A stretch of 64,000 bases of DNA from Microbacterium sp. Bi121 (lineage in GTDB: Bacteria; Actinomycetota; Actinomycetes; Actinomycetales; Microbacteriaceae), in the NCBI RefSeq assembly GCF_918698005.1, contig NZ_CAKKLJ010000009.1, positions 1-64,000 on the forward strand, written 5' to 3'. This document shows positions 1 to 64,000 of this stretch, one piece after another. How positions within the stretch are numbered: position 1 is the first letter of the stretch; each line of letters opens with the position of its first letter. The notes beneath the pieces were generated by a model that was not told the origin of the DNA, made no database searches, and saw only the letters and a program-made list of their open reading frames with translations. Made by a program: the position numbers and the translations under genes.

Positions 1-2
1 CT

Positions 3-1055
3 CCGCCCCCACCGCGCCAGGCTGCACCAGCGGCACCGCGCGTCGCCGATCCTTCGATCCCCGCATCCTCCGGCCCGACCGCCGCGGCGATGCAGAGCGC
101 CACCGGCATCCTCAAGGTCATCGCCAATGCCTATTCCGCGAAGATGGTCGGCCAGGAGCGCCTTCGCACGAGCCTGCTCGTCTCGCTCATCGCGGGCGGG
201 CACATCCTGCTCGAGTCCGTCCCAGGGCTCGCCAAGACCACAGCGGCATCCACCCTCGCCGACACGGTCAAGGCGAGCTTCAAGCGCATCCAATGCACAC
301 CGGACCTGCTGCCGAGCGACATCACCGGCAACCAGATCTACGACGCGGCCACCGGGTCGTTCCGCACCGTCCTCGGCCCGGTGCACGCGAACTTCGTGCT
401 GCTCGACGAGATCAACCGCTCGAGCGCCAAGACCCAGTCGGCGATGCTCGAGGCGATGCAGGAGCACCAGACCACCATCGGCGGCGAGGTGCACCACCTC
501 CCCAAGCCGTTCCTGGTCATCGCGACCCAGAACCCCATCGAGCAGGAGGGAACCTACGAGCTCCCAGAGGCGCAGATGGACCGGTTCCTGCTCAAGGAGA
601 TCGTCGAGTACCCGAGCCCGGCCGACGAATTCGAGATCCTCAACCGCATCGACTCCGGCGTGCTCGACCCCGACCGGCACGTCGCCGGCGCGGTGTCGCT
701 CGAGGACGTCAAGGCCCTGCAGGAGACGGCGTCCCAGATCTATGTGGATGCCGCGATCCGCAACTACATCGTCTCGATCGCATACGTGACCCGTAACCCC
801 GCCCCCTACATCGGCGAAGACCGCGCGCGCTTGATCAAGTACGGGGCGAGCCCGCGCGCGAGCATCGCGTTCCTGCAGGCGTCGCGCGCGCTCGCGTTGC
901 TGAACGGCCGGGCCCATGTCATCCCCGAGGACATCCGCGCCCTCCGCCATCTCGTCCTGCGCCACCGCGTGCTGCTGACGTTCGAGGCCGACGCCGAGGG
1001 CATCCGCAGCGAGGAGATCATCGACCAGATCTTCTCGGTCGTGCCCACACCGTAG
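3..1055 (+). CDS. MoxR-family AAA+ ATPase (5' partial)
   Basis: MoxR AAA+ ATPases act as chaperones that help mature or activate partner complexes, usually together with the DUF58 and VWA proteins encoded next to them. A Walker A variant (GLAKTT), Walker B (FVLLDEINR) and a sensor-1 region (IATQNPIEQEG) are visible. The frame is open to the window edge and reads as a Pro/Ala-rich stretch before the first ATG at 90. The true start is therefore probably upstream, and the visible 5' part may be a low-complexity N-terminal extension. It heads a run of seven same-strand genes with overlapping or nearly touching ends. The family is clear; the client complex is unknown. Confidence 0.93.
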   Translation, partial: PPPPRQAAPAAPRVADPSIPASSGPTAAAMQSATGILKVIANAYSAKMVGQERLRTSLLVSLIAGGHILLESVPGLAKTTAASTLADTVKASFKRIQCTPDLLPSDITGNQIYDAATGSFRTVLGPVHANFVLLDEINRSSAKTQSAMLEAMQEHQTTIGGEVHHLPKPFLVIATQNPIEQEGTYELPEAQMDRFLLKEIVEYPSPADEFEILNRIDSGVLDPDRHVAGAVSLEDVKALQETASQIYVDAAIRNYIVSIAYVTRNPAPYIGEDRARLIKYGASPRASIAFLQASRALALLNGRAHVIPEDIRALRHLVLRHRVLLTFEADAEGIRSEEIIDQIFSVVPTP

Positions 1056-1057
1056 CC

Positions 1058-1945
1058 ATGCCCAGTCTGATCACCCAGGTGAAGAGCAAGCTCTTCATCC
1101 ACTCGTCGCAGAAGTCGATGCATGCGCTCGACGGCGCCTACGCGTCCCTTCTGCACGGGCGCAGCCTCGACTTCGAGGACCTGCGCCAGTACGAGTACGG
1201 CGATCAGATCCGCGACATCGACTGGCGGGCGACCGCCCGGATGGGCGAGCCGCTCGTCAAGCGCCATCGCGCGAACCGGATGCACACGATCCTGTTCGTC
1301 GTCGACACCGGCCTGTCGATGACCGCCCTAGCGCACGACGAGAAGCCGAAGAAGGACCTGGCGATCCTCACCACCGGAGCCCTCGGCGTCCTGGCGCTGC
1401 GGCACGGCGACGACTTCAGCATCGTCCACGGCGACGCCGAACGCATCCGCCGCCGCGCACCTGGGCGCAGCGAGGGAGCACTCGAGCACGGACTGCGCAC
1501 GATCGAGCACGCCATCGACACGGCATCCGCCCCCAGTGATCGCGACGCTCTGCTCGCGTTCGTCGCACGGACGATCGCACGCCGCTGCATCGTCGTGATC
1601 GTGACGGACGAGGCACCCGTCACGGACGAGACGGAGCGGATGCTGCGCCGACTGCGCGTCCAGCACGACGTCCTGTGGATCACGCTCCGCGACGCCGACC
1701 CCGTGCTCGCGAGCAGGTCCCACGCGTCGCGCGCCGATGTGAACACGCACTGGTCGATCCCCGACTTCGTGCACGGTGACGCCGAGGTTCGGGACGAGAT
1801 CATCGCCAGGACGCAGGCGGATGCCGCCCTCCGCGACGACCTGCTCGATCGCCTCGAGATCAGCCGGGCCTCCCTCGACACCCAGGATGCCGCGGTCACC
1901 GACCTGCTGCGCATGCTGAATCGGAGGGCACATGTCCGGCGCTGA
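1058..1945 (+). CDS. DUF58 domain protein
   Basis: This 295-residue protein carries the DUF58 hallmark around residues 45-75 (YEYGDQIRDIDWRATAR, then VKRHR and a VWA-like FVVDTGLSM). DUF58 proteins accompany MoxR ATPases and are thought to be VWA-related scaffold or client proteins. No membrane segment is obvious. It starts 2 bp after the moxR stop with no clear Shine-Dalgarno, so translational coupling is likely, and its end overlaps the next gene by 14 bp. The molecular function is not established. Confidence 0.9.
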   Translation: MPSLITQVKSKLFIHSSQKSMHALDGAYASLLHGRSLDFEDLRQYEYGDQIRDIDWRATARMGEPLVKRHRANRMHTILFVVDTGLSMTALAHDEKPKKDLAILTTGALGVLALRHGDDFSIVHGDAERIRRRAPGRSEGALEHGLRTIEHAIDTASAPSDRDALLAFVARTIARRCIVVIVTDEAPVTDETERMLRRLRVQHDVLWITLRDADPVLASRSHASRADVNTHWSIPDFVHGDAEVRDEIIARTQADAALRDDLLDRLEISRASLDTQDAAVTDLLRMLNRRAHVRR

Positions 1946-2420
1946 CGAGCTCTACCCTCCCGCGCAGTACGGCTGGGGCTGGATCCTGCTCGCGATCGGC
2001 ATCATCGCTCTGGTGATCCTGGCCGGCTGGCTCATCGTCTTCCTCACCCGACCGAAGCGCAGCATCACGATCGCGGGTGCCGCACCGATCATGCCGCCCA
2101 CCAGCGATGTGCTGTCCATGCTCCGAACGGAATACAGCACCTCGATCGATCGCATCGAGGCCGCGTACCGCGATGGCGCGATCGACGCACGAGAGGCGAA
2201 TCTCGAGCTCAGCCGCTCGATCAGGTCGTTCGTCAACGAGTACAGCGGCCTCGAGGCCCCCGTCCTCGCACTCGACGACCTCGTCCGCCTCGGCGTTCAG
2301 CCCGAACTCATCGACGCGATCCATCGTCACTACTACCCGAGCATCTTCCGGCGCGGTACCGCCATCGACCCGCACGCCGGCGCCGAGGCCGCCCGCGCGG
2401 TCCTTGAGAAGTGGCACTAG
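1932..2420 (+). CDS. Single-span membrane protein of the MoxR/VWA operon
   Basis: The predicted protein has 162 residues and one strong transmembrane helix at about residues 14-38 (WGWILLAIGIIALVILAGWL), followed by a soluble alpha-helical domain that ends with an arginine/histidine-rich tail. GGAGGG lies just before the ATG and overlaps the end of the DUF58 gene. Position and topology match the small membrane protein often found between DUF58 and VWA genes in aerotolerance-like (Bat) operons. I do not recognise a named domain, so the role is inferred from context only. Confidence 0.8.
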   Translation: MSGADELYPPAQYGWGWILLAIGIIALVILAGWLIVFLTRPKRSITIAGAAPIMPPTSDVLSMLRTEYSTSIDRIEAAYRDGAIDAREANLELSRSIRSFVNEYSGLEAPVLALDDLVRLGVQPELIDAIHRHYYPSIFRRGTAIDPHAGAEAARAVLEKWH

Positions 2421-2431
2421 GGGGTGACGAC

Positions 2432-3418
2432 ATGGCATTAGCCCAGTGGTGGGTGATCCTCATCGCGGCCGGAGTGGTCGTGCTCGCCGTAGCCACCGGT
2501 CTCACCATCGGCCTTCGCCGGGGCGTCCGACATCGCACAGAGCACAGCGCGCCGATCGCCCGCGCTGAGCGCCTGCGGACGCTGTCCTCGTTCCGGAGAG
2601 CCGTGAACCGGCGAACGGCAGCACTGGCCGGCGTCCTGGCCCTCGGCGTCGTCGCAGTCGTCGTCGCCGGTGTCGTCGCCGCCCGCCCCATGTCGTCGCA
2701 GACGATCCAGCCGGTGATCACGAGCCGAGACATCATGCTGTGCCTCGATGTCTCCGGATCCATGAGCGACGTCGACGTCGAGGTCCTCAGCGTGTTCGAG
2801 GAACTGCTGGACGGATTCGAGGGCGAACGGATCGGGCTGACCATCTTCAACAGCTCGCCGGTGCAGGTCTTCCCGCTCACCGACGACTACGAGTTCATCC
2901 GCACGCATCTGCAGAGCATCCGCGAGAGCTTCGACTACACCGATGAGATCCCCGAGCACTGGATCGGCACCCTGAACGGGCCAGGAGCCTCTCTCATCGG
3001 AGACGGGCTCGCGTCCTGCGCCATGCGCTTCGATCATCTGGACGACGAGCGCAGCCGTTCGATCATCCTCGCCACCGACAACGAGCTCGCCGGCGCCTCC
3101 ATCGTCACCCTCGAAGAGGCCGCGCAGTACGCGGCATCCACCGGCGTCCGCGTCTTCGCGCTCAACCCGGTGCAGGGCGTGAACACGCGGATCAGCGACG
3201 AGCTCGTGGCCGCAGCGCAGTCCACCGGCGGCGAGGCGTACGGATTGCGCGACACGACGACGGTCGCCGACATCATCGCAGACGTGCAGGAGCAGGATGC
3301 CACCGAGCTCCGCGGCCAGGCGCAGGTCGTCTGGACCGACGCCCCGAACGTGTGGATCGCCGTCCTTCTCGTTCTCACCCTCGGTTTCATCGTGCTGATG
3401 TGGAGGGTCAGACTGTGA
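2432..3418 (+). CDS. VWA-domain membrane protein (BatA-like)
   Basis: This protein has N-terminal transmembrane segments near residues 5-30 and 65-90, a von Willebrand A domain with a MIDAS metal site (DVSGSMS, about residue 110) and a C-terminal membrane helix. It is the usual third component of MoxR-DUF58-VWA operons. The ATG at 2432 is preferred over a GTG at 2411 because GGGGTGA lies at 2421-2427. Its last 4 bases overlap the next gene (GTGA). It is likely a membrane-anchored protein-protein interaction platform; the partners are unknown. Confidence 0.85.
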   Translation: MALAQWWVILIAAGVVVLAVATGLTIGLRRGVRHRTEHSAPIARAERLRTLSSFRRAVNRRTAALAGVLALGVVAVVVAGVVAARPMSSQTIQPVITSRDIMLCLDVSGSMSDVDVEVLSVFEELLDGFEGERIGLTIFNSSPVQVFPLTDDYEFIRTHLQSIRESFDYTDEIPEHWIGTLNGPGASLIGDGLASCAMRFDHLDDERSRSIILATDNELAGASIVTLEEAAQYAASTGVRVFALNPVQGVNTRISDELVAAAQSTGGEAYGLRDTTTVADIIADVQEQDATELRGQAQVVWTDAPNVWIAVLLVLTLGFIVLMWRVRL

Positions 3419-4413
3419 TCTTCCAGCCCGTCCTCAACATCCTCCTGCTGATCCTGCTGTTCGCTCCGGTCGCGGCGGTCGCCGTCTGGATGCTGGTGCG
3501 AGGGCACCCTTCGACAGGCTCAGGGACCGGCCTGTGGGCGATGCGCCTCGTTATGCTGCTCGCCTGCTTCGCCATGCTGCTGCGTCCCGGCATCCCCGGC
3601 GGCGCCACCGAGACCCTCGCGACGGATACCGACATCGTCATCGTGCTCGACACGACCGCGAGCATCGTCGCTGAGGACTGGGACGGCGACGAGCCACGGC
3701 TCGACGGCGCCCGGGCCGACGTGCAGGCGATCGTCGACGAGTACCCCGGCGCACGCTTCGCCCTCATCACCTTCGCCGGCGCGGCGGAGCAGCGGCTGCC
3801 GCTCACGACCGACACGACAGCGCTGATGTCCTCGCTCGAGGTGCTGAGGCCCGAAGTGACCTCCCGGTCCCGCGGCAGCTCCATCGGCATCGCGCACACG
3901 ATGCTGCAGGAGACGCTCGCCGGCGCGGCCGAATCGGCGCCCGACCGGTCGCGGATGGTGTTCTATCTGGGCGACGGCGAGCAGACCGTGTCGAGCGACC
4001 CCGAGTCGTTCTCCCGCAGCGCGCGCTACATCGATGGCGGTGCCGTGCTGGGGTACGGCACCGCCGAGGGCGGGCCGATGAAGATCACCTCCGGGTCGTT
4101 CAGTGGCGATCAGGGTTACATCGACTACCAGGGGCAGCCGGCGATGTCGGTGATCGACGAGACCAACCTGCAGACCATCGCGGACGATCTCGCGGTGCCG
4201 CTGCAGGTGCGTTCGGCGGACGCCGCGATCGACCTGCCCGCAGCTCCGACCACGACGACCAACTACGCCGCGTCCGGCTCCGTGGGCAACGTGATCGAGC
4301 TGTACTGGGTGTTCGCGCTCATCATCGTGCTTCTGCTCGGCGTCGAGCTCGCGCGCGCGGCGATGCTCACCGCGCAGCTGCGCGGACTGGCCTTCCGCGG
4401 AGGTGACGCATGA
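3415..4413 (+). CDS. VWA-domain membrane protein (BatB-like)
   Basis: This is a second VWA protein of about 332 residues. It has two N-terminal helices, a VWA domain with a MIDAS-like DTTAS motif near residue 80, and a C-terminal membrane helix followed by a short basic tail. The GTG start at 3415 overlaps the previous stop and has GGAGGG at 3402-3407. An in-frame start further upstream would only add shadow sequence of the preceding gene. A 19-bp REP-like word at 3507-3525 lies inside the reading frame, between the first two hydrophobic segments. Paired VWA genes are typical of Bat-type operons. Confidence 0.85.
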   Translation: MIFQPVLNILLLILLFAPVAAVAVWMLVRGHPSTGSGTGLWAMRLVMLLACFAMLLRPGIPGGATETLATDTDIVIVLDTTASIVAEDWDGDEPRLDGARADVQAIVDEYPGARFALITFAGAAEQRLPLTTDTTALMSSLEVLRPEVTSRSRGSSIGIAHTMLQETLAGAAESAPDRSRMVFYLGDGEQTVSSDPESFSRSARYIDGGAVLGYGTAEGGPMKITSGSFSGDQGYIDYQGQPAMSVIDETNLQTIADDLAVPLQVRSADAAIDLPAAPTTTTNYAASGSVGNVIELYWVFALIIVLLLGVELARAAMLTAQLRGLAFRGGDA

Positions 4414-5174
4414 CCGCCCCCACACAGGCGGATGCCGCAGCGGCCCTCCTCGCGGCGAACAGGCAGCGGCGCAGCATCCGTCGCTGGATCGCCATCGGCA
4501 CCCTGCCCCTGACGCTCGCCGCCCTCCTCGTCGTCGGCAAGGTGCTCAGCATGTACGGCTTCGCCCACCAGGCGATCTCGACGTACGTCGTGGCCGACTA
4601 CTCCGGTTCGACGGCGGCCGCGCAGGGGCAGGAGTTCCTGAACTGGTTCGAGCCCTTCAAGGCGCCGTACAACATCGGCACGGCCCTAGCCGGAGCCGAA
4701 GAGCTGGACGGCGCCAGGGCGAAGCTCGAAGAGGCGCTGCCCCTGGCATCCGGACTCGAGGTCTGTGCCGTGCGGGTGAACCTGGCCCTGGTGATCGAAC
4801 GGCAGGGCGACGCCGCGCGTGCAGCCGGCGACGGCGAAGCGGCAGCCCAGTTGTACGGCGAAGGCCTTGTCGTCACCGCCGAGACGCCCGAAGAGTGCAA
4901 CAGCGACGAGGCCCAGCAGCAGTCGCCGGACCCGCAGCGCGACATGAGCGACACGCTCGACGAGCTCGAGGACCGTCTGCAGGAGAAGCAGCAGCAGAGC
5001 CAGCAGAACGGCGAGGAGGACCCCGACCAGGGCGAGGAGCAGGAGCAGCCGTCAGGCCCAGGTCAGGACAAGCTCGACGAACTGCAGGACAAGCTCGATC
5101 AGGGTGCCGAGGAGCGCGAGCAGAACATGGGCGACGAGGACGGCCCCGGCGGCGGGACGGACAAGCCGTGGTAG
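4410..5174 (+). CDS. Membrane-anchored TPR-like protein with Gln/Glu-rich tail (BatC-like)
   Basis: The protein has 254 residues. An N-terminal membrane helix lies near residues 27-47, a helical-repeat segment that could hold one or two TPR-like units spans about 75-150, and a charged low-complexity tail rich in Gln, Glu and Asp follows. The ATG overlaps the upstream stop as ATGA. A TPR protein following two VWA proteins matches BatC in Bat operons. The TPR call is from pattern only and needs a profile search. Confidence 0.75.
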   Translation: MTAPTQADAAAALLAANRQRRSIRRWIAIGTLPLTLAALLVVGKVLSMYGFAHQAISTYVVADYSGSTAAAQGQEFLNWFEPFKAPYNIGTALAGAEELDGARAKLEEALPLASGLEVCAVRVNLALVIERQGDAARAAGDGEAAAQLYGEGLVVTAETPEECNSDEAQQQSPDPQRDMSDTLDELEDRLQEKQQQSQQNGEEDPDQGEEQEQPSGPGQDKLDELQDKLDQGAEEREQNMGDEDGPGGGTDKPW

Positions 5175-6253
5175 ATCCGAAGCGCACCCGCTACCTCGCG
5201 GGCACAGAGGGCGCCCCACCGGTGCCGCCGCCGGGCGGGTACCACGGCGCTCGGCGCACGGCCGCGCCCGTGGCCGCTCCGCTGGTGAGCACCGCCGAGG
5301 CTCCGGCGGAGAAGCAGCAGGCGAACGCGATCGGCTGGGCCGCTCTACTGGCGGCGATCCTGTTCGCGCTCACGCTGCTCGGAGCGCTGCTGGCCGGCGC
5401 CACCGGCCTCATCTACGGCGTGACGATGCTGACGCTGCAGCTGGTCGTCGTCGGCGTCGTCGTGGCGGCGCTGTTCACTGCGCGCGGGCGGGCGCTCGGG
5501 GCATCCGCACTGATCATCACGCTGATGCTCAACGTCGCGACGATGGGGGCTGCGAGTGCGCTGCAGACATCGGCATCCGGCAGCTACGGCGGCCAGAAGA
5601 CCGCGGAGCAGAAGCACGAAGAGGCCTTCCCGGGCGTCAAGGACAGGTCATCGAGTGAGATCCTCGCGCAGCCGTCGCTGGAAGAGGTCCGCGAGCAGAG
5701 CGACGCGACGCTCGCCGAGATCCGACGACGGCTCAGCGACCGGTTCGGATACACCTGGACCGAGGTCGCGCCCGAGGATCTGCGGCCCGAACGCAACGGC
5801 TACGGCGGGGAGTCGATGCTCGTCCAGTACATCTCGGTGCCGTGGGCGACGAACGAGCCGGTCCAGGACTACGAGCGCAAACTCGACGTCATGGAGGTGA
5901 TCGACGAGGTCGTCACCGAGCGCGGCATGTACGGGATGTACTCGTTCAACGACCCGTCGTCGAGCCTCGACAGCACGATCCTGCAGAGGTTCTACGGGTC
6001 CAGCGACCCGCGTACCCAGCACACCTGGGAGTGGTACACCGACAACTACCCCGACCCGCTGCGCTTCTACGCCGTGATCCATGACCTCTCCAACGACCCG
6101 GCGGGCGAGTTGCGAGCCGAACGTGAGGCCGACAGCGCGAAGTCCGGGGAGCCGCTGGAGGGTCTGCAGATCTACTTCCTCGCGCCGGAGCTGCTCAGCG
6201 AGGCCGACGTGGAGGAGTTCGAGGAGCGGCTGCAGGAGTACCCGGGGTCCTGA
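5168..6253 (+). CDS. Four-helix membrane protein of unknown function, last gene of the MoxR operon
   Basis: The protein is about 361 residues. A Pro/Ala-rich N-terminus is followed by three or four hydrophobic helices at roughly residues 58-140, then an extracytoplasmic or cytoplasmic domain of about 210 residues rich in acidic and aromatic residues. The GTG at 5168 overlaps the previous stop; the frame stays open upstream, but that part is only the shadow of the preceding gene. Its position as last gene makes it a candidate new component of the MoxR/VWA complex. I recognise no named C-terminal domain. Confidence 0.75.
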   Translation: MVDPKRTRYLAGTEGAPPVPPPGGYHGARRTAAPVAAPLVSTAEAPAEKQQANAIGWAALLAAILFALTLLGALLAGATGLIYGVTMLTLQLVVVGVVVAALFTARGRALGASALIITLMLNVATMGAASALQTSASGSYGGQKTAEQKHEEAFPGVKDRSSSEILAQPSLEEVREQSDATLAEIRRRLSDRFGYTWTEVAPEDLRPERNGYGGESMLVQYISVPWATNEPVQDYERKLDVMEVIDEVVTERGMYGMYSFNDPSSSLDSTILQRFYGSSDPRTQHTWEWYTDNYPDPLRFYAVIHDLSNDPAGELRAEREADSAKSGEPLEGLQIYFLAPELLSEADVEEFEERLQEYPGS

Positions 6254-6268
6254 CCGCGACTGGGTCAG
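6250..6268. terminator. Weak hairpin between convergent genes
   Basis: CTGACC (6250-6255) and GGTCAG (6263-6268) form a 6-bp stem with a 7-nt loop in the 20-bp gap between the convergent operon end and the ZIP transporter. There is no U-tract. It may act as a short bidirectional terminator. Confidence 0.3.
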
Positions 6269-6273
6269 TACAG

Positions 6274-6969
6274 CTAGGATGCCAGCGACAGCCCGGCGGC
6301 GAGTGCGAAGCCGAGCACCGTCGCGAGTCCGGTCGACTCCTTCGCCTTGGACTGAGCATCCGGGATCATCGAGTCGACGAGCATGACGAGCAGGGCCCCG
6401 GCGGCGAAGCCGCTCGCCCCGGCGCGGAACTCGGGGCCGACGGCATCCGCCAGCGCGAAGCCGGCGATCGTCGCGATCGCGCAGACGACCGCGACGCCGG
6501 CCCACAGCCACAGCACCCGCGAGCGCTTCATGCCGCCGTCCATGAGGTCGGCGGCCGAGCCGATCGACTCGGGCAGGTTCGAGACCACGATCGCGATGAC
6601 GAGGGCGACGCTGACGCCTTCGCCGGATGCCAGGCCGATCCCGAGGACGAGCTGCTCAGGGATGCCGTCGAGCAGTGCCCCGACGGCGAGCGGGCCCCCG
6701 GCGCCCTTCGAAGCCTTGCGCTCGACGAGCCTGTCGCCGACGTAGTAGGCGAGGGCGCCTGCGGCGACGCCGACCACGAGCGGGACTGGACCGGCAAGAT
6801 CCAGCGCCTCCTCCCACAGCTCGAACGCGATGGACGCGATGAGCGCCCCGGCGCCGAAGCCGAGGACGATGCCGAGCAACCGGGGCGGCCACTTCCGCAG
6901 CATCGCGAGCAAGGCGCCGACGAGCAGCGGCGCAGCCGCGACAGCTCCCCACAGGATCGCCTCTCCCAT
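6274..6969 (-). CDS. ZIP-family metal transporter
   Basis: This 231-residue protein has about seven or eight membrane helices. The ZIP-family metal-site helices read DGIPEQLVLG and SNLPESIG, variants of the canonical HNxPEG and HNxPEG/A motifs. ZIP proteins carry Zn2+ or related divalent metals into the cytoplasm. The first conserved histidine of each motif is replaced (Asp and Ser), so metal preference may differ from classical ZupT. A TAGGGT box ends 6 nt before the ATG and no Shine-Dalgarno is visible, which suggests a leaderless mRNA. It is a single gene, convergent with the MoxR operon. Confidence 0.85.
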   Translation of the reverse strand: MGEAILWGAVAAAPLLVGALLAMLRKWPPRLLGIVLGFGAGALIASIAFELWEEALDLAGPVPLVVGVAAGALAYYVGDRLVERKASKGAGGPLAVGALLDGIPEQLVLGIGLASGEGVSVALVIAIVVSNLPESIGSAADLMDGGMKRSRVLWLWAGVAVVCAIATIAGFALADAVGPEFRAGASGFAAGALLVMLVDSMIPDAQSKAKESTGLATVLGFALAAGLSLAS

Positions 6970-6975
6970 GCGCTC

Positions 6976-6981
6976 ACCCTA
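6976..6981 (-). promoter_or_regulatory. -10 box of the ZIP gene (leaderless layout)
   Basis: TAGGGT on the minus strand lies 6 nt before the ATG at 6969. A transcript starting at the usual distance would begin at the start codon. No convincing -35 was seen. Confidence 0.45.
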
Positions 6982-7011
6982 GCCCCGGGCATCCGCTCCG
7001 GGCATCGGGCG

Positions 7012-8238
7012 CTACGGCTGCAGCCCCGCGATCGCCGGCTTGAACCCCAGCCGCGGGTTCACGCAGCATCCGCCGCGGCACACGTCGAACCACGGTCCGA
7101 TCTCCGTCTCGTTGAGGCGCCGTTCGACGGGGATGCCGGCGATCCGCTCTCGGACGAGATCGACGAGCGCACTGACGAAGGCCGGGTGGATGCCGGGTGT
7201 CGGCGTCCGCGCGAACCACAGGTCGTGCTCCTCGGCCGTCTCGCGCGCCTCGGTGTCGAGGTCCCACATGACCTCCATGTGATCGCTCACGAACCCCAGC
7301 GGCACGACGATCACGGCTGTTCGGCCTTCGAGCGCTCCGATCGTGTCGTTGATGTCCGGCTCGAGCCACGGTTGCGTCGGCGGCCCTGACCGAGACTGGA
7401 ACACGAGCTGCCAGGAGATCCCCGGCCCCGTCTTGGCGATCACCTCGCGCGCGACCGCCAGATGCTGCGCGACATAACCGCCCCCGTCGACGCCGGCGAA
7501 CGTCTCGCCGCCGGAGTGCGCTGCATCCTCGGTCGGGATGCTGTGAGTCGAGAACAGCACCTCGATCGCATCGTCGGCGTGACCGGCCGCACGCGCCGCG
7601 GCGAGCGCATCGCGCAGGCCGTCGACGAACGGGCGGATGAAGCCGGGATGCGAGAAGTACTGCCGCACCTTGTCTATCTTCAAAGGCGCATCTATCTGCA
7701 GGCTCTGCTGCCGCCCCACCGCCTCCAGGGCGTCGGCCCAGTCCTCGCGGTACTGGCGGCACGACGAGTAGGACGAGTACGCGCTCGTCGGGATGGCGAT
7801 CATGGTCCGGATGCCGTCCGCGGCCGCCTCGGCCAGCGCTTCGTCGAGGTACGGCGCCCAGTTGCGGTTGCCCCAGTACACCGGCAGGTCGATGCCCTCG
7901 GCGGCGAGCGCCGCGCGCAGCGCCCGCAGCAGCTCGCGGTTCTGCTGGTTGATCGGGCTCACGCCGTCGAAGTGCCGGTAGTGATGCGCGACCTCTTCGA
8001 GCCGTTCGTCCGGGATGCCTCGGCCACGCGTGACGTTGCGGAGGAACGGCAGCACATCGTCCTGTCCCTCCGGCCCGCCGAAGCCCGAGAGCAGGATGGC
8101 GTCGTACGCCTGCGGCATCGTGGTGTGCTCCGGGCCCTCGCGGGTCGCCGCTGTGGCGGAGGGCACGACCGCGCCGGCCTCGAGGTGCACTCCGCTCGCG
8201 GCGGGCGGCTTCGTCTCCCGCCTCGTCGAGTCACTCAT
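7012..8238 (-). CDS. hemH: Ferrochelatase (coproporphyrin ferrochelatase type)
   Basis: Ferrochelatase inserts Fe2+ into a porphyrin. In Actinobacteria the enzyme usually acts on coproporphyrin III (then called CpfC). The protein has 408 residues with the conserved start of the fold (DAILLSGFGGPEGQDDVLPFL) near residue 46, a catalytic-type region FSTHSIP, and the C-terminal SDHMEVMWDLD. Cys160 and a terminal CRGGCC cluster (Cys387, 391, 392) fit the [2Fe-2S] site known in actinobacterial ferrochelatases, though I could not verify exact ligand spacing. The ATG at 8238 has AAAGGA upstream and overlaps the SDR stop by 8 bp. An internal ATG 40 codons downstream (8118) with GGAGC is an alternative. 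It is the last gene of the carotenoid chain. Confidence 0.93.
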   Translation of the reverse strand: MSDSTRRETKPPAASGVHLEAGAVVPSATAATREGPEHTTMPQAYDAILLSGFGGPEGQDDVLPFLRNVTRGRGIPDERLEEVAHHYRHFDGVSPINQQNRELLRALRAALAAEGIDLPVYWGNRNWAPYLDEALAEAAADGIRTMIAIPTSAYSSYSSCRQYREDWADALEAVGRQQSLQIDAPLKIDKVRQYFSHPGFIRPFVDGLRDALAAARAAGHADDAIEVLFSTHSIPTEDAAHSGGETFAGVDGGGYVAQHLAVAREVIAKTGPGISWQLVFQSRSGPPTQPWLEPDINDTIGALEGRTAVIVVPLGFVSDHMEVMWDLDTEARETAEEHDLWFARTPTPGIHPAFVSALVDLVRERIAGIPVERRLNETEIGPWFDVCRGGCCVNPRLGFKPAIAGLQP

Positions 8239-9703
8239 CGTGGTGTCCTTTCTGCTCCGCTTCCCGCAGGATGCTGGCGGCCATGCCGTTGAAGATGATC
8301 CCGTGGAACGGCAGCAGCACCAGCCAGTAGAGCCGGCCGCTGAGGCCCTTGGGGAAGTACACGGCACGCTGCCGGTACGTGCTTCCGCCTTCGGCCGGCT
8401 CGACTCCGAGCTCCAGCCAGCCGCGACCAGGCATTCGCATCTCGGCTCGCAGCCGCAGCATCCGCCCTCGATCGATGGACTCCACGCGCCAGACATCGAT
8501 GACATCGCCGCTGTTGACCCTCGATGGGTGCCGACGTCCACGGCGCATGCCCACCCCGCCGACGAGACGGTCGATCCATCCCCGCGCGGCCCATGCCAGC
8601 GGGAAGGAGTGCCACCCCCTCTCACCGCCGATCGCCTCGATCACGTCCCACACCGCGCCCGGCTGCGCCGTCGTGCGACGTTCGCGCAGGTCGGTGAAGA
8701 CCGTGTGGCCCGCCCAGTCCGGGTCGCTCGGCAACGGGTCGCTCGGAGCGCCGGGAACCGTCGCGCTCTGCCAGCTCGTCTCGACCTCGCCGTCGGCTTC
8801 GCGGCGCAGCGCGAGACGCACGGCGGTGCGATACGGAAGCAGCCCCTCATCGGGCGGTGCGATGTGTTCGTCGATGTCGTGCTCGCCCACGATGCAGTCG
8901 TTCTGCAGGGAGGCGATGATCGGCACCGCGATCTGGCGGGGGATCGGGCTGACCAGGCTGACCCACTGCGAAGCGAGCCAGGGGGTGAGAACGGGAAGGG
9001 CGGCGATGTGCCGCTGCGGGAGCCCCGCCTCGACCGCGTAGCCGTTCATCATCTGCCCATACCGCAGGATGTCCGGGCCGCCGATGTCGAACGTCCGGTT
9101 GAGCTCCTCCTCGATGTCGACGGCGTGCACGAGGTACCGCAGCACGTCTCGGATGGCGATGGGCTGCACCCGGTTCCTCACCCAGCGGGGCGCCGGCATG
9201 TAGGGCAGCACCTCGGTGAGGTGTCGGATCATCTCGAAGGATGCGGACCCGGATCCGATCACGATGCCGGCCTGGAACACGATCGCCGGCACTGGGGAAT
9301 CGAGGAAGACCTGGCCGACCGCCGCACGGGATGCGAGGTGCTCCGAGAGGTTGCCGGTGCTCGGATGCAGTCCGCCCAGGTAGACGATGCGCCCCACACC
9401 GGAACCGGCGGCTGCTTCGGCGAACGTCTCGGCCGTCTGCTTCTCGGCCTTCCGGAACCCGCGCCCCGCGCTCATCGCATGCACGAGGTAGAACGCGACA
9501 TCGACGCCGTTCATCGCTCTTCTCGTCGCCACCGGGTCGGACAGATCGCCGGAGTAGACCTTCACCCGGCTTCGCCATGGCACGTCGCGCAGCTTCCACG
9601 CCGATCGGACGTAGACGCTGACGTCGTGTCCTGCGTCGAGCAGCTGCGGTACCAGGCGACCGCCGATGTATCCGGTCGCTCCGGTGACGAGCACGCGCGT
9701 CAT
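8231..9703 (-). CDS. NAD(P)-binding SDR-like protein with DUF2867 C-terminal domain
   Basis: The protein is 490 residues. An N-terminal Rossmann fold carries the nucleotide-binding GATGYIGG motif at residues 7-14 (atypical extended SDR family, NmrA/YbjT type), and residues about 330-490 resemble DUF2867, a START-like domain. GGAAGGAC precedes the ATG at 9703, which overlaps the crtEb stop as ATGA. Its place inside the carotenoid operon suggests a role in pigment or isoprenoid metabolism or in redox chemistry of membrane lipids, but the substrate is unknown. Confidence 0.85.
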   Translation of the reverse strand: MTRVLVTGATGYIGGRLVPQLLDAGHDVSVYVRSAWKLRDVPWRSRVKVYSGDLSDPVATRRAMNGVDVAFYLVHAMSAGRGFRKAEKQTAETFAEAAAGSGVGRIVYLGGLHPSTGNLSEHLASRAAVGQVFLDSPVPAIVFQAGIVIGSGSASFEMIRHLTEVLPYMPAPRWVRNRVQPIAIRDVLRYLVHAVDIEEELNRTFDIGGPDILRYGQMMNGYAVEAGLPQRHIAALPVLTPWLASQWVSLVSPIPRQIAVPIIASLQNDCIVGEHDIDEHIAPPDEGLLPYRTAVRLALRREADGEVETSWQSATVPGAPSDPLPSDPDWAGHTVFTDLRERRTTAQPGAVWDVIEAIGGERGWHSFPLAWAARGWIDRLVGGVGMRRGRRHPSRVNSGDVIDVWRVESIDRGRMLRLRAEMRMPGRGWLELGVEPAEGGSTYRQRAVYFPKGLSGRLYWLVLLPFHGIIFNGMAASILREAEQKGHHDE

Positions 9704-10596
9704 GAGAGTCCTTCCGTCCGGACGGAGTTCGTCCACAAGAGGATGAGCAGCATCGTGATGGCGAATCCCACCGCGTAGTTGATGGCGAGGAAGCGGCGCC
9801 AGGCACGGTTGGCCGACGCCGATCGCGCATCGTCGATGGTGAGATACGGCGCGACGATCGCGATGTACGGAAGCACGGCGAGCGCGGCCAGGCTCGCCGG
9901 CCACGGTGTGAACAGCATGAGCACACCGGCGATGACCCACAGCCCGACCGCGAGCCTGACCGTCGCCGCTGCCCCGAACACGGTCGCGATGGACCCGATT
10001 CCGGCATCGCGATCAGGGACGATGTCCTGCACGGCACCGAACGCATGGCTGGCCATGCCCCAGCAGAAGAACGCGATCATCGTCATGACGAGCGCCGGTG
10101 TCATCGTCGTGCCGGCGAGCGCTGCGGCGTACAGCGCAGGCGAGACGAAATGCGTGCTCGACGTGATCGAGTCGAGCACCGGGATCTCCTTGAAGCGCAG
10201 CCCGGGCACCGAGTAGGCCAGGACCGCGAACATGCTCACCGCCAGGACGAGCCACGACAGCGGACGGTGGGCTCCGAGGATCACGAGCGCGACCACGGAC
10301 ACCCCGGCGAGAACGCCCGACACCACCAGGGTCGCGCGGTGCAGCGACGGCGGCAGCTTCGCCCCCTCCGCACCGCCCTTGCGGGGGTTCGCGAGGTCGG
10401 ATTCGTAGTCGAACACGTCGTTCACGCCGTACATCGCGAGGTTGTACGGCACGAGGAAGAACAGCGTCCCCACCACGAAGGCGAGATCGATGGTGCCGGT
10501 CGTCAGCAGGTAGACGGCGGCGAAGGGGTACGCCGTATTGATCCAGCTCAGCGGACGCGAGGCGACGAGCAGGGTGCGGACGGCGTGCTCAGGCAT
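9700..10596 (-). CDS. crtEb: Lycopene elongase / UbiA-type prenyltransferase
   Basis: This 298-residue integral membrane prenyltransferase carries the first Asp-rich motif NDVFDYESD (about residue 58) and a second one around VQDIVPDRDAG. In C50 carotenoid pathways CrtEb adds C5 isoprenyl units to both ends of lycopene to give flavuxanthin-type intermediates. The ATG at 10596 overlaps the crtYf stop by 8 bp. Order (crtE-B-I-Ye-Yf-Eb) matches the Corynebacterium/Micrococcus-type C50 clusters, which strongly supports the assignment over a menaquinone or heme prenyltransferase. Confidence 0.9.
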   Translation of the reverse strand: MPEHAVRTLLVASRPLSWINTAYPFAAVYLLTTGTIDLAFVVGTLFFLVPYNLAMYGVNDVFDYESDLANPRKGGAEGAKLPPSLHRATLVVSGVLAGVSVVALVILGAHRPLSWLVLAVSMFAVLAYSVPGLRFKEIPVLDSITSSTHFVSPALYAAALAGTTMTPALVMTMIAFFCWGMASHAFGAVQDIVPDRDAGIGSIATVFGAAATVRLAVGLWVIAGVLMLFTPWPASLAALAVLPYIAIVAPYLTIDDARSASANRAWRRFLAINYAVGFAITMLLILLWTNSVRTEGLS

Positions 10597-10924
10597 CCAT
10601 TCGCTCCGTCCTCGCGCGGGTACCGCCGAGCATCTGCCAGACGCCGGCGAGCAGGAGGGAACCGGCGATCGGGTAGAGGAGGTCCTCGATGGGCATGAGA
10701 ACCAGTCGGATGCCGGAGATGCCGTCTTCGCGGTAGTCGAAGAATCCCGCCGCGATCATGATGTTGTCGAACACGGCGGTCAGCACGAGCAGCACCACCG
10801 TCGCGACGGCCCACGAGGTGACGTAGGTCCGCGCTTCGTCTCGGCGCCCGGCGACGGCGAAGCCGCTGAGGAACACCACGAGACTCACGGCGACGAACGG
10901 AAGGGAGAGCAGCAGGTATGTCAT
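10589..10924 (-). CDS. crtYf: C50 carotenoid epsilon-cyclase subunit
   Basis: The protein has 111 residues and three membrane helices. It carries the lycopene-cyclase-domain signature PIEDLLYPIAGSLLLAG near residue 80. In C50 pathways CrtYe and CrtYf form a heterodimeric cyclase. The ATG at 10924 overlaps the upstream gene as ATGA. The longer open frame upstream is only shadow sequence. Which of the two small subunits is Ye and which Yf is assigned by gene order. Confidence 0.87.
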   Translation of the reverse strand: MTYLLLSLPFVAVSLVVFLSGFAVAGRRDEARTYVTSWAVATVVLLVLTAVFDNIMIAAGFFDYREDGISGIRLVLMPIEDLLYPIAGSLLLAGVWQMLGGTRARTERMDA

Positions 10925-11244
10925 CGGGGCGTCTCCCGCTCTCGCCTGCGCTGCCATCCGCTCAGAAGGATGAGGGTGAGGTAACTGAGGAAGATGAGGA
11001 ACAGCAGCTCTTCCACGGGGAACTCCGGCGCCAGCAGCAGGCCGGTCGCCCAGTCCGAGTCGACGTGGCGGAAGACGCCGAGGCCGATGCCGACGGCATC
11101 CCAGGCGATGAAGAAGAGCAGGCCGATCGCGAGCGCCGCAGCACCGGCCACCGGGCGCCGCCGGAGGACGAGCGAGAACCGCACGTCCAGCAGCACGAGG
11201 CACGCCGCGCTGATCACCAGTGACGCTGCGTAGACGACGTTCAT
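10921..11244 (-). CDS. crtYe: C50 carotenoid epsilon-cyclase subunit
   Basis: The protein has 107 residues with three hydrophobic helices and a PVEELLFLIFLSYL motif, the partner of PIEDLLYP in the next gene. These Glu-rich motifs are typical of the split lycopene cyclase of Actinobacteria. GGAGGTG precedes the ATG at 11244, which overlaps the crtI stop as ATGA, so stoichiometric translation of both subunits is likely. Confidence 0.87.
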   Translation of the reverse strand: MNVVYAASLVISAACLVLLDVRFSLVLRRRPVAGAAALAIGLLFFIAWDAVGIGLGVFRHVDSDWATGLLLAPEFPVEELLFLIFLSYLTLILLSGWQRRRERETPR

Positions 11245-12848
11245 CGCACCTCCAGCGAATCGGACTTGAACGACTCCGGCTCCAGAGGCCCCGGCGAACG
11301 ATCGCCCCTGACGTGCTTGAGCACGAGTTCGGCGCTGATCAGGCACATCGGCAGCCCGACACCCGGCACCGTGGTCGCCCCTGCGTAGAAGAGCCCGTCC
11401 ACGCGGCGCGAACGGGTCACCCCGCGGAAGAACGCGCTCTGCGACAGGGTGTGCGCCGGCCCCAGGGCGCTGCCGCGGAAGCTGTTGAACTGCGATTCGA
11501 AATCGGCGGGGCCGACCGTGCGCCGCACGACGATCCGTGAGGCGAGGCCGGGGATGTCAGCCCACTGGGCGATCTGAGCGATCGCGGCATCCGCCACAGC
11601 ATTCACGGTCTCATCGCCTGACGCGCCGATTCCCCCGCGACCGATGGTCGTGTCCGGCGGCAACGGGATCAGCACGAAGAGGTTCTCCGCTCCGGCCGGG
11701 GCGACGTCGTCATCCGTCGCGCTCGGCTTGCAGACGTAGATCGACGGCGTGTGCGGAACGCGGCGCCTCGGCCCGAAGATCGCGTCGAAGTTGTCGTGCC
11801 AGTCGTCGGAGAAGAACAGGGTGTGGTGCAACAGCTCGGGCAGGGCCCCGTCGACACCGAGCATGACGAGCACGGCGCTCGGACCGGAGATCTGCGTGTC
11901 CCACTTCTTCGGCGGGTACGAACGGTCGGCGGGCGCCAGCAGCACGGTCTCGGTGTGATGCTCGTCGACCGCCGAGACGATGAGGTCGGCATCCAGTCTG
12001 CACGTCTCGCCGTTCCGCTCGTACTCGACGGCGCGCGCTGCACCGCTTTCGCTGATGATGGCCGTGACGTCGCTGCCGGTGAGCATCTCGACGCCGTTCT
12101 CGCGGGCGAGAGCGGTCAGAGATGTCACGAAAGCCCGGAACCCGCCGCGGGGGTACTGCACGCCATCGACGAGGTCCATGTGGCTCATCAGGTGATAGAG
12201 CGCCGGCGCATCGAAGGGCGACGTGCCGAGGAACACCGCCGGGTAGCCGAGGATCTTCCGCAGCATCGGGTCGTGGAACCGCCTCGCGATGAACGACCAC
12301 AGCGAGCGGGCCAGCAGCGGGACGACGGCCGGGGCAGAGGCGAGGACGGCCGGCGACGTGAAGTCGCGCCAGGACGAGAACGGGTTGTAGAGGAACGAGC
12401 GGACCGCCGCCCGGTAGGTCTTCGTCGCGGAGGCGAGGTAGCGACGAGCGCGGATGCCGGCACCGCGCTCACGGCTCTCGAAGAGCTCGGCGGTGTCGTC
12501 CACCCCGGTGCGCACGTCGATGGGCGCCGGGGCTTCGTCCGCCCGCGCGCTGTGCAGCGCGGGCTCACCGTAGACGCGGTAGCCGGGTTGCAGCGGAACC
12601 AGGTCGAGCTGCTCGGCGGTCGTGGTGCCCAGCATCCGGTAGAAGTGCTCGAACACCTCCGGCATGAGGTACCAGGACGGCCCGGTGTCGAACGTGAAGC
12701 CGTCCTGCTCCCAGGCGCCGGCCCTGCCGCCGAGATCGGCGTTCTTCTCGAGCACGGTCACCTGGTGGCCGTCGCGCGCGAGCAGGCACGCCGCAGCAAG
12801 ACCACTGACGCCTCCCCCGATGACGATGACGCGGGATGCCGGTTTCAC
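11241..12848 (-). CDS. crtI: Phytoene desaturase
   Basis: CrtI converts phytoene to lycopene through four desaturations using FAD. The 535-residue protein has the N-terminal dinucleotide-binding motif (IGGGVSGLAAACLLA, residues about 9-23), the family's TGPSWYLMPEVFE segment near residue 55, and the C-terminal FAD-contact motif YAGATTVPGVGLPMC. The start is GTG at 12848, coupled to the crtB stop as GTGA, with AGGAGC upstream. The length is normal for bacterial CrtI. Confidence 0.95.
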   Translation of the reverse strand: MKPASRVIVIGGGVSGLAAACLLARDGHQVTVLEKNADLGGRAGAWEQDGFTFDTGPSWYLMPEVFEHFYRMLGTTTAEQLDLVPLQPGYRVYGEPALHSARADEAPAPIDVRTGVDDTAELFESRERGAGIRARRYLASATKTYRAAVRSFLYNPFSSWRDFTSPAVLASAPAVVPLLARSLWSFIARRFHDPMLRKILGYPAVFLGTSPFDAPALYHLMSHMDLVDGVQYPRGGFRAFVTSLTALARENGVEMLTGSDVTAIISESGAARAVEYERNGETCRLDADLIVSAVDEHHTETVLLAPADRSYPPKKWDTQISGPSAVLVMLGVDGALPELLHHTLFFSDDWHDNFDAIFGPRRRVPHTPSIYVCKPSATDDDVAPAGAENLFVLIPLPPDTTIGRGGIGASGDETVNAVADAAIAQIAQWADIPGLASRIVVRRTVGPADFESQFNSFRGSALGPAHTLSQSAFFRGVTRSRRVDGLFYAGATTVPGVGLPMCLISAELVLKHVRGDRSPGPLEPESFKSDSLEVR

Positions 12849-13744
12849 AGTGCTCCTCGCACGATCGGACGCCGCTCATGCCGCGCCGCTCTCATTGCCA
12901 GAGCGCGGGCCAGGATGCTGGCTTTGACCGGCGTCGGAACTCGGACTCGGGTGCGCAGGAGGACATCGGTCGACGTGGTCTCGATGCGATCCGTGAGCTC
13001 GCAGAACATCGTTCGCGCCGCCCAGACCGCGGGGCGGCATCCCTCCGCCAGCAGAGGGATCGCGGCATCGGCTGCGCGCAGATCCGCCCGAATGGATCGG
13101 ACGATCCCCGCCTTCGCATCGTCCGTGAACTCGGTGGCCGTGCCGGGGAAGTACGTGCGCCCGAGCTGGTCGTGGTCTTCGGCGAAGTCGCGGAGGAAGT
13201 TGACCTTCTGGAACGCGGCCCCGAGGCGGCGGGCGCCGCTGTGCAGCCGTTCGCGCTCCTCCGGTTCGCGATCGGCCCCGGCTTCGAAGACCGCCAGGCA
13301 CATGAGGCCGACCACCTCGGCCGATCCGTAGATGTACTCGTCCAGGGCAACGGCATCGAGAGCAGCGTCGTCGAGATCGCGCCGCATCGACGCGAAGAAC
13401 GGGCGGCACAGCTCCATGTCGATGCCGTGCTCACGTGCCGTCAGGGCGAATGCATGCACGACGAGGTTGGTGCTGAACCCGAGCGTCAGGGCGCGCGCCG
13501 TGTCGGCCTCCAGTTCGTCGAGCAGGATGCCCCTGGTGCGAGTGTCGACGCCGACGCTCTCCGCCGGGCCGTCCACGAGCTCGTCGGCGAGGCGCACCAG
13601 CGCATACAGGTGGGCGATGTGCTCGCGCTTCGCCGCGGGAAGCAGCCTGCTCGCCCACCCGAACGACGTCGAGTAACGGCGGATGACGGTCGACGCGCTG
13701 GCGTTCGCCGTCTCGTTGTAGAGCTCGATGCCGGTGGCGTTCAT
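12845..13744 (-). CDS. crtB: Phytoene synthase
   Basis: CrtB condenses two geranylgeranyl diphosphates head-to-head into phytoene. The protein has 299 residues with the first Asp-rich motif DELVD near residue 52 and the second NFLRDFAEDHD near 172, both needed for Mg2+/diphosphate binding. The ATG at 13744 overlaps the crtE stop (ATGA); a longer upstream frame is shadow sequence. Confidence 0.95.
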   Translation of the reverse strand: MNATGIELYNETANASASTVIRRYSTSFGWASRLLPAAKREHIAHLYALVRLADELVDGPAESVGVDTRTRGILLDELEADTARALTLGFSTNLVVHAFALTAREHGIDMELCRPFFASMRRDLDDAALDAVALDEYIYGSAEVVGLMCLAVFEAGADREPEERERLHSGARRLGAAFQKVNFLRDFAEDHDQLGRTYFPGTATEFTDDAKAGIVRSIRADLRAADAAIPLLAEGCRPAVWAARTMFCELTDRIETTSTDVLLRTRVRVPTPVKASILARALAMRAARHERRPIVRGAL

Positions 13745-14796
13745 GAGTCCCGCGAACTGCACGCGTACGTCAACGCGGCGAGCTGATCGCGCAGCACGAC
13801 CGGGATGCCCGCGTCCCGGATCAATCGGTGGACTTCGTCGCACCGCTCAGCGATCACGGACTCGACGATCCTGAGCGCGCCGGAATCCTGAATCACGCGG
13901 CGAAGGCGCTGCCCACCCGCCTCGTCGAGCAGCCCATCGCCGAAGAGCGGGGCGACGGCCGCCCAGGCGGGGTCGGTGCGCGCGTACGCGACGAGCAGGG
14001 TCTCCTTGCCCTCTCGCAGGTCGCTCAGCGTCGATTTGCCCGTGCGCTCCTCGTCTCCGAACAGGCCGAGCACGTCGTCCTGCAGCTGATAGATCACGCC
14101 GATCCGGCGGGCGATCCCGGTGAGCTCGACGATGACGGATGCGGATGCGCCGGCGAGGATCGCCGCGAGGACGAGAGGCGCCTGGAACGAGTAGGCAGCG
14201 GTCTTCCGCTCCACCATCCGCAGCACGTCCTCGGGTCCGGACGGCTCGAGGTGCAGGCTCAGCCACACATCGCTGTGCTCTCCGGCCGCACTCTCGTGAA
14301 CGGCATCCTCGAGGGCGTCGAGCATCGCGTGCCGACGCTCCGCATCGACGTCGAGGCGGGCGATGATCGAGTGCGCCGTGGTCAGCATGAGATCACCGGC
14401 GAGGATCGAGGATGCTTCGCCCCACGCCCGTGCGTCCTCGCGCTCGGCGCCGAGCAGCACGGCATCCATCGCGAATCTGCCGGTGATATTCAGCTCGCCC
14501 CTGCGCGTCAGGTCGCGATCGATCACGTCATCGTGGATGACGAAAGCCAGGTGGAGGAGCTCGACGGCGCACGCCGTGTCCATCGCCGATCGCTCATCCG
14601 ATCCGCCGAGTGCGGCGTAGGCGTCCATCAGCAGCCGTGGGCGAAGCTTCTTGCCGCCGCTCGCCATGGCCGCGAGCGCCTCCCAGAGCTGTTCGAAGGA
14701 GGGAGGGTAGGAGCGCGCTCGCCGCCGCGCGGTCGCCAGGATCTCGTGCAGCCGCTCGTCGAACGTCGTGGCGACCTGAGCCGTGCCCTCAGACAT
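13741..14796 (-). CDS. crtE: Geranylgeranyl diphosphate synthase (polyprenyl synthetase)
   Basis: This 351-residue trans-isoprenyl diphosphate synthase has both Asp-rich motifs: FARM DDVID (about residue 92) in an HDDVIDRD context, and SARM YQLQDDVLG near residue 240. It makes the C20 donor for crtB and probably the C5-elongated substrates of the pathway. It starts 8 bp inside the idi gene. The chain length (GGPP) is inferred from the operon. Confidence 0.93.
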   Translation of the reverse strand: MSEGTAQVATTFDERLHEILATARRRARSYPPSFEQLWEALAAMASGGKKLRPRLLMDAYAALGGSDERSAMDTACAVELLHLAFVIHDDVIDRDLTRRGELNITGRFAMDAVLLGAEREDARAWGEASSILAGDLMLTTAHSIIARLDVDAERRHAMLDALEDAVHESAAGEHSDVWLSLHLEPSGPEDVLRMVERKTAAYSFQAPLVLAAILAGASASVIVELTGIARRIGVIYQLQDDVLGLFGDEERTGKSTLSDLREGKETLLVAYARTDPAWAAVAPLFGDGLLDEAGGQRLRRVIQDSGALRIVESVIAERCDEVHRLIRDAGIPVVLRDQLAALTYACSSRDS

Positions 14797-15337
14797 GAGC
14801 GCCGACCTCTGCTCCAGCGCGTGTCAGGTGCGGCGCCAGTTCTGCGAGGTGCTCCACGAGCCACGGGCTGAAGGCCCACGGCGCAGCGCCGACCGCTGCC
14901 ACCAGCGCCGATGGGTTCGTCCACCGGAACTCGGCGACCTCGTCGGGGTTCGGGTCGAGTGACGAGACGGCGCGCGCTGTGAAGACCGGGCAGTACTCGT
15001 TCTCCTGGATGCCGGATGCATCGCGTGCCACGTAGCCGAACTCGGGCAGCACGCACACGATCTCATCGACATCGATGCCCAGCTCGAACGCCGCTCGGCG
15101 CCGCACGGCATCCTCCAGCGACTCGCCAGGATGCGGATGACCGCACACCGCGTTCGTCCAGACGCCGGGCCAGGTGAGCTTGCCCAGCGCCCTCCGCGTC
15201 ACGAGAAGCCTGCCGTCCGCATCGACGATATGGCACGAGAATGCGAGGTGCCGAGGAGTGGACTCCCCGTGCACCGTCGACTTGTCATGCACGCCGGTCG
15301 GTGCACCGTCGTCGTCGACGAGAACGACCATCTCCAC
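14789..15337 (-). CDS. idi: Isopentenyl-diphosphate delta-isomerase (type 1, Nudix)
   Basis: Idi interconverts IPP and DMAPP and so feeds crtE. The 182-residue Nudix protein shows the catalytic Cys region (TNAVCGHPHPGE, about residue 68) and the ENEYCPVF segment with the catalytic Glu, both diagnostic of type 1 Idi. The GTG at 15337 is chosen because AGGTGG lies 6 nt upstream; an ATG two codons in (15331) is the alternative. It is the first gene of the carotenoid operon. Confidence 0.93.
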   Translation of the reverse strand: MEMVVLVDDDGAPTGVHDKSTVHGESTPRHLAFSCHIVDADGRLLVTRRALGKLTWPGVWTNAVCGHPHPGESLEDAVRRRAAFELGIDVDEIVCVLPEFGYVARDASGIQENEYCPVFTARAVSSLDPNPDEVAEFRWTNPSALVAAVGAAPWAFSPWLVEHLAELAPHLTRAGAEVGAHV

Positions 15338-15457
15338 GTCGCACCACCTTTCGTCCGCCACTCTCGTTTTGTTAGCTTGGCGAGAGGTATGCTTAGCGTA
15401 ACAGGTAGGATTGCATAGCGCACCAGCCCGCACAGAGCCGCGCAGAAGGGGCCAGCG
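15338..15457. promoter_or_regulatory. Divergent idi/crt - marR control region
   Basis: This 120-bp divergent intergenic region is AT-rich for this genome. It contains spaced inverted words TGTTA (15370-15374) / TAACA (15399-15403) and TATGC (15388-15392) / GCATA (15413-15417), and three TAGC-containing repeats (TTAGCTT, TTAGCG, ATAGCG). CrtR-type MarR regulators bind such divergent regions. The exact boxes and promoters are not certain. Confidence 0.5.
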
Positions 15458-17517
<2,060 letters not shown>

Positions 17518-17578
17518 CGGTCTTCGCGACACGGACGGCCAGGGTACGTGTTCCGGCGCAGCTGAGCATCCGCTGAAT

Positions 17579-17604
17579 TAACTTGCACACACTTGTGCAC
17601 GTTA
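17579..17604. promoter_or_regulatory. 26-bp dyad operator over the TetR-operon promoter
   Basis: TAAC-T-TGCACA, a 4-nt spacer (CACT), then TGTGCA-C-GTTA form an inverted repeat with a single mismatched pair. A promoter can be read across it: -35 TTGCAC (17583-17588), 17-nt spacer, -10 TACTCT (17606-17611). That would put the transcript start at the GTG at 17618. The position fits autorepression by the adjacent TetR protein. Confidence 0.7.
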
Positions 17605-17617
17605 TTACTCTGGAGTG

Positions 17618-18253
17618 GTGACTCAGACGACCCGCGCACCCCGGAGCGACGCACGCGCCAACCGTGAAAGCATCCTCGCCGCCGCACGCGAGACTCTCGC
17701 GAACGATCCGCGCGCGTCGATCGACGTCATCGCCCGCGCCGCCGGGCTCAGTCGCCGCGCACTCTACGGCCACTTCGACGACCGTGCCGCGCTCGTCACC
17801 GAGCTCATCGCAACCGGCGCACAGCGCTTCAACGCGATCGCGGAGGAGCCGGCGACCGCAGACGCCCGCCTCGACCTGGCCCGCCTCGCCGCTCGGCTGT
17901 GGGGCGCTGCCGAGGACGTGCAGCTCATCGCCGCCGTCGCCCTCGACGACGAGCACGTCGCCTCGACCGCCGCGGCGCTCGCGCCGGTTCGGCGGATGCT
18001 GCTCGAGATCGTGCGCCAGGGGCAGTCGGCCCAGACCCTGCGCACCGACATGGATGCCGAGACCCTCGCCCGCATCATCGAGGAGGGTGCGCGCACGTTC
18101 GTGACCAGGGCGCCCGCGTTCACGGCATCCGTCGCCGACGCCCGATCCATCGCCGTGCGCGCCATGCTCAGCATCGGCGGGCTCTCCTGGCGCGAGTCCG
18201 AAGAGCTTCTCCAGGCTCACCCAGACCTGCTCTCGAAGGAGACCGCCCGATGA
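17618..18253 (+). CDS. TetR/AcrR-family regulator
   Basis: The protein is about 211 residues. A TetR N-terminal helix-turn-helix at residues 18-60 (AARETL...IDVIARAAGLSRRALYGHFDDR) is followed by an alpha-helical ligand domain. It is followed with an ATGA overlap by the degenerate ABC gene and then YhgE/Pip, so it probably controls this three-gene operon through the dyad just upstream. GTG 17618 is preferred over 17615 because it sits 6 nt after the -10 box. The inducer is unknown. Confidence 0.88.
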   Translation: MTQTTRAPRSDARANRESILAAARETLANDPRASIDVIARAAGLSRRALYGHFDDRAALVTELIATGAQRFNAIAEEPATADARLDLARLAARLWGAAEDVQLIAAVALDDEHVASTAAALAPVRRMLLEIVRQGQSAQTLRTDMDAETLARIIEEGARTFVTRAPAFTASVADARSIAVRAMLSIGGLSWRESEELLQAHPDLLSKETAR

Positions 18254-18873
18254 GGATCGAACTCCACGGCGTCTCGAAAGGACGCCAGGGGCAGGCTCTG
18301 CCGGAGACCTCGCTCTCCTATGAGACCGGCACCGCGACGGTCGCATTCGCAGAGACCGAGCAGCGTCCGACCGTGCTCGGCCTCATCGCGAGCGGTCGGA
18401 TGCGCTCCGACACCGGTCGCGTCACGATCGATGACGACGAGGATGCCGCCCTGCTGCGCCGTCGCATCGCCCTGATCGACGCCCCGGACGTCAACGACCC
18501 GCACCCGGACGTCGCCGTCGCCGGAGTCGTCGGCGAAGAACTCATGTTTGCGGGCCGCGGTGCGACTCCCCTGCACGCGCGCCGCTGGTTGAAGAACACG
18601 GGCTACCCGGAGCTCGCGGGCCTGCCGTTCAGCGCCGTGCCCACCGCGGCCCGCGTGCGGATCCTCTGCGAACTCGCGGTGCTGCGGGAGGGCGTCGAGG
18701 GCCTCGTGCTCGTGCATCCTGACCGTCATGGCGGTCGCCCAGAATCGTGGTGGCCGGTCGTGCGCGAGTTCGCCGACCGCGGCCTCGCCGTGCTCGTGAT
18801 CGTGGGAGGCGCGGCAGCCGCCGCGATCGAGCGGATGCCGGTGGAAGCCCCGGCATCTGCCGAGGAGGAGTGA
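18250..18873 (+). CDS. Degenerate ABC-ATPase-like protein (no Walker A)
   Basis: The 207-residue protein reads like an ABC ATPase frame: an N-terminal GVSKGRQGQALPETSLSYETG strand pattern, and SDTGRVTIDD where the usual SGxVxxDG lies. The P-loop region is AFAETEQRPT, so GxxGxGKST is missing. At the signature position it reads FSAVPTAARVRILCELAVL instead of LSGGQ. At Walker B it reads GLVLVHPDR instead of LLLDEP. It is unlikely to hydrolyse ATP. It is wedged between TetR (ATGA overlap) and YhgE/Pip (1-bp overlap). It may be a structural partner of the membrane protein; this homology is my reading and needs structure comparison. Confidence 0.65.
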   Translation: MRIELHGVSKGRQGQALPETSLSYETGTATVAFAETEQRPTVLGLIASGRMRSDTGRVTIDDDEDAALLRRRIALIDAPDVNDPHPDVAVAGVVGEELMFAGRGATPLHARRWLKNTGYPELAGLPFSAVPTAARVRILCELAVLREGVEGLVLVHPDRHGGRPESWWPVVREFADRGLAVLVIVGGAAAAAIERMPVEAPASAEEE

Positions 18874-20735
18874 TGAAGGTTCCATCGATGATCGCCGCCG
18901 AGCTGCGGCGGCTGACCTCGACGAAGATGGGCATCATCGCCCTGCTCGCGCTCATGCTCGTACCCGTCCTGTACGGCGGCCTGTACCTCTGGGCTAACCA
19001 GGATCCCTACGCGAAGCTCAGCGATGTGCCGGTCGCACTCGTCGTCGACGATGAGGGCGCGCCATCGGCATCCGACCCCGATACGAACGTCAACTACGGC
19101 GACGACGTCGCCGAGACGCTGGTCGAGGGTGCCGCGTTCGACTGGCAGAGAATGGATGCCGACGCCGCAGCGTCCGCGCTGCAGGCGGGTGACGTCGACT
19201 TCGCCGTGACGATCCCCAGCGACTTCTCCGAGGCGCTGACCTCGGCCTCGGGCACTGATCCTCGGCAGGCCGTACTCAAGCTCGCGACCAACGACGCCAA
19301 CAACTACCTCGCCTCGACCATGGGAACCCAGGCGGTGGAGAAGATCCGTGCCACGGTGGCCGAGAAGGTCGGCACCGAGGCTGCGAACCGGCTGCTCACC
19401 GGGCTCAGCGACGTGCGCGCCTCCCTGGTCGAGGCCACAGACGGTGCGTCGCAGCTCGCCGACGGGGCGGTCTCCGCACACTCCGGAGGGGCGTCTCTGG
19501 CCGATGGCACCGCACAGCTCGCCTCGGGCTCGGCGCGGCTTGCGGACGGCTCGGCCCAGCTCGCGGACGGCTCACGCCGCCTCGCCGACGGCGCCCACCA
19601 GGTGGCCGACGGGAACGCGCGCATCGCCGCCGCCGCCGACCGCGTGGGAGATGCGATCTCGCAGGCGCAGTCGGCGCTTCCGCAGGTGCGCGCCGATCTG
19701 CGCCAAGCGCTGTCGGACCGGGGTCTTGCGGACGCCGAGATCGACGAGATCACAGCTCTCCTGCAGCCGCTCGGCGATCGTGTGGACGCGGCGACCGGCC
19801 AGGCCCAGACGGCCATCTCGCAGATCGATCAGCTCGCCGCGGGCTCGGCGACTCTCGCCTCCAGCGCCGACGCACTCGCCGGCGGCGCCGGCACGCTCTC
19901 CAGCGGAGCGGCAGAGCTGCGCGACGGCGCCTCGGCGGCGAATGACGGCGCGGCGAAACTGCGCGATGGCCTGGCCACACTGTCCGACGGGACGGCCGAG
20001 CTGCGCGACGGCCTGGCGTCCGGGGTGGATCAGATCCCGGCATCCACCGCTGACCAGCGGGCAGCGCAGGCCGACACGATCGCCGATCCCGTGCGCATCA
20101 CGACCGCTGACGACGCCTCCGCCGAGGACTACGGCGCGGGCCTCGCGCCGTTCTTCGGGGCGCTGGCGGGTTGGATCGGAATCTACGCGCTCTTCCTGAT
20201 CGTCAAGCCCGTCTCGCGGCGCGCGGTCACCGCCCTGCACTCCCCGCTGCGCATCACCCTGGCCGGCTGGCTCACCCCTGCCCTGCTCGGGGCCCTGCAG
20301 ATGGTGGCTTTGATGGGCGTGCTGACGATCGCGCTGGGGTTCCGGTTCGACAACTTCGTCGGGGCACTCGGGGTGCTCGTCGTGGCATCCGCGACGTTCA
20401 CCGCGATCATCCTGGCACTGAACATCTGGCTGGGATCCGTCGGGCAGTTCCTCGGCCTCGTGCTCATGGTCCTTCAGCTGGTGACCGCCGGCGGGACGTT
20501 CCCCTGGCAGACGCTCCCGGGACCTCTCGCAGCGCTGCATCATGTGCTGCCGATGGGGTTCGTGGTGGATGCCATGAGGCAGCTCATGTACGGCGGAGAC
20601 ATCACGCGCGCCCTGTGGGATCTCGCGGTCCTCGCGATGTGGATGGTCGGCGCGCTCGTGCTCGCGGCGATCGGTGTGACGAGGATGACGCACCGGCGGA
20701 CGCTGCGCGACCTGCAGCCCAGCCTCATCGGGTGA
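18873..20735 (+). CDS. YhgE/Pip family membrane protein
   Basis: The 620-residue protein has one N-terminal membrane helix (about residues 20-42) and a large extracytoplasmic region. That region holds a heptad-like run of ADG/SG repeats (about residues 195-250 and 330-385, the X-X-LADG pattern typical of YhgE/Pip). Five or six C-terminal helices follow, as in ABC-2-type permeases. GAGGAGG precedes the ATG. Family members include phage-infection proteins and components related to type VII secretion (EsaA-like). An export or envelope role together with its pseudo-ABC neighbour is inferred. Confidence 0.88.
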   Translation: MKVPSMIAAELRRLTSTKMGIIALLALMLVPVLYGGLYLWANQDPYAKLSDVPVALVVDDEGAPSASDPDTNVNYGDDVAETLVEGAAFDWQRMDADAAASALQAGDVDFAVTIPSDFSEALTSASGTDPRQAVLKLATNDANNYLASTMGTQAVEKIRATVAEKVGTEAANRLLTGLSDVRASLVEATDGASQLADGAVSAHSGGASLADGTAQLASGSARLADGSAQLADGSRRLADGAHQVADGNARIAAAADRVGDAISQAQSALPQVRADLRQALSDRGLADAEIDEITALLQPLGDRVDAATGQAQTAISQIDQLAAGSATLASSADALAGGAGTLSSGAAELRDGASAANDGAAKLRDGLATLSDGTAELRDGLASGVDQIPASTADQRAAQADTIADPVRITTADDASAEDYGAGLAPFFGALAGWIGIYALFLIVKPVSRRAVTALHSPLRITLAGWLTPALLGALQMVALMGVLTIALGFRFDNFVGALGVLVVASATFTAIILALNIWLGSVGQFLGLVLMVLQLVTAGGTFPWQTLPGPLAALHHVLPMGFVVDAMRQLMYGGDITRALWDLAVLAMWMVGALVLAAIGVTRMTHRRTLRDLQPSLIG

Positions 20736-20794
20736 CGCACGACTCATCCACAGTGCTTCGCGGGCGGAAACGCCTGATCGGCTAGGCTTCCAGG

Positions 20795-20839
20795 GCGCGC
20801 ACCCGAAACGCGCTCCGGGGTTCGGTGAGACCGAATCCC
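20795..20839 (+). promoter_or_regulatory. Structured mRNA leader of the acylase gene
   Basis: Two stem-loops can be drawn: GCGCG (20795-20799) with CGCGC (20809-20813), and TTCGGT (20821-20826) with ACCGAA (20830-20835), the latter flanked by GGGG and TCCC. A TAGGCT -10-like box lies at 20783-20788. I could not match a known riboswitch class. Confidence 0.35.
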
Positions 20840-20863
20840 ATGGTCGACCCTGAAAGCTGTGCG

Positions 20864-23527
20864 ATGACGACTGAATCTGTGGAGCCCACCCGCCGACACC
20901 TCGCGGCTCGGATCGGACGGATCGCCTTCATCGTGGTCGCCGCGATCGTTGTCATCGCTGTGGCCGCCGCGTTTTTCGTGGTCTGGACGATTCAGCGCTC
21001 CTTCCCGCAGACCTCGGGTGAGGTCACGGCGAGCGGGCTGCAGTCCGAGGTGCTGGTGCAGCGCGACGCCCTCGGTGTACCGACGATCACCGCCGACTCC
21101 TCGCACGACCTGTTCTACGCACAGGGCTACGTGCACGCTCAGGACCGCTTCTTCGAGATGGACTTCCGCCGGCATGTGACCAGCGGGCGCGTCGCGGAGA
21201 TGTTCGGCGAATCACAGGCGGGCACCGACATGTTCCTGCGTACGCTCGGCTGGCGCGAGGTCGCCGAGAAGGAGGTCGAGGCGCTCGATGAGACGACCCG
21301 CTCCTACTACGAGGCCTATGCGGACGGCGTGAACGCGTACCTTGCGGAGAACGACGGTGCCGAGGCGTCCCTGGAGTATGCCGTCCTCGGCATACAGAAC
21401 CCGGATTACGAGATCGAGCCGTGGGAGCCGGCTGATTCCGTCGCCTGGCTGAAGGCGATGGCCTGGGATCTCCGCACCAACATCGAGGACGAGACCGAGC
21501 GCGCGCTGCTCGTCGCCGAGACGGGCGATACCGACGCCCCGGCCGACAGCATGGCGCTGCTCGAGCAGCTCTACCCCGCCTATCCGTTCGACGAGAACCC
21601 CGTGATCGTTCCGAAGATCTCGACGCTGCCGGAGGTCGGAACCGGCACGGATGCCGACGCGGCCTCGTTCACCGAGGGCACTGGCGGCACGGACGGCGAC
21701 GGCACCGGGATCCAGAACGCGGTCACGACCATCGAATGGCAGGAGGCGGACAGCGTCATCGAGGCGGCCGGCATTCTGCTCGGCGACGCCGGCGAGGGCA
21801 TCGGATCGAACTCGTGGGTCGTGTCGGGCGCACTGACAGCGACCGGGATGCCGCTGCTCTCCAACGATCCGCATCTCGGAGCCGCGCTTCCCAGCGTCTG
21901 GTACCAGGTTCAGCTGCGGTGCTCGACCGTCAGCGACGAGTGCCCCTTCGACGTCGGCGGGTTCTCGTTCTCCGGTCTTCCCGGCGTCGTCATCGGGCAC
22001 AACAGCCAGGTCGCGTGGGGCTTCACGAACCTCACCACCGACGTCGCCGACCTCTACGTCGAGAAGGTCGACGGCGACCAGTACTGGCGCGACGGCGAGC
22101 TCGTGCCGCTGGAGGTTCGCGAGGAGACGGTGAAGGTCGCAGGCGGAGACGACATCGACCTGACGATCCGCTCGACAGTGCACGGCCCGATTCTCTCAGG
22201 ACTCACCGATGACTTCACCGCGGTCGCCGACGACCTGGTCATCGCGGATGGGTCCGCCCTCACCCACGGTGAGACGGATGCCGGGAGCGGCATGACCGGC
22301 GAGTACGCGGTCAGCCTCCGCTGGACGGCGCTGGATGCCGGCACCACGGCCAGTGCGCTGTTCGCGATGAACACCGCACACGACTTCGACGCCTTCCGTC
22401 ATGCGGCATCGCTGTTCGACGTCCCGGCTCAGAACCTCATCTACGCGGACGTCGAGGGGAACATCGGCTACCAGGCGCCAGGACGCCTGCCGATCCGAGG
22501 CGCCGGTGACGGCTGGCTTCCGCAGCCGGGGTGGGACAGCTCGTACGACTGGACGGGGTTCATCCCGTTCGACGAACTGCCGGTGTCGTACAACCCGGCA
22601 TCCGGGTACATCGTCACCGCGAACAACGCGATCGTCACGGACGACTACGACCACTTCCTCTCCCGGGACTGGGACTACGGGTACCGTGCGGCGCGCATCG
22701 CGCACCTCATCGAGCGCAAGGCGGCCGCTGCTCCCCTCACCGGCGCCGACATGCGCGACATCCAGAACGACAACGAGATGTGGATCGGCAAGAAGCTCGC
22801 CACCGTGATGGGCGACGTCGCGGTCGATGGCGCGGGGCCGAAGGAGGCCGTGGCTCTGCTGCGCACCTGGGATGCCCAGAACAACGCGGACTCGGCCGCG
22901 GCGGCCTACGCGAACGTGCTCTGGTCGAACCTCGTGCTGAACCTGTTCGCGAATCGCGAGGAGCCACTGCCCTACGGCAGCCAGGGCCGCTTGTTCACGG
23001 TCGTCGACGCGCTCCTGGACGACCCGTCGGATCCACTCTGGACGAACGAGCGGATCGGTGTGAGCAGCATGGACGAGATGCTCGCGCTTTCTGCAGAGGA
23101 TGCGTACGACGAGCTCGTCGCGTTGCAGGGCAACGTGACCGCTCGATGGAACTGGGGCGGGCTGCACGCGATCACGCTTCGCAGCGACACCCTGGGCTCC
23201 TCGGGCATCGCGCCGATCGAGGCGCTGTTCAACCGCGGACCGTACCCGGTCGGCGGTGGTGCGTCGGTCGTGAACGCGACCGGGTGGATGATCGGCGAGT
23301 CGTACGCGACGACCACCGTGCCGTCGATGCGCATGGTCATCGACCTGTCGGACTTCGACGCCTCGTCGTGGAACCACCTCACCGGAGCATCCGGGCACGC
23401 GTTCCATCCGCACTACGTCGACCAGACCGAGAACTGGTCGCACGGCATCCAGACGGTCTGGGCGTACACACCGGACGCCGTCGACGAGGTGACCGTCGAC
23501 ACGTTGACATTGACCCCTGCGGGGTGA
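20864..23527 (+). CDS. Penicillin-acylase family Ntn hydrolase
   Basis: Enzymes of this family cleave amide bonds of beta-lactams or N-acyl-homoserine lactones. They are made as one precursor that self-cleaves before an N-terminal Ser. A membrane helix lies at residues 20-45, the alpha region contains DALGVPTITADS and YVHAQDRFFEMD, and the self-processing site is G|SNSWVVSG with the nucleophile Ser315, followed by LSNDPHLG. An Asn in the oxyanion region near the end (SSWNHLTGASGH) is also typical. The start is uncertain: ATG at 20840 and GTG at 20825 are in frame, but the leader hairpin at 20817-20839 favours 20864. The length (~887) is normal. The substrate is unknown. Confidence 0.9.
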   Translation: MTTESVEPTRRHLAARIGRIAFIVVAAIVVIAVAAAFFVVWTIQRSFPQTSGEVTASGLQSEVLVQRDALGVPTITADSSHDLFYAQGYVHAQDRFFEMDFRRHVTSGRVAEMFGESQAGTDMFLRTLGWREVAEKEVEALDETTRSYYEAYADGVNAYLAENDGAEASLEYAVLGIQNPDYEIEPWEPADSVAWLKAMAWDLRTNIEDETERALLVAETGDTDAPADSMALLEQLYPAYPFDENPVIVPKISTLPEVGTGTDADAASFTEGTGGTDGDGTGIQNAVTTIEWQEADSVIEAAGILLGDAGEGIGSNSWVVSGALTATGMPLLSNDPHLGAALPSVWYQVQLRCSTVSDECPFDVGGFSFSGLPGVVIGHNSQVAWGFTNLTTDVADLYVEKVDGDQYWRDGELVPLEVREETVKVAGGDDIDLTIRSTVHGPILSGLTDDFTAVADDLVIADGSALTHGETDAGSGMTGEYAVSLRWTALDAGTTASALFAMNTAHDFDAFRHAASLFDVPAQNLIYADVEGNIGYQAPGRLPIRGAGDGWLPQPGWDSSYDWTGFIPFDELPVSYNPASGYIVTANNAIVTDDYDHFLSRDWDYGYRAARIAHLIERKAAAAPLTGADMRDIQNDNEMWIGKKLATVMGDVAVDGAGPKEAVALLRTWDAQNNADSAAAAYANVLWSNLVLNLFANREEPLPYGSQGRLFTVVDALLDDPSDPLWTNERIGVSSMDEMLALSAEDAYDELVALQGNVTARWNWGGLHAITLRSDTLGSSGIAPIEALFNRGPYPVGGGASVVNATGWMIGESYATTTVPSMRMVIDLSDFDASSWNHLTGASGHAFHPHYVDQTENWSHGIQTVWAYTPDAVDEVTVDTLTLTPAG

Positions 23528-23602
23528 GTGACATCGACCCCTGCGGGGTGAGTGACATCGACCCCTGCGGGGTGAGTGGCATCGACCCCTGCGGGGGTGA
23601 GT
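23506..23602. repeat. Four-copy 24-bp tandem repeat with hairpin core
   Basis: Copies lie at 23506-23529, 23530-23553, 23554-23577 and 23578-23602 (the last has one extra G). Each holds ACCCC-TGC-GGGGT, a 5-bp stem with a 3-nt loop. Copy 1 forms the last codons and stop of the acylase gene; the rest is untranslated. Variants: T for C at 23511 and G for A at 23579. Confidence 0.9.
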
Positions 23603-23605
23603 CGT

Positions 23606-23632
23606 ACTGACGTCGAAGACGTGAGCGTCAGT
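23606..23632. terminator. Bidirectional hairpin terminator
   Basis: ACTGACG (23606-23612) pairs with CGTCAGT (23626-23632) around a 13-nt loop in the gap between the convergent acylase and GntR genes. It overlaps the GntR stop codon. There is no T-run. Confidence 0.5.
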
Positions 23633-24392
23633 CCTCTTCGCTGACCTCGATCGGCGTGATCACGGCGATGGCCTCGGTGACCGGGGTCTCGACCGTGTCG
23701 ACGTCGTCGTCCTCGCCGGTGAGACGGGCGACCGCCTCGGCGAACTGGCGTTCCAGCGCGAGGAACGCCGCTACCGCGTCGCCGGCGGCGAGCGCGTCCA
23801 GCAGCTGCCGGTAGGTGTCCGAGACGGAACGTCGTGCGGTGTAGCCGTCGCCGTTGCCGCTGAGTCCGGCGATTCGGGTCTCGATCGCGAGGGTCGACAT
23901 GTAGCGCCCGAGCCTGGGACTGCCTGCCATATCGACGAGCAGCCGATGGAACTCGAGGTCGGCGTCGCTGATGGCGAGGGCATCCGTGCCCTGGCTCACT
24001 TCGACGAGCGCAGCGTAAGCGGCCTCGAGCCGGTCCAGGACGGTATCGGCGCCGGCCTTGATGATCAGCCGCGCGGCCTGCGCCTCGATGGCCAGACGGG
24101 CGTCGTACACGTCGGTGACGCGATCTGGTCCGATCACGCTCACCCTCATGCCGCGACCAGGGGATGCCGTCAGCAGCCCCTCCTGGACGAGGCGCTGCAT
24201 CGACTCGCGCAGCGGGCTGCGGCTCACTCCGAGCTGGGACGCCATCTCGACCTCGCCGATCGGGCTGCCCACCGGGAGTGCGCCTGATCTGATCGCCGAA
24301 CGCAGCTCGGCGGTGATCAGGTCGACCGTCGACGGGCGCGGCACGCGCACCATCGAGATCGGCGTCACCGGTCGCGGAGTGTGTGAGGCCAT
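23628..24392 (-). CDS. GntR-family regulator, FCD (FadR) subfamily
   Basis: The protein is about 254 residues. An N-terminal winged helix (VDLITAELRSAIRSGALPVGSPIGEVEMASQLGVSRSPLRE pattern, residues about 22-75) is followed by an all-helical FCD ligand domain with the metal-site pattern D...H (DADLEFHRLL) and later His/Asp residues. The ATG at 24392 is chosen because GAAGGG lies 6 nt upstream; an ATG two codons earlier has no spacing. It is divergent from the Ehu-like importer, which it may control. The effector is unknown. Confidence 0.85.
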   Translation of the reverse strand: MASHTPRPVTPISMVRVPRPSTVDLITAELRSAIRSGALPVGSPIGEVEMASQLGVSRSPLRESMQRLVQEGLLTASPGRGMRVSVIGPDRVTDVYDARLAIEAQAARLIIKAGADTVLDRLEAAYAALVEVSQGTDALAISDADLEFHRLLVDMAGSPRLGRYMSTLAIETRIAGLSGNGDGYTARRSVSDTYRQLLDALAAGDAVAAFLALERQFAEAVARLTGEDDDVDTVETPVTEAIAVITPIEVSEED

Positions 24393-24640
24393 GAGCATCC
24401 CTTCAGCTCGTCGCTGCCCATGGGGATGAAACAGCGAACAACTCATTGTCGATCCTCGACGGCGAGATACGAAGTCGATCCGGAAACCCAGTGTCTCCCG
24501 AGATCACGATTTTGCATACTTGTCGACAATCTGCGCGTCCGACTGTACATCTGCCGACAGCTTCCCTAGTCTGGTTCGCGGTCTACGGCGGCCGAGTGGC
24601 GCGCCCGAGAACGGAACCCGATACGGAACGCGAGGACATG
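24393..24640. promoter_or_regulatory. Divergent gntR-ehuB control region
   Basis: This 248-bp region holds a perfect 10-bp palindrome TTGTCGACAA (24520-24529) and a second half-site TTGTCGA (24446-24452), plausible GntR operator elements. A promoter for ehuB can be read as TGTACA (24544-24549), 17-nt spacer, TAGTCT (24567-24572). The rest shows no gene. Confidence 0.45.
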
Positions 24641-25531
24641 ATGACGAAGAGAACGACACGGATCGGTGTCGCCACAGCGGCAGTCGGCACGCTCACGCTG
24701 GGCCTCCTGGCCGGTTGCTCGGCCGGTGGCGGTGCGGACACCGAAGGCATGAGCACCCTCGAGAAGGCCCAGGAGGAAGGCTCGATTACTCTCGCGATCG
24801 CGTCGGAGCAGCCGTACTCGTGGGTCGAGGGCGGCGAGCCGACCGGCGCGACGATCGCCATGCACGAGCAGATCTTCAAGAACCTCGGCATCGACGAGAT
24901 CAAGGTCGAAGAGGTCGACTGGAACTCGCTCATCCCCGGCCTGAACGCGGGCCGCTGGGATGCCGTGAGCGCAGGAATGTCGATCCTTCCCGACCGCTGC
25001 GCCGAAGCCGCTTTCAGCGACCCAGAGATCATGTACACGACGACGCTGGTCGTCCCCAAGGGAAACCCGAAGGACCTCAGCGACCTCGACTCGGTCGCTG
25101 CCGCCGACGACGTCACGCTCGCTGTGCAGTCCGGCGCGATCGAAGAGGGATACGCCACCGACCTCGGCATCGCCGGAACCGTCCCGGTCGACAGCGCCCA
25201 GGCCGGTATCGAGATCGTGCAGTCCGGACGCGCTGACGCGTTCGCCCTGACGGCTGTGTCGATGAACTGGATGACCGAGGGTCTGGACGACGTCGAGACG
25301 ACCGACGCGTTCGTCCAGGAGATCGACGGTGTCGAGCAGATCGGCGCCGGCGCGACCGTGTTCCGCCAGGACGACACCGAGCTGCTCGAGGCGTACAACA
25401 AGGAGCTCGCGAAGATCACGGCCGACGAGGGAACGTACCTCGACCTGGTCGAGCCGTTCGGATTCACCGCCGAGAACCTGCCCCCGGCTGACCTCACCAC
25501 CGAGCAGCTCTGCTCGGGCGAGCTGGGCTGA
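24641..25531 (+). CDS. ehuB: Amino-acid/ectoine-type ABC transporter substrate-binding lipoprotein
   Basis: This 296-residue periplasmic-binding-protein-family lipoprotein has a signal peptide with the lipobox LLAGC at about residues 23-27. The mature domain is of the family-3 amino-acid-binding type (SEQPYSWVEGGEPTGATIAMHEQIFKNLG; ILPDRCAEAAFSDP). The RCAEAAFSDP and GLNAGRWDAVSAGM patterns resemble EhuB, the ectoine/hydroxyectoine binding protein. GAGGA stands 4 nt before the ATG at 24641 (an adjacent ATG at 24638 is also possible). The substrate is tentative because no ectoine catabolism genes are nearby. Confidence 0.75.
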   Translation: MTKRTTRIGVATAAVGTLTLGLLAGCSAGGGADTEGMSTLEKAQEEGSITLAIASEQPYSWVEGGEPTGATIAMHEQIFKNLGIDEIKVEEVDWNSLIPGLNAGRWDAVSAGMSILPDRCAEAAFSDPEIMYTTTLVVPKGNPKDLSDLDSVAAADDVTLAVQSGAIEEGYATDLGIAGTVPVDSAQAGIEIVQSGRADAFALTAVSMNWMTEGLDDVETTDAFVQEIDGVEQIGAGATVFRQDDTELLEAYNKELAKITADEGTYLDLVEPFGFTAENLPPADLTTEQLCSGELG

Positions 25532-25541
25532 TCCCCCTTCA

Positions 25542-26276
25542 GTGAACGAGAATTTCGACGCGCTCTGGAGGGCGCTGCCGCAGCTGGTCGACGGGGTGAT
25601 CATCACTCTGCAGTTGACCGCCGGAGGCGCCCTCCTGGCCATCGTCGTCGCGATCGCATTCGGCCTGCTCGCACGATTCGAGAACATCATCCTGCGCGGG
25701 TTCGCGCGCATCATCATCGAGTTGTTCCGCGGAACCTCCCTTCTGGTCCAGCTGTTCTTCTTCTTCTTCGTGCTGCCGCTGCCGCCGTTCAATCTGGAGC
25801 TGCCCGCCGTCTTCACCGGCATCCTGGCGCTCGGGCTGAACTACGGCGCATACGGCGCGGAGGTCGTGCGCGGATCGATAGGTGCCGTCCCGGTCGGGCA
25901 GTGGGAGGCGACGACTGCGCTCAGCATGTCGCGCGCGCAGCGGATGTGGCGCGTCATCTTCCCACAGGCGTGGGCCCTGATGCTGCCATCGCTGAACAAT
26001 CTGCTGATCCAGCTGCTGAAGGGAACCGCGGTCGTCTATCTGATCACGATCGTCGACCTGACGGCCGAGTTGAACCGGCTCCGGGTGCAGACCGACGTGT
26101 ATTTCGCCTATGGGCTGGGCCTGCTCATCTACTTCGCGATCGCGTACCTGCTGACGCTCGGAATGAACGCACTCGAGACGCGTGCCAAGCACCGCCTCGG
26201 ACAGGGCGGCAAGTGGCGTGACACGATCACGACCGCCCCGATCCCGGATGCCAAGGGGGCGGGCCAGTTCGGATGA
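25542..26276 (+). CDS. ehuC: ABC transporter permease (EhuC-like)
   Basis: This 244-residue His/Glu/Gln-type amino-acid permease has five or six helices and the cytoplasmic EAA loop (EATTALSMSRAQRMWRVIFPQA, about residues 122-143) that docks the ATPase. The GTG at 25542 follows the ehuB stop by 10 bp; no strong Shine-Dalgarno is visible. Sequence further upstream in this frame is shadow of ehuB. Confidence 0.82.
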   Translation: MNENFDALWRALPQLVDGVIITLQLTAGGALLAIVVAIAFGLLARFENIILRGFARIIIELFRGTSLLVQLFFFFFVLPLPPFNLELPAVFTGILALGLNYGAYGAEVVRGSIGAVPVGQWEATTALSMSRAQRMWRVIFPQAWALMLPSLNNLLIQLLKGTAVVYLITIVDLTAELNRLRVQTDVYFAYGLGLLIYFAIAYLLTLGMNALETRAKHRLGQGGKWRDTITTAPIPDAKGAGQFG

Positions 26277-26938
26277 ACGACGACAACAGTTTCTGGAGCT
26301 GGGAGCATGCGGCTGCGGCGTTCCCCGAGATCCTGGAGAAGTTTCTCACCGTCACGCTGGTCGTGACGATCATCGGCAGCATCATCGCCGCCGTCCTCGG
26401 ACTCGCGATCGCCCTCGGCCGCCGCACGGCGCCGCGTCCGGTGAGCGCCCTGATCACTCTGGTGATGAACTTCATCCGGATGACCCCACTCGTGGTGCAG
26501 TTGCTCTTCGCGTACTACGTCTTTACCACGGTGCCGCCGATCGTGCTGGGAACGATCATCATCGGCATCCACTACGCGACTTACATGGCCGAGGTGTACC
26601 GCGCCGGAATCGATGCGGTGCCTCCTGGGCAATGGGAGGCGACGACCGCCCTGTCGATGTCGCCCGGTCGCACCTGGACGGCCGTGATCATCCCGCAGGC
26701 CCTGCGATCGACGCTGCCGGCGCTGGCCAACTACGTGATCTCGATGTTCAAGGACACCCCGTTCCTCATGGTCATCACGGTCGTCGAGATGGTGCGCCAG
26801 GCACAGCTCTACGGCAGCAAGAACTTCCGCTTCGTCGAGGCGGTCATCATCGCCGGCCTCATCTACCTGGTCGCCAGCTACCTCAGTTCGCTGCTGGCCA
26901 GGCGATTGGAGAAACGTCTTGAATACACCACCGCTTGA
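26273..26938 (+). CDS. ehuD: ABC transporter permease (EhuD-like)
   Basis: This is a 221-residue second permease with the same fold and EAA loop (EATTALSMSPGRTWTAVIIPQALRS). NFIRMTPLVVQLLFAYYVF near residue 62 is the family hallmark. The ATG overlaps the ehuC stop (ATGA). It pairs with ehuC to form the membrane heterodimer. Confidence 0.82.
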   Translation: MNDDNSFWSWEHAAAAFPEILEKFLTVTLVVTIIGSIIAAVLGLAIALGRRTAPRPVSALITLVMNFIRMTPLVVQLLFAYYVFTTVPPIVLGTIIIGIHYATYMAEVYRAGIDAVPPGQWEATTALSMSPGRTWTAVIIPQALRSTLPALANYVISMFKDTPFLMVITVVEMVRQAQLYGSKNFRFVEAVIIAGLIYLVASYLSSLLARRLEKRLEYTTA

Positions 26939-27737
26939 CGCGCATACCGGCGCCATCGCTCTGAGCGACGGCGATGTGCCGGCGATCCGCTTCGACAGGG
27001 TCGAGAAGCGCTTCGGTGACCACGTCGTGCTGCACGACCTCGACTTCACCGTGCGTCGCGGCGACCGGGTGACCCTGATCGGGCCGAGCGGGTCGGGCAA
27101 GACCACGATCCTGCGGCTCGTCATGACGCTGGAGGAGGCGAACGACGGGTACATCCTCATCGACGGCAAGCCGCTCACGCACTACTCGCGGGACGGCAAG
27201 CGCGTGGAGCTGAAGGAGAAGCACAAGAACGAGATGCGCAAGCGCATCGGCATGGTCTTCCAGCAGTTCAACCTGTTCCCGAACATGACGGTGATCGAGA
27301 ACATCATCGAGGCACCGGTGCATGTGCTCGGGCTGTCGAAGAAGGATGCTCTCGAACGGGGCAGGGCGCTGCTCGAGAAGGTCGGGCTGCCGGACAAGGA
27401 GAACGCGCACCCCACGCAACTCTCCGGAGGGCAGCAGCAGCGCGTCGCAATCGCCAGAGCGCTGGCGATGGAACCCGAGATCCTGCTGCTCGACGAAGTG
27501 ACCAGTGCGCTCGATCCCGAAGTGGTCGGCGAGGTGCTGAACATCCTGCGCGACGTCGCCCGCGAGACCGATGTGACGATGTTGATCGTGACGCACGAGA
27601 TGCAGTTCGCGCGGGACGTGTCGAACCGGGTGCTGATGTTCGACAGCGGCCGCATCGTCGAAGAAGGTGCGCCGGAGGAGATCTTCAGCCACCCGCAGGA
27701 GCAGCGGACGCGGGACTTCCTGTCCGCGGTGCTGTGA
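26919..27737 (+). CDS. ehuA: ABC transporter ATP-binding protein (EhuA-like)
   Basis: This 272-residue ATPase has Walker A GPSGSGKTT, signature LSGGQQQRVA, Walker B ILLLDEVTSALD and the H-loop VTHEM. An insert between the first strand region and the Q-loop (LTHYSRDGKRVELKEKHKNEMR pattern) matches EhuA-type ATPases better than generic GlnQ. The start is TTG at 26919 with GGAGA upstream, overlapping ehuD by 20 bp. It powers ehuBCD import. Confidence 0.85.
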   Translation: MNTPPLDAHTGAIALSDGDVPAIRFDRVEKRFGDHVVLHDLDFTVRRGDRVTLIGPSGSGKTTILRLVMTLEEANDGYILIDGKPLTHYSRDGKRVELKEKHKNEMRKRIGMVFQQFNLFPNMTVIENIIEAPVHVLGLSKKDALERGRALLEKVGLPDKENAHPTQLSGGQQQRVAIARALAMEPEILLLDEVTSALDPEVVGEVLNILRDVARETDVTMLIVTHEMQFARDVSNRVLMFDSGRIVEEGAPEEIFSHPQEQRTRDFLSAVL

Positions 27738-27783
27738 CCGCCTGCTGCCGGTGACCGGCGGAAGTGCGGGATAGGGTCGAGTG

Positions 27784-28548
27784 GTGCCAGAACGTCTGCT
27801 TGCTCCTGAGGGCACTCCCGTATCCGTCGTCGAGTTCGCCCATGGCGGTGCGACCCTGATCGCCGAGGACTTCGGCACGGGCTCCCGACCCTACGTGCTG
27901 ATCCACGGCATCGGCATGGGACGCAGCGTCTACCTCGACTTCGTGGAGCGTCTCCCCGGCCGCATCATCGCCCTCGATCTGCCAGGGTTCGGTGAGGCGC
28001 CCGAGCCCTCTCGTACTCTGACCATGGCGCGGCACGCCGATCTGATCGCGGCTTTCCTGCGCAGCATCGACGTCTCGGATGCCGTGATCGTCGGCCACTC
28101 GATGGGCAGTCAGATCGGCGCGGAGCTCGCTTCGCGGCATCCGTCGCTCATCGATGGATTGGTGCTCGCCGGGCCCACCGTGAACAGCGCATCGCGCAGC
28201 ATCCGGGAGCAGGCGACGTACCTGCTGCGCGATCTGCTCGGCGAACGCCCGATCGTGCTGTGGCGCGGCGCGCGGGAGTATCTGCGCGGCGGCCCGCACC
28301 TGATCCGGAAGATCCGCGCGACCGTGGTGCACGAGCCCGAGAAGGCCTATGCGAAGGTGCGCTGCCCCGTGCTGGTGCTGCGCGGCGAGCGCGACCCGCT
28401 CGCTCCCGTGTCGTGGTGCCGTGAGATCGCCGCACTCGTGCCCGGGCGGGCCGAGGTGCGCGAGATCCCCGACCACGGGCATGGCACGCTGCTCAGCGAT
28501 GCCGAGCTCGCCGCCGACCTGATCAGCCGCTTCGCCGCCACGCTCTGA
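27784..28548 (+). CDS. Alpha/beta hydrolase
   Basis: The protein is about 254 residues with the nucleophile elbow GHSMGS (Ser near 105), oxyanion HGIGMG near residue 40, an acid residue in GERDPLAP and the catalytic His in PDHGHGTLL. The substrate is unknown; esterase-like activity is expected. GTG 27784 is preferred over 27781 because it sits 6 nt after TAGGGT (27772-27777), a leaderless layout. Confidence 0.85.
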   Translation: MPERLLAPEGTPVSVVEFAHGGATLIAEDFGTGSRPYVLIHGIGMGRSVYLDFVERLPGRIIALDLPGFGEAPEPSRTLTMARHADLIAAFLRSIDVSDAVIVGHSMGSQIGAELASRHPSLIDGLVLAGPTVNSASRSIREQATYLLRDLLGERPIVLWRGAREYLRGGPHLIRKIRATVVHEPEKAYAKVRCPVLVLRGERDPLAPVSWCREIAALVPGRAEVREIPDHGHGTLLSDAELAADLISRFAATL

Positions 28549-28594
28549 CGGCGGGCGACGCGACGCGGCGCAGCGCCGTTCCCACGCCGGCCGC

Positions 28595-28674
28595 GCAACT
28601 CCGGAGCTTCTTGCGAGATCCGCGTATTTCCGGTTGGTCGGGTCGCCCAACGGGCAGTCTCTCCGGAGTTATGC
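28595..28674. repeat. Palindromic element A1, left flank of the DUF559 gene
   Basis: This 80-bp imperfect palindrome begins GCAACTCCGGAG (28595-28606) and ends CTCCGGAGTTATGC (28661-28674). It is an inverted relative of element A2, sharing the ends and an internal TTTCCG...TGGTC segment. The stop codon of the DUF559 gene lies inside its right arm (TTA of GTTATGC at 28669-28671). Confidence 0.75.
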
Positions 28675-29544
28675 AGCACGACGCACGCGCATCCGAGGTC
28701 CGAACGCCTCGATGATGCCGGCGATCTGCTGCCGCACGTTGGACGGGTCGAACAGGATGTCGGCTGCAATGGGCCGAACGGTCGCGTATCCGAGCTGGGC
28801 GGCCGCGATGTCGCGCGTCCGGTCCTCGACCTGCTTGTCCCACCCTGCGTGAAACTCCTTGCTGTCGCACTCGATGATGAGCCACCCCTCGACTACGAAG
28901 TCCACCCGACCCACGCCTGGGATCGTCACCTGAGTTTCAAACCGCAGACCCAGGGTGCGCAGGATCAGCCGCATGTACGTCTCAGGACCCGATTCGGCGG
29001 AAGCATCGACGAGCTTCAAGAGCGTGTGCAGGCGGCTGGGGAGGCACATGAAGAGCTCCTCCAACTGGATCCGCGTCGCGAGACGCAGGTGGAGCACGCT
29101 GTCCAGAGTGGCGATTGCGGCTCGCGGCTCCTGACAGAGAATCGCTTGGAGCACGGCATCCCGGATCGAGACCACGTGGCGCGGACCGCCCTTTCGCATC
29201 CGACGCGACCAGTGCATCACCGTGTTGCGCGACTTCCGCTTCCGGATACGCGACATGTGCGGGTGAACGTGCATGTGCAATCCGGCCGACCGCAGCACGA
29301 ATACGCCGACCATCTCCAGCAAGGTGATGCAAGCGACCCGGCCGCCGATTCGAACCGCCTCTGCCACGCGGTCGTCGATGTCCGGGTGTGCATAGTGGTC
29401 TCGGCGCAGCCGCAGCAGGGCGCCGACTTTCACCGCGCGAGTGATGTCCGCTCCGGTACTGCCGCTTTCGAGGAGTTCGGCGCGGGAGAACACCATCGGA
29501 GCGTACGTCTCAGCGATGCGTTCGGCTGTTTTCTGCTTCTCCAT
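28669..29544 (-). CDS. DUF559/Vsr-like endonuclease-fold protein with AbiEi-type N-terminal domain
   Basis: The protein is 291 residues. The N-terminal domain resembles an AbiEi-type winged helix (VFSRAELLESGSTGADITRAV, residues about 18-40). The C-terminal ~100 residues show a PD-(D/E)xK nuclease-like core (GRVDFVVEGWLIIECDSKEFH, about residues 215-235: Asp, Glu, Asp-x-Lys), as in DUF559/Vsr-like proteins. It is flanked on both sides by inverted palindromic repeats A1 and A2, its stop lies inside A1, and upstream it shares a leader pattern with the related gene at 62.5 kb. Activity is unproven; it could instead be an antitoxin-like regulator. The start ATG is taken as 29544 with GGGGG just upstream. 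Confidence 0.75.
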   Translation of the reverse strand: MEKQKTAERIAETYAPMVFSRAELLESGSTGADITRAVKVGALLRLRRDHYAHPDIDDRVAEAVRIGGRVACITLLEMVGVFVLRSAGLHMHVHPHMSRIRKRKSRNTVMHWSRRMRKGGPRHVVSIRDAVLQAILCQEPRAAIATLDSVLHLRLATRIQLEELFMCLPSRLHTLLKLVDASAESGPETYMRLILRTLGLRFETQVTIPGVGRVDFVVEGWLIIECDSKEFHAGWDKQVEDRTRDIAAAQLGYATVRPIAADILFDPSNVRQQIAGIIEAFGPRMRVRRAA

Positions 29545-29656
29545 CCCCCGAATCGTGCTCGCTGCCCGAGGCCGACAACCGCCGGAATCCCACGACCTGT
29601 TGAGAACTCAGGTGCTCCGCCATCCGTGCACAGTAAGCGAGCCGGTGCAGATCTCC

Positions 29657-29738
29657 GCATAACTCCGGAGGTCTTCGCCAGACCAGCGGAAAGAGGTGCA
29701 CCGCGGGCCCGATGCGGCCGCTTTCTCCGGAGTTATGC
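29657..29738. repeat. Palindromic element A2, right flank of the DUF559 gene
   Basis: This 82-bp element has perfect 14-bp terminal inverted repeats: GCATAACTCCGGAG (29657-29670) and CTCCGGAGTTATGC (29725-29738). An inner hairpin GGTCT/AGACC lies near the left arm. It lies in inverted orientation to A1, so the pair brackets a unit of about 1.14 kb. Confidence 0.85.
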
Positions 29739-29797
29739 GAGCGCGGACAAGAGGCGACCGAGCCTCGCGGCGAGAACGGGCGGCGCGAGGCCGCGCG

Positions 29798-30187
29798 TCA
29801 ACCCGCGGCCGGCGGGGTCCGCTTCGACTCGGCGAGCTCGTCGACGACGAGGTCGCGCTCCTCAGAGGTGCCGTTGCGGTACGCCTGGCGGCCGACGATG
29901 TGGGCGGACAGCGGCGCGGTGGCGAACTGCATGAGCACGATCGGCGCCACCAGCGCGAGTCCCAGCAGGATTCCGCCGACCGACCGCTGCGACAGCGCGA
30001 CGGCCAGGCAGATCAGCACGAGACCGAGCACCTGCGGCTTGGTCGCCGCGTGCAGTCGCGACGGCACAGCACGGAAGTGCAGCAGCCCGACGGCGGCGGA
30101 CAGGCACAGCAGCGCACCGAGCAGGATCAGCACGAGCACTGCTGTGTCGATCACGACGTCTGCGATCTCGAATCCGAACACGTTCAT
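29798..30187 (-). CDS. mrpG: Na+/H+ antiporter subunit G
   Basis: This 129-residue protein has three membrane helices and the MrpG/PhaG motif VGLLHFRAVPSRLHAATKPQ (about residues 33-52). MrpG is part of the multi-subunit cation/proton antiporter. Its ATG overlaps the mrpF stop. The Pro/Ala tail is short and divergent. It is the last gene of the mrp operon. Confidence 0.9.
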   Translation of the reverse strand: MNVFGFEIADVVIDTAVLVLILLGALLCLSAAVGLLHFRAVPSRLHAATKPQVLGLVLICLAVALSQRSVGGILLGLALVAPIVLMQFATAPLSAHIVGRQAYRNGTSEERDLVVDELAESKRTPPAAG

Positions 30188-30453
30188 GAGGTCGTGTTGT
30201 CCCTCCGCGCGACGTAGCGGGCCACGGCGATCGATCCGAACACGCCGACGGCGGCGATGATCAGCAGTACAGGGATGCTCCGCGTGTGACCGTTGATCGC
30301 CATCTCAGCACCGATCACGCACATCACCTCGGTGAGCAGCACGTCCGATGCCACCGCCCGGTCGAGAATCGATGGCCCCCGGATGATGCGGATCACCGTC
30401 AGCACCGCGGCGATGCTGAAGATCACGATGATCGCCGTCATGAGCACGTTCAT
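30184..30453 (-). CDS. mrpF: Na+/H+ antiporter subunit F
   Basis: This 89-residue protein has three helices and the MrpF signature RIIRGPSILDRAVASDVL (about residues 21-38). Start overlap (ATGA) with mrpE. An open frame extending upstream is shadow sequence. Confidence 0.9.
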   Translation of the reverse strand: MNVLMTAIIVIFSIAAVLTVIRIIRGPSILDRAVASDVLLTEVMCVIGAEMAINGHTRSIPVLLIIAAVGVFGSIAVARYVARRDNTTS

Positions 30454-31022
30454 CGCACAGCCTCCGCCCGCTCGTCCGCCTTCAGCGCACGATACTGCGC
30501 CGGGCTGCCGAGCGCTCGCACGATCCGACGCTCCCAGCGCAGCACACCCTGACGCTGCTGCTCGACGTCGTCGAGATCGCGAACCCCGATGATGTGCAGG
30601 TACAGGATGCTGCGATCCCGGTCGGTCTCGACGACGAGCGATCCGGGGATCAGCGAGGCGGTGATCGAGACGTGCGTCATCACGAGGTCGTCGGCGTACC
30701 GCAGCGGCACACCGATGATCGCGGCGCCCGGCTGCCGCCGGAAATCGAACACCTGGATCGTGACGGCGATCGCGCCGAGCAGGATCGCCCACAGGAACTG
30801 CACCACGAACAGCGCCGCGTACCAGAGGTTGATCCGGCCGGAGAGTTCGACCGTCGGCAGCCGGAACACCCGGGTGACGAAGATCGCGACGACCAGACCC
30901 GTGACGAACGAGAGCACCGTGAACTGGTTCCAGACCAGCATCCACAGCACGATCAACCACGCGAGGAACGGCAGTTGCAGCGCGATGTCTCGCAGGATTC
31001 CGCGGCGCGACTCCGGGCTCAT
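30450..31022 (-). CDS. mrpE: Na+/H+ antiporter subunit E
   Basis: This 190-residue protein has N-terminal membrane helices and the family's SITASLIPGSLVVETDRD segment near residue 112. It overlaps mrpD at its start (ATGA at 31019-31022). The upstream open frame in this register (to 32831) is shadow and was excluded. Confidence 0.9.
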   Translation of the reverse strand: MSPESRRGILRDIALQLPFLAWLIVLWMLVWNQFTVLSFVTGLVVAIFVTRVFRLPTVELSGRINLWYAALFVVQFLWAILLGAIAVTIQVFDFRRQPGAAIIGVPLRYADDLVMTHVSITASLIPGSLVVETDRDRSILYLHIIGVRDLDDVEQQRQGVLRWERRIVRALGSPAQYRALKADERAEAVR

Positions 31023-32572
31023 GGGTTCACCTCCCCCTCGAGCTGGACCAGCTCGACCGGCTGCAGCAGCGATTCGCCGATGCTGGAGCACAGCGCGTAG
31101 AGGGGCCCGGCGAAGATCGTCAGCAGCAGCGTGACACCGACCATGCCGCCGGTTGCGACCGTCATGATCCGGGGGATGCGACGCCGCTCCTGCTGCTCGT
31201 CGGCAGCCGGTGCGTTGCCGAGGTAGGAGATGCGCCCCTCGGTCTCCGTCGAGTCCTCCTCCTCGCGCCAGAACGCGAGGTTCCACGCGCGCATCAGCGC
31301 GTAGAGCGTGAGGAGGGACGTCAGGATGCCGCCGAAGATCAGCACGATCATGATCGGCGTGCCGACGGATACCGCGGCCTCGAAGAGCGCGAACTTGCCG
31401 ATGAACCCGGAGAACGGCGGCAGTCCGCCGAGGTTGATGGCCGGTACGAAGTACAGCACGGCCAGCAGTGGTGCGGCCTTCAGCAGTCCCTTCACTCGCA
31501 GGATCGAGGTGCTTCCGGCTCTTCGCTCTATGAGCCCGACCGCGAGGAACAGGGTCGTCTGCACGATGATGTGGTGCACGATGTAGTACACCGTCGCGCC
31601 GATCGCCTCCGGTGTCGCGATCGCCAGGCCGAAGATCATGTAGCCGACGTGGCTCACGAGCGTGAACGACAGGATGCGCTTGAGCTCGGCCTGCGCCACG
31701 GCGCCGAGCACGCCGACGATCATGGTCGCGAGCGCGATGATCATCAGCAGCATGTTGATGTCGTTGCTGGCGAACAGCTGCGTCTCGGTGCGGATGAGCG
31801 CGTAGACGCCGACCTTCGTCAGCAATCCGGCGAAGACCGCCGTGACGGGTGCCGGCGCGGTCGGGTAGGAGTCCGGCAACCAGAACGAGACGGGGAAGAT
31901 GGCCGCCTTGATCCCGAACGCCGCGACGAGCATGAGGTGCAGCACGAGCTGCGTGTCCTGCGGCAGCTCGCTCATCCGCTCGGCGATCTGCGCCATGTTG
32001 ACGGTGCCGAGTGCGCCGTAGATCATCGCGATCGCGGCGAGGAAGATGATCGACGACACGAGGGAGACGACGATGTAGACCGCGCCGGTGCGGATGCGCG
32101 ACTCGGTGCTGCCCAGCGTGATCAGCACGTACGAGGCGACGAGGAGGATCTCGAATCCGACGTACAGGTTGAACAGGTCGCCGGCGATGAACGCGTTGAA
32201 GATGCCGGCCGCGAGGATGAGGTACGACGGGTTGAAGATCGAGATCGGAGTCTCGTCCGAGCCGTCGGCCGCTCCCTGTCCGATCGAGAACAGGAGGACC
32301 GCGAGCAGCACGATGCTGGAGATCAGGACGAGCAGCGCCGCGAGCCGGTCGACGTACAGCACGATGCCGAACGGCACGGGCCACCCTCCGACCGACACGG
32401 CCAGCGGAGTGCCTGCGTCGACCACGGCGAGCAGCACCGCCGCGATGACGGCGACGGCCGTAAGGCTGGCCAACGTGACGAACACCTGCAGACGAGGGCT
32501 GCGTCCGAACACGAGCGTGATGGCGGCGCCGAGCAGAGGCAGGGCGACGAGCAGGGGGACGAGGGCGCTCAC
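31019..32572 (-). CDS. mrpD: Na+/H+ antiporter subunit D
   Basis: This 517-residue proton-translocating subunit is homologous to complex I NuoM/NuoN-type proteins. It has about 13-14 helices and the typical KAAIFPVSFWLPDSYP segment, plus the functional charge cluster near LKRILSFTLVSHVG. GTG start at 32572, coupled to mrpC. Confidence 0.93.
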   Translation of the reverse strand: MSALVPLLVALPLLGAAITLVFGRSPRLQVFVTLASLTAVAVIAAVLLAVVDAGTPLAVSVGGWPVPFGIVLYVDRLAALLVLISSIVLLAVLLFSIGQGAADGSDETPISIFNPSYLILAAGIFNAFIAGDLFNLYVGFEILLVASYVLITLGSTESRIRTGAVYIVVSLVSSIIFLAAIAMIYGALGTVNMAQIAERMSELPQDTQLVLHLMLVAAFGIKAAIFPVSFWLPDSYPTAPAPVTAVFAGLLTKVGVYALIRTETQLFASNDINMLLMIIALATMIVGVLGAVAQAELKRILSFTLVSHVGYMIFGLAIATPEAIGATVYYIVHHIIVQTTLFLAVGLIERRAGSTSILRVKGLLKAAPLLAVLYFVPAINLGGLPPFSGFIGKFALFEAAVSVGTPIMIVLIFGGILTSLLTLYALMRAWNLAFWREEEDSTETEGRISYLGNAPAADEQQERRRIPRIMTVATGGMVGVTLLLTIFAGPLYALCSSIGESLLQPVELVQLEGEVNP

Positions 32573-33144
32573 GTGCGGTCCTCCCCGCCGTCGTCGGAAG
32601 CGTTGTCGGATGCTTCCCCGGAGTCAGGACGCGATGCCGACGCATCCCACGCCCGATCGAACGGGGCGTCGTCATGGATCGACGGGTGATCCCGCATGTG
32701 CAGCACGGTGATCGGTGCCGTCTGCACGCCGACGAAGTCCGTCGTGGCATCCTCGTCGGCGGTGTCGTCCTCGTCATCCAGGACGTCTTCGTCTTCGTCG
32801 GTGCGCTCGCGGAGGGCGATATCGGCGTCATCGTCCTCGACGGTGTCGGCCTGGCCGAGCTGCCAGGAGCGGTAGATGAGGGCGAGCAGGAACGCCGTCA
32901 CGGCGAAGGTGATGACGATCGCGGTGAGGGTGAGGGCCTGCGGCAGCGGGTCGCTGAGGTCGCTGTAGCCGAAGAACGGCGCGTTGCCAGGCACGCCCAT
33001 GACGATCAGCAGCAGCAGGTTCGTGGCGTTGCCGAGCAGCATGAATCCGATCAGCACACGGGTCAGGCTGCGCTCGAGCATCGCGTAGACGCCGGCGGAG
33101 AACAGCACGGCCATCACGATGATGAGGGTGAGTGACACGTCCAT
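32569..33144 (-). CDS. mrpC: Na+/H+ antiporter subunit C
   Basis: This 191-residue protein has three NuoK-like helices (residues 1-100, with GNATNLLLLIVMG). The last ~90 residues form a strongly acidic, Asp/Glu-rich cytoplasmic tail that most MrpC proteins lack. The ATG overlaps the mrpA stop by one base (TGATG). Confidence 0.9.
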   Translation of the reverse strand: MDVSLTLIIVMAVLFSAGVYAMLERSLTRVLIGFMLLGNATNLLLLIVMGVPGNAPFFGYSDLSDPLPQALTLTAIVITFAVTAFLLALIYRSWQLGQADTVEDDDADIALRERTDEDEDVLDDEDDTADEDATTDFVGVQTAPITVLHMRDHPSIHDDAPFDRAWDASASRPDSGEASDNASDDGGEDRT

Positions 33145-36089
33145 CAGATGCTCACCCCCCGCGTGCGCAGCTCCTGCGTCTGGCGGTCGACCTCGGCACC
33201 GAGGCTGCGCAGCACGTCGAGCACGAGGCCGATCACGACGAGGTAGACGCCGACGTCGAAGACGGTCGAGGTGACGAACTCCATATGCCCGATGCCGGGG
33301 ATCTCCCACTCCCAGAACGTGCTGGTCAGCGGTGCCAAGCCGAAGAACAGCGGCAGCACCGCCGTGCCGACGGCCAGAATGAGTCCGGCGCCCAGCAGCC
33401 TCCCGGCATCCGTCGGGGTGGCGGCACCCAGCTCCCAGCGTCCGCCCGCGATGTAGCGCATCACGAGCGCCATGCCGGCGACGAGCCCTCCGGCGAATCC
33501 GCCGCCGGGTTGGTTGTGACCGGCGAAGAGCAGGTAGATCGACACGACGATGATGGTGTGGAAGAGGATCCGCACGATGACCTCGAGCAGGATCGAGCGG
33601 TTCTCGGGTTTCATCTGCTGCCCGCCGATGAGCCACGCCCGCGGGCTGCTGCGGTTCTCAGCGGTCTGGAACCGGATGCCCTCCGTGGTCTCGACGAGCG
33701 GCGCGATGCGCGCCTTGCGGCGGATGCGCTTGGGCAGCGCCGGGCGCGCTGCGAGCATGTCGGCCCGGTGCGTGACGAACACGAGGGATGCCACTCCGGT
33801 GGCCGCCAGGACGAGGACGGACAGCTCGCCCATGGTGTCCCAGCCGCGCAGATCGACGAGGGCGACGTTGACGACGTTCTTCCCGTGCCCGAGTTCGTAG
33901 GCCAGCTCGGGGAACGTCATCGAGATCGGATCGGCGACTCGGGACTGCGTCGCCACGATCACGACGAATGCCATCGTGAGCCCGGTGCCGATCGCTAGCA
34001 GGGCACGCGGGATGCGCGAGACCGAGGCGTTGTGCTCGCCCATGCGCGACGGCAACCGCCGCAGCACCAGCGCGAAGGTCACCATGGTCACGGTCTCGAC
34101 GAGGATCTGGGTGAGGGCGAGGTCGGGGGCGCCGCTGGTCGCGAACAGCGCGACCATGCCGAGGCCCGTGACCGAGACGAGCACCACGCCCGTGTAGCGC
34201 TTGCGCGCCTGCACGGCGAACACCGCGGCGATGGCCATGATCGGTGCCACGGCGATCTGGGTCGGCGTGTGCCAGGCAGACAGATTCAGGCGATCGATGT
34301 CCGACGCCAGGAGCGCGGTGACCTCGGCCGCGACGACGACGACGAAGATCGTGCCGACGTAGACCGGCAGCGAACCGCGTTGCGTGAGCGTCGTGGTGAT
34401 GACGGAGAGCCGATCGACCCCGCGCATGACCAGCGCGTACACGTCTGCGGCGGTGAACCGCAGCAGACGTGCCCTGCGATCCCACCCCGTGCGGATCGTG
34501 AGGAGGAAGAGACCGGCGCCGATGAGGATCGACAGCACCGAGATGCCGAGCGCCGGCTCGAACCCGTGCCAGAGCGCCAGGTGCCCTGGTCCCTCGGTAG
34601 CAGCGCCGTCGGCATCGAGACCGGGAAGGGCGGTGACCGCGTATCCGTGCAAGGCGATGTCGATGGCCGGGGCCGCGATGCCTGCGGCGAAGGTGAGCCC
34701 GGCGAGGATGATCGGCGCCGACAGGAATCCGACCGGCGGGTCGGGCCATGCGGTGTCCGGCATCCGCTGCCCGCGCTCGTCGTGCTTCCGCCAGAACGCA
34801 CCCCACAGGAACCGAACGCCATATGCCGTCGTCAGCATGGAACCGAGGATCACGCCGATCAGAGCGACCAGTCCCCAGGCTGAGCCGCCCATCGCGTCAT
34901 CGAGCAGCGAGGTCAGGGCGGACTCCTTGGCGACGAATCCGATCGTCGGGGGGATGCCGGCCATGGACGCCACGGAGATGAACGCCGCGACCGCCATGAC
35001 AGGGGCCTGCCTGCCGACTCCGGAGAGTTCTGTGATGTCACGCGTGGAGAGCTGACGGTCGATGACGCCGACGATGAGGAACAGCGCCGACTTGAACAGT
35101 GCGTGGCCGATGACGAGCGCGAGTCCCGCGAGGGCGGTGGCCTGGGTGCCGTACCCGACCATGACGGTGAAGAAGCCGAGTTGGCTGACGGTGCCGAAGG
35201 CGAGCACGCGCTTGAGGTCGGTCTCTCGGAGGGCCTGGATGCCGCCGAGCAGCATCGTGAACACGCCCAGCGAGATCACGATCGGACGCCACGGGGCCGA
35301 CAGGGCGAAGATCGGCGCGAATCGGGCGATCAGGTAGATCCCGGCCTTCACCATCGCGGCCGCGTGCAGGTACGCGCTCACCGGGGTCGGCGCCGCCATG
35401 GCACCGGGCAACCAGAAGTGGAAGGGGAAGATGGCGGACTTGCTGATGGCTCCGACCAGGAGCATGACGATCGCGGCATCCACAAAGGGACCGGATGGCG
35501 CGTTCTCGAGGATCGCGATGATGCTCGTCGTTCCGGCATCCACGGCGAGCAGCACGACGCCGACGAACATGACCAGGCCGCCGAGCGTGGTCACCAGCAG
35601 CGCCTGCAGGGCAGCACGTCGGCTGGCGGCGCGGCGACGGTAGTGGCCGATGAGGAGGTAGGAGAGGATGCTGGTGACTTCCCAGAACATCACGAGCATG
35701 ATGATGTCGTCGGTGAGGACGAGGCCGTACATGGCGCCGGCGAAGCCGAGCAGGACGCCCGCGAACTGGCCGAGTTCTGTGGTGTCGTCGAAGAAGTACC
35801 AGCGGCAGTAGAGCAGCACCAGCGCGCCGACTCCGGTGACGATCAGGGTGAGGATCCAGCCGAGCACGTCCATGTGCATCGAGAGGTTCAGCCCCAGCTG
35901 CGGCACCCACGAGATCGACTCGAAGGGCGCCGAGTCGGCCTCAAGCACCTGGGGCGTGAGGATGAGGGCATGAACGAATGCCGCTGCAGGAATGAGCGCG
36001 GCGATGGCGAACGCCTGGGCTCCCAGCCAACGGACCAGCGCGGGAAGGACGAGGGCCCCCACGAGGAACACGGCGAGGAGCACTGTCAT
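33144..36089 (-). CDS. mrpA: Na+/H+ antiporter subunit A/B fusion
   Basis: This 981-residue protein has an N-terminal NuoL-like domain (LTDDIIMLVMFWEVTSILSYLLIG; IFPFHFWLPGAMAAPTPVSAYLH; KRVLAFGTVSQLGF) and a C-terminal extension that includes the MrpB-type domain (IVRILFHTIIVVSIYLLFAGHNQPGGGFAGGLVAG, about residues 830-865). A separate mrpB is therefore absent. GAGGAG precedes the ATG. It is the first gene of the six-gene operon mrpA/B-C-D-E-F-G that exports Na+ in exchange for H+. Confidence 0.93.
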   Translation of the reverse strand: MTVLLAVFLVGALVLPALVRWLGAQAFAIAALIPAAAFVHALILTPQVLEADSAPFESISWVPQLGLNLSMHMDVLGWILTLIVTGVGALVLLYCRWYFFDDTTELGQFAGVLLGFAGAMYGLVLTDDIIMLVMFWEVTSILSYLLIGHYRRRAASRRAALQALLVTTLGGLVMFVGVVLLAVDAGTTSIIAILENAPSGPFVDAAIVMLLVGAISKSAIFPFHFWLPGAMAAPTPVSAYLHAAAMVKAGIYLIARFAPIFALSAPWRPIVISLGVFTMLLGGIQALRETDLKRVLAFGTVSQLGFFTVMVGYGTQATALAGLALVIGHALFKSALFLIVGVIDRQLSTRDITELSGVGRQAPVMAVAAFISVASMAGIPPTIGFVAKESALTSLLDDAMGGSAWGLVALIGVILGSMLTTAYGVRFLWGAFWRKHDERGQRMPDTAWPDPPVGFLSAPIILAGLTFAAGIAAPAIDIALHGYAVTALPGLDADGAATEGPGHLALWHGFEPALGISVLSILIGAGLFLLTIRTGWDRRARLLRFTAADVYALVMRGVDRLSVITTTLTQRGSLPVYVGTIFVVVVAAEVTALLASDIDRLNLSAWHTPTQIAVAPIMAIAAVFAVQARKRYTGVVLVSVTGLGMVALFATSGAPDLALTQILVETVTMVTFALVLRRLPSRMGEHNASVSRIPRALLAIGTGLTMAFVVIVATQSRVADPISMTFPELAYELGHGKNVVNVALVDLRGWDTMGELSVLVLAATGVASLVFVTHRADMLAARPALPKRIRRKARIAPLVETTEGIRFQTAENRSSPRAWLIGGQQMKPENRSILLEVIVRILFHTIIVVSIYLLFAGHNQPGGGFAGGLVAGMALVMRYIAGGRWELGAATPTDAGRLLGAGLILAVGTAVLPLFFGLAPLTSTFWEWEIPGIGHMEFVTSTVFDVGVYLVVIGLVLDVLRSLGAEVDRQTQELRTRGVSI

Positions 36090-36132
36090 GGGCGGCTCCT
36101 CAATGGCTCGTCGGCCTCGAGAGGCGCAGGCG

Positions 36133-36158
36133 GGCGGGTTTCATCCAGTTTACCCGCC
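36133..36158 (-). terminator. Hairpin terminator after the LacI gene
   Basis: GGCGGGT (36133-36139) and ACCCGCC (36152-36158) form a 7-bp GC stem with a 12-nt loop, located 28 bp beyond the LacI stop and upstream of mrpA on the same strand. There is no T-tract. Confidence 0.45.
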
Positions 36159-36185
36159 AGCCGCGGCGTCCCGGCGCGGAGTTCT

Positions 36186-37250
36186 TCAGTTCGCGGGCGC
36201 GGCAGTGGTCGATCCCGCACGAAAACGGGAGGTGAAATGCAGCGAGGTCGCCGGTTCGCCGCGCAGCATCCGTGCGATCTGCTCGCCGGCCGCTCGGCCC
36301 TTCTCGACGGCAGGCTGCACCATCGTGGTGAGCACGTGATCGCCGATCCCGTCGACGCGGATGCCGTCGAATCCGGCGACGCTGAGGTCTTCCGGCACGC
36401 GCAGTCCGAGCTCCTCGGCCGCACGGATGACGCCGGCGGCCAACAGGTCGCTCTGAGCGATGACCGCCGTCGGCCTGGATGCCGGATCGGTGAGGATCTC
36501 GCGTCCGGCGATGACGCCCTCGTCGATCGAGCTGGCCGATGCGGCGAGCGCAGGGGCTGCGGGGTACACGTCGCGCACGCCGGCCAGCCGGTCGACGGTC
36601 ACCTCGACGGTCGCGCGCTCGACCTTCTCGGCGGTGACGGGGCCGCGCGTCCGAGCGCTGTCCAGCGGGAGCGTGACGATGGAGACGTCCGTGTGGCCGA
36701 GCTCGCGGACGTGCCTGGCGATCTCGGCGGCCGCCTCGCGGTTGTCGAGCGTGATGCGCGGGATCCCCTCCCCGGCGTCCCCCTCGATCACGACGACCGG
36801 CAGCCCTCGGCTGCGCAGCACGTCCAACGATTCACGGGTGCGACCGGAGCATCCGATCAGCACGGCCGCGTCCACCGGCGCGGTGGTGAGGGCCGAGATG
36901 TCATCGTCCGCCGGGTCGTCGCGGAGGAGCAGCACCCCAGCGCCGAGCGAGGCGATGCCGTCGGTGAGCCCGTCCATCATGGGGATGGTGACCGGGTCGA
37001 GGAAGGCTGCGCGCAGCTGCCCCTCGAGCACGACGGCGACGATCCCGCTCCGCCCTCGCCGCAGTGAGGCGGCCATCGGGTCAGGTCCGGTGTAGCCGAG
37101 CGCGGCCGCTGCGGCGAGCACCCGATCGCGCGTCGCATCCGAGACCTTCGTCTTGCCGCTGAAGACGACGGACGCGGTCGAGGTCGACACTCCCGCTTCG
37201 CGGGCGACGTCGGACAGCGTCGCCCTGCGCGGTGCGGATGAAGCGCTCAT
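36186..37250 (-). CDS. LacI-family transcriptional regulator
   Basis: This 354-residue protein has an N-terminal LacI HTH (ATLSDVAREAGVSTSTASVVFSGKTKVSDATRDRV, residues about 9-43) and a periplasmic-binding-like sugar domain. It is divergent from the MFS gene, with a perfect palindrome in between, so it likely represses itself and/or the transporter. ATG 37250 sits 7 nt after TATCCT (37258-37263), with no Shine-Dalgarno. The inducer is probably a sugar; it cannot be named. Confidence 0.9.
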   Translation of the reverse strand: MSASSAPRRATLSDVAREAGVSTSTASVVFSGKTKVSDATRDRVLAAAAALGYTGPDPMAASLRRGRSGIVAVVLEGQLRAAFLDPVTIPMMDGLTDGIASLGAGVLLLRDDPADDDISALTTAPVDAAVLIGCSGRTRESLDVLRSRGLPVVVIEGDAGEGIPRITLDNREAAAEIARHVRELGHTDVSIVTLPLDSARTRGPVTAEKVERATVEVTVDRLAGVRDVYPAAPALAASASSIDEGVIAGREILTDPASRPTAVIAQSDLLAAGVIRAAEELGLRVPEDLSVAGFDGIRVDGIGDHVLTTMVQPAVEKGRAAGEQIARMLRGEPATSLHFTSRFRAGSTTAAPAN

Positions 37251-37282
37251 GGTTCCGAGGATAGCCGCTCCGAGTTTTCCAG

Positions 37283-37298
37283 ATCGAATCGATTCGAT
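37283..37298. promoter_or_regulatory. LacI-type operator between lacI and the MFS gene
   Basis: ATCGAATCGATTCGAT is a perfect 16-bp palindrome with a central CG, as in LacI-family operators. It ends at the first base of the MFS -10 box (TATGCT, 37298-37303) and lies about 20 bp from the lacI -10 box, so binding would block both divergent promoters. Confidence 0.75.
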
Positions 37299-37309
37299 AT
37301 GCTCAGCGC

Positions 37310-38539
37310 ATGGACTCAACGCTCACGCGCTCGCAGTACGTCCGCTGGCGCAATGCGATCTTCGCGATCTTCCTCGCCAGCGGCGTCTCGATCGCGACCT
37401 GGGCGTCACGCGTGCCCGACATCAAGAGCGCACTCGACATCAGCAACTCGCAGATAGGGCTGCTGCTGCTCGGCATGGGCGTCGCGTCGATCATCGGGAT
37501 CTCGACCGGCCCTGCCGTGATGGCGCGCACGGGTGCTCGGCGCGGGATGCTTTCCACCATGATCCTGCTGTCGATCGGGCTGGCGCTCGTCGGCGTCGGG
37601 ACGACCGTGTTCGCCGCGTTCCCGATCGTGATCGTCGGCCTCGCCCTGTTCGGCTTCGGCAACGGCGCTCTGGACGTGATGATGAACGTCGAAGCCACCG
37701 CGATCGAGCAGGAGGCCGGCAAGACGATCCTGCCGCTGTTCCACGCGTTCTTCAGCTTCGGCACCGTGATCGGCGCCGGCATCGGGTGGGTGGCGACCAA
37801 TGCGCACCTCTCGGTCGTACTGCACGCGGCCGTCGTGGCGACGGCGATCCTCGTCGCCGCGTTCGTGTGCATCGCGAACGTGCCGAACCGCGAGGCCGTG
37901 CTCGATCCTCAGGAGCCGGGCGAGAAGCCGCACTGGCGCGAGCGGATGCACGTCGCGCTGTCGGCCTGGCGCGAACCGCGCACCTACGCGCTCGGCGTCG
38001 TCATGCTCGGGATGTCGTTCGCCGAGGGCGGCGCCAACGACTGGCTCGCGCTCGGCACGGCGGAGGACCACGGCGGCGGCACGGCGATGGGCGCCGCGGC
38101 GCTCACCGTGTTCTCGGTGTGCATGACGACCGTGCGCATCTTCGGCGGGCCCCTGGTCGACCGGTTCGGCCGCGTGCTCGTCCTGCGAACGCTCTCCGTC
38201 GCGGCGGCAGTCGGCATCCTGCTCTTCATCCTCGCCCCGTCGCTCCCGCTCGTGTTCATCGGGGCTGCGCTGTGGGGGATCGGCGCGTCGCTCGGGTTCC
38301 CCCTCGGCATGTCGGCCGCTGCGGATGACCCGGCCAAGGCCGCTGCCCGCGTGAGCGCAGCGGCGACGATCGGCTACATCGCGTTCCTCGGCGGGCCTCC
38401 GGTGCTCGGCGTGATCAGCGAGCACATCGGCCTGTTGAACACGCTGTTCATCCTCGTCGCGCTGGTGGTCGCATCCGGTCTGTTCTCCGGCGCGGCCAAG
38501 CCGCTGGCGACGAAGAGCGCACCCGCCACGACGAAGTAG
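37310..38539 (+). CDS. MFS transporter (YbjJ/FucP-like)
   Basis: This 409-residue protein has 12 predicted helices, with the FFSFGTVIG and ISTGPAVMARTGARR segments typical of the YbjJ-like MFS group. The substrate is unknown; control by a LacI protein hints at a sugar or related compound. ATG 37310 sits 6 nt after TATGCT and lacks a Shine-Dalgarno (leaderless layout). Confidence 0.85.
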   Translation: MDSTLTRSQYVRWRNAIFAIFLASGVSIATWASRVPDIKSALDISNSQIGLLLLGMGVASIIGISTGPAVMARTGARRGMLSTMILLSIGLALVGVGTTVFAAFPIVIVGLALFGFGNGALDVMMNVEATAIEQEAGKTILPLFHAFFSFGTVIGAGIGWVATNAHLSVVLHAAVVATAILVAAFVCIANVPNREAVLDPQEPGEKPHWRERMHVALSAWREPRTYALGVVMLGMSFAEGGANDWLALGTAEDHGGGTAMGAAALTVFSVCMTTVRIFGGPLVDRFGRVLVLRTLSVAAAVGILLFILAPSLPLVFIGAALWGIGASLGFPLGMSAAADDPAKAAARVSAAATIGYIAFLGGPPVLGVISEHIGLLNTLFILVALVVASGLFSGAAKPLATKSAPATTK

Positions 38540-38616
38540 GCTCGTCTGCTCGCGCACGTGGGCGACGGCCACGAGCCGCTCAACCGGACGATCCGCAGAT
38601 CGGCATCCTGGGTGAG

Positions 38617-39561
38617 TCAGCGCAGCGGGGTGAAAACCTGCTCGGCCACTCTCGGCAACGCCCGGATGAGACGCGCGATCAGGAAGGCGATGGCGCCGGT
38701 GACGACTTTGTCGACCAGAGAGACGGTGAGATTGGTGCCGCTGACGGCCAGCCAGGGCCCGAGGCCGCCCTCCTGAAGGTGCGCGAAGAGCACATCGAGC
38801 CCGCGAGCGACGTGTCCGTTGTAGTACAGCATCGTGATGGGCACGGCGACGGCCGACGTCGCGATGGCGACCACGGCGCTCACGGCCAGAAACCGCGGCA
38901 GCGTGTTGCCCCAACCCCGCCGGACCCCGTAGCCCCAGATCAAGCCCGCGAAGATCATGGTCACCGCGAACAGGGCACCGCCGACCTGGAACTTGAGAAG
39001 TTCCACGACGACGAAAAGCACCCCGACGAGAGCGGCCAGCCACGGCCCGCCGATCAGCGCCACGACAGCCGTCCCCACCATGTCGACGAAGAAGACGTCA
39101 CCCAGCAGCGGGTTGAAGAACTTGCCGGTCGCGTTCAGGAGGAGCCCGCCCGTGACGAGCGCGACGATGAGCGCCGGCGTGGTGCGATGCACGCTGGGGA
39201 TGATGAACGCCGAGGCACCGATCGCGTCAGGCGTCGGACGGCTCTCCGGGACCAGCCGGGCCGCTTGAGCGACCCGCGCACGCCACTCCTCCGCTGTGTC
39301 GGCATCGCCGTCGAGCGCGCGCACGATCTCCGCGACGAGCTGAGCGTTCAGCCGCGCACGCCCGGGGCGGAAGACATCCGCGACCGTCGTGTGCGCGATC
39401 CGGGCCGTTGCCGGAGCGAGGCCATTCTCTTCGCGTTGTCGCGTGATGCGAGCGGCAAGCTCTCGGTACGTGACGCCACGAGATTCGCGCAGGATGCGGA
39501 GCTCCTCGACGATGGAGTTGAAGCGGGCCGACGCCTTCTGAGCGCGCACGTCCTGTTCCAC
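38617..39561 (-). CDS. XRE-type HTH fused to a multi-helix membrane domain
   Basis: This 314-residue protein has an N-terminal XRE-like DNA-binding domain (about residues 10-85: RFNSIVEELRILRESRGVTYRELAARI) followed by about six hydrophobic helices (residues 120-300) reminiscent of small ECF-type substrate components. Such a fusion could act as a membrane-bound one-component regulator. The GTG at 39561 sits 6 nt after TATGCT (minus strand), so the mRNA may be leaderless. Downstream of it is the convergent MFS gene. The membrane domain's ligand is unknown. Confidence 0.65.
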   Translation of the reverse strand: MEQDVRAQKASARFNSIVEELRILRESRGVTYRELAARITRQREENGLAPATARIAHTTVADVFRPGRARLNAQLVAEIVRALDGDADTAEEWRARVAQAARLVPESRPTPDAIGASAFIIPSVHRTTPALIVALVTGGLLLNATGKFFNPLLGDVFFVDMVGTAVVALIGGPWLAALVGVLFVVVELLKFQVGGALFAVTMIFAGLIWGYGVRRGWGNTLPRFLAVSAVVAIATSAVAVPITMLYYNGHVARGLDVLFAHLQEGGLGPWLAVSGTNLTVSLVDKVVTGAIAFLIARLIRALPRVAEQVFTPLR

Positions 39562-39593
39562 GACCACAGCATAGTGCGAACGCCGGCCAGTCC

Positions 39594-40412
39594 TCAGCGA
39601 GCCGGCCGCCCGCGCCGTGCCCGGTCGGCCGCCCACTCGGCCTCGCGCTGTCGCTGGCGCTTCTGCTTGTCCCGCTCGAGGGCGACACTCAGCTCGGCGC
39701 GCAGGCGCTGGAAGCGCGCATCGAGCTCCGCCTTCTTTTCCTTGCCGGGATACCCGAAGGCGCGGTAACGCTCGGAAGCCTCGGTCCACTTCGCCCACCG
39801 ATCCGTGAGGTCCGACCCGTGCGCGATCCGTTCCAGGACGAACAGTGCGTGATCCATATCGCGTGCGATGCGATCGCGGTGCTCCTGCGCACGCTGAATC
39901 GCATCCCCGAGCTTGCGGAAGTACTCCGCGCGCAGGCTGGAGAACTCCGCCGCGAGGGCATCGTTGTGCTCCTTCCCGGCGTATCCGGCCTGGAAGAACT
40001 CCCCGCCCAGCGCCTTCACCTGCGCCGTCGCCGGTCCGCCAGGCTCTCCGCCGAGCAGGAGGCGGAGCTGTCCGATCAGAGTCTTCTTCCGCCGCTTCGC
40101 CTCGTCTTGTTCACGGACGCGTGCGGGTGACGCGGGCGATGCTGTGGTGCCGCCCGCCCCCCGTCCACGGGCGGCACCACTCCCCGACTCCCTCGCCGCG
40201 AAGAACTCCGCGCGCGCGTTGCGATACGCGGCGCGGGCGGCGGAGAAGTCCCCCCAGATGCGCTGCCGATCTCTCGGATCAGCCGGTGCACCCAGCGTCT
40301 TCAGGTCTGATTCCAACTCACGCAGTCGTTGCTCGCCATTTCGCCAGTCGGCGGCGGCACGCATCGCAACGACCCGCGCGATGATCGCCTCGTACGCCGA
40401 CACGTTCGACAT
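39594..40412 (-). CDS. DUF349-like helical protein
   Basis: This 272-residue, charged, all-helical protein has two or three repeats of the pattern W/F-x-x-ARA-A-Y...FF and GYAGKEHNDALAAEFSSLRAEYF, resembling DUF349 three-helix units, with an Ala/Gly linker in between. No membrane helix is present. It starts 8 bp after the DUF2510 gene, so they are probably one operon. The function is unknown. Confidence 0.65.
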   Translation of the reverse strand: MSNVSAYEAIIARVVAMRAAADWRNGEQRLRELESDLKTLGAPADPRDRQRIWGDFSAARAAYRNARAEFFAARESGSGAARGRGAGGTTASPASPARVREQDEAKRRKKTLIGQLRLLLGGEPGGPATAQVKALGGEFFQAGYAGKEHNDALAAEFSSLRAEYFRKLGDAIQRAQEHRDRIARDMDHALFVLERIAHGSDLTDRWAKWTEASERYRAFGYPGKEKKAELDARFQRLRAELSVALERDKQKRQRQREAEWAADRARRGRPAR

Positions 40413-40420
40413 GCATCGAC

Positions 40421-41005
40421 TCAGCGGTAGTAGTTCGAGAGAACCGCGGACTCGAAAGCCGCGTACTCCATCTGGGCACGCTGCGCGTCCTTTGCCGCTG
40501 CCTTCGCGACAGACCCGGCGATCATGTTCCCGACGAGCCCACTGACCATGCCGCCTCCCGCGGACAGCTCGTTGGCCAGCCCCATCTTGCCCCCGCGCGA
40601 CGCCCCATCCTTGCTCCAGACGCCATTGTCGGGCGACCAGCTGATGCCATGCGGCGTCTTGATGACGTCGATCTTCACCCAGTAGTTCTTGACGGTCTTC
40701 AGACGCGCGGTGAAGTTGGCCTCAACCTCCTGGCGCCGCTTGTTCGCCTTCGACGTGACTTTGTGCTTGGTCAGCATGCCGGCCGCGATCGCATCGTTCT
40801 TCACGGACGTGAGGATGGCGACGACATCGTCGTCCCCACCGGACGCCGCGGCGATCTGGGTGACCTCGGCGGCGGTCACGGGCGGGACGGCCGGGGCCTC
40901 ATCGAGCGGTGGGTGGAAGTGATCGGTCCACTGATCTCCATCCCAGTACCGCTGACGACCGGGGTGCTGTTCGGCGGGATACCAGCCGGCGGGGCTTGTT
41001 GTCAT
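40421..41005 (-). CDS. DUF2510-domain protein
   Basis: This 194-residue protein carries an N-terminal DUF2510 motif (PAGWYPAEQHPGRQRYWDGDQWTDH, residues 5-30). This short domain is common at the N-terminus of actinobacterial envelope-associated proteins. Residues 60-190 carry basic and Gly/Ala-rich stretches without a clear membrane helix. GAAAGG precedes the ATG. It lies between the TPR and DUF349-like genes. The function is unknown. Confidence 0.75.
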   Translation of the reverse strand: MTTSPAGWYPAEQHPGRQRYWDGDQWTDHFHPPLDEAPAVPPVTAAEVTQIAAASGGDDDVVAILTSVKNDAIAAGMLTKHKVTSKANKRRQEVEANFTARLKTVKNYWVKIDVIKTPHGISWSPDNGVWSKDGASRGGKMGLANELSAGGGMVSGLVGNMIAGSVAKAAAKDAQRAQMEYAAFESAVLSNYYR

Positions 41006-41054
41006 TTTGATGCCTTTCGGTGATCTGATCGGGAGAAAAGGGGAGAGGGTTGCG

Positions 41055-42926
41055 TCACGAGACGTATCCGAGCGGGTGGATGCGAGCCGGCGCGAGCTGT
41101 GGAAGCAGCGCGAGGATCGGCCGCTGGTAAAGATCTGCCTCGAATGTGAGGCGGGAAAGATCCTCCTGCGCCCGACGATGCTCGATCTCGGCGGCCTGGA
41201 GATCGGCGTCGAGTTCGACGATGCGATCGGTGGCGGTCGCTACTGCCTGCTGGGCTGCCTGTCGCGCCCGTGTGACGTCCGACAGTTCCCGCTCCGCGCG
41301 ATCGCGCGCACGCTCGCTCTGGTCTTGCGCGATTCGCGCGTGATGATCACGGATCTGCTGTGCGGTGACCGCCTCGCGCTTTGCCACCGCGCGCCGTTCG
41401 GCCGCGTGGCCGAAGGCCTTGACGAGCCACACGACGAACAGAATGCCGAAGACGACTGCCGACGTCCCGGCAATGAACGCGATAGGCGGGTTCGCACCCG
41501 CGAAGGCCATCAGCAGCACCGTGACGATCAACGCCACGAAAGGTCGCAAAAACGGCTGGAACCCACCTACGACATTCGGCGTGTGCTCGATTGTCGCCGT
41601 CGCGGCAGGGAGCATCCGGTAGGCGGCGGCCGCTGCCTCGGCGCGTGCGACCGCCTCGACGGCGCCTTCGCGCTGGCGTTCGAGTTCGCGAACGTCCTCT
41701 CGCATACTCGCGAGAGTGAGGCGGGCGAGGTCCGCCGCCGCCCGTGTAGACGATACGGAGATTGCTGCCGCATCCAATCGCTGTGCGATACCGACGCGGG
41801 CATGCTCCACGACAGTGGGGAGTGCGGTGCGGACCCATCCGTCGTAGCCGATCATCGCCTGCGGGATGTCAGCCGGTTCGAGATTGGGGCCGAAGCCGTC
41901 GTCTCCCGATGCGGTGATGAGTCGCTGAATCTCCCGTCGCGCGTGAACCGGGCTCGAAGGATCGGAGGCGACGATCTCCGCAGCCTCTTCCGCGCCGGGA
42001 ACGCCCGCCTGAATCGCCACGACCGCCAGCTCCGGAGCGAGAGTGAACGCGTGAATGAGATCGCCTCGCGTCCCACGATGGACGGCGCGGATCAGGAGAA
42101 GCTCCGCGCACGTGGGCGCGACCCGCAACGCGCTGTCGAGAGCGCGCCCCACCTCGTCGGCCTGGTCGGGTGTCGCGACTGAGCGCAGCAGAATCGCGGC
42201 ACTCGCGGCCAGTGAACCCCATCTTTCGTCAGCCGTGGAGTACTTGATGGCCGAGACCAGCGACGCGAACGCCGCAGCCGGTTCGTTCAGCGCGGCCTGG
42301 GCGACACCGAGTGCGTAGCGGGGCGCCGGATTGGTCCGATCCTTCTCGATCGCGAGTTCGAGCTCGGGAACCGCGTCATCGAGCCACCCCTGCCCCAGCG
42401 ACATGACCCCCCGCCGGTAGTGTTCAGCGGCGGCGGTCGTCAGAGGCTGGGCGGTCATCGTCGCGATGTCGCCGAGAACGGCTGTCTGCTCGATCACCCG
42501 CTGCCCCACCAGCTCGAACCCGCCGTGGGTGATGCCAGCGATCACGTTCAGGTTTCGCTCGAGGGTCTCCAGTCCCTCGCTCACGGTCTGCTGGACCCGG
42601 AGGAAGCCGAGATCCAGCGAATCGCCGAGCCGGTCGTTCAGAGCATCCATCGAGGCGCCCAGATCGGCGACGGCATGCGTCGTATCCCGTTGCGCCGCGA
42701 CCTGGCGGTCCGCAGCGTCCGCAACAGCATGCTGCGTCGCCAACGCCGTCTCGCGGACGGCGTTGGTCTGCCGCTCTGCGGCCTCGATCTGCCGCCGCGC
42801 AGCCTCGAGTTGGACGCGGCGACTGCGCTGCGCTTCGACAGCAATGAGGGCGCCCGTCGCTGCAGCGTCGGCGTGGGCGCTCTCCACGATGTACTCAGCC
42901 CACTCCGGTCTCGGCATGCCCCCCAT
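41055..42926 (-). CDS. Large coiled-coil/TPR protein with C-terminal membrane helices
   Basis: The protein is 623 residues (or 620 from the ATG at 42917). An N-terminal coiled coil spans about residues 30-110. A helical repeat region with at least one TPR unit (AAEHYRRGVMSLGQGWLDDAVPELELAIEKD, about 170-200) follows. Two strong membrane helices lie near residues 470-520, then a C-terminal coiled coil. It heads the 42.9-39.6 kb module. The function is unknown; topology suggests a membrane-anchored scaffold. Confidence 0.7.
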   Translation of the reverse strand: MGGMPRPEWAEYIVESAHADAAATGALIAVEAQRSRRVQLEAARRQIEAAERQTNAVRETALATQHAVADAADRQVAAQRDTTHAVADLGASMDALNDRLGDSLDLGFLRVQQTVSEGLETLERNLNVIAGITHGGFELVGQRVIEQTAVLGDIATMTAQPLTTAAAEHYRRGVMSLGQGWLDDAVPELELAIEKDRTNPAPRYALGVAQAALNEPAAAFASLVSAIKYSTADERWGSLAASAAILLRSVATPDQADEVGRALDSALRVAPTCAELLLIRAVHRGTRGDLIHAFTLAPELAVVAIQAGVPGAEEAAEIVASDPSSPVHARREIQRLITASGDDGFGPNLEPADIPQAMIGYDGWVRTALPTVVEHARVGIAQRLDAAAISVSSTRAAADLARLTLASMREDVRELERQREGAVEAVARAEAAAAAYRMLPAATATIEHTPNVVGGFQPFLRPFVALIVTVLLMAFAGANPPIAFIAGTSAVVFGILFVVWLVKAFGHAAERRAVAKREAVTAQQIRDHHARIAQDQSERARDRAERELSDVTRARQAAQQAVATATDRIVELDADLQAAEIEHRRAQEDLSRLTFEADLYQRPILALLPQLAPARIHPLGYVS

Positions 42927-43026
42927 TCAAGCGAGCCACTCGAGCGCATCCCCGCCCGTACGCCCGTTCCCGGACAACCCCGGACAGCGCACCCGGCACG
43001 ATCACCGGACGAAGTAGGCTCGTCGG

Positions 43027-43722
43027 GTGCGCCTCGTCATCGCCCGCTGCTCCGTGGACTACACGGGCCGCCTCAACGCCCATCTGCCCCTCGCCACGCG
43101 TCTGCTCGTGCACAAGGGCGACGGGTCGCTGCTGGTGCACTCCGACGGAGGCAGCTACAAGCCGCTGAACTGGATGAGCCCACCGTGCACCCTCACCGCC
43201 GAGGAGCCGGGCGAGGAAGAGGCGAGTGCGGGTGTCATCGACGTCTGGCGCGTGACCCACAAGAAGACCGGCGATGCGCTGCGCGTGCAGATCTACGAAG
43301 TCCTGCACGACTCGGCGCATGAGCTCGGTATCGACCCCGGCCTGCAGAAGGACGGCGTGGAGGCCGACCTGCAGCGCCTGCTGGCCGAGCAGGTCTCGCT
43401 CATCTCGGACGGGGCGACCCTGGTACGCCGCGAGTACCCGACGGCGATCGGTCCCGTCGACCTGCTGGTTCGGGATGCCGCGGGCGTGGCCATCGCGGTC
43501 GAGGTCAAGCGCCGCGGAGACATCGACGGCGTCGAGCAGCTGACCCGCTACCTCGAACTCCTGGGGCGCGACCCGCACCTGTCTCCTGTGCAGGGCGTCT
43601 TCGCCGCCCAGGAGATCAAGCCCCAGGCCCGCGTTCTCGCCGAGGACCGCGGCATCCGCTGTCTCGTCCTCGACTACGACGAGATGAAGGGCATCGAGTC
43701 CGGCATCCCGCGATTGTTCTGA
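43027..43722 (+). CDS. nucS: Mismatch-specific endonuclease NucS/EndoMS
   Basis: NucS provides mutation avoidance in Actinobacteria, which lack MutS/MutL. The 231-residue protein starts [16 protein letters not shown] and has the RecB-like nuclease site (GPVDLLVRD, then [16 protein letters not shown], about residues 145-180) and the C-terminal YDEMKG...RLF. GTG 43027 sits 6 nt after TAGGCT. The length is typical. Confidence 0.95.
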
Positions 43723-43745
43723 GCGCGCGCCCATAGGCTGGACGC

Positions 43746-44426
43746 ATGCTGCACTCCCCCTATACCTGCGTGCTCTGGGACGTCGACGGCACGATCGCCG
43801 ATGCGACGCCCGGCATCTTCCCCCGGCTGCTCGAAGTGTACGAATCGTTCGGGCTGCCCGCGCCGGAGGCCGCCCAGCTGTCGCGCTGGGTCGGCCCGCC
43901 GATGTTCGAGTCGTTCCAGAAGCTCGCCGGCCTCAGCCCCGAGCGGGCCGGTGAGGCGCTGACCGCCTATCGCGCTCTCGCCGCGCGCGACGGTTACGCG
44001 GCGTCCGTCGACATCTACCCCGGAGTCCCCGACGTGATCCGCGACGTCGCCGCTGCCGGCATCCCGCAGGCGACAGCGAGCACGAAGCCGGAGAACCAGG
44101 TCCGCGCGATCCTCGAGCACAACGGACTGCTCGGTCTGTTCACCGCGATCTCCGGTGCGCGCGCCGGGGAGCTCGGACGCAGCGACGGCAAGAGCGACGT
44201 CATCCGCTGGGCGCTCGAGCGTCTCCAGGCTGCCGGCGCCGACACCTCGCGACCCGTGCTGATCGGCGACCGCTTCCATGACATCGAGGGCGCAGCGGAG
44301 TTCGGGATCCCCGTCATCTTCTCCGAGTGGGGTTTCGGCGAGGATGCCGAGGGCGAACCGGCCGCGTTCCGCGCGGTCGACGCTGCCGCTCTGCGCTCAC
44401 TCCTGCTCGTCGAAGAAGCCGCTTAA
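43746..44426 (+). CDS. HAD-family phosphatase (Gph-like)
   Basis: This 226-residue HAD hydrolase has motif I DVDGT, motif II STKPEN, and the C-terminal RFHDIEGA motif IV. It is similar to phosphoglycolate phosphatases, but the substrate is unknown. It begins 23 bp after nucS with its own leaderless-type start (TAGGCT at 43734-43739, ATG at 43746). Confidence 0.88.
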   Translation: MLHSPYTCVLWDVDGTIADATPGIFPRLLEVYESFGLPAPEAAQLSRWVGPPMFESFQKLAGLSPERAGEALTAYRALAARDGYAASVDIYPGVPDVIRDVAAAGIPQATASTKPENQVRAILEHNGLLGLFTAISGARAGELGRSDGKSDVIRWALERLQAAGADTSRPVLIGDRFHDIEGAAEFGIPVIFSEWGFGEDAEGEPAAFRAVDAAALRSLLLVEEAA

Positions 44427-44431
44427 GCCAC

Positions 44432-44484
44432 AGCACTCCCCGGGCGAGGGCACGCAGATGACGTGCTCCCGCTCAGGGAGTGCT
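44432..44484. terminator. Bidirectional hairpin terminator
   Basis: AGCACTCCC (44432-44440) pairs with GGGAGTGCT (44476-44484), with a nested GCACG/CGTGC stem inside, in the gap between the convergent HAD and cold-shock genes. Confidence 0.7.
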
Positions 44485-44497
44485 ATGTGTATCTGCC

Positions 44498-44704
44498 TCA
44501 GAGAGGGCGGATGTTCTCGGCCTGCAGGCCCTTGGGGCCCTGCGCCACATCGAACTCGACGCGCTGGTTCTCGTCGAGGGAGCGGTAGCCGCTTGACTCG
44601 ATGGCTGAGTAGTGCGCGAAGACGTCGGCGCCGCCGTCATCGGGGGAGATGAAGCCGAAGCCCTTCTCCGAGTTGAACCACTTGACCGTGCCTTGGGTGC
44701 TCAT
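44498..44704 (-). CDS. cspA: Cold-shock protein (CspA family)
   Basis: This 68-residue nucleic-acid-binding protein has the RNP motifs [11 protein letters not shown] and DVFAHYSAI. Such proteins act as RNA chaperones in cold or general stress. The ATG at 44704 lacks a good Shine-Dalgarno. A long leader with inverted repeats lies upstream, typical for csp genes. An upstream open frame is shadow sequence. Confidence 0.93.
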
Positions 44705-44823
44705 GTACTGCCGTTCTGCTGGAATCTCGCCGGGGTGCCCCGACGAAGCCCACATTATCTGCGGGTCGCTCCAGCGGAACCGCTGCGACCAGAAGGTAAC
44801 CCAAATGTTGCAAGAACGGGAAC

Positions 44824-44854
44824 GGCCCTCACCGCGGGGGGAGCGGTGAGGGCC
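44824..44854 (-). terminator. Strong hairpin terminator after the MMPL gene
   Basis: GGCCCTCACCGC (44824-44835) and GCGGTGAGGGCC (44843-44854) form a perfect 12-bp stem with a 7-nt loop. It lies downstream of the MMPL gene and upstream of the cspA leader. Confidence 0.75.
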
Positions 44855-44904
44855 AAAGACGACCGGAGGGTGCGTCAAAGACAGCCTATATCCAACTGCA
44901 AGCG

Positions 44905-44928
44905 TTTGTCCCCCATATGGGGGACAAA
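44905..44928. promoter_or_regulatory. 24-bp perfect palindrome at the MMPL 3' end
   Basis: TTTGTCCCCC-ATAT-GGGGGACAAA is perfectly palindromic and ends 2 bp before the MMPL stop codon. It may be a second terminator hairpin or a protein-binding site. Confidence 0.7.
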
Positions 44929-44930
44929 GA

Positions 44931-47003
44931 TCAGGATTTCCGCCGCAGCCCCTTCGCGACCTTCCTGGGCCACCAGATCCGGTCGCCCAGAACCCCGAAC
45001 AGCGCGGGCACGATGACGGTGCGGACCACCAGGGTGTCGACCACCACACCCACTCCGACGATGAGCCCGAGCTGTCCGAGGGTGACCAGCGGCAGCACGC
45101 CGAGCGCGGCGAACACCGCGGCCAGCACGATCCCGGCGCTGGTGATCACGGCGCCGGTGTGCGACACCGCCTGCACCATGCCCTCGCGGGTGCCGCGTGT
45201 CTCGGCCTCGGCGCGGGCGCGGTGCACGAGGAAGATCGTGTAGTCGATGCCGAGCGCGACGAGGAAGAGGAACGCCAGCAGCGGAACCTGCAGATCGAGC
45301 GCCGGCTGGTCGAACAGCACGCGACTGAACCACGACCCGACGCCGATCGCGGCAGCGGCGCTCGCGAGGTTCACCAGCAGCAGTACCACAGGAGCGACTA
45401 TCGACCGCAGCAGCACCAGCAGCACGATCAAGCTGACGGCGAGCACGAGCGGCGCGATCAGCAGCAGGTCCTGCTGGTTGCCGGCACGGGCGTCGAGATC
45501 GGTGGCGACCGCGCCGCCGACGAGCGCATCGGCGTCAGGGATGTCGTGCACCACGTCGCGCAGCTCCGCGACGAGGTCGAGACTCTCCGTGGTCCCCGGT
45601 GCGTACTCGCCGGTCACCATGATCCTGGTCAGCGCACCGTCGTCGGTCTCGCCGGTCGGATGCGCCCGCACCACGCCGCCGAGATCGGTGACGGCGTCCA
45701 CGACCTCGTCCGCCTGATCGGATGCGGCGACGATGAAGATCGGCTGCGACTCCCCAGGGGCGAAGTGATCGGTGAGGACCTCGAGGCCGACGGCCGACTC
45801 GGACTGCACGCGGAACTTCTCCGCCTGGTCCAGGCCGACCGACGTTCCGAGCAGTCCTGTGGCCATGACGGCGAGAAGCGCGAGTCCGCCGACGAGGCTC
45901 ACGGCAGGGCGCTTCATGACGCCCGACGCGATGCCATGCCAGACGGATCCTCGGCTCGGAGCCGCATGACCCGCGGAATCGGCGGTCGGCTTCGGGACGA
46001 ACGGCCAGAACACCCTGCGCCCGCACACCGCGAGCAGCGGCGGCAGCGCGAAGAGCACTGCGGCGAGCGCGATGAGCAGGCCGACGGCCGATGAGATGCC
46101 CAGCCCGCGCGTACCAGGGATGACGGCGAGAGCGAGGGTCAGCAGCGCGAGCACGACGGTGACGTTGGATGCCACGATCGCCGGAACGGTCTTGCGCCAG
46201 GCCGCGCTCAGCGCGGCTCGGTGGTCGTCGTTCACGGCGAGCTCCTCGCGGTAGCGCGAGATGAGGAGGAGCACGTAGTTCGTCCCGGCGCCGAAGACGA
46301 GAACGCTGATGATGCCGGCATCGAACTGCAGGTCGAGCCACGATCCCACAGCTCCCGTGACCTTGGATGCCAGCTGATCCGCGAATGCGACCACGACGAG
46401 CGGAAGCAGCCAGAGGATCGGCGAGCGATACGTGATGATCAGCAGCAGCGCGACGATGAGGATCGTCACGATCAGCAGCGTGAAGTCCGCGCCGTCGAAC
46501 GACGAGGTGATGTCTGCGCCGAAGGCCGGGCCGCCCGTGACCTGAAGTGCGAGCCCATCGATGTCCGGCAGCGATCCGCGCAGGTCCTTCACGATGTCGG
46601 CGGTCTCGGCGTTGTCCTCGCCGACGTTGATGGGCGTGACGATCACCGCGGCGTAGCCGTCGTCGCTGACGCTCGGCGGCGACGGCTCCAGGCCGGTGTG
46701 CTCGTCGAGCGCGGGCACGAGATCGTCCAGGGCGTCGATGTCGGATGCCGTCAGCTCACCGGCATCCGCCCGCGAAGCCACGATGATGACCGACTGCTCG
46801 TCGGCATCGGGGAACTCGTCCAGCAGCGCGCTCACGCGACTCGACTCCGAATCCGCCGGCCCCGTCTCATTGTCGGACGGCGCATCGATCCGGCTGAACA
46901 GGCCGAACAGGGCGACGAAGGCGATGAGGACGATGCCGAGGGACACCCAGGCACCTCGTCGAGAGGTGAGCCGGTCTGGAAGGCGCGTGCGCGTTGCTGT
47001 CAT
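44931..47003 (-). CDS. MMPL-family RND transporter
   Basis: This 690-residue RND-type exporter has two repeats of one helix, a large extracytoplasmic loop and five helices. The [21 protein letters not shown] and [17 protein letters not shown] segments are typical MMPL motifs (the last is the proton-relay region). GGAGAT precedes the ATG at 47003. It could export lipids or drugs and contribute to envelope function; the substrate is unknown. Confidence 0.9.
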
Positions 47004-47181
47004 GATCTCCAGCCCACCAGCGTGTGGCGATCCGAACATCGCTCAAAAGGTTGAGAATGGCGAATCGCCAGTGGGGCTCTAACCGCAGGCCGCGCGCCCG
47101 TCAACCCCTTCGCGCGATCCGTCGGACCGTGCCAACGTGTCTGCCACGGATCACCTGATCCCCGACGAAAGGAATGGATCA

Positions 47182-47355
47182 ATGGGCATTGGAGACAAGG
47201 CGAAGCACACCGCAGAAGACATCGCCGGCCACATGAAGGAAGCCGCCGGCAAGGCGACCGACAACGAGAAGCTCGAAGCCGAGGGCAAGACGGATCAGGC
47301 CAAGGCCGATCTGAAGAAGGCCGGCGACGACGTCAAGGATGCTTTCGACAAGTGA
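47182..47355 (+). CDS. CsbD-family stress protein
   Basis: This 57-residue hydrophilic, Lys/Asp-rich protein (MGIGDKAKHTAEDIAGHMKE) matches the CsbD family of general-stress proteins. AAAGGA lies 8 nt upstream of the ATG; an earlier in-frame ATG was rejected. A small TGATCT-GAC-AGATCA hairpin overlaps its stop (47353-47367). Confidence 0.8.
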   Translation: MGIGDKAKHTAEDIAGHMKEAAGKATDNEKLEAEGKTDQAKADLKKAGDDVKDAFDK

Positions 47356-47387
47356 TCTGACAGATCATCCGTTCCGAGACGACGAAC

Positions 47388-48440
47388 GTGACCCGTTTCG
47401 GTATCGAAGAGGAGTTCCAACTCCTTGAAGAGAACACTCTTGTTCCTCTCCCGCTGGGCAGCGCCGCACGTAGGGCGCTGCCCAGCGGCGTGGGTACTGT
47501 CGGCAAGGAGTTCCTCACCTCGCAGGTCGAGTTCTCCACCACTCCCGTGCTGACTCTGAGCGCCGCCCGCGAGCAACTGCGCGCATTCCGCCTGGCACTG
47601 GCATCGTTCGCGCGAGACCACGGCGCGGTCGCCATCGGATCCGGCACACCTTTCGGCATCGGACCGGAGGCATCGGTTTCGACATCCGAGCGCTACGGCA
47701 CGGTCGCGCACTGGCTCGGCCACATCGTCGACGGCCACCACGTCAACGGGCTGCATCTGCACGTCGAGCTGCTGGACGATGAGGCACGAGTGAGGGCGCT
47801 GAACGCCGTCCGCGCCTGGATGCCGGTTCTGCTCGCCGTGACGGGCAATTCCCCGTTCGCCGACGGGCGCGACACCGGGCATCACAGCTGGCGCACCGTG
47901 ATCATGAGACGGCTGCCGCTGACAGGCTGTCCTCCCCACTTCCGAGACATGGGGCACTACCGTGCGACGGTGGACCGTCTTGTCACGCAGCACGTGATCC
48001 CCGATCTGGCCTCGGTCTGCTGGGCTGCTCGTCTGTCGGAGACGTATCCGACTGTCGAACTGCGCATCTTCGACGCTCAACTCACGACAGAGGACGCCCT
48101 GCTGTGCGCCGCCCTCGGTCGTGCTCTGGTCGAGTCGGCAGCTGACATGGATGTGCCGATGCGCGACGGCGATGCCGTTCAGGCTTCGCTGTGGGCGGCA
48201 GCACGGGAGGGTCTGGATGCCACCCTCGTGGATCCGTTCAGCGGTGATCTCATTCCTGAACGGCAGGCGGTGAGCCTGCTGATGCAGGTGATCACCCCGG
48301 CGCTGACCGCGAGCGGAGATCTGGCGTTCGCGGCAGCGCATCTGGATCGGATCCTGGAGGCGGGGACCGGAGCCCAGCGCCAGCGCGACGCGTATGCGGA
48401 AGCCGGCATCCCCGGCCTCCGCGCGCTGCTGAGAGGTTGA
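47388..48440 (+). CDS. YbdK-type carboxylate-amine ligase (GCS2 family)
   Basis: This 350-residue protein shows the GCS2 start FGIEEEFQLLE and the HVNGLHLHVEL and TYPTVELRIFDAQL segments of the family. These enzymes are weak glutamate-cysteine ligases; the real substrate in Actinobacteria is often unknown. GTG start. It lies 32 bp after csbD and may be cotranscribed with it. Confidence 0.88.
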   Translation: MTRFGIEEEFQLLEENTLVPLPLGSAARRALPSGVGTVGKEFLTSQVEFSTTPVLTLSAAREQLRAFRLALASFARDHGAVAIGSGTPFGIGPEASVSTSERYGTVAHWLGHIVDGHHVNGLHLHVELLDDEARVRALNAVRAWMPVLLAVTGNSPFADGRDTGHHSWRTVIMRRLPLTGCPPHFRDMGHYRATVDRLVTQHVIPDLASVCWAARLSETYPTVELRIFDAQLTTEDALLCAALGRALVESAADMDVPMRDGDAVQASLWAAAREGLDATLVDPFSGDLIPERQAVSLLMQVITPALTASGDLAFAAAHLDRILEAGTGAQRQRDAYAEAGIPGLRALLRG

Positions 48441-48471
48441 CGCCGCGCGTGAGGGCGTCAACCTCTCGTCA

Positions 48472-49026
48472 TCAGACCGCGAAGTGCACGATTCCGCTGG
48501 CGAGCAGCGAGAGCACGGTCGTCCAGCCGACGATCGCGACGGCCTGCCAGATCAGCACGCGCGCCTTGCTGACGCCGATGGCGGCGAGCATCGTCGCGGT
48601 GAACTGCGTCGGCAGCAGCAGCGGGCCGAGCAGGCTCACCCCTGGAACGCCGTAGCGGTCGAGCGCCCGCTGGAACTTCTGCTTGCGGGCCGTCTTGCGC
48701 GCGTTGTCGTCCTCGATCGGGATGCCGGCGGCACCGGCATCCGCGACTGGGCGGCCGTCAGCGCCGACGAGCGCACCCGCGCGGCGACGGCCGACGACCG
48801 CGGCACGGGCCTTCGAGCTCAGCAGCACGAGGAGCGCGACACAGAGGAAGTTGCCCACGATCGCCGCGATGGCTGCGATCACAGGAGGGATGCCGCCGAG
48901 GATGCCGATGGTCGCAGCGCCCTCGCCCTCGATGAAGGGCACGGCGCCGGCGAGGGCGACGATGAGCGGCTGGACCAGTTCGGGCACCTGGGCGACGAGG
49001 TTCTGGAAGGTCTCGATGAGGTTCAT
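48472..49026 (-). CDS. Small multidrug export family membrane protein (COG2426)
   Basis: This 184-residue protein has about four or five helices, including PFIEGEGAATIGILGGIPP and GVSLLGPLLLPTQFTATMLA. The motif pair PFIEG...GP resembles the Sm_multidrug_ex family. The transport role is unproven. It lies between YbdK (convergent) and the sensor kinase (divergent). Confidence 0.8.
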   Translation of the reverse strand: MNLIETFQNLVAQVPELVQPLIVALAGAVPFIEGEGAATIGILGGIPPVIAAIAAIVGNFLCVALLVLLSSKARAAVVGRRRAGALVGADGRPVADAGAAGIPIEDDNARKTARKQKFQRALDRYGVPGVSLLGPLLLPTQFTATMLAAIGVSKARVLIWQAVAIVGWTTVLSLLASGIVHFAV

Positions 49027-49106
49027 GAGTACAGTCCAGCCGGTGCCGCGGCATCCCAGAAGTGTCGGGCTGTCACCTCTCTCCCGGAGCATCGCACGCC
49101 CGATGG

Positions 49107-49131
49107 GTGACATCTGTCACGCCCATAGGCT
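49107..49131. promoter_or_regulatory. Palindrome and -10 box before the sensor kinase
   Basis: GTGACA-TC-TGTCAC (49107-49120) is a perfect dyad just upstream of the -10 box TAGGCT (49126-49131), which sits 6 nt before the ATG. This position suggests binding by the cognate response regulator. Confidence 0.6.
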
Positions 49132-49137
49132 GAGGGC

Positions 49138-50403
49138 ATGAGTACAGTCCCGCCCGGCTCCGCCCTCCCAGAGGTGATCGGTGCACGCCGCCTGAACCAG
49201 GGCATAACGGCGACCTGGTGGTACACCGTGTCGGGCGTCATGGCCTTCCAGGTGATGGTCGTATTCGTCTGGTTGAGCATCTTCGGGGGTCTGGGCTTCG
49301 ACTTCGCAACGCTCGCCGTGATCGGCATCGGCGGCCTCGTCTGGTGCGCGGCGAGCTTTCCGCTGCTGCTGCAGTACCGCCACCGCGACGACGCCGCTGG
49401 CCCGGTCGCCGGCTGGCGCGGCATCCTCATCCCCATTGCGGTCGCGATCGCGTTCGGGGTTGTGACCGGCGTCCTCAGCGGACTCTGGCTCGTCGGGACG
49501 CTGCCTCTCATCCAGTCGCTTGCACTGCTGAACTGGCCGCGCGGCGTCCGCGTACGGCTGCTGCTCGTGGCGATGGTCGTGCTCGCCGCACTCTGGTTCA
49601 TCGACCTGCGAACGGCGTTCGCCGACGCCGACGCCGAGGTGGTCGGCGCCTGGTGGGTGTTCGGTTTCATCGGCGTCTCCCTGCCGGTGATGGCCGTGAT
49701 GTCGCTGTGGTGGTGGGACGTTCTCGTCACGCTCGACAGGGCCAGGGCGTCCGAAGCGCGCCTGGGGGCGATGCAGGAGCGGCTGCGGGTCGCCACCGAT
49801 GTTCATGACCTGCAGGGTCACCACCTGCAGGTCATCGCCCTCCAGCTCGAATTGGCAGAGCGGCTGCTCGACAAGACAGGGTCTGAAGACGAGAACCGCG
49901 ATGCCGCGCTGCAGCAGCTCCGACTCGCGCGTGCGAGCGTGGCCGAGGCTCGGCAGGGGACGCGCGACCTCGCGATGCGCTTCCGCGGCGTGCCGCTTCC
50001 GGACGAGATCGCCAATGCCGTCGACCTCCTGCGCGCGGCAGGGACGACGGCGGATGCCAGGGTGTCCGCCGATGCGGCCCACGCGCCGGCATCCGTCCTG
50101 GGGCCGGTCATCCGCGAGACGACGACGAACGTGCTGCGGCACGGCGGCGGACGCTGGGCTCGTCTGTCCCTGGCGCGCGACGGCGATGCATGGCGGTATG
50201 AGATCGCGAACGACGCGGCATCCGACAACGGGGTTTCCGGCGACGGGTCTGGGTGCGACGGGTCTGGCGGGTCGGGGCTCGACGGCATCACCCGGCGGAT
50301 CGCGGAGGCAGGCGGCGAGGTGCGCGTGGAGCGCAGCAAGAGCGAGTTCCATGTGATCGTCACGGTTCCGGATGCTGCGACCGAAGCGGAGGCATCGCGA
50401 TGA
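49138..50403 (+). CDS. Two-component sensor histidine kinase (HisKA_3, NarL-partner type)
   Basis: This 421-residue protein has about five or six N-terminal helices (residues 30-190), no large extracellular sensor, a HisKA_3 dimerisation box with the phospho-accepting His (VHDLQGHHLQVIALQ, about residue 222) and a C-terminal HATPase_c G-box (GSGLDGITRRIAEAGGE). DesK-like topology suggests sensing within the membrane. It overlaps the regulator gene by 4 bp. Confidence 0.9.
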   Translation: MSTVPPGSALPEVIGARRLNQGITATWWYTVSGVMAFQVMVVFVWLSIFGGLGFDFATLAVIGIGGLVWCAASFPLLLQYRHRDDAAGPVAGWRGILIPIAVAIAFGVVTGVLSGLWLVGTLPLIQSLALLNWPRGVRVRLLLVAMVVLAALWFIDLRTAFADADAEVVGAWWVFGFIGVSLPVMAVMSLWWWDVLVTLDRARASEARLGAMQERLRVATDVHDLQGHHLQVIALQLELAERLLDKTGSEDENRDAALQQLRLARASVAEARQGTRDLAMRFRGVPLPDEIANAVDLLRAAGTTADARVSADAAHAPASVLGPVIRETTTNVLRHGGGRWARLSLARDGDAWRYEIANDAASDNGVSGDGSGCDGSGGSGLDGITRRIAEAGGEVRVERSKSEFHVIVTVPDAATEAEASR

Positions 50404-51002
50404 TCCGGGTATTGCTCGCGGACGATGAGGCGATGATCCGCTCGGCGCTGGCCGCGCTGCTGCGACTCGAGGACGACATCGACGTCGTGGCCGAGTGCGC
50501 TGACGGGCTGCAGGCCGTGGCGATGGCGGAGAAGCTGCAGCCGGATGTCTGCCTGCTCGACCTGGAGATGCCGGGTCTCGACGGCGTCGAAGTGGCCGAG
50601 CGCCTGAGCCGCTCGATCACCGCGCGGTGCGTGGTCGTGACGAGGCATGCGAGGCCGGGCGTGCTGCGGCGAGCGCTGGCATCCGGAGTCGCCGGCTTCC
50701 TCCCGAAGTCGCGCGGTGCCGACGAGGTCGCGGAGGTCATCCGCCGCGTCGCGGCAGGCGCGCGCTACGTCGACCCCGAGGTGGCAGCGGATGCCCTGAG
50801 CGACGAGCGCTGCCCGCTGACCGACCGTGAGCTCGACGTGCTGCGAGCGGGTCGGCGCGGCGAGACGACGGGGCAGATCGCGCGCACGCTGTCGCTTGCT
50901 CCCGGCACGGTGCGCAACCACATCTCGGCCGTGCTGTCGAAGCTCCACGTCGCGACGAGGCAGCAGGCGGTGCTCTTGGCCGAGGAGCGCGGCTGGATCT
51001 GA
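50400..51002 (+). CDS. Response regulator, NarL/LuxR family
   Basis: This 200-residue protein has a receiver domain (DD at residues 8-9, phospho-accepting Asp54 in CLLDLEMPG, and Thr/Lys switch residues including KS near 105) and a C-terminal LuxR-type HTH (LTDRELDVLRAGRRGETTGQIARTLSLAPGTVRNHI, about 135-170). ATGA overlap with the kinase gene. Confidence 0.92.
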   Translation: MIRVLLADDEAMIRSALAALLRLEDDIDVVAECADGLQAVAMAEKLQPDVCLLDLEMPGLDGVEVAERLSRSITARCVVVTRHARPGVLRRALASGVAGFLPKSRGADEVAEVIRRVAAGARYVDPEVAADALSDERCPLTDRELDVLRAGRRGETTGQIARTLSLAPGTVRNHISAVLSKLHVATRQQAVLLAEERGWI

Positions 51003-51067
51003 TCCGACACCAACTATCGGGTGCCGGCGACACTCGGACATCAGGCTGGAGTGCGAAGGGAGATCAC

Positions 51068-51949
51068 GTGATCGCAGAGCTCAACCACCTCATCGAGACC
51101 GTCGAGGCGCACCTCACCGAGGATGTCGACATCGACGGGCTCGCCACGCAGGTCGGGACGACCGAGTATCACCTGCGCCGGATGTTCTCGTCGCTCGCCG
51201 GCATGCCGCTGTCGGAGTACATCCGGCGTCGGCGCATGACCGTCGCGGCGGCTGACATCGTCGCTCCGGATGCCGGGTCCGGCGAGCGGATGCTGGACAT
51301 CGCGGTGCGCTACGGCTACGGCTCGACCGAGGCGTTCGGCCGGGCGTTCCGCTCGGTGCACGGCGCGAGCCCTGCCGAGGTCCGAGCCGATGGCGGTCCC
51401 CTTCGATCGCAACCGAAACTCAGGTTCCGCCTGACCGTCGAAGGGAACAGTTCCATGGACACCCGCATCACCCACCGCCCCGACTTCCGCCTAGTGGGGC
51501 ATGCCGCTCGAGTGCCGCTCATCCATCAGGGCGTGAATCCGAACATCCAGGCGCATATCGCCGGCATCCCGGCATCCGAGCACGCTCGCCTGAAGGCGCT
51601 GTCGAGCACAGAACCCGCCGGCCTGCTGCAGGTCAGCGCCGACGTCGACCCCGATTACACCGAGGGGAGTGAGCTCACCTATCTGCACGGAGTGGCGGTG
51701 GATGCCGCGACCGCTGTGCCGGAGGACCTCGATGCGATCGAGGTGCCGGAGAGCGACTGGGTCGTGTTCCTCACGTCCGGCGCCTACCCCGCTGCGCTGC
51801 AGGACGCGTACGCGTCGTCGGCGACGGACTGGTTCCCTTCGAACCCGTGGCGCCTGCGCCCTGGTCCCTCGATCGTGGCGGTTCTCGAGCGCGCCGACGA
51901 CTTCAGCACGGCGACGACCGAGCTCTGGATGCCGGTCGAGCGCGTGTGA
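51068..51949 (+). CDS. AraC-family regulator with GyrI-like effector domain
   Basis: This 293-residue protein has an N-terminal AraC HTH pair (LIETVEAHLTEDVDIDGLATQVGTTEYHLRRMFSSLAGMPLSEYIRRRRM, residues 5-57) and a C-terminal GyrI-like domain (about 135-290, LKALSSTEPAGLLQVSADVD, ending in VERV). GTG start with AAGGGAG upstream. Such fusions resemble Rob/SoxS-type multidrug-responsive regulators. The target is unknown. Confidence 0.88.
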   Translation: MIAELNHLIETVEAHLTEDVDIDGLATQVGTTEYHLRRMFSSLAGMPLSEYIRRRRMTVAAADIVAPDAGSGERMLDIAVRYGYGSTEAFGRAFRSVHGASPAEVRADGGPLRSQPKLRFRLTVEGNSSMDTRITHRPDFRLVGHAARVPLIHQGVNPNIQAHIAGIPASEHARLKALSSTEPAGLLQVSADVDPDYTEGSELTYLHGVAVDAATAVPEDLDAIEVPESDWVVFLTSGAYPAALQDAYASSATDWFPSNPWRLRPGPSIVAVLERADDFSTATTELWMPVERV

Positions 51950-51994
51950 CCGGCCCCGTAAGATCGCCTCAGTGGTCGAGTCAGAGGTGCGACC

Positions 51995-52609
51995 GTGGCT
52001 AGAGGTGAGAACGTGTCGGATCCGCTCGCGCGCAGCGCGTCCAGCGATGGCGAGCTCCTTTTCCGCCTCTCGCGCGGTGACGAGCCGGCATATCGACTGC
52101 TGCACGACCGCCACCAGGCCGCCGTCTTCCACGTCGCGCTCCTCCTGTTGCGCTCCACTCGGGACGCCGAAGAGGTCGCGGCCACCGCATTCTTCGAGCT
52201 GTGGCGCAAGCGGGACAAGGTGCGAGTGGTCGACGGGTCCGTTCTGCCCTGGCTGATCGCCGCGGCCTCTCGCACTGCGAAGAACGGTGTCCGCTCGCGT
52301 CGGCGCTACCGAGGACTGCTCAAGCGAATCCCTCACGCTGGCGAGGTCACCGACCACCCTGATGAGGCGGCGAGCGCGATGGACGCGCTGAACGTCTCGC
52401 ACCACGTTCGCAGCGCTCTGCTGCAGCTGAGCGCTCGAGACGCGAGCGTCGTCGTTCTCTGCGTCGTCCAGGGACTGTCGACAGCCGACGCCGCCGTGGT
52501 GCTCGGTGCTTCAGAGGGCACCGTGAAGGCGCGGCTGTCTCGCGCGAGAGCCCGGTTGCACGCAACGCCGGATCGCCATCTGCCACGAGCAGAGGAGGCG
52601 AGCGCGTGA
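51995..52609 (+). CDS. ECF-type RNA polymerase sigma factor
   Basis: This 204-residue sigma-70-like factor has region 2 (AYRLLHDRHQAAVFHVALLLLRSTRDAEEV, about residues 35-65) and region 4 with HTH LSARDASVVVLCVVQGLSTADAAVVLGASEGTVKARLSRAR (residues about 138-180). Two GTG starts, 51995 and 52013, each have AGAGGTG at ideal spacing because that stretch is duplicated. The stop overlaps the next gene as GTGA. Confidence 0.85.
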   Translation: MARGENVSDPLARSASSDGELLFRLSRGDEPAYRLLHDRHQAAVFHVALLLLRSTRDAEEVAATAFFELWRKRDKVRVVDGSVLPWLIAAASRTAKNGVRSRRRYRGLLKRIPHAGEVTDHPDEAASAMDALNVSHHVRSALLQLSARDASVVVLCVVQGLSTADAAVVLGASEGTVKARLSRARARLHATPDRHLPRAEEASA

Positions 52610-53100
52610 ACCGTCCCGTCGATGGAATGCCTCACCACCGCGAGGTGCAGAACCTCCTCATCGAGCAGATGCGCGGCGACCTGTCCCGTCCGAGATGGTG
52701 GAAGACGCTCTGGGGCCGACTGACGATCGCCGGTGGCCTCCTCGCCATCGCCGGTTCGGGTATCGCCGCCGTCGTCCTCCTCAATGAGGCGCCGGTGAGC
52801 GAGACCGGCATCGTCTACTGCCTCGAAGGTCCGTACCGAAACGCCGACGGCACGCTGTCTGGAGCCGCGGCCAGTGTCGCCACCCCGGACGGGGTCGTCG
52901 CCATCGAGGATGCTGAAGCGCTCTGCACTCAGATGTGGGAGGCCGGCGCCTTCGCAGGCAACGACGAGCTGGACGCGACTCCGACCCCCGGAGTCGCACC
53001 GGCGGAGTTCACGACGTGCGTCACGGATGCCGGAGAAGCGGCGGTCGTACCGGGGAGGATCGAATGCTCCGTGCTCCGGCTGCACCCGTATCGGGGATAG
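52606..53100 (+). CDS. Membrane protein cotranscribed with the ECF sigma factor (possible anti-sigma)
   Basis: The 164-residue protein has a short N-terminal cytoplasmic segment with RWWKTLWGRL, one membrane helix near residues 40-62, and an extracytoplasmic domain with four Cys residues. It overlaps the sigma gene (GTGA). The position and single span suggest an anti-sigma-like role, but the cytoplasmic part is short and I see no zinc-binding anti-sigma motif. Confidence 0.65.
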   Translation: MNRPVDGMPHHREVQNLLIEQMRGDLSRPRWWKTLWGRLTIAGGLLAIAGSGIAAVVLLNEAPVSETGIVYCLEGPYRNADGTLSGAAASVATPDGVVAIEDAEALCTQMWEAGAFAGNDELDATPTPGVAPAEFTTCVTDAGEAAVVPGRIECSVLRLHPYRG

Positions 53101-53145
53101 CGCTCCCCCGTCGACCCTGCACGACCCGAACGGCCTGCGCATGCG

Positions 53146-53183
53146 AATGGCCCCCGTCCTGGAATCCCAGGTCGGGGGCCATT
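53146..53183. terminator. Strong GC hairpin between the membrane protein and tRNA-Leu
   Basis: AATGGCCCCCG (53146-53156) pairs with CGGGGGCCATT (53173-53183), with an inner CCTGG/CCAGG extension and an AATC loop. It follows the sigma operon on the plus strand and the tRNA on the minus strand. Confidence 0.75.
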
Positions 53184-53192
53184 TCACTCGCG

Positions 53193-53275
53193 TGCGCGAG
53201 GGGGGACTTGAACCCCCACGTCCATAAGGACACTGGCACCTGAAGCCAGCGCGTCTACCATTCCGCCACTCGCGC
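53193..53275 (-). tRNA. tRNA-Leu (CAG)
   Basis: This 83-nt minus-strand tRNA has a perfect 7-bp acceptor stem GCGCGAG/CTCGCGC with discriminator A. The anticodon CAG (53240-53242) is in a C-T-T-CAG-G-T loop, a long leucine-type variable arm (TGTCCTTATGGACG) follows, and the T arm is GGGGGTTCAAGTCCCCC. CCA is not encoded. Leu tRNA next to fhaA is also seen at the conserved locus of other Actinobacteria. Confidence 0.97.
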
Positions 53276-53419
53276 GAGCGTCTCGCTCCGAAGAACTCAA
53301 CTTCACGAGGATATCACGCACTTTCACCGGCGCAGAACGTGCGGCCGGGGCCGCAAAGGGGCGCGTACCCAGGTGGTCTGGCTACGATGTTGCTACCGCC
53401 GCCATGCCAGAGGAGCCCA

Positions 53420-54103
53420 GTGGGACTACTTGACAGCTTTGAGAAGGGTCTTGAGCGCGCCGTCAACGGCGCTTTCGCCAAGACCTTCCGCAGCGGCATC
53501 CAGCCGGTGGAGATCGCCTCGGCGCTGCGCCGGGAGGCCGACATCAAGGCCGCCGTCGTCAGCCGCGACCGCATCATCGTGCCGAACAGCTTCGTCGTGC
53601 GCCTGAGCGGCGACGACTACGACCGGATGCACGCCCTCGGCGGTGCGCTCACCGACGAACTCCACGCGCTGGTGACCAAGCACGCCAAGGCGCAGGGGTA
53701 CAGCTTCTCCGGACCCGTCTCGATCGCGCTCGAATCCGACGAGAAGGTCGCCACCGGAACAGTGCGCGTGAATTCCGGCACGATCGAGGGCCGCGTCAGC
53801 TGGCAGGCCGTGATCGACGTCGACGGTCGCCGGCACTCGCTCTCACGCGCGCGCACGGTCATCGGTCGCGGCAGCGACGCCGACATCACCATCGGGGACG
53901 CCGGTTCCAGCCGCAAGCACGTCGAAGTCCTATGGGACGGCGAGCGCGCCATGATGCGCGACCTCGGATCCACCAACGGCACCAAGGTCAACGGACAGAA
54001 GGTGCGCGAGGCGCCTCTGCCGAGCGACACGACCATCACGATCGGTCGCACGGACCTCGTCTTCCGCGTCGTCGCGGTCGCCGCAGAAGGGGCCGCACGA
54101 TGA
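53420..54103 (+). CDS. fhaA: FHA-domain protein FhaA (DUF3662 + FHA)
   Basis: This 227-residue protein has an N-terminal DUF3662 domain (GLLDSFEKGLERAVNGAFAK, residues about 2-120) and a C-terminal FHA domain that binds phosphothreonine (IGRGSDADITIGDAGSSRKHVEV, with STNGTKVNG, residues 150-220). In mycobacteria FhaA links kinase signalling to peptidoglycan precursor transport (MviN). GTG 53420 is chosen because AGGAG lies 5 nt upstream. It heads the signalling operon. Confidence 0.93.
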   Translation: MGLLDSFEKGLERAVNGAFAKTFRSGIQPVEIASALRREADIKAAVVSRDRIIVPNSFVVRLSGDDYDRMHALGGALTDELHALVTKHAKAQGYSFSGPVSIALESDEKVATGTVRVNSGTIEGRVSWQAVIDVDGRRHSLSRARTVIGRGSDADITIGDAGSSRKHVEVLWDGERAMMRDLGSTNGTKVNGQKVREAPLPSDTTITIGRTDLVFRVVAVAAEGAAR

Positions 54104-54612
54104 GTGAACTCGTCCTCCTGCTGCTGCGCATCGGCTTCCTGGTGCTGCTGTGGTTCTTCGTGTTCGGCGTCGTCTACTCGCTGCGCGCCGACCTGTTCGG
54201 CGTGAAGGTGCGCAAGCTCCCCGCCGAGGCAGCGAGCGGCACTCCGGTCGCCGCCGCTCCGGCACCGGCATCCAAGCCCAAGCCCTCCCCGCGAGACGGC
54301 TCCGCCGCCACCACGAGCAGCGTCGCGAAGCTCGTGATCACTTCCGGACCGAAAGCCGGGCTCGAACTCCCTCTGGGTACAGAGGCCATGACGATCGGCC
54401 GCTCCAGCGAGTCGGGCCTCGTCATCCGCGACGACTACACCTCCAGCCACCACGCACGCCTCCTGCTGCGGGGCGACACCTGGGCCATCCAGGACCTCGA
54501 CTCGACCAACGGAACCTTCCTCGGCGGCAAGCGCCTGGGCAGCGCTCCGGCGCCCATCAGCATCGGCGACACGGTCAAGGTCGGCGCCACGACCTTCGAG
54601 CTGCGGGCCTGA
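54100..54612 (+). CDS. fhaB: FHA-domain protein FhaB (FipA-like)
   Basis: This 170-residue protein has one N-terminal membrane helix (residues 3-27), a Pro/Ala/Lys linker and a C-terminal FHA domain (TIGRSSESGLVIRDDYTSSHHARL; STNGTFLGG). ATGA overlap with fhaA. It is a PknA/PknB substrate reader at the division or elongation machinery by family knowledge. Confidence 0.92.
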   Translation: MSELVLLLLRIGFLVLLWFFVFGVVYSLRADLFGVKVRKLPAEAASGTPVAAAPAPASKPKPSPRDGSAATTSSVAKLVITSGPKAGLELPLGTEAMTIGRSSESGLVIRDDYTSSHHARLLLRGDTWAIQDLDSTNGTFLGGKRLGSAPAPISIGDTVKVGATTFELRA

Positions 54613-54619
54613 ACCCGGC

Positions 54620-55945
54620 ATGGTCTTCGAAGGATCCGCCTCCGCGATCTCCCACACCGGGAAGGTCCGGTCCAACAACCAGGACTCCGGTTACTCCGGA
54701 GCGAACCTGTTCGCCGTCGCCGACGGCATGGGCGGGCATGCCGGTGGAGACGTGGCATCCACCATCGCCATCCAGCACCTCGAGCAGCTCGACCAGGCGT
54801 TCTCCTCGACGGACGACGCGCAGGCCTCCCTGCAGGCGGCGGCGACGACCGCGGCGGGCGACCTCATCCGCGCAGCGAAGGAGCAGCCGGAGCTCGCCGG
54901 ACTCGGCACCACCGTCAGCGCGATCATCATGGTCGACGACCACGCCGTCATCGGCCACATCGGCGACTCGCGCATCTACCTCTATCGCGACGACGAGCTG
55001 ACCCAGATCACCGCGGATCACACGTTCGTCCAACGCCTGGTCGACTCGGGCCGCATCACGCCCGAAGAGGCCCGCTACCACCCGCGTCGCTCCGTGCTCA
55101 TGCGCGTGCTCAGCGACATGGAACACGACCCGGAGCTCGACATGTTCGTCATGCCGACGCTCCCGGGCGACCGCTGGCTGCTGTGCTCCGACGGGCTCTC
55201 GGGTGTCGTCGACGAGACGCACATCCTCAAGGCGATGCGCATGGGCCTCGCCCCGGGCCGCACCGCCGACAACCTGCTCAAGCAGGCGCTCGACGGCGGC
55301 GCACCGGACAACGTCACGATCGTGCTCGTCGAGGTGGGCGGCCTGCACCCGCTCTCCTCCGGCACCCCCACCATCGTCGGAGCGGCGTCCACTCCGTCCG
55401 GCGTCCTCATCCCGCCGACCCGTGCCCCCAGGACGAGCTGGCTGCACCCGGTCCGACAGGCCGCGAACGACCCATCGCACTTCGAGCCAGCCGCCGACTA
55501 CCTCGAGGAGCTCATCGAGGAGGACCGTCGCCGGGCCAGACGCCGTCGCATCGGCTGGGTCGCCGCCCTCGTCGTCGTCATCCTCGCGCTCACCGGCGCC
55601 GGCATCCTCGCCTACAACTGGACGCAGACCCGCTACTTCGTCGGCGCCGATGAGGACAGCGTCGTGATCTTCCAGGGCGTGCAGCAGAACATCGGACCGA
55701 TCTCGCTGTCGACCGAGCTCGAGGACACCGGCATCCTCCTGGCGAACCTGCCGGCATACCAGCGCGCCACCGTCGAGCGGACGATCACCGCCCGCTCACT
55801 CTCGGACGCCATGGCGATCGTCGACCGGCTGCGCGCCGGAGAAGAGGCCGTCACGGGCGAGACGGCGACCCCGTCGCCGAGCCCCACCCCGACGAGCACC
55901 CCGCAGAGCGCCCCCGCGAGCACCGACGAGGAGGTGATCGGATGA
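54620..55945 (+). CDS. pstP: PP2C-type Ser/Thr phosphatase PstP
   Basis: This 441-residue PPM/PP2C phosphatase has metal-binding motifs (NNQDSG, VADGMGGHAGG, CSDGLSG, GGAPDNVT) in residues 1-240, a cytoplasmic linker, one membrane helix near residues 310-333 and a short extracellular Ser/Thr/Pro-rich tail. It dephosphorylates PknA/PknB and their substrates. Confidence 0.94.
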   Translation: MVFEGSASAISHTGKVRSNNQDSGYSGANLFAVADGMGGHAGGDVASTIAIQHLEQLDQAFSSTDDAQASLQAAATTAAGDLIRAAKEQPELAGLGTTVSAIIMVDDHAVIGHIGDSRIYLYRDDELTQITADHTFVQRLVDSGRITPEEARYHPRRSVLMRVLSDMEHDPELDMFVMPTLPGDRWLLCSDGLSGVVDETHILKAMRMGLAPGRTADNLLKQALDGGAPDNVTIVLVEVGGLHPLSSGTPTIVGAASTPSGVLIPPTRAPRTSWLHPVRQAANDPSHFEPAADYLEELIEEDRRRARRRRIGWVAALVVVILALTGAGILAYNWTQTRYFVGADEDSVVIFQGVQQNIGPISLSTELEDTGILLANLPAYQRATVERTITARSLSDAMAIVDRLRAGEEAVTGETATPSPSPTPTSTPQSAPASTDEEVIG

Positions 55946-57327
55946 GCGCCGACGTCGCCGCCGACACCGCCGTCATCAAGGCGCTCAAGCGGATGCGGAT
56001 GCCGCAGACCCAGCGCAACCGCGAGTTCTGGCTGCTGCTGTTCGCCTGCGCGATCAGCGGCGCAGCCCTCGCACTCGTGCAGCTCGGCGCCCTCGGCCTG
56101 ATCGACCCGTTCATCCTCTTCATCGGCGGCGGCCTCGCCATCCTCGCCTTCGCCCTGCACTTCGTGCTGCGCGCCGTGGCATCCGACGCCGACCCGTTCG
56201 TGCTGCCGATCGCGACGCTGCTCACAGGCCTCGGCATCGCGATGATCTACCGCCTCGACATCGCCGAGCACTACACCGGCTGGGCCGCTTTCTCCACCAA
56301 GCAGTTGGCGTGGACGGCGATCTCGCTCGCCGGTGCGATCACGATCGTCATCCTGCTGCGCAACTACCGCATCCTGTTCCGCTACACGTACCTGTTCGGG
56401 CTCGCCGGCATCCTGCTCCTGCTGCTGCCGTTCATCCCCGGCCTCGGGGTCGCAGAGGCCAACGCGGATGTCTGGGTCTCGATCGGCGGGATCTTCTCGT
56501 TCCAACCGGGTGAGATCGCCAAGATCTGCCTGGCGATCTTCTTCGCCGGCTACCTCGTGCGCACCCGCGAGAGCCTCACCTCCGTCGGCAAGCGATTCCT
56601 CGGGATCACGTGGCCGCGCATGCGCGAACTCGGCCCGGTCATCGTCGTCTGGCTGATCTCGCTGGGCATCATCGTGATCCAGCGCGACCTCGGCACCGGA
56701 ATGCTCATCTTCGGCCTGTTCATCGCGATGCTCTACGTCGCCACGGGCAAGACGAGCTGGGTTCTCATCGGCCTCGGGATGGTCGCGGCCGGCGTCGCCG
56801 CGGCGACCCAGATCCTCCCCTATGTGCACGGACGCTTCACGAACTGGCTGTACGCCTTCGACCCAGAGGTCGTCGACCCGAGGGGCCCAGGGTTCCAGCT
56901 CGTTCAGGGCATCTTCGGCCTCGCCCACGGCGGCCTGATCGGCACCGGCCTCGGCCAGGGACGCCCCGACATCACTCCCCTGGCCGAGAGCGACTACATC
57001 ATCCCGAGCCTCGGCGAAGAGCTCGGCCTCATCGGCCTGTTCGCGATCCTCTGCCTGTACATGGTGTTCGTCAGCCGTGGCATCCGCATCGGCATCGCCG
57101 GTCAGGACGACTTCGGAAAGCTCCTCGCGACCGGGCTGTCGTTCACGATCGCGCTGCAGGTGTTCATCATGGTCGGCGGCGTGACCCGCGTCATCCCGCT
57201 GACCGGTCTGACCACGCCGTTCCTCGCGGCCGGCGGATCCTCACTCGTCGCCAACTGGCTGATCGTGGCACTGCTGCTGCGGATATCCGACGGCGTGCGC
57301 CGCCAGCCCAGGGTGGTGATCGGCTGA
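55942..57327 (+). CDS. rodA: SEDS peptidoglycan glycosyltransferase RodA/FtsW type
   Basis: This 461-residue protein has ten or more helices. SEDS motifs include YRLDIAEHY..., WVSIGGIFSFQPGEIAKIC and AESDYIIPSLGEELGLIG. In this locus the protein is RodA, which polymerises glycan strands with the cognate class B PBP encoded next. ATGA overlap with pstP and a shared base with pbpA. Confidence 0.94.
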   Translation: MSADVAADTAVIKALKRMRMPQTQRNREFWLLLFACAISGAALALVQLGALGLIDPFILFIGGGLAILAFALHFVLRAVASDADPFVLPIATLLTGLGIAMIYRLDIAEHYTGWAAFSTKQLAWTAISLAGAITIVILLRNYRILFRYTYLFGLAGILLLLLPFIPGLGVAEANADVWVSIGGIFSFQPGEIAKICLAIFFAGYLVRTRESLTSVGKRFLGITWPRMRELGPVIVVWLISLGIIVIQRDLGTGMLIFGLFIAMLYVATGKTSWVLIGLGMVAAGVAAATQILPYVHGRFTNWLYAFDPEVVDPRGPGFQLVQGIFGLAHGGLIGTGLGQGRPDITPLAESDYIIPSLGEELGLIGLFAILCLYMVFVSRGIRIGIAGQDDFGKLLATGLSFTIALQVFIMVGGVTRVIPLTGLTTPFLAAGGSSLVANWLIVALLLRISDGVRRQPRVVIG

Positions 57328-58781
57328 TGACGAAAGAGATGCGCCGACTCAGCATCGTGATGCTGTTCATGTTCCTGTCGCTGTTCGTCGCGACCAGCTG
57401 GATCCAGGTCGTCGAGGCCGACAACCTCGGCCAGGCAGACGGCAACACCCGTTCGCTGCTGGCCAGCTACGAGATCCAGCGCGGATCGATCCTCGTGGAC
57501 GACTCCCCTATCGTGTCCTCCGTCGCGTCCGACGACGAGTACCGCTACCAGCGCGAGTACGTCGATTCGCCGATGTGGTCGAGCGTCACCGGGTTCTTCA
57601 ACCCGGCGCTGCAGTCTTCGACCGGCATCGAGAACGCATTCAACGCCGACCTCTCGGGCACCGGTGCGAGCGCCTTCCTCGCCGAGATCGAGCGGATCGT
57701 CTCCGGACAGCCGCAACGCGGATTCAGCATCGAGTTGACCTTGGATGCCGCGGCCCAGCGCGCCGCGTACGAGGCGTTCGGCGACAAGCAGGGCGCAGCG
57801 GTCGCGATCGAGCCGTCGACGGGACGCATCCTCGCGATGTACTCGACGCCGGGATACGACGCGAACGAGCTCGCCGTGCACAGCGCGACGCAGGCTGAAG
57901 AGGCGTACAACGCTCTGGATGCCCTCAAGCCCAACCCGCTCATCAACAACGCGACCGACGACGTCAACCCTCCCGGATCGACGTTCAAGGTGCTCGTCGC
58001 CGCGGCGGCGTACGCCACCGGCGAGTGGACGCCCGAGTCGACGCTCCCCAATCCTGCTCGCTACACCCTCCCCGGATCCAACAACCAGGTGCGCAACGCC
58101 TGGGGCGGCACGTGCGGATCCGGCTCCACCGTGACGATCGCCGAGGCCGTCAAGCTCAGCTGCAACATCCCGATGGCAGAGCTCGCCGTTGAACTGGGCA
58201 GCGAGACGATCTTCGATATCGCGGAGAAGTTCGGTTTCAACCAGGAGTTCACCACGCCGCTCCCCGTCGCCAAGTCCAGCTACCCCCGGGTCCTCAACGA
58301 CCCGCAGACGGCGCTGACCGGATTCGGTCAGGGGCAGGTGACCGCGACGGCGCTGCAGGTCGCGATGATCTCGGCCGGACTCGCCAACGACGGCCTGGTC
58401 ATGAAGCCGAGACTGGTGGATGCCGTGATCGGCAACGACCTGTCCACCGTGCGCGAATACCCGGACGAGGAGTTCGGCCGTGCCGTCGAGGCCGGTGTGG
58501 CCGACGATGTGACCGCAGCCATGGTCGCCAGCGTCACGGATGGCGCGGCTCAGGGTGCAAGAATAGACGGGGTCGAGGTCGCCGGTAAGACGGGGACGGC
58601 CGAACACGAACCAGACGATCCGTACACACTGTGGTTCACCGGTTTCGCACCGGCGGACAACCCGCAGATCGCGGTGGCCGTCGTCGTGGAAGACGGCGGC
58701 GGGATGGGACAGTCGGGCTCCGGTGACACACTCGCCGCCCCGATCGCGAAGAAGATCATTGAGGCGGTGCTGAACAAATGA
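57327..58781 (+). CDS. pbpA: Class B penicillin-binding protein PbpA
   Basis: This 484-residue transpeptidase has an N-terminal membrane helix (residues 8-30), an N-terminal dimerisation region and a transpeptidase domain with the catalytic Ser in SxxK (STFK, Ser218), SCN, and KTGT near residue 428. ATG at 57327 overlaps the rodA stop; the frame open upstream is shadow. It is the partner of RodA. Confidence 0.95.
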   Translation: MTKEMRRLSIVMLFMFLSLFVATSWIQVVEADNLGQADGNTRSLLASYEIQRGSILVDDSPIVSSVASDDEYRYQREYVDSPMWSSVTGFFNPALQSSTGIENAFNADLSGTGASAFLAEIERIVSGQPQRGFSIELTLDAAAQRAAYEAFGDKQGAAVAIEPSTGRILAMYSTPGYDANELAVHSATQAEEAYNALDALKPNPLINNATDDVNPPGSTFKVLVAAAAYATGEWTPESTLPNPARYTLPGSNNQVRNAWGGTCGSGSTVTIAEAVKLSCNIPMAELAVELGSETIFDIAEKFGFNQEFTTPLPVAKSSYPRVLNDPQTALTGFGQGQVTATALQVAMISAGLANDGLVMKPRLVDAVIGNDLSTVREYPDEEFGRAVEAGVADDVTAAMVASVTDGAAQGARIDGVEVAGKTGTAEHEPDDPYTLWFTGFAPADNPQIAVAVVVEDGGGMGQSGSGDTLAAPIAKKIIEAVLNK

Positions 58782-60523
58782 GGCCGACGCAGGGTGTGTC
58801 GTTCGGTGGTCGATACGAGCTTCAGTCGCGTATCGCGATCGGCGGTATGGGCGAGGTCTGGGAAGCGACGGATCACGTCATCGGACGTACCGTCGCCATC
58901 AAGATCCTCAAGGACGAGTACATGGGGGATCCCGGATTCCTCGAGCGATTCCGCGCTGAAGCGCGGCACGCCGCCCTCGTCAACCACGAGGGCATCGCGA
59001 GCGTCTTCGACTACGGCGAGGAGAACGGCTCCGCGTTCCTCGTCATGGAGCTCGTCCCGGGCGAGGCGCTGTCGACAGTGCTCGAACGCGACGGCTCGTT
59101 GAGCGCGGACAAGACCCTCGACATCGTCGCGCAGACGGCATCCGCTCTTCAGGCGGCGCACGCCGCCGGTCTCGTGCACCGGGACATCAAGCCGGGAAAC
59201 CTGCTGATCACCCCGGACGGCCGCGTCAAGATCACCGACTTCGGCATCGCCCGCATCGCCGACCAGGTGCCGCTGACCGCGACCGGTCAGGTCATGGGAA
59301 CCGTGCAGTACCTCTCCCCCGAACAGGCATCCGGTCACCCGGCCTCCCCCGCGACCGACACGTACTCACTCGGCATCGTCGCGTACGAGTGCCTCGCAGG
59401 CAAGCGCCCGTTCACCGGTGAGTCGCAGGTCGCGATCGCGATGGCGCAGATCAACGAGCAGCCCCCGCCGCTGCCCGTCACCGTGCCGATCCCGGTGCAG
59501 AACCTCGTCATGGCGATGATCGCCAAGAAGCCGGCCGACCGCCCGTCGTCCTCGGCGACGGTGGCGCGTGCGGCTCAGGCGCTGCGTCGCGGCGATCTGA
59601 ACTCCGCGGCGATCGCCGTGCCGGCGATCGCCGGTGCAGCGGCCGGGGATGACGCCACCCGTCTCCTGACCGCCTCCGGCGATGACGGCACGACGCGCAT
59701 CCTGCCGACGACCGCGCAGCTGCCGACCGATGAGGTCGTAGAAGGTGAAGACGGCAAGAAGAAGCGCAGCCCGTGGACGTGGCCGCTCATCGCGCTGATC
59801 GTCCTGCTCGTGATCGTTCTCGCCGGCACTCTGTTCGCGCTGCTGAACCAGAACGAGCCGGACGCCGGCCCGTCGACGCCACCCTCGACCACAGCATCCA
59901 AGACGCCGTCGAACACGCCGTCGCAGACCCCGACCCCGACGGAGACCCGCATCAGCGTCGACGGCCTGGGACTGGTCGGTCTGTCGTGCGACGACGCCAT
60001 GGCCAAGGCCAGGGAAGCCGGGCTCGCTCCGGTCTGCGAGACCGGGTCCACGGCGGCGTCGTCCGACGCGCAGGTCGGCACGGTCGAGTCCGTCAGCCCC
60101 CGCGGCGACCTGGAGCAGGGAGCGCCCATCACGCTCACCCTGTTCGGCGACCGCGTGCAGCTCGGCAGCCCGCAGAGCGCCCCGACCATCACCGGCGACC
60201 CGAACACCGGCACCGTCGTCACGCTGAACTGGACCAACTTCACCTGCCCGAGCGGCACCGGCACCCTCAGCGGATACAAGGTCGCGATCACCAACGCGAC
60301 CTTCGACGACGGCAGCACGGCACGTGCGTTCGACCCCGGCGTGCGCAGTGCGCCGATCACGCTCGGCGCAGAGGGTCTCCAGGCCACCGCCACGTACACG
60401 GCGCTGTGCTCGGGCGGCGACGAGCAGCGCGAGTCCGACCCGTCTCCGCAAATGAGCGTCCCGATCGCCGCAGCACCGGCCGAAGAGGGCGGCGGCGCCG
60501 AAGGTGACGCTCAGCAGGGCTGA
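58778..60523 (+). CDS. pknA: Ser/Thr protein kinase PknA (with extracellular PASTA and Fn3-like region)
   Basis: This 581-residue Hanks-type kinase has a G-loop (IGGMGEV), Lys in AIKIL, HRD motif (VHRDIKPGN), DFG, an APE-like SPEQA, and a Ser/Ala-rich activation segment. A membrane helix lies near residue 335. Outside, one PASTA-like repeat (about 395-455, GLVGLSCDDAMAKAREAGLAPV) and a beta-rich Fn3-like domain (about 465-560) follow. Mycobacterial PknA has no PASTA repeat, so this ectodomain is unusual. It overlaps pbpA by 4 bp. Confidence 0.93.
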   Translation: MRPTQGVSFGGRYELQSRIAIGGMGEVWEATDHVIGRTVAIKILKDEYMGDPGFLERFRAEARHAALVNHEGIASVFDYGEENGSAFLVMELVPGEALSTVLERDGSLSADKTLDIVAQTASALQAAHAAGLVHRDIKPGNLLITPDGRVKITDFGIARIADQVPLTATGQVMGTVQYLSPEQASGHPASPATDTYSLGIVAYECLAGKRPFTGESQVAIAMAQINEQPPPLPVTVPIPVQNLVMAMIAKKPADRPSSSATVARAAQALRRGDLNSAAIAVPAIAGAAAGDDATRLLTASGDDGTTRILPTTAQLPTDEVVEGEDGKKKRSPWTWPLIALIVLLVIVLAGTLFALLNQNEPDAGPSTPPSTTASKTPSNTPSQTPTPTETRISVDGLGLVGLSCDDAMAKAREAGLAPVCETGSTAASSDAQVGTVESVSPRGDLEQGAPITLTLFGDRVQLGSPQSAPTITGDPNTGTVVTLNWTNFTCPSGTGTLSGYKVAITNATFDDGSTARAFDPGVRSAPITLGAEGLQATATYTALCSGGDEQRESDPSPQMSVPIAAAPAEEGGGAEGDAQQG

Positions 60524-60587
60524 AGTAGCCTTGTGCACAGCTGAACCGCGCCGCATCCTGAGGCGCCGAATTCCGGGGGACTGATCA

Positions 60588-62282
60588 TTGGCAGCAGAGC
60601 CGCGCATCATCGCTGAGCGGTACCGTGTGGACGAGCTCATCGGCCACGGCGGCATGGCCAAGGTGTACCGCGGATACGACCTCACACTCGGGCGCGACGT
60701 CGCGATCAAGATCCTCGATCCCGAGCTCGCCCGCGACACGGCGTTCCGCACCCGGTTCCGGCTCGAGGCGCAGGCTGCATCGCGCATGTCGCACCCGTCG
60801 ATCGTGCGCGTCTTCGATGCCGGAGACCCTGGATCCGCCGATGGCGCGACGTCCGCCGACAGCGAGCCGTACATCATCATGGAGCTCGTCCAGGGTCGGC
60901 TGCTGAAGGACATCATCGCGGCCGGGCCTGTGTCCGTCGAGGACGCGGTCCGCTACGTCGACGGCATCCTCGAGGCCCTCGACTACTCGCACCGCGCCGG
61001 CGTCGTGCACCGTGACATCAAGCCGGGCAACGTCATGGTCACCGATCGCGGCCAGGTCAAGGTCATGGACTTCGGCATCGCCCGCGCCGTCTCCGACTCG
61101 TCATCCACGGTCGCCGAGACCACGCAGATCCTCGGCACGGCCGCGTACTTCTCCCCCGAGCAGGCCAAGGGCGAGCCTGTGGATGCCAGGGCCGATCTGT
61201 ATTCGACCGGTGTCGTGCTCTACGAGCTGCTCACCGGGCGCCAGCCGTTCCGCGGGGACTCCCCCGTCGCCGTCGCGTACCAGCACGTGAGTGAGGCGCC
61301 GGTGCCGCCGACCGAGGTCAAGGAGGACGCGCCGAAGACGCTCGACCCGATCGTGCTCCGCGCCCTCGCGAAGGATCCGTACCAGCGGTATCCGGATGCC
61401 GCGAGCTTCCGCCTCGCGCTCGACTCCGCTGTCACCGGCAAGGCGCCGACGAAGAAGCAGCTGGGCGCGCTCACCAGCGAGCTGTACGGGCCGAGCCCGC
61501 GGCAGGCGCAGGAGACCGCACGGTCTCTGCGGCAGCTGAGCTCCGACACCACGATGACCCGCACGCAGTCCGGCCCTCCGGTGGCATGGATCTGGGCCGG
61601 CGTCGCACTGCTGGCCGTGCTGCTGATATCGGTTCTGCTGTGGGTGATCATGATGCCGCGCGGCGAGCAGATCCCGACATCCTCCCGCATCGTGCCCGAC
61701 CTCGTCGATGTCTCGTCGGAGCGCGCGCAGGCCGACCTGCTCGACCTCGATCTTCAGTCCGAGATCATCTATGAGGCCGATGCCGACGTCGCCGAGGACA
61801 ACGTCATCCGCACCGATCCGGAGGCCGGGCAATCGGTGAAGGTCGGCGAGACGATCACGCTGTACGTATCGTCCGGTGCCGAGACCGTTGAGGTGCCGAA
61901 GCTCGTCGGCCTCTCGCAGACCGCCGCCAAGGATGCCTTGACCAAGGCCGGGCTCGAACTCGGCACGGTGACGCCGCGCAGTGATGCCGAGAGTGCTGCC
62001 GACACCGTACTCGAGGCCAGCGCCGAAGAGGGCACGGAGGTCGCGCCGAAGACGGTGATCAACCTCGTCGTCGCCAGCGGGCGCGTGACGCTGCCTGACG
62101 TCACGGGCTGGACGCTGGACGCCGCAACGGCGAAGCTCGGCGAACTGGGACTGAACGCGATCCAGACCGAGTCGCCCGACTGCCCCGCGACGACGCCGGC
62201 AACGGTTGCGTCGATGTCGTCCGCACCGGGCGATGTGCCGGTGCACTCCGACGTCGAGCTCCGGTACTGCACGGGCGAGTAG
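60588..62282 (+). CDS. pknB: Ser/Thr protein kinase PknB with three PASTA domains
   Basis: The 564-residue kinase has HRD (VHRDIKPGN), DFG and SPEQA in residues 1-275, a membrane helix at about 335-358 and three PASTA domains (starting near SRIVPDLVDV, ETVEVPKLVGL and RVTLPDVTGW). PASTA domains bind muropeptides and lipid II. TTG start at 60588 with GGGGGA upstream. It ends the kinase/cell-wall operon. Confidence 0.95.
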   Translation: MAAEPRIIAERYRVDELIGHGGMAKVYRGYDLTLGRDVAIKILDPELARDTAFRTRFRLEAQAASRMSHPSIVRVFDAGDPGSADGATSADSEPYIIMELVQGRLLKDIIAAGPVSVEDAVRYVDGILEALDYSHRAGVVHRDIKPGNVMVTDRGQVKVMDFGIARAVSDSSSTVAETTQILGTAAYFSPEQAKGEPVDARADLYSTGVVLYELLTGRQPFRGDSPVAVAYQHVSEAPVPPTEVKEDAPKTLDPIVLRALAKDPYQRYPDAASFRLALDSAVTGKAPTKKQLGALTSELYGPSPRQAQETARSLRQLSSDTTMTRTQSGPPVAWIWAGVALLAVLLISVLLWVIMMPRGEQIPTSSRIVPDLVDVSSERAQADLLDLDLQSEIIYEADADVAEDNVIRTDPEAGQSVKVGETITLYVSSGAETVEVPKLVGLSQTAAKDALTKAGLELGTVTPRSDAESAADTVLEASAEEGTEVAPKTVINLVVASGRVTLPDVTGWTLDAATAKLGELGLNAIQTESPDCPATTPATVASMSSAPGDVPVHSDVELRYCTGE

Positions 62283-62331
62283 TCGCGCCTGCTCGCGCCC
62301 CCGCGCCTCGCCTCGCCCCGGCTTCGCGCCG

Positions 62332-62391
62332 GATGCGAGAAGGGTTTCGCGGCTTCACAGGCCGGCGGAGCGACGCAATCCTTCTCGCATC
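62332..62391. repeat. Palindromic element B1, left flank of the second DUF559 gene
   Basis: This 60-bp element has perfect 12-bp terminal inverted repeats: GATGCGAGAAGG (62332-62343) and CCTTCTCGCATC (62380-62391). It is similar to the reverse complement of B2, with GAGAAGGGTTTCGCGG and TTCTCGCATC identical. Confidence 0.85.
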
Positions 62392-62507
62392 GACTCGCGA
62401 CCTGTCGCCCGCGACACGTTCTGCACAGTGCGACCGGATGGGCGACCTGTGCACAGGCCCAGAGAATCTCGGGTTGCCGGTTTGCGCGACTGCGCCAGTA
62501 TCAGGGG

Positions 62508-63431
62508 ATGCGACACAGAGTTCCGCTTCCCCGCCGTCCCGGCGACAGGTTCTCGGTGCGCAGCGCGGAAGCCGCCGGCATCCGTCGCGGCCGGTGCAGC
62601 ACCCCCGATCTGCACTGGCCGTTCCACGGAGTCCGCTCACGCGAGAAGCTGGTGACATTCGATGACGTGGTCCGCTGCTACGAGCCGCGTCTGAAACCGG
62701 GTCAACGGTTCGGCGGGCTGACGGCGGCCCGCGACTGGGGACTACCGCTGCCGACGATGTGGGAACCGGACGAGCCGATCGAGGTCATCGTGCCGCCGAC
62801 GGGGGCCGCGCCGAAGACCGCGGGGGTGAAGGGACGTCGGCTGCGCGAGGATCGCGCCGAAACACGCATTCTCAAAGGACGCCCGGTCGTCGACCCGGTC
62901 GCGGCGCTGTTCACCTGCGCGAGCACGCTAACCGTGCAGCAGGCTGTCACGATCATCGATGCACTGCTGACGACGGCATCCAACTATCCGGGATTGGGGC
63001 CCGGCAGGCCGATGAGCACGCGCGACGAAATCGCCCGTCGCCTCGATGAGTGGTGGCGGTTCCCCGGGAGTACGACGATCCGCACTGCGCTGCGTCAGGC
63101 ACGCGAGCGGGTGGAGTCCCCGAAGGAGACCGAGACGCGACTGCTGCTCATCGCGAGCGGTCTGCCCGAGCCGGTCGTGCAGCAGGAAGTGCGGGCGGGC
63201 GGCGTGCTGCTGGGGCGCATCGACCTCGCCTACCCCGAACTCAAGGTCGCGATCGAGTACGAGGGGGATGGCCACCGGACCGATAAGGAACAGTGGCGAA
63301 AGGACATCCAGCGACAGCGGCATCTCGAGAGCGAAGGATGGATCGTCATCCGCCTCACTCAGGCCGACCTCGACGCGAGGGAGCCGATGATCGCGAGCAT
63401 CCGTCGCGCGATCATCGCGCGAACCCCGTGA
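62508..63431 (+). CDS. DUF559-like endonuclease-fold protein (second copy)
   Basis: The protein is 307 residues. The N-terminal half resembles AbiEi-type antitoxin domains (RFSVRSAEAAGIRRGR; PDLHWPFHGVRS). The C-terminal ~90 residues carry a Vsr/PD-(D/E)xK-like core (GRIDLAYPELKVAIEYEGDGHR, about 245-266) and an RLTQADLD tail. It shares this architecture and a 39-bp leader pattern with the gene at 28.7-29.5 kb, but not its repeats. It lies between pknB and trpG, a junction that is normally uninterrupted. The start ATG at 62508 has a possible TTGCCG/CAGTAT promoter. Confidence 0.75.
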   Translation: MRHRVPLPRRPGDRFSVRSAEAAGIRRGRCSTPDLHWPFHGVRSREKLVTFDDVVRCYEPRLKPGQRFGGLTAARDWGLPLPTMWEPDEPIEVIVPPTGAAPKTAGVKGRRLREDRAETRILKGRPVVDPVAALFTCASTLTVQQAVTIIDALLTTASNYPGLGPGRPMSTRDEIARRLDEWWRFPGSTTIRTALRQARERVESPKETETRLLLIASGLPEPVVQQEVRAGGVLLGRIDLAYPELKVAIEYEGDGHRTDKEQWRKDIQRQRHLESEGWIVIRLTQADLDAREPMIASIRRAIIARTP

Positions 63432-63441
63432 CGCACCCCCG

Positions 63442-63477
63442 GTCTCGGGCATCCGCCCCGTCTCGGGCATCCGTCCT
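63442..63477. repeat. Two tandem 18-bp repeats after the DUF559 gene
   Basis: GTCTCGGGCATCCGCCCC (63442-63459) is followed by GTCTCGGGCATCCGTCCT (63460-63477), two mismatches. They lie between the DUF559 stop and element B2. Confidence 0.8.
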
Positions 63478-63483
63478 GTCTGC

Positions 63484-63543
63484 GATGCGAGAAGGATGTC
63501 GCGGTCTCGCGCCGATCTGAACCCGCGAAACCCTTCTCCCGTC
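63484..63543. repeat. Palindromic element B2, right flank of the second DUF559 gene
   Basis: This 60-bp imperfect palindrome begins GATGCGAGAAGG (63484) and ends CCCTTCTCCCGTC (63543). It is an inverted relative of B1; the arms are less perfect than in B1 because the right end has CCCGTC instead of CGCATC. Confidence 0.8.
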
Positions 63544-63570
63544 CGTGAGCATCTCACGCGAGTGAGATGC

Positions 63571-64000
63571 TCACGCGAGCGGATGCAACGTCGCCGCCGC
63601 CGCGACGGCGCGCGGATCTCCGACGGAGGTGAGCCAGTTGGCCAGCAGGCGGTAGCCGTGCTGCGTGAGCACGCTCTCTGGATGGAACTGCACGCCGACG
63701 ATCGGCAGGTCGCGGTGCGCGATGGCCATGACCGTCCCCGATGCCGTGCGCGCCGTGACCGTGAGCTCGGCGGAAAGCTCCCCCTCCGCGAGCGCCAGCG
63801 AGTGATACCGACCGACGTCGAACGGCGAGGGGATGCCGTCGAACAGGGCTGACCCGTCGTGCTCGACGGTCGAGACCATTCCGTGCATGAGCTCCGGAGC
63901 GTGGGAGACCTCGGTGCCGAATGCCGCCCCGATCGCCTGATGGCCGAGACACACGCCGAGCAGCGGCATCCCCAGCCCGGCGCACAGCTCGACGACGTCG
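63571..64000 (-). CDS. trpG: Glutamine amidotransferase, TrpG/PabA type (5' partial)
   Basis: This is the C-terminal ~143 residues of a class I GATase. The nucleophile Cys lies in GVCLGHQAIG and the His/Glu of the triad in HPESVLT. The frame continues past the window edge (DVVELCAGLGMPLL...). Position beside pknB in opposite orientation is typical of actinobacterial trpG/pabA. Whether it serves anthranilate or aminodeoxychorismate synthase cannot be decided here. Confidence 0.9.
   Translation of the reverse strand, partial: DVVELCAGLGMPLLGVCLGHQAIGAAFGTEVSHAPELMHGMVSTVEHDGSALFDGIPSPFDVGRYHSLALAEGELSAELTVTARTASGTVMAIAHRDLPIVGVQFHPESVLTQHGYRLLANWLTSVGDPRAVAAAATLHPLA

Follow-up and report, generated by a model that had tools for sequence, protein, structure and literature searches.

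A DUF559/MTES_1575-type gene that stands between pknB and trpG in Microbacterium sp. Bi121, in the 64,000-nt stretch of DNA analyzed here (the window), is bracketed by two 60-nt palindromes, B1 and B2, in inverted orientation, and this locus (B) exemplifies a general pattern of palindrome-bracketed DUF559-type genes in which gene clade and palindrome family change in step. The bracket, its generality, the pairing of clades with families, the dispersed copies and the sites without copies in relatives were computed, and the fold of the protein is predicted by a model. By a modest margin we favor the interpretation that the palindromes are the nuclease's own sites, the pair behaving like REP repeats and their RAYT transposases with an unrelated enzyme in the RAYT's place; binding, cutting and movement are inferred, and RAYT genes were not counted in these genomes. 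The parts of the locus are listed in Table 1.

Table 1. Parts of the pknB-trpG locus, in window coordinates.
Feature	Position	Strand	Remarks
pknB-like kinase	60588-62282	+	host gene, left border of insert
Whole insert, pknB stop to trpG stop	62283-63570		1288 bp; gene absent at the junction in 29 relatives read
B1, 60-nt palindrome	62332-62391		18/22 outer pairs match; 49 bp after pknB stop
DUF559/MTES_1575-type gene, 307 aa	62508-63431	+	stop included
AbiEi-antitoxin-like half, residues 2-199	62511-63104	+	structure match 6y8q; DNA binding predicted
Vsr / I-Bth0305I-like nuclease half, residues 204-307	63117-63428	+	structure match; invariant residues
B2, 60-nt palindrome	63484-63543		inverted relative to B1; 52 bp after stop of DUF559-type gene
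trpG, C-terminal part	63571-64000	-	host gene, right border; runs off the window

B1 and the reverse complement of B2 are identical at 44 of 60 positions and have in common a 16-nt run, GAGAAGGGTTTCGCGG, and the end CCTTCTCGCATC; local alignment of the sequence before the gene with that after it gives a best score of 57, where the maximum in 2000 first-order shuffles is 35. The sequence-only reading from which this work started, that 60-bp repeats sharing a 16-bp arm and an end lie inverted around a DUF559-like gene, thus held. Its claim that an element A elsewhere in the window has the same architecture was not borne out here: the DUF559-type gene of element A (window 28669-29544, minus strand) has no matched repeat pair in its 600-bp flanks (score 25; median of the mismatched-pair null, 26). 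It had also missed the solo copies of the palindrome elsewhere in the genome, described below. B1 reads GATG...CATC and B2 ends in CGTC, an ending that, as judged by eye, the six solo units described below do not have. A perfect hairpin with 14-bp arms, CGTGAGCATCTCAC, lies between B2 and the end of trpG (window 63544-63575) and is possibly a terminator.

The same reading had proposed an insertion at the pknB-trpG junction, and this is supported. A pknB gene was found in 145 of 149 genus genomes, and the junction was examined at the 30 best pknB loci, the window's own included, leaving out the other 115 genomes with pknB. A DUF559-type match occurs at the junction in the window's own locus only, the gene being absent from 29/29 of the others; the presence of gene and palindromes there in essentially all relatives, which would have refuted an insertion, was not seen among these 29. 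The pknB-trpG stop-to-stop distance is about -28 to 55 bp in 28 of the 29 relatives, and the junction of G078 (L118) holds 270 bp of an unrelated repeat (GTCGTTGAGCGAGCG...) and no DUF559-type gene. Because the nearest of the junction relatives is only 87% identical in pknB, the insertion cannot be finely dated, and neither an exact insertion end nor a target duplication could be read at this junction, the relatives' junctions being short and diverged. The GTCGTTGAGCGAGCG... repeat was also seen in G099 (L374), at a place where the window's genome has a B unit; it is possible that different species fill identical intergenic places with different repeats.

The generality of the bracket was assessed with homologues from a genus search supplemented by 40 regions hand-picked down a ranked list, from a phylum draw (matches at 1e-8 in 133 of 396 genomes; 30 loci taken) and from a named collection (the best 80 of at least 572 homologues). 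Removal of 9 duplicates and 6 loci with short flanks from the 182 loci left 167, at each of which the 600 bp before the gene were compared with the 600 bp after it at a threshold score of ≥42 (the 99% point for mismatched left-right pairs is 39). A repeat pair was found at 102 of the 167 loci, the best match being direct in 49 and inverted in 53; no matched pair reached the threshold at the remaining 65. In 84 of the 102 cases the palindromic character of the matched repeats exceeds the 95% point for random 84-mers, and in 18 it is not clear; the median unit length is 61 nt (quartiles 55.5-65) and the median spacer 16. About 90-130 bp often separate the end of the left repeat from the gene. 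Controls are low: 1/64 for flanks 650-1250 bp away at first-batch loci, 0/28 for the flanks of pknB and 1/20 for arbitrary loci. In the phylum draw 14 of 29 loci lie above the 95% point of the null (12 of 26 without three genus loci), and bracketed genes beyond the genus include those of Jiangella, Pseudarthrobacter and Agromyces. In the first batch 53 of 71 loci exceeded the 95% point of their own null and just 6 the 99% point; that null contained loci sharing a family. Of a further 18 loci outside the 167, one of them a repeat of an earlier locus, 12 scored ≥42. Several gene-palindrome pairs can coexist in one genome, as do B and the pairs at C1 and C2 in that of the window. The plasmid collection contains few homologues (8 of 72,556 records). 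At the orthologous sites L086/L087 and L034/L037 the nuclease element was observed to have 79-81% DNA identity, as against 88-92% for the host flanks.

Repeat sharing tracks protein identity, which supports the expectation, also raised by the sequence-only reading, that each DUF559 clade has its own palindrome family. For pairs among the 102 loci, with a repeat counted as shared at a score of ≥36, sharing was found in 10/10 pairs at ≥80% protein identity, 11/13 at 70-80%, 27/58 at 60-70%, 46/250 at 50-60%, 14/179 at 45-50%, 1/304 at 40-45% and 5/4337 below 40%; the Mantel correlation is 0.456, a value reached by 0 of 999 permutations. The palindromes of a 74%-identical homologue in G096 are weakly related (scores of 42 and 38; null 95% point 36.5, maximum 50).

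For one family, GAGTGTCC, the presence of repeats was compared with that of the cognate gene across the 149 genus genomes, using the arm pattern TTGAGTGTCCAAGACACGC with ≤2 mismatches; an intact palindrome can give two arm matches, so units number about half the matches. Any match occurs in 23 genomes, ≥5 matches in 17 and up to 136 in a single genome; 126 genomes have none, and the reversed pattern gives 0 in all 149. A clade profile finds genes above 400 bits in 16 genomes, and ≥5 matches are present in 13 of these 16 versus 4 of the 133 without a clade gene. The profile was built from 12 genes chosen for being flanked by the GAGTGTCC repeat, so that the association is in part by construction (11 of the 12 source genomes have ≥5 matches), and the genus genomes are related, so that the counts are not independent. 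Of the four genomes newly found by the profile, G104 and G055 have ≥5 matches; G050 and G140 have none and carry beside the clade gene a variant palindrome, GAGAGTCC, in which both arms are changed. The four genomes with ≥5 matches and no clade gene above 400 bits are G016, G053, G063 and G073; in G053 a truncated clade nuclease gene (G053:C65:26474-27166; 163 of 297 profile positions) lies between two GAGTGTCC copies.

Copies of the B palindrome are dispersed in the window's genome. The pattern GATGCGAGAAGGNTNTCGCG with ≤3 mismatches occurs there at 20 places, versus 2 for the reversed pattern; at ≤2 mismatches the B pattern has 10 matches, of which B1/B2 account for 3, and none of the 148 remaining genus genomes has more than 3. 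(A search with AGAAGGNNTTCGCGGGTTC at 3 mismatches was rejected for copy counting, its background being too high.) Six complete solo 60-nt B units lie away from the gene, with 14-16 of their outer 22 pairs matching; the remaining places are single arms or lie inside coding-like frames. Five of the six solo units overlap no coding-like frame by a crude codon-position test, which missed the window gene itself, and three sit 15-30 bp behind a stop; some of the palindromes are predicted to fold into stable hairpins. The solo site L020 measures 161 bp in the window's genome and 47 bp in G099, where there is no palindrome, and G078 has a different repeat at this site. The solo site L012 was considered as a clean empty site and rejected, since G099 carries another repeat there. 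Two other loci of the window's genome were noted in passing: at L002 (G000:C1:169462-170376) a 58%-identical relative is bracketed by another palindrome family with near-perfect arms of 24-25 bp (GATGCTGTATCACTYCGGTCGGTT), and at L005 (G000:C2:180912-181154) a distant DUF559-type gene has a third family (ACGGATGTCGGACGAT) on both sides.

The anatomy of the unit was examined in G093, which has 102 arm matches at ≤1 mismatch (control 0) and from which 44 units were extracted, from 14 merged stretches around 30 exact matches. These GAGTGTCC units are 55-56 nt long with paired feet GTTG/CAAC, and they cluster at spacings of about 100-190 bp; their arms hardly vary, partly owing to the way in which units were picked, and the central spacer is constant in length and varies freely in sequence. 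Compensatory changes in the stem show no excess (8 cells versus a shuffled mean of 13.7, from 40 of the 44 units), and a selected hairpin is not supported because no such excess was found within one genome. A spacer fixed in length and free in sequence is easier to reconcile with a pair of protein contacts on duplex DNA than with a selected hairpin; this is an inference made without binding data. Sites also differ between relatives. G119 and G031, whose element loci are about 94% identical, were compared over 400 kb: they share the units next to the gene and two further ones, and G031 lacks one unit (at G119:371195) and one cluster (at about G119:378803-379078). The single unit belongs to a family without an identified gene, global alignment at the cluster is poor so that its absence from G031 rests on BLAST coordinates, and gain could not be distinguished from loss in this comparison; neither a target-site duplication nor the exact end of an insert was identified at the sites examined. 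Tandem clusters of another short repeat family, CGAGTGAGTATTCGCG, were also seen in G119 (L317, L318 and L319; contig C1, 39-77 kb), in both orientations.

The window protein matches the Pfam family DUF559 at 22.2 bits (cut-off 20.6, met) and REase_MTES_1575 at 32.4 bits, below the cut-off of 38.2; the MTES_1575 domain is described as a Vsr-type REase (PMC3710099). The same Pfam search gave no Y1 (HUH) transposase family at E ≤ 1, and no AbiEi sequence profile matched at E ≤ 1. An AlphaFold model from 36 sequences (pLDDT 94.3, pTM 0.90) predicts an AbiEi-like half fused to a Vsr / I-Bth0305I-like nuclease half. By VIA-align, residues 2-199 match AbiEi 6y8q (Z 9.9, rmsd 6.2, 175 aligned), with differing domain poses, and residues 204-307 match I-Bth0305I 3r3p (Z 9.6, rmsd 2.6, 96 aligned); NGO0050 3hrl (Z 9.1) and Vsr 1cw0 (Z 7.3) were also matched. 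The best Foldseek match is 3r3p (E 3e-3), and only 3hrl (E 6.5e-4) and 3r3p (E 0.025) are matched in the PDB by sequence profile. E207, D239, E250, G253, H256 and D266 are invariant in 36/36 aligned homologues; in the stretch aligned with I-Bth0305I (3r3p) a KD-type Asp aligns and H256 has no His counterpart, without a residue-level structure alignment. The DNA site of AbiEi consists of two 23-bp inverted repeats with 3 bp between them, and the inverted-repeat pairs bound by Rv2827c are separated by 13 bp (PMC7319586), which gives 49-59 bp per site pair, and I-Bth0305I is said to dimerize on a target of nearly 60 bp (PMC3943268); the palindromes studied here match the AbiEi and I-Bth0305I sites in size and layout.

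In the mechanism that we propose, B would be one copy of a widespread two-part element, consisting of a fused DNA-binding/nuclease gene and its own palindromic recognition site, copies of which would lie one on each side of the gene, with more in intergenic DNA. On duplex DNA, two protein molecules would occupy a single palindrome through its two ~20-nt arms, a step proposed because the arms are conserved and the spacer is constant in length but free in sequence, and the nuclease half would nick or cut at the palindrome. Cutting at the bracketing palindromes or at solo copies may lead to copying or excision through the cell's repair, whereby the palindromes would multiply and the gene would occasionally be carried to a new intergenic place, as is thought for RAYT transposases with REPs; palindromes without a gene would be non-autonomous copies.

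Other explanations account for parts of these observations. The protein might be an AbiEi-like regulator for which the flanking palindromes serve as operator and terminator and the scattered copies as a regulon, the nuclease half acting in defense or repair. This operator reading is favored by the predicted AbiEi-like half, by the autoregulation of AbiEi and Rv2827c through paired inverted repeats (PMC7319586), by the frequent position of the left repeat about 90-130 bp before the gene, and by the conserved arms and fixed spacer; we nevertheless consider it unlikely, given that 102/167 loci have a matching copy behind the gene as well, that copies are clustered at spacings of about 100-190 bp and half of the solo B units sit just behind a stop, that the nuclease residues are invariant, and that copies are missing from orthologous sites. 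Equally improbable in our view is a homing reading, in which the palindromes are older host repeats that owe their spread to another agent, and the nuclease gene has adapted to use sites next to or between them as a safe harbor for insertion. The homing-endonuclease-like catalytic domain and the four genomes with ≥5 repeat matches and no full clade gene speak for it; against it, repeat families change in step with the protein, 126/149 genomes have no GAGTGTCC match and most rich genomes hold the clade gene, and no genome other than the window's is enriched in the B pattern.

Less likely still is that a RAYT or IS200-type HUH transposase encoded elsewhere moves the palindromes, with the DUF559 gene as a passenger. 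GTAG REPs of other bacteria are indeed tied to RAYTs (PMC3733652), but the B protein has no Y1 transposase match at E ≤ 1 and many repeat families are each paired with their own DUF559-type gene; RAYTs, as stated, were not counted in these genomes. The view that the repeats are nothing more than bidirectional terminators, or G+C-rich inverted repeats due to chance, finds support in the stable hairpins predicted for some and in the position of some close behind stop codons; as a full account it is virtually ruled out, since sequence is common to both flanks and to dispersed copies, and the shuffled, mismatched-flank, shifted-flank and pknB controls are low, and these readings were rejected on the shuffles, mismatched flanks and shifted flanks.

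Among known systems the closest resemblance of the preferred reading, that of a nuclease with its own palindromic sites, is to REP/RAYT (REPtrons, GTAG repeats), in which an enzyme gene likewise lies between palindromes with dispersed, clustered, family-specific copies. However, the enzyme here joins a Vsr-like nuclease to an AbiEi-like half whereas RAYT is a tyrosine (HUH) transposase, and most units here measure about 55-65 nt and have a free spacer whereas REPs are 20-40 nt GTAG-tagged hairpins; by eye, neither the 60-nt B units nor the 55-56 nt GAGTGTCC units, whose feet pair, have the form of a 20-40 nt palindrome with an unpaired GTAG or CGTC tag at its base. By analogy the gene-palindrome pair would work like REP/RAYT, a function that is inferred, while failing two defining features, the Y1 transposase and the tagged 20-40 nt palindrome. 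The EDxHD homing endonuclease I-Bth0305I offers a solved catalytic fold near to that of the window protein and has a described dimer on a ~60-bp target, but the gene here is not in an intron, has palindromes on both sides and carries another DNA-binding half. AbiEi-family antitoxins (AbiEi, Rv2827c) resemble residues 2-199 in fold and have paired ~20-bp inverted repeats as DNA site; unlike them, the window protein is fused to a nuclease, has no toxin gene beside it (the neighbors are pknB and trpG), and similar palindromes are dispersed in the genome. The catalytic domain belongs with the Vsr / DUF559 / MTES_1575 REase family (Pfam matches; 1cw0 Z 7.3). Vsr itself acts in repair beside a cytosine methylase, unlike the setting of the window protein. 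No link between Vsr/DUF559/MTES_1575 and palindromes appeared in the open-access literature searched. CGTC-tagged REPs are, like the repeats here, palindromic, and are said to have no dedicated transposase, but their stems of 8-9 bp and loops of 4-5 bp (PMC3733652) are not those of the repeats here, and the link was dropped because these sizes differ. Passages of a REP survey (PMC12306157) mention neither Microbacterium nor RAYT. The parts are thus known, and the combination of a DUF559 gene with palindromes was not found described in the open-access literature searched, as judged by titles and abstract openings.

Beyond Actinobacteria, a DUF559 consensus used as query found stand-alone genes in 35 records of the plasmid collection, and 10 non-actinobacterial ones were examined. 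A CTCTCCC/GGGAGAG-like palindrome lies ≤150 bp from the gene in 9 of these 10 loci, and in five 40-kb stretches 12 of 27 palindromes of this type fall inside (4) or ≤150 bp from a DUF559 gene, a zone that makes up about 2% of the sequence. The flanks had been inspected before this pattern was chosen, three gene ends were estimated and five genes are common to both counts, so that this is a lead only; the paired-flank score reaches ≥42 in 3 of the 10 loci, one of the three being a repeated coding stretch. The stand-alone genes beside G+C-rich palindromes are from Alphaproteobacteria and Deinococcus. In a Sphingomonas parapaucimobilis plasmid (unnamed5; L360) a stand-alone DUF559 gene separates sufB from sufC in the Fe-S operon and is immediately preceded by a palindrome. 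A bolder inference, which in our judgment may as readily prove wrong as right, is that the DUF559-type nucleases at large are the enzymes so far missing for bacterial palindromic repeats without a RAYT, and that these repeats would form a separate class of mobile palindrome, relying on duplex cutting by a nuclease and not on HUH single-strand chemistry.

Many bacterial genes, as seen among the matches, are annotated only as DUF559 or as 'endonuclease domain-containing protein', and the pairing of clade and palindrome offers a direct, testable substrate for DUF559 proteins. The pairing bears on the repeats said to have no dedicated transposase (PMC3733652), and it points to more than one origin of REP-like repeats, with unrelated enzymes. 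If it is true that the nuclease binds and cuts its palindromes, the family would supply many natural protein-site pairs of long specificity.
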